Positions 1 to 13,952 of a stretch of DNA of 13,952 bases are shown one piece after another. The DNA is from Myxococcales bacterium (GTDB lineage Bacteria > Myxococcota > Polyangia > HGW-17 > SLPX01). Below the pieces are notes generated by a model, which had not been told where the DNA came from, did not search any database, and worked only from the letters and a program-made list of their open reading frames with translations. Every line of letters starts with the position of its first letter. The first letter of the stretch is position 1. Location of the stretch: assembly GCA_007131745.1 (NCBI GenBank), contig SLPX01000173.1:1-13952 (forward strand), in the 5' to 3' direction. The position numbers and the translations under genes are program-made.

Positions 1-178
1 TTGAGGGATAGAAAATCGACAGAGAAAGGAACATGTAATAGTTCATGGAGTTGCTTGCACCGGTGCGATGCACTTCGTGGAAGAGCGTAGCATACAAGTG
101 AGAAACACCTTAGCCGTCGAAGGTTCTCACGATCCGGATGAATCTGAACAGAGACAAACTGAAATACCGGCGGAGTAT

Positions 179-183
179 AGGAG
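179..183 (+). promoter_or_regulatory. Shine-Dalgarno site of the first barrel gene
   Basis: AGGAG lies 7 nt before the ATG at 191. It decides the start: the reading frame is open back to an ATG at 68, but that ATG has no comparable site, and a secretory signal peptide begins exactly at 191. Confidence 0.7.
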
Positions 184-190
184 TAAACTG

Positions 191-841
191 ATGAAGTTAT
201 TTCCGATTATCACTGCTGCAGTCACCATATTCGCAATGAGTACTGTTGCACGAGCCGACTATCAAGCCCCTGCCGATCATGGGACTGAGACGGGTCAGCC
301 GGAGGGTGCAGCCGAGCAGGCCGAAGGCTTCGGGAAAATGTTCGTTTCCGGTACGGCAACCTTGTTGCTGAATCCAAGGGTGAAGTTAAAAGGAGGCGGC
401 GTGAGTGCTTCGACCAGCTACAGGTTCGGCGGTGGTTTCAACGCGATGTTTGAATACTATGTTTGGGACTACATTGCTGTGGGCGGCGGCATGCATCTGA
501 AAACCTGGAAACCAAAAGGGCGTGGAGCAAGAACCAGCTTGTCGTTTTCCATCGATCCCTCGGTGAGAGGGTTGTACGCGTTCGGACCCAATAAATCTTT
601 GGAGCCCTTTGTCCGTTTCGCGTTCGGTTACACTGCTTTCATTCCACACAAGGATTTGGAAGGAGTAGACACCGAGCATGGATGGAATATCAAGATCGGC
701 CCGGGCTTCAAGTATACCTTGCCCATGGGCCTCGCATTCATAGGGGAGTTTGGGTACTTTCATTCCAGTTACAAGAGTGACGGTATTACAGGCACTCCGA
801 GTTCTTTTTACATGGACTTCGGAGTGGGCTATCACTTCTAA
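191..841 (+). CDS. Outer-membrane beta-barrel protein, 216 aa
   Basis: A predicted exported outer-membrane protein of unknown specific role. Residues 1-22 form a signal peptide (short basic start, hydrophobic core, A-R-A before D23), so the mature protein begins near DYQAP. A short acidic and Gln/Gly-rich stretch follows. From about residue 40 the sequence alternates polar and aromatic or aliphatic residues in Gly-rich strands (FGKMFVSGTATLLL, YRFGGGFNAMFEYYVW, FIGEFGYFHSSY) and ends in ...GVGYHF. A terminal Phe is typical of proteins handled by the Bam barrel-assembly machinery. Size and pattern fit an 8-stranded barrel of the OmpA-like/OMP_b-brl type. The start at 191 is chosen over 68 because of the signal peptide and the AGGAG. 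A second barrel protein lies at the other end of the window. No ligand can be inferred. Confidence 0.8.
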   Translation: MKLFPIITAAVTIFAMSTVARADYQAPADHGTETGQPEGAAEQAEGFGKMFVSGTATLLLNPRVKLKGGGVSASTSYRFGGGFNAMFEYYVWDYIAVGGGMHLKTWKPKGRGARTSLSFSIDPSVRGLYAFGPNKSLEPFVRFAFGYTAFIPHKDLEGVDTEHGWNIKIGPGFKYTLPMGLAFIGEFGYFHSSYKSDGITGTPSSFYMDFGVGYHF

Positions 842-842
842 A

Positions 843-859
843 CCGCGCCTTAAACGCGG
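843..859. other. Short inverted repeat just after the barrel gene
   Basis: CCGCG and CGCGG flank a 7-nt loop immediately after the stop codon. No T-run follows, so this is at best a weak terminator or an RNA 3'-end stabiliser. Confidence 0.3.
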
Positions 860-921
860 ATCGAGATGACCTTTCATTTTGGGGGCTTGGTTCTCAGTGC
901 AGCAATAATTTGCGCTTTTTT

Positions 922-945
922 AGAGGTTCCCTTTCGGTAGCCTCT
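922..945. terminator. Stem-loop between convergent genes, possible terminator
   Basis: AGAGGTTCCC pairs with GGTAGCCTCT around a TTTC loop: nine of ten positions pair, counting one G-T wobble, with one mismatch. It sits between the barrel gene (+) and the response regulator (-), which point at each other. A T-run lies just before it on the plus strand and only a short TT follows, so intrinsic termination is uncertain in either direction. Confidence 0.35.
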
Positions 946-954
946 TTCATGATT

Positions 955-1620
955 TCAACACAAGGTGAGCAACCCGAACTTGAATCCCTTTACAACGGCT
1001 TCTACCCGGTTGTTGACCCCCATCTTTTTGTAAATGCTTTCCAGCAGAAGCTTGATGTTGCGTCTTCCCGTTTTCAACACGCTTCCCATTTCCGGGTTTG
1101 TGAGGCCTTTGGCAAGAAACTTCAATACCTGTAATTCTTTTTCGTCAAGACCGAACGGATCTTCGGGAGAATGTCCCTTGCCCGCGTCGAAAAAATTCCA
1201 GAAACGCCTGGCAAGTCTCGGTTCGATGACTGTTCCTCCGGCATGGACTTCCCTGATTGATTCGAGCAGGCGATCCGCTGCGACACCTTTGACCAGGTAG
1301 CCGGCTGCGCCGGATTTCATGGCCCTGAAAACACGATCTTCATCGTTGAACGAGGTCAAAATGAGGATCTCAGCCCCTCGGGGAGGCGCGGGTACATGTT
1401 CCAACAGTTCAAGGCCCTGCATGCCGGGGAGTTCGAGATCCAGCAACAAGACGTCAAAGTTCGCGCCGTTTTCCAGCGAGGTAAGGACGTCTTCAGCTGC
1501 CGGTGCCTGGCCGGCAAGTTCCATGTCCGGGGTGTCTTCTATGATTCTGGTAAGCAGTTTTCGTGTGCGCGCATCGTCTTCACAGCAATACACCCGGATT
1601 GTTTCACTTGAGTTCGACAT
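955..1620 (-). CDS. NarL/LuxR-family two-component response regulator, 221 aa
   Basis: A cytoplasmic DNA-binding regulator switched by phosphorylation. Residues about 8-122 are a receiver domain: acidic cluster E14-D15-D16, phosphoacceptor D61 in LLLDLELPG, the switch threonine T89 in ILILTSF, and the conserved K111 in YLVKG. Residues about 158-211 form a LuxR-type helix-turn-helix (LDEKELQVLKFLAKGLTNPEMG, then IYKKMGVNNRVEAV). The recognition helix is odd: the usual TVK-x-H is replaced by NIKLL. ATG at 1620 is taken as the start; a GTG directly before it (1623) would add one residue, and no strong Shine-Dalgarno site decides between them. No histidine kinase is in the window, so it is an orphan here. 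It is divergent from the acyltransferase fusion gene, which makes that gene a possible target, though this is only positional. Confidence 0.9.
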   Translation of the reverse strand: MSNSSETIRVYCCEDDARTRKLLTRIIEDTPDMELAGQAPAAEDVLTSLENGANFDVLLLDLELPGMQGLELLEHVPAPPRGAEILILTSFNDEDRVFRAMKSGAAGYLVKGVAADRLLESIREVHAGGTVIEPRLARRFWNFFDAGKGHSPEDPFGLDEKELQVLKFLAKGLTNPEMGSVLKTGRRNIKLLLESIYKKMGVNNRVEAVVKGFKFGLLTLC

Positions 1621-1763
1621 CACCGGTATTTAATGACATTTTGCTTCTCTGCTCAATCCAAAACTGCATAGCAACCCGTTCTCTTTATGGTTTCGATGAG
1701 TTGAAGATGACAGGGATTCCATACGGGTCGAGAAAATTTGCCGCGAAATATCATTGAAGATGC

Positions 1764-1780
1764 TTGACACGCTGCGTCAA
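1764..1780. promoter_or_regulatory. Inverted repeat over a -35-like box in the divergent promoter region
   Basis: TTGAC, 7 nt, GTCAA. The left arm is also a perfect -35 hexamer (TTGACA, 1764-1769). A matching -10 is weak (TACTCG at 1788, 18 nt on). It lies between the divergent response regulator and acyltransferase genes, where an operator would be expected. Short arms make chance occurrence possible. The rest of 1621-1853 shows nothing else clear. Confidence 0.3.
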
Positions 1781-1837
1781 AACATGGTACTCGACAGAGC
1801 AGTTAAAAAGCCGGAGTAGGTTTGATACGAGCACACG

Positions 1838-1843
1838 AGGAGG
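1838..1843 (+). promoter_or_regulatory. Shine-Dalgarno site of the acyltransferase-hydrolase gene
   Basis: A full AGGAGG lies 10 nt before the ATG at 1854. It argues against the upstream in-frame TTG at 1764, which overlaps a possible -35 box. A second in-frame ATG at 1896, preceded by AAAGGGA, remains possible. Confidence 0.6.
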
Positions 1844-1853
1844 TTTGAGAGAC

Positions 1854-3416
1854 ATGGATTCAACCAAGAATAATCATAACGTTGAAAGGGAAAAGATGGT
1901 CAACACGATGTTGGCGCCGATCGATTTTTCCCTTGGTTCGGCAAAGAACATCATAAAAAAAATAGGCGCTTATGAGCCCACCAAAAAAGTGCTTTATGAG
2001 ACCGTTAAAAAGGGGCTTCGTAAACAATTCGAGTTGGTCAATGATCTTGACGTGGTGGGAGAAGAGAATGTGCCCGAATTCGGAGGAGCTGTGTTGGCTT
2101 CGAATCATCAGAGTTGGCTGGATGTCCAGGTCCTGGTGGCGTCATGTCCCAGGAAGGTTCATTTCATGGCCAAGGCGATGTTCAAGGAATGGCCCATTTT
2201 GCGTCACCTGATTGAATTGTCCGAGTCCGTGTACGTGGATCGCAGAGGCGACACGGATGCGTTAAGTTACACCGTGGAAAAACTTCGTGAGGGTTGGCTG
2301 GTAGCCATTTATCCTGAAAGCACAATACCGGGAGAAGAAGACATTCCCAGAACCGCCGTGGAAAGGGAAACCGGATTGCTTAGAGGAAAGACAGGGGCTG
2401 TTCGCATGGCTCTCGAGGCGGGTGTGCCCATAATCCCGATCGGTGTATCCGGCACCGGCAAATCCCTGCCGCCTGAAGTGTATCCCCGGCTTGAAATACT
2501 TGAACTTCCAAAGCCCACTCCGATTACACTGCAATTCGGTGAACCCTGGCACCTGCCCGAGGATGTGGATGTTTCCGATAGAGATCGGGTACGTGAATTG
2601 ACTGATGAACTCATGAGGAAGATATCAGGGCTCGTAGATCATTCCCGTAATTACATTCCCATGGAAGTGCCTCTTCCCCAGTTTCCAACGTACGAAAAAC
2701 TGGGGGTGTTGGTGCTCCATGGTTTTACATCCTCGCTTAAAACGGTCGATGGGCTGATACCCTTTGTTGAAAAAGAGGGTATGCCGTGGAAGATGCCCAC
2801 TTTAAGGGGTCACGGTACGAAATACCAAGACATGAAAGGTGTCAAAGCGGAAGACTGGTATGAAGATGCCGAAAAAGCCCTGCTGGAACTTTGTGATCGT
2901 GATGACGTTGACAAGGTGGTGGTGGTGGGACTTTCAATGGGCGGATTGGTAGCGCTTGAGTTGGGAATGAATCATCCGGATAAAGTCGCAGGTTTGGCCA
3001 CTGTGGCCGCGGCGGTTCGATTCAAAGATCCGATGAGCGCTTTGACTCCTGTGATGGCTAAGATTTTTTCTTATTGGCCGAGTCCGGAGTCGTTTAACGA
3101 TCCGAGCAGGCGGGTTCTGTGTGAAAATTACAAGAAGTTTTCCACCGACGCTTTTCTTTCGTTGTATCGCTACGCCGCGCGAATAGAAAAAGACCTTCCC
3201 CGATTGACAGTGCCGATTAGAGTTTTGCAGTCCAAAGCCGACACGATAATCGATCCGATTTCCGCCAACCTTGTCTATACGAATGTCTCTTCAAAACACA
3301 GGGAAATTTCCTGGTTTATGAAAACAGGACACGAGATGATGCAGGACATGGAAGCGGAAGCGGTTTTTGAAGATCTCATCGGCTATATCAAGCGTTTCAG
3401 ATCCGACAAGTCCTGA
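1854..3416 (+). CDS. PlsC-like acyltransferase fused to Est30-like alpha/beta hydrolase, 520 aa
   Basis: Two enzyme domains of lipid metabolism lie in one chain. Residues about 40-250 are a PlsC/LPLAT acyltransferase, a family that moves acyl groups from acyl-CoA or acyl-ACP to lysophospholipid. The catalytic H-x4-D is NH85QSWLD90, the phosphate-binding block is YPEST (153-157, replacing the usual FPEGT), and block IV is VPIIPIG (from 191). Residues about 275-520 are an alpha/beta hydrolase close in style to the Est30 carboxylesterase/monoacylglycerol lipase group: HGFTSS oxyanion region, nucleophile S361 in GLSMGG, D463 in SKADTIID, and H493 in TGHEMM, so the triad looks complete. No signal peptide is seen; the protein is probably cytoplasmic and membrane-associated. 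An acyl-transfer plus deacylation role in phospholipid or glyceride remodelling is inferred. The true substrates cannot be read from the sequence. Confidence 0.88.
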   Translation: MDSTKNNHNVEREKMVNTMLAPIDFSLGSAKNIIKKIGAYEPTKKVLYETVKKGLRKQFELVNDLDVVGEENVPEFGGAVLASNHQSWLDVQVLVASCPRKVHFMAKAMFKEWPILRHLIELSESVYVDRRGDTDALSYTVEKLREGWLVAIYPESTIPGEEDIPRTAVERETGLLRGKTGAVRMALEAGVPIIPIGVSGTGKSLPPEVYPRLEILELPKPTPITLQFGEPWHLPEDVDVSDRDRVRELTDELMRKISGLVDHSRNYIPMEVPLPQFPTYEKLGVLVLHGFTSSLKTVDGLIPFVEKEGMPWKMPTLRGHGTKYQDMKGVKAEDWYEDAEKALLELCDRDDVDKVVVVGLSMGGLVALELGMNHPDKVAGLATVAAAVRFKDPMSALTPVMAKIFSYWPSPESFNDPSRRVLCENYKKFSTDAFLSLYRYAARIEKDLPRLTVPIRVLQSKADTIIDPISANLVYTNVSSKHREISWFMKTGHEMMQDMEAEAVFEDLIGYIKRFRSDKS

Positions 3417-3418
3417 GA

Positions 3419-3466
3419 GTTCAGCCGATAAGGGCGAAGGGGTTTTGCACCTCGCCTTATCTGAAC
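3419..3466 (+). terminator. Long stem-loop after the acyltransferase-hydrolase gene
   Basis: It begins 3 nt after the stop codon. GTTCAG (3419-3424) pairs with CTGAAC (3461-3466), and the inner arms GATAAGG/CGA/GG pair with CC/TCG/CCTTATC with small bulges, giving about 17 base pairs around a 9-nt loop. The nearest T-run (3493-3499) lies 27 nt further on, so it is not a textbook intrinsic terminator, but its position supports transcript ending or 3' protection. Confidence 0.5.
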
Positions 3467-3544
3467 CTTCTCACCTATAATCGCATCCCCCGTTTTTTTC
3501 TTCCCTGATTTTCCGGCTTCCGGACTGTTCTTCAAGCGGACAAT

Positions 3545-3573
3545 TTCAATCTTTTTAGTTACAGTTGTAAAAT
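3545..3573 (+). promoter_or_regulatory. Weak sigma70-like promoter candidate
   Basis: TTCAAT (3545-3550), 17 nt, TAAAAT (3568-3573). The -10 is good and the -35 is poor. It is the best candidate seen in the 265-nt gap (3417-3681) that also holds the stem-loop and a T-run at 3493-3499. Confidence 0.25.
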
Positions 3574-3668
3574 CAAGGGGTTAGTGCAGGGCACGAAATC
3601 TGCATGAAGCTCAGGGGAAGTGATGAATTGTCCGGTACGGAGAAAAAACTTTTCCACCGAAACATCGC

Positions 3669-3675
3669 AAGGAGG
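3669..3675 (+). promoter_or_regulatory. Strong Shine-Dalgarno site of the large lipoprotein gene
   Basis: AAGGAGG lies 6 nt before the ATG at 3682. It decides the start over the in-frame ATG at 3604, which has no such site and would place 26 extra polar residues before the lipoprotein signal. Confidence 0.75.
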
Positions 3676-3681
3676 TCCTTC

Positions 3682-6363
3682 ATGCATCTGGGAAAAACAA
3701 CTGTGTTCAAGCCCTGCAAAACCCGAGCGTCTCAACTGCAGAACGGGTATTTGTGGGGACTATGCTGGATATCAGCGGTTTTTTGTTGTTTCTCTTGCAG
3801 TCGGCAAAAAAAAGAACTCGAACACAGGAAAGATCCGGTTTCAGAGTCCGCCGATAAACGTGGCGTGGAGAAAAAAAGGGTATTGTTGTTGGTGATCGAA
3901 GGTTTGTCCGGAAAACACATGGAGGAAGTTTTGGCCTTTGAGTTGGCTGCGACTCCGCCGAGGCGTTTGAAGGTGGACTTGCAAGGAAGTTCCGAGGGAC
4001 GGAAGAGAGAAAACCGGAAGACCAGTGCCTATGATGAAAATCGTCATGAAGGTTTTGCACCTGTGAGCGAATCGGGGAGGTTTTCCACCCAAAACCTTGT
4101 GTTGGACATAAAGCATGATTATCGAACCATTCAGACTTCAGAAGATTTTCACGAGGAACCTGAAGGGAAAACCTCAGAAACGGCAGTGTTCTTGGTTGAG
4201 CAGCCTGCCGATTCGCCAACCGACCTTGAGCCGAATCCAAAGATGGAAATGTTGTCCCAAATTGCTCCGGCCCCGGATCCTGAACCTGATCCCGACCCAA
4301 ATCCGGAACCCGTTCCGGGTCCATCGGACAAACCTTTGCCGACGCGCGAGCCTGACCCGGATCCCAAGTTGGAAACATTGTCCGAAGTGGATCCATCCGA
4401 GCGGCCGGAGCCTGAATCAGAATCGGAGCCTGAATCAGAGCCGGAGCCTGAATCGGATCCCAAGTTGGAAACAATGTCCGAAGTGGATCCATTGGAGCGG
4501 CCTGAGCTTGAATCAGAGCCGAAGCCTGACCCGGATCCCAAGGACCGGCTGCAGCCGACTCGGCCGGTCGGTGAATCGCTACCTTTGTCAAGTAGGGCAA
4601 AGCGGAAAAGATCGACCGTGGAGGCTGTTGTTAAGTCGTCCATTAAAGGTGGAGAGACAATGCCTGGGATCGAACTAGTTTTCGACCGGTCCCAATGTTC
4701 AAGGGAATTGCGTGAGATCGAGAATGGATTTTCAGGGGAGAGCCGGTCGTGGTCGAATGTAACGATTCTTCAGCCACCTGAGCCCGGATCAGGATTTGTC
4801 ACGTTGCTGACCATGCTGACCGGTCATGATCCCGCGGCCCACGGTGTGGTTGCGCGGAGATTCATGCGGCGCGGGTCAGTCGTGCGAGGCTACAAAGAAC
4901 CTCTTTTGGCAACTTCGGTTATAAGGAAGGCAAGGGAAGAGGGTCTCAGGGTGATTACCTGGGGTGTTCCGAATGTGAGATGCGGTTTTGATCGGGGCGA
5001 GGATCCAACGCTGGGCGATCTCTTTTCGGTGTGCAAACCATCCGCTGGTAATATTGGGAAAGCCATGCCGGATTTGTCTCCTTGGCCCTCCGCTGGTCCG
5101 CCGCGTCGTCGCAGACGGCCGGATACGGCAAGATACATTTCATTACGTACACCTCGATCTTGCAAGATGGATGTTGATGGCAATGGATTCGATGAATCCC
5201 GGGAATCAACAGTCAGATTATGGTCTACAGGGATCCGGCTGGATTCGAATGATGGGGCGCTTGTATGGTTGGAATCTTCAAACAGCAATCCAACCGAACT
5301 GGCTGAGGGTCAATGGATGGAAGCTCGTTGGGTAGGCGAATGCGGCGGGTCTCCAAAGGCGAGAAGATCTTTGTGTGACGGAGCGGATTTTACGGTGAAG
5401 CTTTTGGACAGCAATCCGTCAACAGGTCGTTCACTTCTCTACGGTTCGGGGATGACCCGACTGCAGACGAGCGATTCGAGGAGGTGTTCGAGTTTGCGGG
5501 ACGCGGGGGTGGTATGGCCGGCTCCTCCGGATTTCGAATCTTATGAAAAGGGTCGGATGGATGCCGTCACAATGGCTGAAGCATTGCTGTTCGGAACAAT
5601 GGCTGTCGGCCGCTTTGTCGAATGGTTGAATAAAGAATCATGGGACCTGGCGGTAGTGAGGCTGGATACGCCGCGAAACTTGGCGAAGTCGTTGAATCCA
5701 CCGATTCAAAGGAGTGATCTGAAAAAAGAGGAAATTTTTCATCTTTACTATGTATGGCAACTTTCCATGGCTCGGTTTTTCAGCATTGTGCGGGACATCG
5801 CGAATATTCCGGATTCGGATAACACCACCGTAATCATCGTGGGAACCGGAGGATTGGTCTCAACGGAAATCGAGGTCGGATTGGGCGGTATCGTGCAGGA
5901 AACAGCCCCGGGTTCCAGGATCGTGGAAAACGGCAACACTGCTTTTGTTTACCTGGATGAATATTCAAGACGTTCAGGTGCACTCGATCTTTTGCGGCAC
6001 AGGATGGAAAGGCTCAGATGGAAAGGAAGATCAGTATTCCGAAAACCGGGCGGGGTCAGAAAATCGATCGATCTGCCCCGAACTTTGAAACGTCCCGAGG
6101 TCGGCGATTTGTTTCTCAGCGCGGCTTGCGGGTTCAGATTGAGCGGAAGAAGAGTGAAAGGTGATTTCAGACTGTCCGATAAAATGGCGGCGGAGTGTTA
6201 TGACGAAAATGATGAGAGAACTCTTGGCGGATTGATTGTCGCAAATAGCGGTGAAGAGTACAATATGCCTTCCAAGATGCAGGCTTCATGCGTGGCTTAT
6301 TGGCTGGAAAAACACCTGGGACTCAAGAGTGCGAACCCGGCCGGCCGGCCCGGGTGTATTTAG
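3682..6363 (+). CDS. Large predicted lipoprotein, degenerate alkaline phosphatase-superfamily fold, 893 aa
   Basis: Residues 21-39 form a hydrophobic segment ending in CFSC39, a lipobox-like site, so the protein is probably lipid-anchored outside the inner membrane. VLLLVIEGLSG (66-76) resembles the first strand of nucleotide pyrophosphatase/sulfatase-type enzymes, but the metal-binding Asp is E73. A charged region and a Pro/Glu/Asp-rich repeat (about 178-295) interrupt the fold. It resumes with SGFVTLLTMLTGHDPAAHGV (370-389), matching the family's nucleophile motif; the nucleophile position falls on G371. Near 654-665 (WDLAVVRLD) one Asp may survive, but the later D-H-G metal site reads T-G-G (722-724). 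I infer a non-catalytic binding or structural role. An EF-hand-like loop occurs at 497-508, and RRRRRP precedes it. The 3' end overlaps prmC by 41 nt, tail to tail. The family assignment is by motif only and is moderately secure. Confidence 0.7.
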   Translation: MHLGKTTVFKPCKTRASQLQNGYLWGLCWISAVFCCFSCSRQKKELEHRKDPVSESADKRGVEKKRVLLLVIEGLSGKHMEEVLAFELAATPPRRLKVDLQGSSEGRKRENRKTSAYDENRHEGFAPVSESGRFSTQNLVLDIKHDYRTIQTSEDFHEEPEGKTSETAVFLVEQPADSPTDLEPNPKMEMLSQIAPAPDPEPDPDPNPEPVPGPSDKPLPTREPDPDPKLETLSEVDPSERPEPESESEPESEPEPESDPKLETMSEVDPLERPELESEPKPDPDPKDRLQPTRPVGESLPLSSRAKRKRSTVEAVVKSSIKGGETMPGIELVFDRSQCSRELREIENGFSGESRSWSNVTILQPPEPGSGFVTLLTMLTGHDPAAHGVVARRFMRRGSVVRGYKEPLLATSVIRKAREEGLRVITWGVPNVRCGFDRGEDPTLGDLFSVCKPSAGNIGKAMPDLSPWPSAGPPRRRRRPDTARYISLRTPRSCKMDVDGNGFDESRESTVRLWSTGIRLDSNDGALVWLESSNSNPTELAEGQWMEARWVGECGGSPKARRSLCDGADFTVKLLDSNPSTGRSLLYGSGMTRLQTSDSRRCSSLRDAGVVWPAPPDFESYEKGRMDAVTMAEALLFGTMAVGRFVEWLNKESWDLAVVRLDTPRNLAKSLNPPIQRSDLKKEEIFHLYYVWQLSMARFFSIVRDIANIPDSDNTTVIIVGTGGLVSTEIEVGLGGIVQETAPGSRIVENGNTAFVYLDEYSRRSGALDLLRHRMERLRWKGRSVFRKPGGVRKSIDLPRTLKRPEVGDLFLSAACGFRLSGRRVKGDFRLSDKMAAECYDENDERTLGGLIVANSGEEYNMPSKMQASCVAYWLEKHLGLKSANPAGRPGCI
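4204..4560 (+). repeat. In-frame Pro/Glu/Asp-rich linker with ~96-nt repeats
   Basis: This lies within the large lipoprotein gene. A unit coding for DPKLETLSEVDPSERPEPES recurs at a spacing of 96 nt (4351-4420 and 4447-4516, about seven differences in 70 nt by eye). A more diverged relative starts near 4234 (NPKMEMLSQ) and a partial one near 4525 (PDPDPK). Between units are short PEPESE/DPDPNPEP runs. The acidic, proline-rich composition implies an extended, disordered spacer. It produces long artefactual reading frames in other frames. Confidence 0.85.
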
Positions 6364-7276
6364 GCTGTTCTTGGGCCGGAATTTTTACCCTTCCATATAC
6401 GGCCCGGTCCAGCCCGGCGAGATCCTGCCGGATTTCTACTTGTTCATATTTGCCTGTTTCTTCCATGAGAGTTTTGACTTTTACAGCCTGGTCCATAGCT
6501 GTTTCCATGATAAGCCGGCCTTCCGGCCTGATGATCTCCGGAGCACCGGCTACAAGCGGCCTTATGATCGCCAGTCCGTCATCACCCCCGGCCAGGGCGA
6601 TGTAGGGTTCATGCTTGATCACGTCGGGCTCGGCTTGGGGGCCGTTTTTCAACGCAATGTAAGGAGGATTCGAAACAACAAGATCGAACGTGTATTTTCC
6701 CCTGAGCGGTTCGATAAGTTCGCCCCAAACAAACTCGATCCGGGAACCGTGGCGGCGTGCATTTGCTTCGGCTGTTGCCAATGCTTTTGATGATATGTCG
6801 GTTGCCACTATTCGCGCGTCTTTTCGTTCTTTTGCTAATGCTATTGCAATGCACCCCGAACCGGTGCCGATATCTGCAATGCTTGGATTTGCCAAGTTCT
6901 TCAACAGTTCAAGAGCTATTTCCACTAGTAATTCGGTTTCAGGCCTTGGAATCAATACATCCGGATTGACTTCAAAATCGAGCGACCAAAATTCACGATG
7001 GCCCACGAGGTAGGCCGTGGGTTGACCGGAGATCCGCTTTTTTACCAGCTCTCGATACCTTTTTCGCTCGTCTTCATCGAGCGGTTTTTGGTAATCCATG
7101 TAAATGGTCACCCTGTCGCATTTCAAGACCGAAGCCAACAAGATCTCTGCTTCCAAGCGGGGTGATTTCATGGATGATTCCTTGAAACGGTCCGTTGTCC
7201 ATACAAGAACATCCCCGACGGTCCATGTTTTTTTGTTCTCAGGATCCACAATGTTGGGGGGTCGCTTAGGAGTCAT
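6323..7276 (-). CDS. prmC: Release factor glutamine-N5 methyltransferase PrmC (HemK), 317 aa
   Basis: It methylates the glutamine of the GGQ motif in peptide chain release factors using S-adenosylmethionine. Residues about 18-95 are the family's helical N-terminal domain, ending in AYLVGHREFWSLDF (88-101). VLIPRPETE (107-115) leads into the Rossmann methyltransferase domain, with SAM-binding DIGTGSG (135-141), acidic D160, and the substrate-glutamine motif NPPY (203-206). The end, GLDRAVYGRV plus a basic tail, is as usual for the family, apart from a slightly long C-terminus that overlaps the convergent lipoprotein gene by 41 nt. The start at 7276 has no strong Shine-Dalgarno site, but the N-terminus aligns with the usual length. 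It is last in the minus-strand cluster, 68 nt after amrS. The usual partner prfA is not here. Confidence 0.93.
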   Translation of the reverse strand: MTPKRPPNIVDPENKKTWTVGDVLVWTTDRFKESSMKSPRLEAEILLASVLKCDRVTIYMDYQKPLDEDERKRYRELVKKRISGQPTAYLVGHREFWSLDFEVNPDVLIPRPETELLVEIALELLKNLANPSIADIGTGSGCIAIALAKERKDARIVATDISSKALATAEANARRHGSRIEFVWGELIEPLRGKYTFDLVVSNPPYIALKNGPQAEPDVIKHEPYIALAGGDDGLAIIRPLVAGAPEIIRPEGRLIMETAMDQAVKVKTLMEETGKYEQVEIRQDLAGLDRAVYGRVKIPAQEQPKYTRAGRPGSHS

Positions 7277-7344
7277 GGAGTCAACAATCTTTCAACTGAA
7301 TACATATTCACGATTGCCCGGTGGCGGAATTGTTTTCCAGCCGC

Positions 7345-8385
7345 TCAAGGCAAGCCCCTACCGGCGATTGATTCTCCGCAGTGTGAGCACTTGCCGTTCT
7401 TGATGTACAAATCACGAATGCTGAATCCATACCTGCTTATTATGACTTTCCCGCAGGAAGGGCAAAAGGTGGATTCGTTTTCATCGCCCCATAGATTGCC
7501 CGTATATACGTATCGGATGCCCGCTGCCTTTCCGATTTCGTAAGCTTTTTTGAGTGCCGAGGCCGGTGTCGGCCGTACATCGGGAAGCTTGTACGATGGG
7601 TGAAAACGGCTTACGTGCCAGGGTATGTCGCGACTTGTTTCAGCGAGAAACCTTGCTATGTCGCGGAGGGCGGAGTCGTTGTCGTTATACCCCGGGATGA
7701 CAAGGGTTGTGGCTTCTATCCAAATGGATCGTGAGTGCATCTTGCGGATGTTGTCTAGAACCGGTTGTGCGTGCGCGCCGGTAAGCTTTTTCATTACTGT
7801 TTCGTCCGCGCTTTTGATGTCCACGTTTGCAGCGTGAAGGTGTTCACCCATGAAGTCCAGGGCTTCCGGGGTCATGTAGCCGTTTGTTACGAAAACGTTT
7901 TTCAACCCCGCGTTATTCGCAGCGATTGCGGTGTCCCTTGCATATTCAAGAAAAATGGTTGGTTCGGTATAGGTATACGAAATGGTTGCGCATCTTTGAG
8001 ATTGCGCCAGATCCGCGATTTCTTCAGGAGGAAAATAGTTTCCGGGAAGATCCATTCCGGGGTTGTTAATAGGCCATTGGGAAATGGCATGGTTCTGGCA
8101 GTTCAGGCATCTTAAATTGCAGCCTGCAGTTGCAATGGAGAAGCTCAATGTTCCGGGATGGAAATGAAAGAGGGGTTTTTTTTCAATGGGGTCCTTGTTA
8201 GCGGAGATCAATTTCCCGTAGTTGAGTGAATACAGTACTCCCGACCTGTTTTCCCGGACACCGCAAAGCCCCCTTCGACCTTCGTGCACCAGGCACCGGT
8301 GATGGCAAAGAAAACACCGTGTCCTGTCCTTCCGCTCTTTGCTCCACAATTCCGCTTTTCTCGGTTGGCATTCGTTTGAGTTCAT
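7345..8385 (-). CDS. amrS: AmmeMemoRadiSam-system radical SAM enzyme, 346 aa
   Basis: A radical S-adenosylmethionine enzyme of the COG1180 (PflA-like) group, in the subfamily that co-occurs with Memo-like and AMMECR1 proteins. The [4Fe-4S] cluster motif is C89-x3-C93-x2-C96 (CNLRCLNCQNHAISQ). An N-terminal Cys set, C24-x2-C27-x3-C31-x9-C41, and the string DPIEKKPLFHFHPG (65-78) are subfamily hallmarks. A C-terminal zinc-ribbon-like pair follows, C308-x2-C311 and C333-x2-C336. The substrate of this family was not known to me; protein or small-molecule modification has been proposed. Neither Memo nor AMMECR1 genes are in the window. It lies 71 nt after the Cys-rich lipoprotein and 68 nt before prmC on the same strand. 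The start codon lacks a clear Shine-Dalgarno site. The cluster implies oxygen sensitivity. Confidence 0.92.
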   Translation of the reverse strand: MNSNECQPRKAELWSKERKDRTRCFLCHHRCLVHEGRRGLCGVRENRSGVLYSLNYGKLISANKDPIEKKPLFHFHPGTLSFSIATAGCNLRCLNCQNHAISQWPINNPGMDLPGNYFPPEEIADLAQSQRCATISYTYTEPTIFLEYARDTAIAANNAGLKNVFVTNGYMTPEALDFMGEHLHAANVDIKSADETVMKKLTGAHAQPVLDNIRKMHSRSIWIEATTLVIPGYNDNDSALRDIARFLAETSRDIPWHVSRFHPSYKLPDVRPTPASALKKAYEIGKAAGIRYVYTGNLWGDENESTFCPSCGKVIISRYGFSIRDLYIKNGKCSHCGESIAGRGLP

Positions 8386-8456
8386 GACAAAACTCTACAC
8401 AAGAAGCCGCGGGTTTCAAGCGAATCCTGGAACAAGGTAAGGTTTGAACAGGATCC

Positions 8457-9362
8457 TCATTTCTCACACAATGGTTTAACCTTTTCGATTAAATCATCGA
8501 TTTTCGGGTCTTTGACTTCGTACTTTTTCACGGCATTGTAAATCGTCTTCACTTGATAAGGGCAAAACCGTTTCATTTGCGGAATCTCACGCTCGATAAT
8601 CGCCGCACCCAGGTCGATGTAACAAGCCCTGATGACCTTTTCCTTCATCTTTTCCGCAAACTCTGTTCCCGCTGCTTCTATACGTTTGAGGCTGAATTCG
8701 CAATTGAATGGGACTGTTTTTGCCTCTTTTAGCGCTTCTCCCGCCTTTTCTACAGCTTCATGCGAATGACCTGCGATATCAAGGTTTTGGCAAATACCTT
8801 CAGCTTCTTTTACTTTTTCTCCTCCGATTTCCTTGGCAGCGGCTTTGAGTTCTGAACAAACACGGAACCGCGCTTCATCGACACCACCATCATCGAGCAT
8901 TTTGGCAGCCTGATTCTTGATTTGATCGTAGGACGAAGCGGCGATTTCGTTGCACTTGGTTTTAAGAGCGTCTGTGAGGATTTCTTTGCTGTACCTGCAT
9001 ATCATGAGAGCCTGTCCATATTTCTCTTCTTTGAGCGCATCATCTATACGCTGTTCGGTGTCTGCTATGCGGGCTTTCCGCACAGCTTCGTCCAGGCATT
9101 TTTTGAATTTAACGCAGTTCGAATGCTTTGAGCACGCTATCTGCTCTTTCACCCGGGGTCTGTTTTTGCGCTTGTTGCACATCTCCAGGAACCGTTCTTC
9201 TTCAATCGAAAAATCTTCTTCGCATTTGTTCAACCTCCTGTATAGAAGCTTGCAGCTTGGAGTGCCTGAACAACCTGTGCCGAGCAACAGAAAAGTAATT
9301 GCCGAGATCGCCATACACATTTTGATGGCATGTTGTCGTAATCTGCTCCAAATCGTAATCAT
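8457..9362 (-). CDS. Cys-rich helical lipoprotein, function unknown, 301 aa
   Basis: I do not recognise a family. Residues 1-30 form a lipoprotein signal (basic start, hydrophobic MAISAITFLLL, lipobox GTGC31), so the mature protein should be lipid-anchored in the cell envelope. The rest is charged and strongly helical by composition (many Lys, Glu, Ala; stretches such as KAGEALKEAKT), with no further membrane segment. It holds about 15 cysteines from C31 on, often in helices (SC, KCEEDF, MCNKRK, ACSKHSNC, KCLDEA, later single Cys every 20-40 residues), which suggests several disulfides. A repeat of helical hairpins pinned by disulfides is possible. GGAGGG (9368-9373, minus strand) supports the start. 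It sits between the aconitase-X gene (46 nt upstream) and amrS; what it does with them is unclear. Confidence 0.82.
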   Translation of the reverse strand: MITIWSRLRQHAIKMCMAISAITFLLLGTGCSGTPSCKLLYRRLNKCEEDFSIEEERFLEMCNKRKNRPRVKEQIACSKHSNCVKFKKCLDEAVRKARIADTEQRIDDALKEEKYGQALMICRYSKEILTDALKTKCNEIAASSYDQIKNQAAKMLDDGGVDEARFRVCSELKAAAKEIGGEKVKEAEGICQNLDIAGHSHEAVEKAGEALKEAKTVPFNCEFSLKRIEAAGTEFAEKMKEKVIRACYIDLGAAIIEREIPQMKRFCPYQVKTIYNAVKKYEVKDPKIDDLIEKVKPLCEK

Positions 9363-9367
9363 TGTTT

Positions 9368-9373
9368 CCCTCC
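9368..9373 (-). promoter_or_regulatory. Shine-Dalgarno site of the Cys-rich lipoprotein gene
   Basis: GGAGGG on the minus strand, 5 nt before the ATG at 9362. It is in the 46-nt gap after the aconitase-X stop codon, which supports independent translation within one transcript. Confidence 0.6.
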
Positions 9374-9408
9374 AAGATCGGTCCGGAATGAGCCCGGCTG
9401 TTTTGCGC

Positions 9409-10659
9409 TCAATCGGGGTTACATGCTTTTTCGATGCAAATATGAGCCGGCGCTGTAAGGACCTTCAAACCGTTGTGTCCCCTGCCGTAATAGCAGCCTT
9501 TCGCCGAATCAGTCATTACGCTTTTAAAACGTCCTTTCAAGGGAGCCACCGCAAAGCACGTATCGCACAGTACATTTACACCACTCGTTTCAAGCCGAGA
9601 GAGAAAGCCACCACTCCGGGCTGATTCGTAGACAGCGCGGGACGTGCAAATCCAAAAAGGAATCTTGACCCGCCGGCCTTCCAGAAGGTGTGCCGCTTCC
9701 GCAATCTCGTCAAGTGTAGCATGGGGACACCCCAAACATACGAAATCCGGCCGTTTTACCGAGTCACTCAGTTTCTTGGATGTTTCCAAATACTCGGCTT
9801 CGCCGAACGTAAGCTTTTTTCGGGGAATCCGAACGGCTTCCGCCTCGGGTGTGATGTTTTCAGCATGGAACATCGGCGATCCACCGAATGTCGGCAATGC
9901 TGCGCTCAATGCTTTCAAACATCCGATGTCCCTGTTGTGCTCGCCCTTGACCGCTCGAACATACGGAAGGCCGCCCGGCGCATGGACGCCGATGAAGGCG
10001 CCGAGCAGCCCCCAATCATATGGTGTCTTCATATCCCGTGATACATCAACCCGAATGGTGGGTTGCCGGTGTTCATCCAGGTGGAGACCCCAGCGGGGAG
10101 TTCGCCCCGTGATCGCCGCGGCGAGCGCTCCGGGGCCGCCCTCTCGGTTGGTCCGGGCCCCAAGGGCTGAATTGGCGAAAGTCACGGCCGAGGATTCAGC
10201 CCATGCGATGGATTCGCGAAAACCGGGCAAATTGCCGGCCAGGTACGGCGTGCATGTGCAGGCGGGGATAAGGCCCATGGATACATATGCATCTACAACT
10301 GCGAGCTGCTTTTCCGCGAAAGATTCCGGAATCGATTGCTCGCGCCAATGTCTGAGATCCATGCCGGCCGGATTGATCGTGGCCGAGTAGACGGATGTGT
10401 GCCCGTGTTCGGCCCATTCCTGGAGAAACTCCAGACCCGCGTCGCCGAGGTTGTGGTAGGAAACTCCCGAAACCTGGACGGATCTGACTTCCACGAAATC
10501 CACCGCTCCGTGTATCTTAGCCAATCCGAGTTGCAACTTCATTGCTTTCGCTGCAGTCGGACCTTTTTCACCCTGCAGAATACTCTTTTCTTGCGAAGTG
10601 AGTTTGACATTAGGGTTGTTTGCACTGCCCATAAAAGTGGTCCTGTTGTTTGGGCACAT
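9409..10659 (-). CDS. Aconitase X large subunit, probable phosphomevalonate dehydratase, 416 aa
   Basis: This is the catalytic subunit of the AcnX family, Fe-S dehydratases that act on mevalonate 5-phosphate in archaea or on cis-3-hydroxyproline in some bacteria. Family features run in order: KLTSQEKSILQGEKG (19-33), C134-T-C136-T-P-Y, FANSALGARTNREGG (161-175), GC311PH, and CDTC368F; Cys in the last three Cys-bearing motifs are the expected cluster ligands. Length fits a large subunit alone, without the ~130-residue swivel domain. The gene follows the UbiD-family gene by 24 nt, and that pairing favours the mevalonate role: 5-phosphomevalonate to trans-anhydromevalonate 5-phosphate. The start is uncertain: ATG 10632 has an AGGA 8 nt upstream and begins just before the conserved region, while 10659 has only GGA. 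Cytoplasmic, probably oxygen sensitive. Confidence 0.88.
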   Translation of the reverse strand: MCPNNRTTFMGSANNPNVKLTSQEKSILQGEKGPTAAKAMKLQLGLAKIHGAVDFVEVRSVQVSGVSYHNLGDAGLEFLQEWAEHGHTSVYSATINPAGMDLRHWREQSIPESFAEKQLAVVDAYVSMGLIPACTCTPYLAGNLPGFRESIAWAESSAVTFANSALGARTNREGGPGALAAAITGRTPRWGLHLDEHRQPTIRVDVSRDMKTPYDWGLLGAFIGVHAPGGLPYVRAVKGEHNRDIGCLKALSAALPTFGGSPMFHAENITPEAEAVRIPRKKLTFGEAEYLETSKKLSDSVKRPDFVCLGCPHATLDEIAEAAHLLEGRRVKIPFWICTSRAVYESARSGGFLSRLETSGVNVLCDTCFAVAPLKGRFKSVMTDSAKGCYYGRGHNGLKVLTAPAHICIEKACNPD

Positions 10660-10683
10660 CCATTTCCATAGCGGCCCAGGTGT

Positions 10684-12054
10684 TCAGTTTGTGGAACCGG
10701 GCTTTTGGGATCCCTTGGGCACAAAAAGCTCGGCCCTCACAAACTCCGTATCTCTGCCACGGGGCTTTGTAGCGTCTATTATCCATTTGCTCGTGGTTTC
10801 GTCCCGCAAATTTCGGCTGGGGTCCAATGTGGAACCCGACGCGCTCTTTATGATTGTAATGTCGCGATGGGGTTGAACCCGGGTGGATTCAGCCCATTCA
10901 ACATCAGCGGACGAGTGAATGTCTATGTCGTCATCCACGATTGTAACCTTTTTGAGAGATGCGTGCGCGCCCAGAGCGGCCAACCCGATATTGACACCCT
11001 GTCCTGGAGCGGGTGCGTTTACACTGATTACTGCGTGGAGCCACGAACAACCACCCTCTGTCAGGCGAACCTCTCGAACTCCCGGATTTAACGAGCGGGC
11101 GGCCTGGAGAATGGAAGGCTCACGGGGGAGACCCATGAGGATTTTGTGCTCAGGACCCCCGGGAAGTATCGAATGATAAAGCGGACGCTGTCTCATCCAC
11201 AAGGTTTCCACTTCCAAAAGGGGTTGTTTTCTTACCGTGTCGTATGTTCCGGTGAGATCCACGAACGGACCCTCGTCTGCGAGGTCACCGGTGAAGCGGC
11301 CGGTAAAAACCACATGGCTGTGAGCTGGAACGAACAGTCCTGGAGACACCTCACATACTTCCAGTGTCCCCCCCATGAGAGCAGCGGCCACCGCGAGTTC
11401 GTTCATGTCCGGAGCCCCGGATATCGCGGCCGCCAGAAGCACCGCTGGGTGTACACCGCAAAAACCGGCGATTTTAGTATTGTTCCCGGTTTCTTGAAGT
11501 ATACGGTGAAGATGTCGCTTGACCACCCGAACGGCAAAGCGGTTTTTTTCAAGGTGCATCATGCGATGAAATGAAAGATTGAGACCATCTCGGGGTGAGC
11601 GTCCGGCGACAACAAAAGCCGTGCAATAAGCTCCTCCGTCCCCAGGGTAAAAACGTCCCACCGGAAGAACTTCCTGTATATCCGGGTTGTCTACGCGGTT
11701 TTCCGAAAAACCGGCGTGCTTTGCATCGACCTGTACCAATTCGCCTGGATTTCTTTGAGCGTTTTCCATGGCCCAAGGTATTTCCGAAGTTTCCACTCCG
11801 AGCGAGAGAGCCACACGCTTTCTTGTCGAAACAAGACCCGACACCACCATGCCTGGAAAACCCTTCGCTTTTACCAGGCGCAAAGCATTTGCCGGTGCTT
11901 TTGCCAATTCAGTGGTCAATTCAAGCTCAGGGTCGGTATTCGAGTCTAATCTTTCCACACCTCCATCCACACCCCCAACCACCCCCTCCAACCCCTCTAC
12001 TGCAGCTATGAAAGATTCAAGTTCGTTTGACGATGCTTTTTCGTTAACAGACAT
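10684..12054 (-). CDS. UbiD-family decarboxylase, probable anhydromevalonate-phosphate decarboxylase, 456 aa
   Basis: A UbiD-family (de)carboxylase, expected to use prenylated FMN. Signature parts, numbered from ATG 12054: LNLSFHR164MM with the catalytic-type Arg; GVHPAVLLAAAI (200-211); VPAHSHVV; E261GPFVD266LTGTY, whose acidic pair matches the Glu/Glu spacing of fungal Fdc1 with Asp in the second place; and VDDDIDI (373-379) with DVEWA just after. Next to aconitase X this suggests decarboxylation of trans-anhydromevalonate 5-phosphate to isopentenyl phosphate, as in the archaeal modified mevalonate pathway; other UbiD substrates cannot be excluded. Residues about 20-33 hold a Gly/Val-rich insert. 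The start is unclear: a TTG at 12075 would add seven residues, and neither start has a convincing Shine-Dalgarno site. No ubiX is in the window. Confidence 0.88.
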   Translation of the reverse strand: MSVNEKASSNELESFIAAVEGLEGVVGGVDGGVERLDSNTDPELELTTELAKAPANALRLVKAKGFPGMVVSGLVSTRKRVALSLGVETSEIPWAMENAQRNPGELVQVDAKHAGFSENRVDNPDIQEVLPVGRFYPGDGGAYCTAFVVAGRSPRDGLNLSFHRMMHLEKNRFAVRVVKRHLHRILQETGNNTKIAGFCGVHPAVLLAAAISGAPDMNELAVAAALMGGTLEVCEVSPGLFVPAHSHVVFTGRFTGDLADEGPFVDLTGTYDTVRKQPLLEVETLWMRQRPLYHSILPGGPEHKILMGLPREPSILQAARSLNPGVREVRLTEGGCSWLHAVISVNAPAPGQGVNIGLAALGAHASLKKVTIVDDDIDIHSSADVEWAESTRVQPHRDITIIKSASGSTLDPSRNLRDETTSKWIIDATKPRGRDTEFVRAELFVPKGSQKPGSTN

Positions 12055-12135
12055 AAAACTATGGCTTTCTGACAAAATGGTTTTTTCTCGCTCATCTCCT
12101 TGTTGCGATCTTGCAACTCATTACCGAGCCGTCAA

Positions 12136-12163
12136 ACAATACTAAATAAGACCTCGGTGACAA
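12136..12163 (-). promoter_or_regulatory. Sigma70-like promoter candidate for the UbiD/AcnX cluster
   Basis: On the minus strand TTGTCA, 16 nt, TATTGT. The -35 matches consensus at five of six positions and the -10 at four of six. It would start transcription roughly 60-80 nt before the first gene, with the GTTGC/GCAAC inverted repeat in the leader. Confidence 0.3.
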
Positions 12164-12203
12164 GACTCAAGTGACCGAACCTGAGACAACAACTGGAACA
12201 CCA

Positions 12204-12232
12204 TTGATCTCTTGCGCCGATGAATTTATAAA
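12204..12232 (+). promoter_or_regulatory. Sigma70-like promoter candidate for the GAF gene
   Basis: TTGATC (12204-12209), 17 nt, TATAAA (12227-12232): four of six and five of six consensus positions at the ideal spacing. It would give a leader of about 140 nt before the ATG at 12378. Confidence 0.4.
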
Positions 12233-12365
12233 CAGCCGAATCGGAATAGAATGCTTTGTGGATTTTTTGGAGAATTATTTAGAGCCTTTGCATCCCGGAC
12301 TCTTTTTTTGAGAGGGTTTGGATCCGTTGGCTGTAGGTTGTGTCACGAATGATATGTGATGATAC

Positions 12366-12371
12366 GGGAGG
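12366..12371 (+). promoter_or_regulatory. Shine-Dalgarno site of the GAF gene
   Basis: GGGAGG lies 6 nt before the ATG at 12378 and fixes that start. Confidence 0.65.
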
Positions 12372-12377
12372 TTATTC

Positions 12378-12932
12378 ATGGGTGATTTAGCTGTCTTTGA
12401 AGCTTCAAAACATCTTTTGAGTAATGGATTTGGAACGAAGTCGGTTTGCGAAGCACTGAGAATTGTGGGTGAAGGCCTGGGAGTTGACCGGGTATATATT
12501 TTCGAAGACAGCATCCACGAAGGGAAGAGGGTAGCCAGCCAGCGGTTTGAATGGAGCAAGAGTGACATCGAGCCGCAGATTGACAATCCTGAACTGCAAA
12601 ATGTTCCTTACTCGGAAGTCATTCCTCATTGGGGAATAGCCTTTGATCGCGGTGATGTGGTAAGCGGGCTTGTCAGAACCTTTCCTTCCCCAACCAAAGA
12701 AGTGCTGGAAGCGCAGTCAATCATTTCTTTGCTGGTGTGCCCGATCTACATCAATAAAGCTTGTTGGGGATTTGTCGGCTTTGACGACTGCTCCACCGAG
12801 CGCATTTGGCCGCAGGAGCTGGTGGCTGCACTGCAAATGCTCGCCAACAGTCTCGCTGCTTCGCTTAGGCATAACAAGACAAAAGAAACCCTTGAAAAGT
12901 CACGTCTTCTGTTGAGAGGATTGTCGGAGTGA
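12378..12932 (+). CDS. Standalone GAF-domain protein, 184 aa
   Basis: The protein is almost entirely one GAF domain (about residues 10-160), a fold that binds small ligands or mediates dimerisation in signalling proteins. Visible parts are the N-terminal helix with ALRIVGEGLGVDRVYIFE, the central strand region ending in ISLLVCPIYINKACWGFVGFDDC, and the final helix ELVAALQMLANSLAASLRH. A short charged helix (KTKETLEKSRLLL) follows, of the kind that normally leads into a histidine kinase, PAS or GGDEF module, but the frame stops at SE and nothing downstream to 13132 codes for such a module. It may be a complete single-domain sensor or a remnant of a larger kinase. It has its own promoter candidate and Shine-Dalgarno site. 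The bound ligand is unknown, and a link with the orphan response regulator 11 kb away is only conjecture. Confidence 0.8.
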   Translation: MGDLAVFEASKHLLSNGFGTKSVCEALRIVGEGLGVDRVYIFEDSIHEGKRVASQRFEWSKSDIEPQIDNPELQNVPYSEVIPHWGIAFDRGDVVSGLVRTFPSPTKEVLEAQSIISLLVCPIYINKACWGFVGFDDCSTERIWPQELVAALQMLANSLAASLRHNKTKETLEKSRLLLRGLSE

Positions 12933-13036
12933 GTTGGATATAAAACCAATTTCGAGCTTTGTTTCCAGGTGTCGGGTCTCCGCATCGCACATAGGGCGGA
13001 AGATACTCATCCATGGGCTTCCTAACCAGACCGTCC

Positions 13037-13063
13037 GGATAGGCGTTGCAAGCTTGCCTATCC
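13037..13063. terminator. Perfect 8-bp stem-loop between convergent genes
   Basis: GGATAGGC and GCCTATCC are exact inverted repeats around an 11-nt loop that itself contains GCAAGCTTGC. It sits in the 200-nt gap between the GAF gene and the convergent barrel gene. Neither strand has a proper T-run right after the stem, so it may be a bidirectional terminator of unusual form or another RNA/DNA structure. Confidence 0.4.
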
Positions 13064-13132
13064 AATAAAAACGTGAATATGAGGTCCTGGAAGTTCCGGC
13101 ACAGTTATTTGATATGTCTTCAAATGAGGGTT

Positions 13133-13952
13133 TTAAAAGGGAAGGAAATACATGAACGACCCGCCTATCCACCAGTGTATTCCGACATTATCGCGTTGTT
13201 CTGATTCAACGTCGGAGCAAGTCTTGCTGTATCCTGTAGATTTCGAGCAGACTTTTGTGTGCCATGGCTTGTAAAGACGAAAAATCAAGCCCGCGGCTAT
13301 ATTGTCGGTGATGAAATAATCCGCGCCGAATCCCCAACCCAATGAAAAAGCGTGCATCCAGTATTTGGAGGTAATCGTTTCACCCATAACTGTGCCGCTG
13401 CCGTCAGCGCCGTCCCGTTCGTAACCCAACACCAGGCTCATCCAGATATCCAGTTTCGGCAGTGATTTCTGTAAAAAATCCAGTGGCAGGATGCCTCTTG
13501 CTTCCGGCCCGATGATCATTGACCAAGAGGTCAATCTGTCTAAGCCACCTTTATCCTTGGGATGTTGAAACAAGAAAGCCATGTGCAAACCTGCCGCGGC
13601 AAAGGGAAAAAACCTGAAGAGTCCAGAGATGTTTAAGCCTACCATCGGCTTTACATCTCTGCACCACCTGTCGGTGCAGCCGGTTGCTCCGAAACCCATG
13701 CCCATCATCAACCCCATTTCACGCGCAAATCCCGTTTTTTGTTCATCGGGCGCATGGCCGTGGGGTTGAGCATAGGATGGATCCGCGGGCGGGGGAGCAG
13801 GAGGAGGAGAAGTTTCGGGTTCGGTATGTCCCGAGTCGTATGAAGAATCAGTAGTCGGATCTCCGACTTCTGCCGGAGGATCAGGGTCATCCGCAGGATG
13901 TTCGTGGGACACAGCTACTCGCATTGAGATGGTTTCGGCGGGATGCGCAAAA
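13133..13952 (-). CDS. Outer-membrane beta-barrel protein, N-terminus cut by window edge
   Basis: The reading frame stays open through the last base of the window (FAHPAETIS before the first internal Met at 13924), and no Shine-Dalgarno site precedes that Met, so the true start and signal peptide probably lie outside. The visible part begins with about 60 residues rich in Pro, Asp, Thr and His (ADDPDPPAE, SPPPAPPPADP), a flexible leader of a mature exported protein. From about GFAREMGLMMGMGFGATG the sequence turns into Gly- and aromatic-rich alternating strands (WMHAFSLGWGFGADYFITDN, VGIHWWIGGSFMYFLPF) ending in Phe, as in outer-membrane barrels. Two close Cys pairs (CTDRWC; CSKSTGYSKTC) may form loop disulfides. 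It resembles the 191-841 protein in general build, but no family or ligand can be named. Confidence 0.72.
   Translation of the reverse strand, partial: FAHPAETISMRVAVSHEHPADDPDPPAEVGDPTTDSSYDSGHTEPETSPPPAPPPADPSYAQPHGHAPDEQKTGFAREMGLMMGMGFGATGCTDRWCRDVKPMVGLNISGLFRFFPFAAAGLHMAFLFQHPKDKGGLDRLTSWSMIIGPEARGILPLDFLQKSLPKLDIWMSLVLGYERDGADGSGTVMGETITSKYWMHAFSLGWGFGADYFITDNIAAGLIFRLYKPWHTKVCSKSTGYSKTCSDVESEQRDNVGIHWWIGGSFMYFLPF

Follow-up and report, generated by a model that had tools for sequence, protein, structure and literature searches.

A linked gene pair of the archaeal phosphomevalonate dehydratase and anhydromevalonate phosphate decarboxylase type in a Gram-negative bacterial lineage

In archaea, the membrane lipid building block is made with the help of two enzymes, a phosphomevalonate dehydratase (PMDh) and an anhydromevalonate phosphate decarboxylase (AMPD). 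Here we describe a pair of adjacent genes of these two types on a bacterial contig, in a stretch of 13,952 nucleotides that was analysed as a whole and is called the window below. The reading that we favour, with a probability of roughly 0.8, is that a Gram-negative bacterial lineage acquired an archaeal PMDh-AMPD module from archaea, and that the two enzymes would together convert mevalonate 5-phosphate to isopentenyl phosphate; substrate, activity and direction of transfer are what we infer from families, residues and trees. The named relatives of the acquiring lineage are labelled Deltaproteobacteria, Polyangiaceae or Pseudomonadota. A sequence-only reading of the window had proposed either an archaeal-type isoprenoid route or a transferred two-gene module. 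Sequence comparison now lends good support to an archaeal-type pair in a bacterium, because the UbiD protein stands apart from the non-AMPD UbiDs tried and the aconitase X (AcnX) protein stands apart from the hydroxyproline-type proteins tried and carries mevalonate-phosphate residues; from that pair we extrapolate to a complete archaeal-type route in the organism.

The UbiD-family gene, for a decarboxylase of the prenylated FMN (prFMN) type, occupies positions 10684..12054 of the minus strand and encodes 456 amino acids from an ATG at 12054; the open reading frame reaches 12075 (10684-12075, minus strand) if begun at an in-frame TTG, which is a possible start. It is followed after 24 nt, on the same strand, by the gene for the AcnX large subunit (9409..10659, minus strand), which encodes 416 amino acids from an ATG, or 407 from an inner ATG at 10632. 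As the sequence-only reading had it, both genes are open and full length. The AcnX protein matches PF04412 over profile positions 2-400 of 400 with 447.5 bits (cut-off 31.5), and domains 1-3 of the large subunit are present at full length by Pfam, AlphaFold model and structure search. The only NCBIfam model that it matches is the hydroxyproline dehydratase model NF051439, at 283 bits, far below the cut-off of 700. The UbiD protein matches PF01977 UbiD (157.4 bits), UbiD_C (112.6 bits) and UbiD_N (28.1 bits), all above their cut-offs. Mean pLDDT of the AlphaFold models is 91.1 for AcnX and 90.7 for UbiD.

In a quick UbiD tree, 86 of the 125 rows make up the window's clade, with SH-aLRT 100, and the six of them that carry organism names are all bacterial metagenome-assembled genomes (MAGs): four Deltaproteobacteria, one Pseudomonadota and one Polyangiaceae. 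Among the other 34 UbiD matches, the eight organism-named rows are archaeal. A more careful tree was built under a mixture model from 53 rows, 30 of them drawn from the 86 of the bacterial clade. There the bacterial clade has support 100/100 and is nested within the archaeal AMPDs, the branches concerned having support of 95/89, 99/97, 93/85 and 100/98, while HmfF, AnInD and three plasmid UbiDs, the five outgroup rows, are placed outside the AMPDs at 100/99. Ten positions distinguish the AMPD type (V265, D266, T270, D272, R275, Q277, M307, W338, L339 and S366 in the 456-residue numbering): they are 93-100% kept in the 86 bacterial and 34 archaeal rows and absent from all five outgroup rows. 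The motifs EGPFVD, W-L-H and T(S/A)KW are common to the window UbiD and the archaeal AMPDs. R164, E261 and D266, which we take to be the catalytic Arg and Glu/Asp residues of UbiD enzymes, are present in the window protein and invariant in 26 aligned rows. By structure, the best match is HmfF (6h6v; TM-score 0.90, 32% identity). An archaeal AMPD used as the query has 37 PDB matches, HmfF again coming first; not one of them bears the label AMPD, and the AMPD substrate residues therefore cannot be named from a structure. On tree and residues together we dropped an HmfF-type or other UbiD: in both trees the protein stands apart from the five non-AMPD rows tried, and the kind of grouping that would have refuted the sequence-only reading is not seen. 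By tree and residues the protein is of AMPD type, with a predicted prFMN-dependent activity on anhydromevalonate phosphate.

For AcnX, fold alone is not decisive of type, because the two structural measures lead to different proteins. In the structure search, the Thermococcus kodakarensis enzyme 7cnr is top by E-value (40% identity, query-normalised TM-score 0.87), and the hydroxyproline AcnX chains come next by E-value with slightly higher query-normalised TM-scores (0.88-0.89). By sequence, the closest solved protein is 7cnr, at 296 bits vs. 207 for the Agrobacterium hydroxyproline AcnX. The accessible text of Watanabe 2021 (PMC8184944) gives the mevalonate 5-phosphate site in the T. kodakarensis large subunit as G48, V49, S50, N53, N79, E129, S130, S131, K361 and Y365, of which eight touch the substrate through their side or main chains, Y365 does so via water and S131 via E129. 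The corresponding residues of the window AcnX (G65, V66, S67, N70, N96, E155, S156, S157, K387 and Y391) are identical at all ten positions. Three [4Fe-4S] cysteines were established by mutagenesis of the Aeropyrum pernix enzyme, as set out in the accessible part of PMC10040528, and C136, C311 and C368 of the window protein correspond to its sites A, 1 and 2, motifs having been used to place the sites on the T. kodakarensis sequence, with A. pernix itself outside the alignment. The site C cysteine is absent: none occurs in the ten residues past C368, and Ala370 stands two residues on. Hydroxyproline rows read Pro in the site C column, which is poorly aligned in those rows. The ten site residues and three cysteines are identical in all 36 rows of the window's clade in the quick AcnX tree, and each of the ten is kept in 83 or 84 of 84 archaeal-group rows.

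Two plasmid-borne AcnX proteins of the hydroxyproline type differ at five of these 13 positions, namely V49, S50, N53, S131 and the site-1 cysteine C283 (T. kodakarensis numbering). On residues and tree, with these two type I rows, we dropped a hydroxyproline dehydratase; the window protein stands apart from them and carries mevalonate-phosphate residues instead, so the grouping that would have refuted the sequence-only reading is not seen here either. Family and residues place it in the PMDh type and suggest the substrate to match. Two further features were seen in the alignment. A47 of T. kodakarensis is Ser in the window AcnX, in 23 of the 36 clade rows and in all seven rows from archaeal loci L001-L007; and the window AcnX carries a nine-residue insert, which T. 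kodakarensis is without and which is present in hydroxyproline AcnX too.

The AcnX trees say less about history. In the quick tree the 36 bacterial rows form one clade with SH-aLRT 95. In the careful tree of 48 rows they do not (two changes); one clade is recovered in 13% of 200 bootstrap trees, and a single bacterial clade is not rejected (p-AU 0.157). Since there is no single clade in the careful tree and its root falls on long branches, it is from the UbiD tree that we read the direction of transfer. Organism names are few in both bacterial clades, six of 86 UbiD rows and one of 36 AcnX rows, and all are MAG labels. A scan of genome contigs with AcnX returned seven loci, titled archaeal, and viral contigs yielded no relatives. 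On plasmids, AcnX-like matches were found in 160 records and UbiD-like ones in 375, none of them reaching 60% identity; three loci of each kind, taken from the best 30 of the 160 and the best 40 of the 375, were read and used as outgroups or comparisons.

The two genes recur together in relatives. When the 120 AcnX and 120 UbiD matches listed were compared, 16 AcnX/UbiD pairs, the window's own included, came from contigs of exactly equal size, which points to a shared contig without proving it. In 15 of the 16 both members lie in the bacterial clades, in one neither does, and no pair is mixed. A control with jittered sizes gave a mean of 0.65 coincidences and at most four in 1000 runs. Four of the equal-size partners, on contigs of 6881, 5242, 14047 and 8779 bases, belong, in the AcnX and the UbiD quick tree alike, to the subclade that holds the window's protein. 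One AcnX match (P0001), with 2 differences in 407 residues, comes from a contig sized as that of the window's own UbiD match; it could derive from that very contig or from a sister one, and we excluded it as independent support. Sixty archaeal genomes were surveyed, all from the phylum to which G001, the source of the Poseidoniales locus L002, belongs. Seven of them carry AMPD and the AcnX large subunit no more than 5 kb apart on one contig; in each of the seven the two genes share a strand and AMPD comes first. The window keeps this archaeal order.

The window AcnX is a large subunit alone, and the missing small subunit had not been remarked on in the sequence-only reading. A small-subunit (DUF126) profile made from relatives and run against all six frames of the window found none (best score 3.5 bits, E 1.6). 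In archaeal locus L015, from one of the seven archaeal genomes with the linked pair, the large subunit is followed by a small one (identified by eye), where the window has none. Nor does any of the best 120 of 6461 small-subunit matches come from the 15465-base contig of the window's own matches. Either the window organism encodes its small subunit at another site or its enzyme does not work. Separate small subunits do exist in bacterial MAGs, for example P0248, labelled Deltaproteobacteria, and another separate one, P0251, comes from a contig equal in size to that of a bacterial-clade UbiD. Some relatives carry both subunits on a single chain: PF01989 is also found on six of the 120 AcnX matches listed (P0024, P0034, P0049, P0054, P0057 and P0060, with P0034 and P0049 near copies), the small domain being C-terminal after a linker. 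These six and the unfused P0059 make up one seven-row bacterial subclade with SH-aLRT 99 in the quick AcnX tree. The fused bacterial small domains read GKGSTVGS, which we take to be Ser62-Thr63-Val64 of the T. kodakarensis small subunit, itself outside the alignment. We considered whether such a fusion is new in itself and rejected this; the archaeal loci L001-L007 show it too, all seven in large-to-small order.

Downstream of AcnX, on the same minus strand, lie a lipoprotein-like gene after a gap of 46 nt (8457..9362; lipobox seen by eye, no Pfam match at E<=1), a gene for an AmmeMemoRadiSam-type radical SAM enzyme after 71 nt (7345..8385; TIGR04337, 329 bits, cut-off 220) and, after 68 nt, the gene for the release factor glutamine methyltransferase PrmC (6323..7276; TIGR03534, 290 bits, cut-off 199). 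Because these genes share a strand and short gaps with it, the UbiD-AcnX pair may head a longer transcript that includes all three. PrmC is a bacterial marker, and its score against the archaeal HemK-related model TIGR00537 (73.6 bits) is below that model's cut-off of 87; its DNA had no match in E. coli genomes. A LuxR-type response regulator is also among the window genes, and an outer-membrane barrel match scores 24.1 bits, slightly below the Pfam cut-off of 28.7. The neighbours are thus bacterial and Gram-negative in appearance, in agreement with the sequence-only reading. Rfam and tRNA scans of the window returned nothing, and none of the ten window ORFs scanned has a UbiX-like Pfam match. 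A scan of positions 6000-12700 found seven promoter-like signals vs. 4.9 in shuffles and 15 terminator-like signals vs. 9.0, to which we give no evidential weight.

Such neighbours next to two protein families of archaeal origin, on what is a single contig, could also arise if an archaeal fragment had been misjoined to bacterial DNA in a chimeric contig. We regard this as very improbable. All six named rows in the clade of the window UbiD are bacterial MAGs, and the window AcnX clusters with the partners linked to that clade and falls outside the archaeal group, itself well supported. Composition tells against it too. GC content is 0.536 for UbiD and 0.555 for AcnX, the highest of the 11 genes, vs. 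0.454-0.526 for the neighbours, and the codon-usage deviation ratios of 2.18 for UbiD (second of 11) and 1.43 for AcnX lie within the range of all genes (0.92-2.25). There is no evidence in composition or codon usage of a misjoined archaeal fragment or a foreign patch.

Granted that the pair belongs to a bacterium, the same two families might have been recruited there for the dehydration and decarboxylation of another hydroxy acid or phosphohydroxy acid. AcnX types IIc-f are without known function in the accessible text of PMC8184944, UbiD enzymes vary in substrate, and the nearest solved relative of the window UbiD is HmfF. All ten PMDh substrate-site residues are nevertheless kept in AcnX, UbiD lies inside the archaeal AMPDs and has their residues, and the two remain linked as a pair, all of which makes a different substrate quite a long shot. 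It also seems unlikely, if a little less strained, that the acquisition was incomplete or non-essential, the organism relying on the DXP or classical mevalonate route for its isoprenoids and keeping the pair as a remnant or side route. The absence of a small subunit from the window is what such an account would expect. It sits poorly with two intact genes with full active sites, with a bacterial UbiD clade that is large and diverged, with the recurrence of the pair on contigs of equal size and with small subunits that are fused in some relatives or, as with P0251, come from a contig equal in size to that of a bacterial-clade UbiD.

Under the acquisition of an archaeal PMDh-AMPD module, which we prefer, the large subunit would provide the catalytic [4Fe-4S] part of a PMDh and a swivelling small subunit encoded elsewhere its other part, and the assembled enzyme would dehydrate (R)-mevalonate 5-phosphate, forming trans-anhydromevalonate 5-phosphate. 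Using prenylated FMN from a UbiX encoded elsewhere, the UbiD enzyme would then decarboxylate this product to isopentenyl phosphate, and an isopentenyl phosphate kinase, likewise encoded elsewhere, would yield isopentenyl diphosphate. A bolder proposal, on which we are evenly divided, is that a diversified Gram-negative lineage labelled Deltaproteobacteria makes its isoprenoids, such as quinones and the undecaprenyl carrier, by the archaeal anhydromevalonate route after an ancient transfer of the linked AMPD-PMDh module, with part of the lineage having fused its PMDh large-to-small. A large bacterial clade that keeps both signature enzymes together would show a wider entry of the route into bacteria and would bear on the history of isoprenoid pathways and on the lipid divide. 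Bacterial PMDh/AMPD pairs, including single-chain PMDhs, could also be of use in pathway engineering.

Compared with known systems, the window UbiD shares clade and residues with archaeal AMPDs and differs in belonging to a separate bacterial clade, at 44-45% identity to the four archaeal rows of the 26-row alignment. HmfF (6h6v/6h6x), whose substrate we take to be furan-dicarboxylate, is the nearest solved fold; it lies outside the AMPDs in the tree and is without the ten AMPD-type residues. Hydroxyproline AcnX has the same superfamily and fold as the window AcnX and differs at the five positions given above; on a Sinorhizobium meliloti plasmid it lies among hydroxyproline genes. With archaeal PMDh (AcnX type IIb; T. 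kodakarensis 7cnr/7cns and A. pernix) the window AcnX shares the large-subunit fold, the ten site residues and the three [4Fe-4S] cysteines; it differs in its bacterial contig, Ser at A47, the nine-residue insert and the lack of a small subunit nearby. The 2024 study by Kanno reportedly assayed the two specific enzymes of Ca. Promineifilum breve. PMC10040528 (accessible part) calls the archaeal mevalonate route unique to archaea, and some Chloroflexota are said to encode an archaeal-type pathway in the accessible part of PMC13001223, which cites Kanno 2024 on Ca. Promineifilum breve for it. A literature search, with subscription journals mostly outside its reach and papers accessible in part, found none among the papers listed on an AcnX-UbiD pair in Deltaproteobacteria or Myxococcota. 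With relatives of the pair recurring in uncultured bacteria, the archaeal isoprenoid route seems to have spread into bacteria further than the one phylum that we found cited, Chloroflexota. Ca. Promineifilum breve is a bacterium with the same kind of pathway; the window lineage differs from it by MAG labels and is known here from two genes. The kind being already known from Chloroflexota, what is added here is a second and, by MAG labels, broad bacterial occurrence, with a recurring linked pair and fused dehydratases.

In the quick tree of UbiD relatives (125 rows), the sister of the bacterial clade of anhydromevalonate-phosphate decarboxylases (AMPDs), to which the UbiD protein of the window belongs, is a group of six UbiD proteins (P0196, P0198, P0203, P0206, P0216 and P0226). 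The careful UbiD tree (53 rows) took in three of these six. The identity of their host organisms would reveal the donor or further bacterial occurrence.

Within the window, the UbiD gene (minus strand) lies in divergent orientation to a plus-strand gene at 12378–12932 for a 184-aa GAF-domain protein (Pfam PF01590), which may be the beginning of a longer signalling protein. The protein encoded at 1764–3416 (plus strand) combines, in a single chain, a domain of the glycerolipid-type acyltransferases (PF01553) and one of the serine aminopeptidase S33/alpha-beta hydrolase type (PF12146; both Pfam). A 919-aa open reading frame at 3604–6363 (plus strand) has a weak match to the type I phosphodiesterase family PF01663 (E = 0.0089, below the Pfam cut-off) and contains a repeat at 4348–4529, 1.9 copies of a 96-base unit, that encodes a Pro/Asp/Glu stretch.

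The AcnX proteins of the archaeal comparison loci L001–L007, mostly of Poseidoniales type, are large-small fusions with frame lengths of 592–616 aa. At their substrate site N53 is replaced by Thr and S131 by Asn (T. kodakarensis numbering), and their dehydratase therefore deviates from the usual substrate-site set. The AcnX large subunit on Cupriavidus necator megaplasmid p1 (locus L009, 4001–5227), without annotation in the feature table, is 38% identical to the AcnX of the window. It lacks two landmarks of phosphomevalonate dehydratase, with Ser in place of V49 and Val in place of N53.
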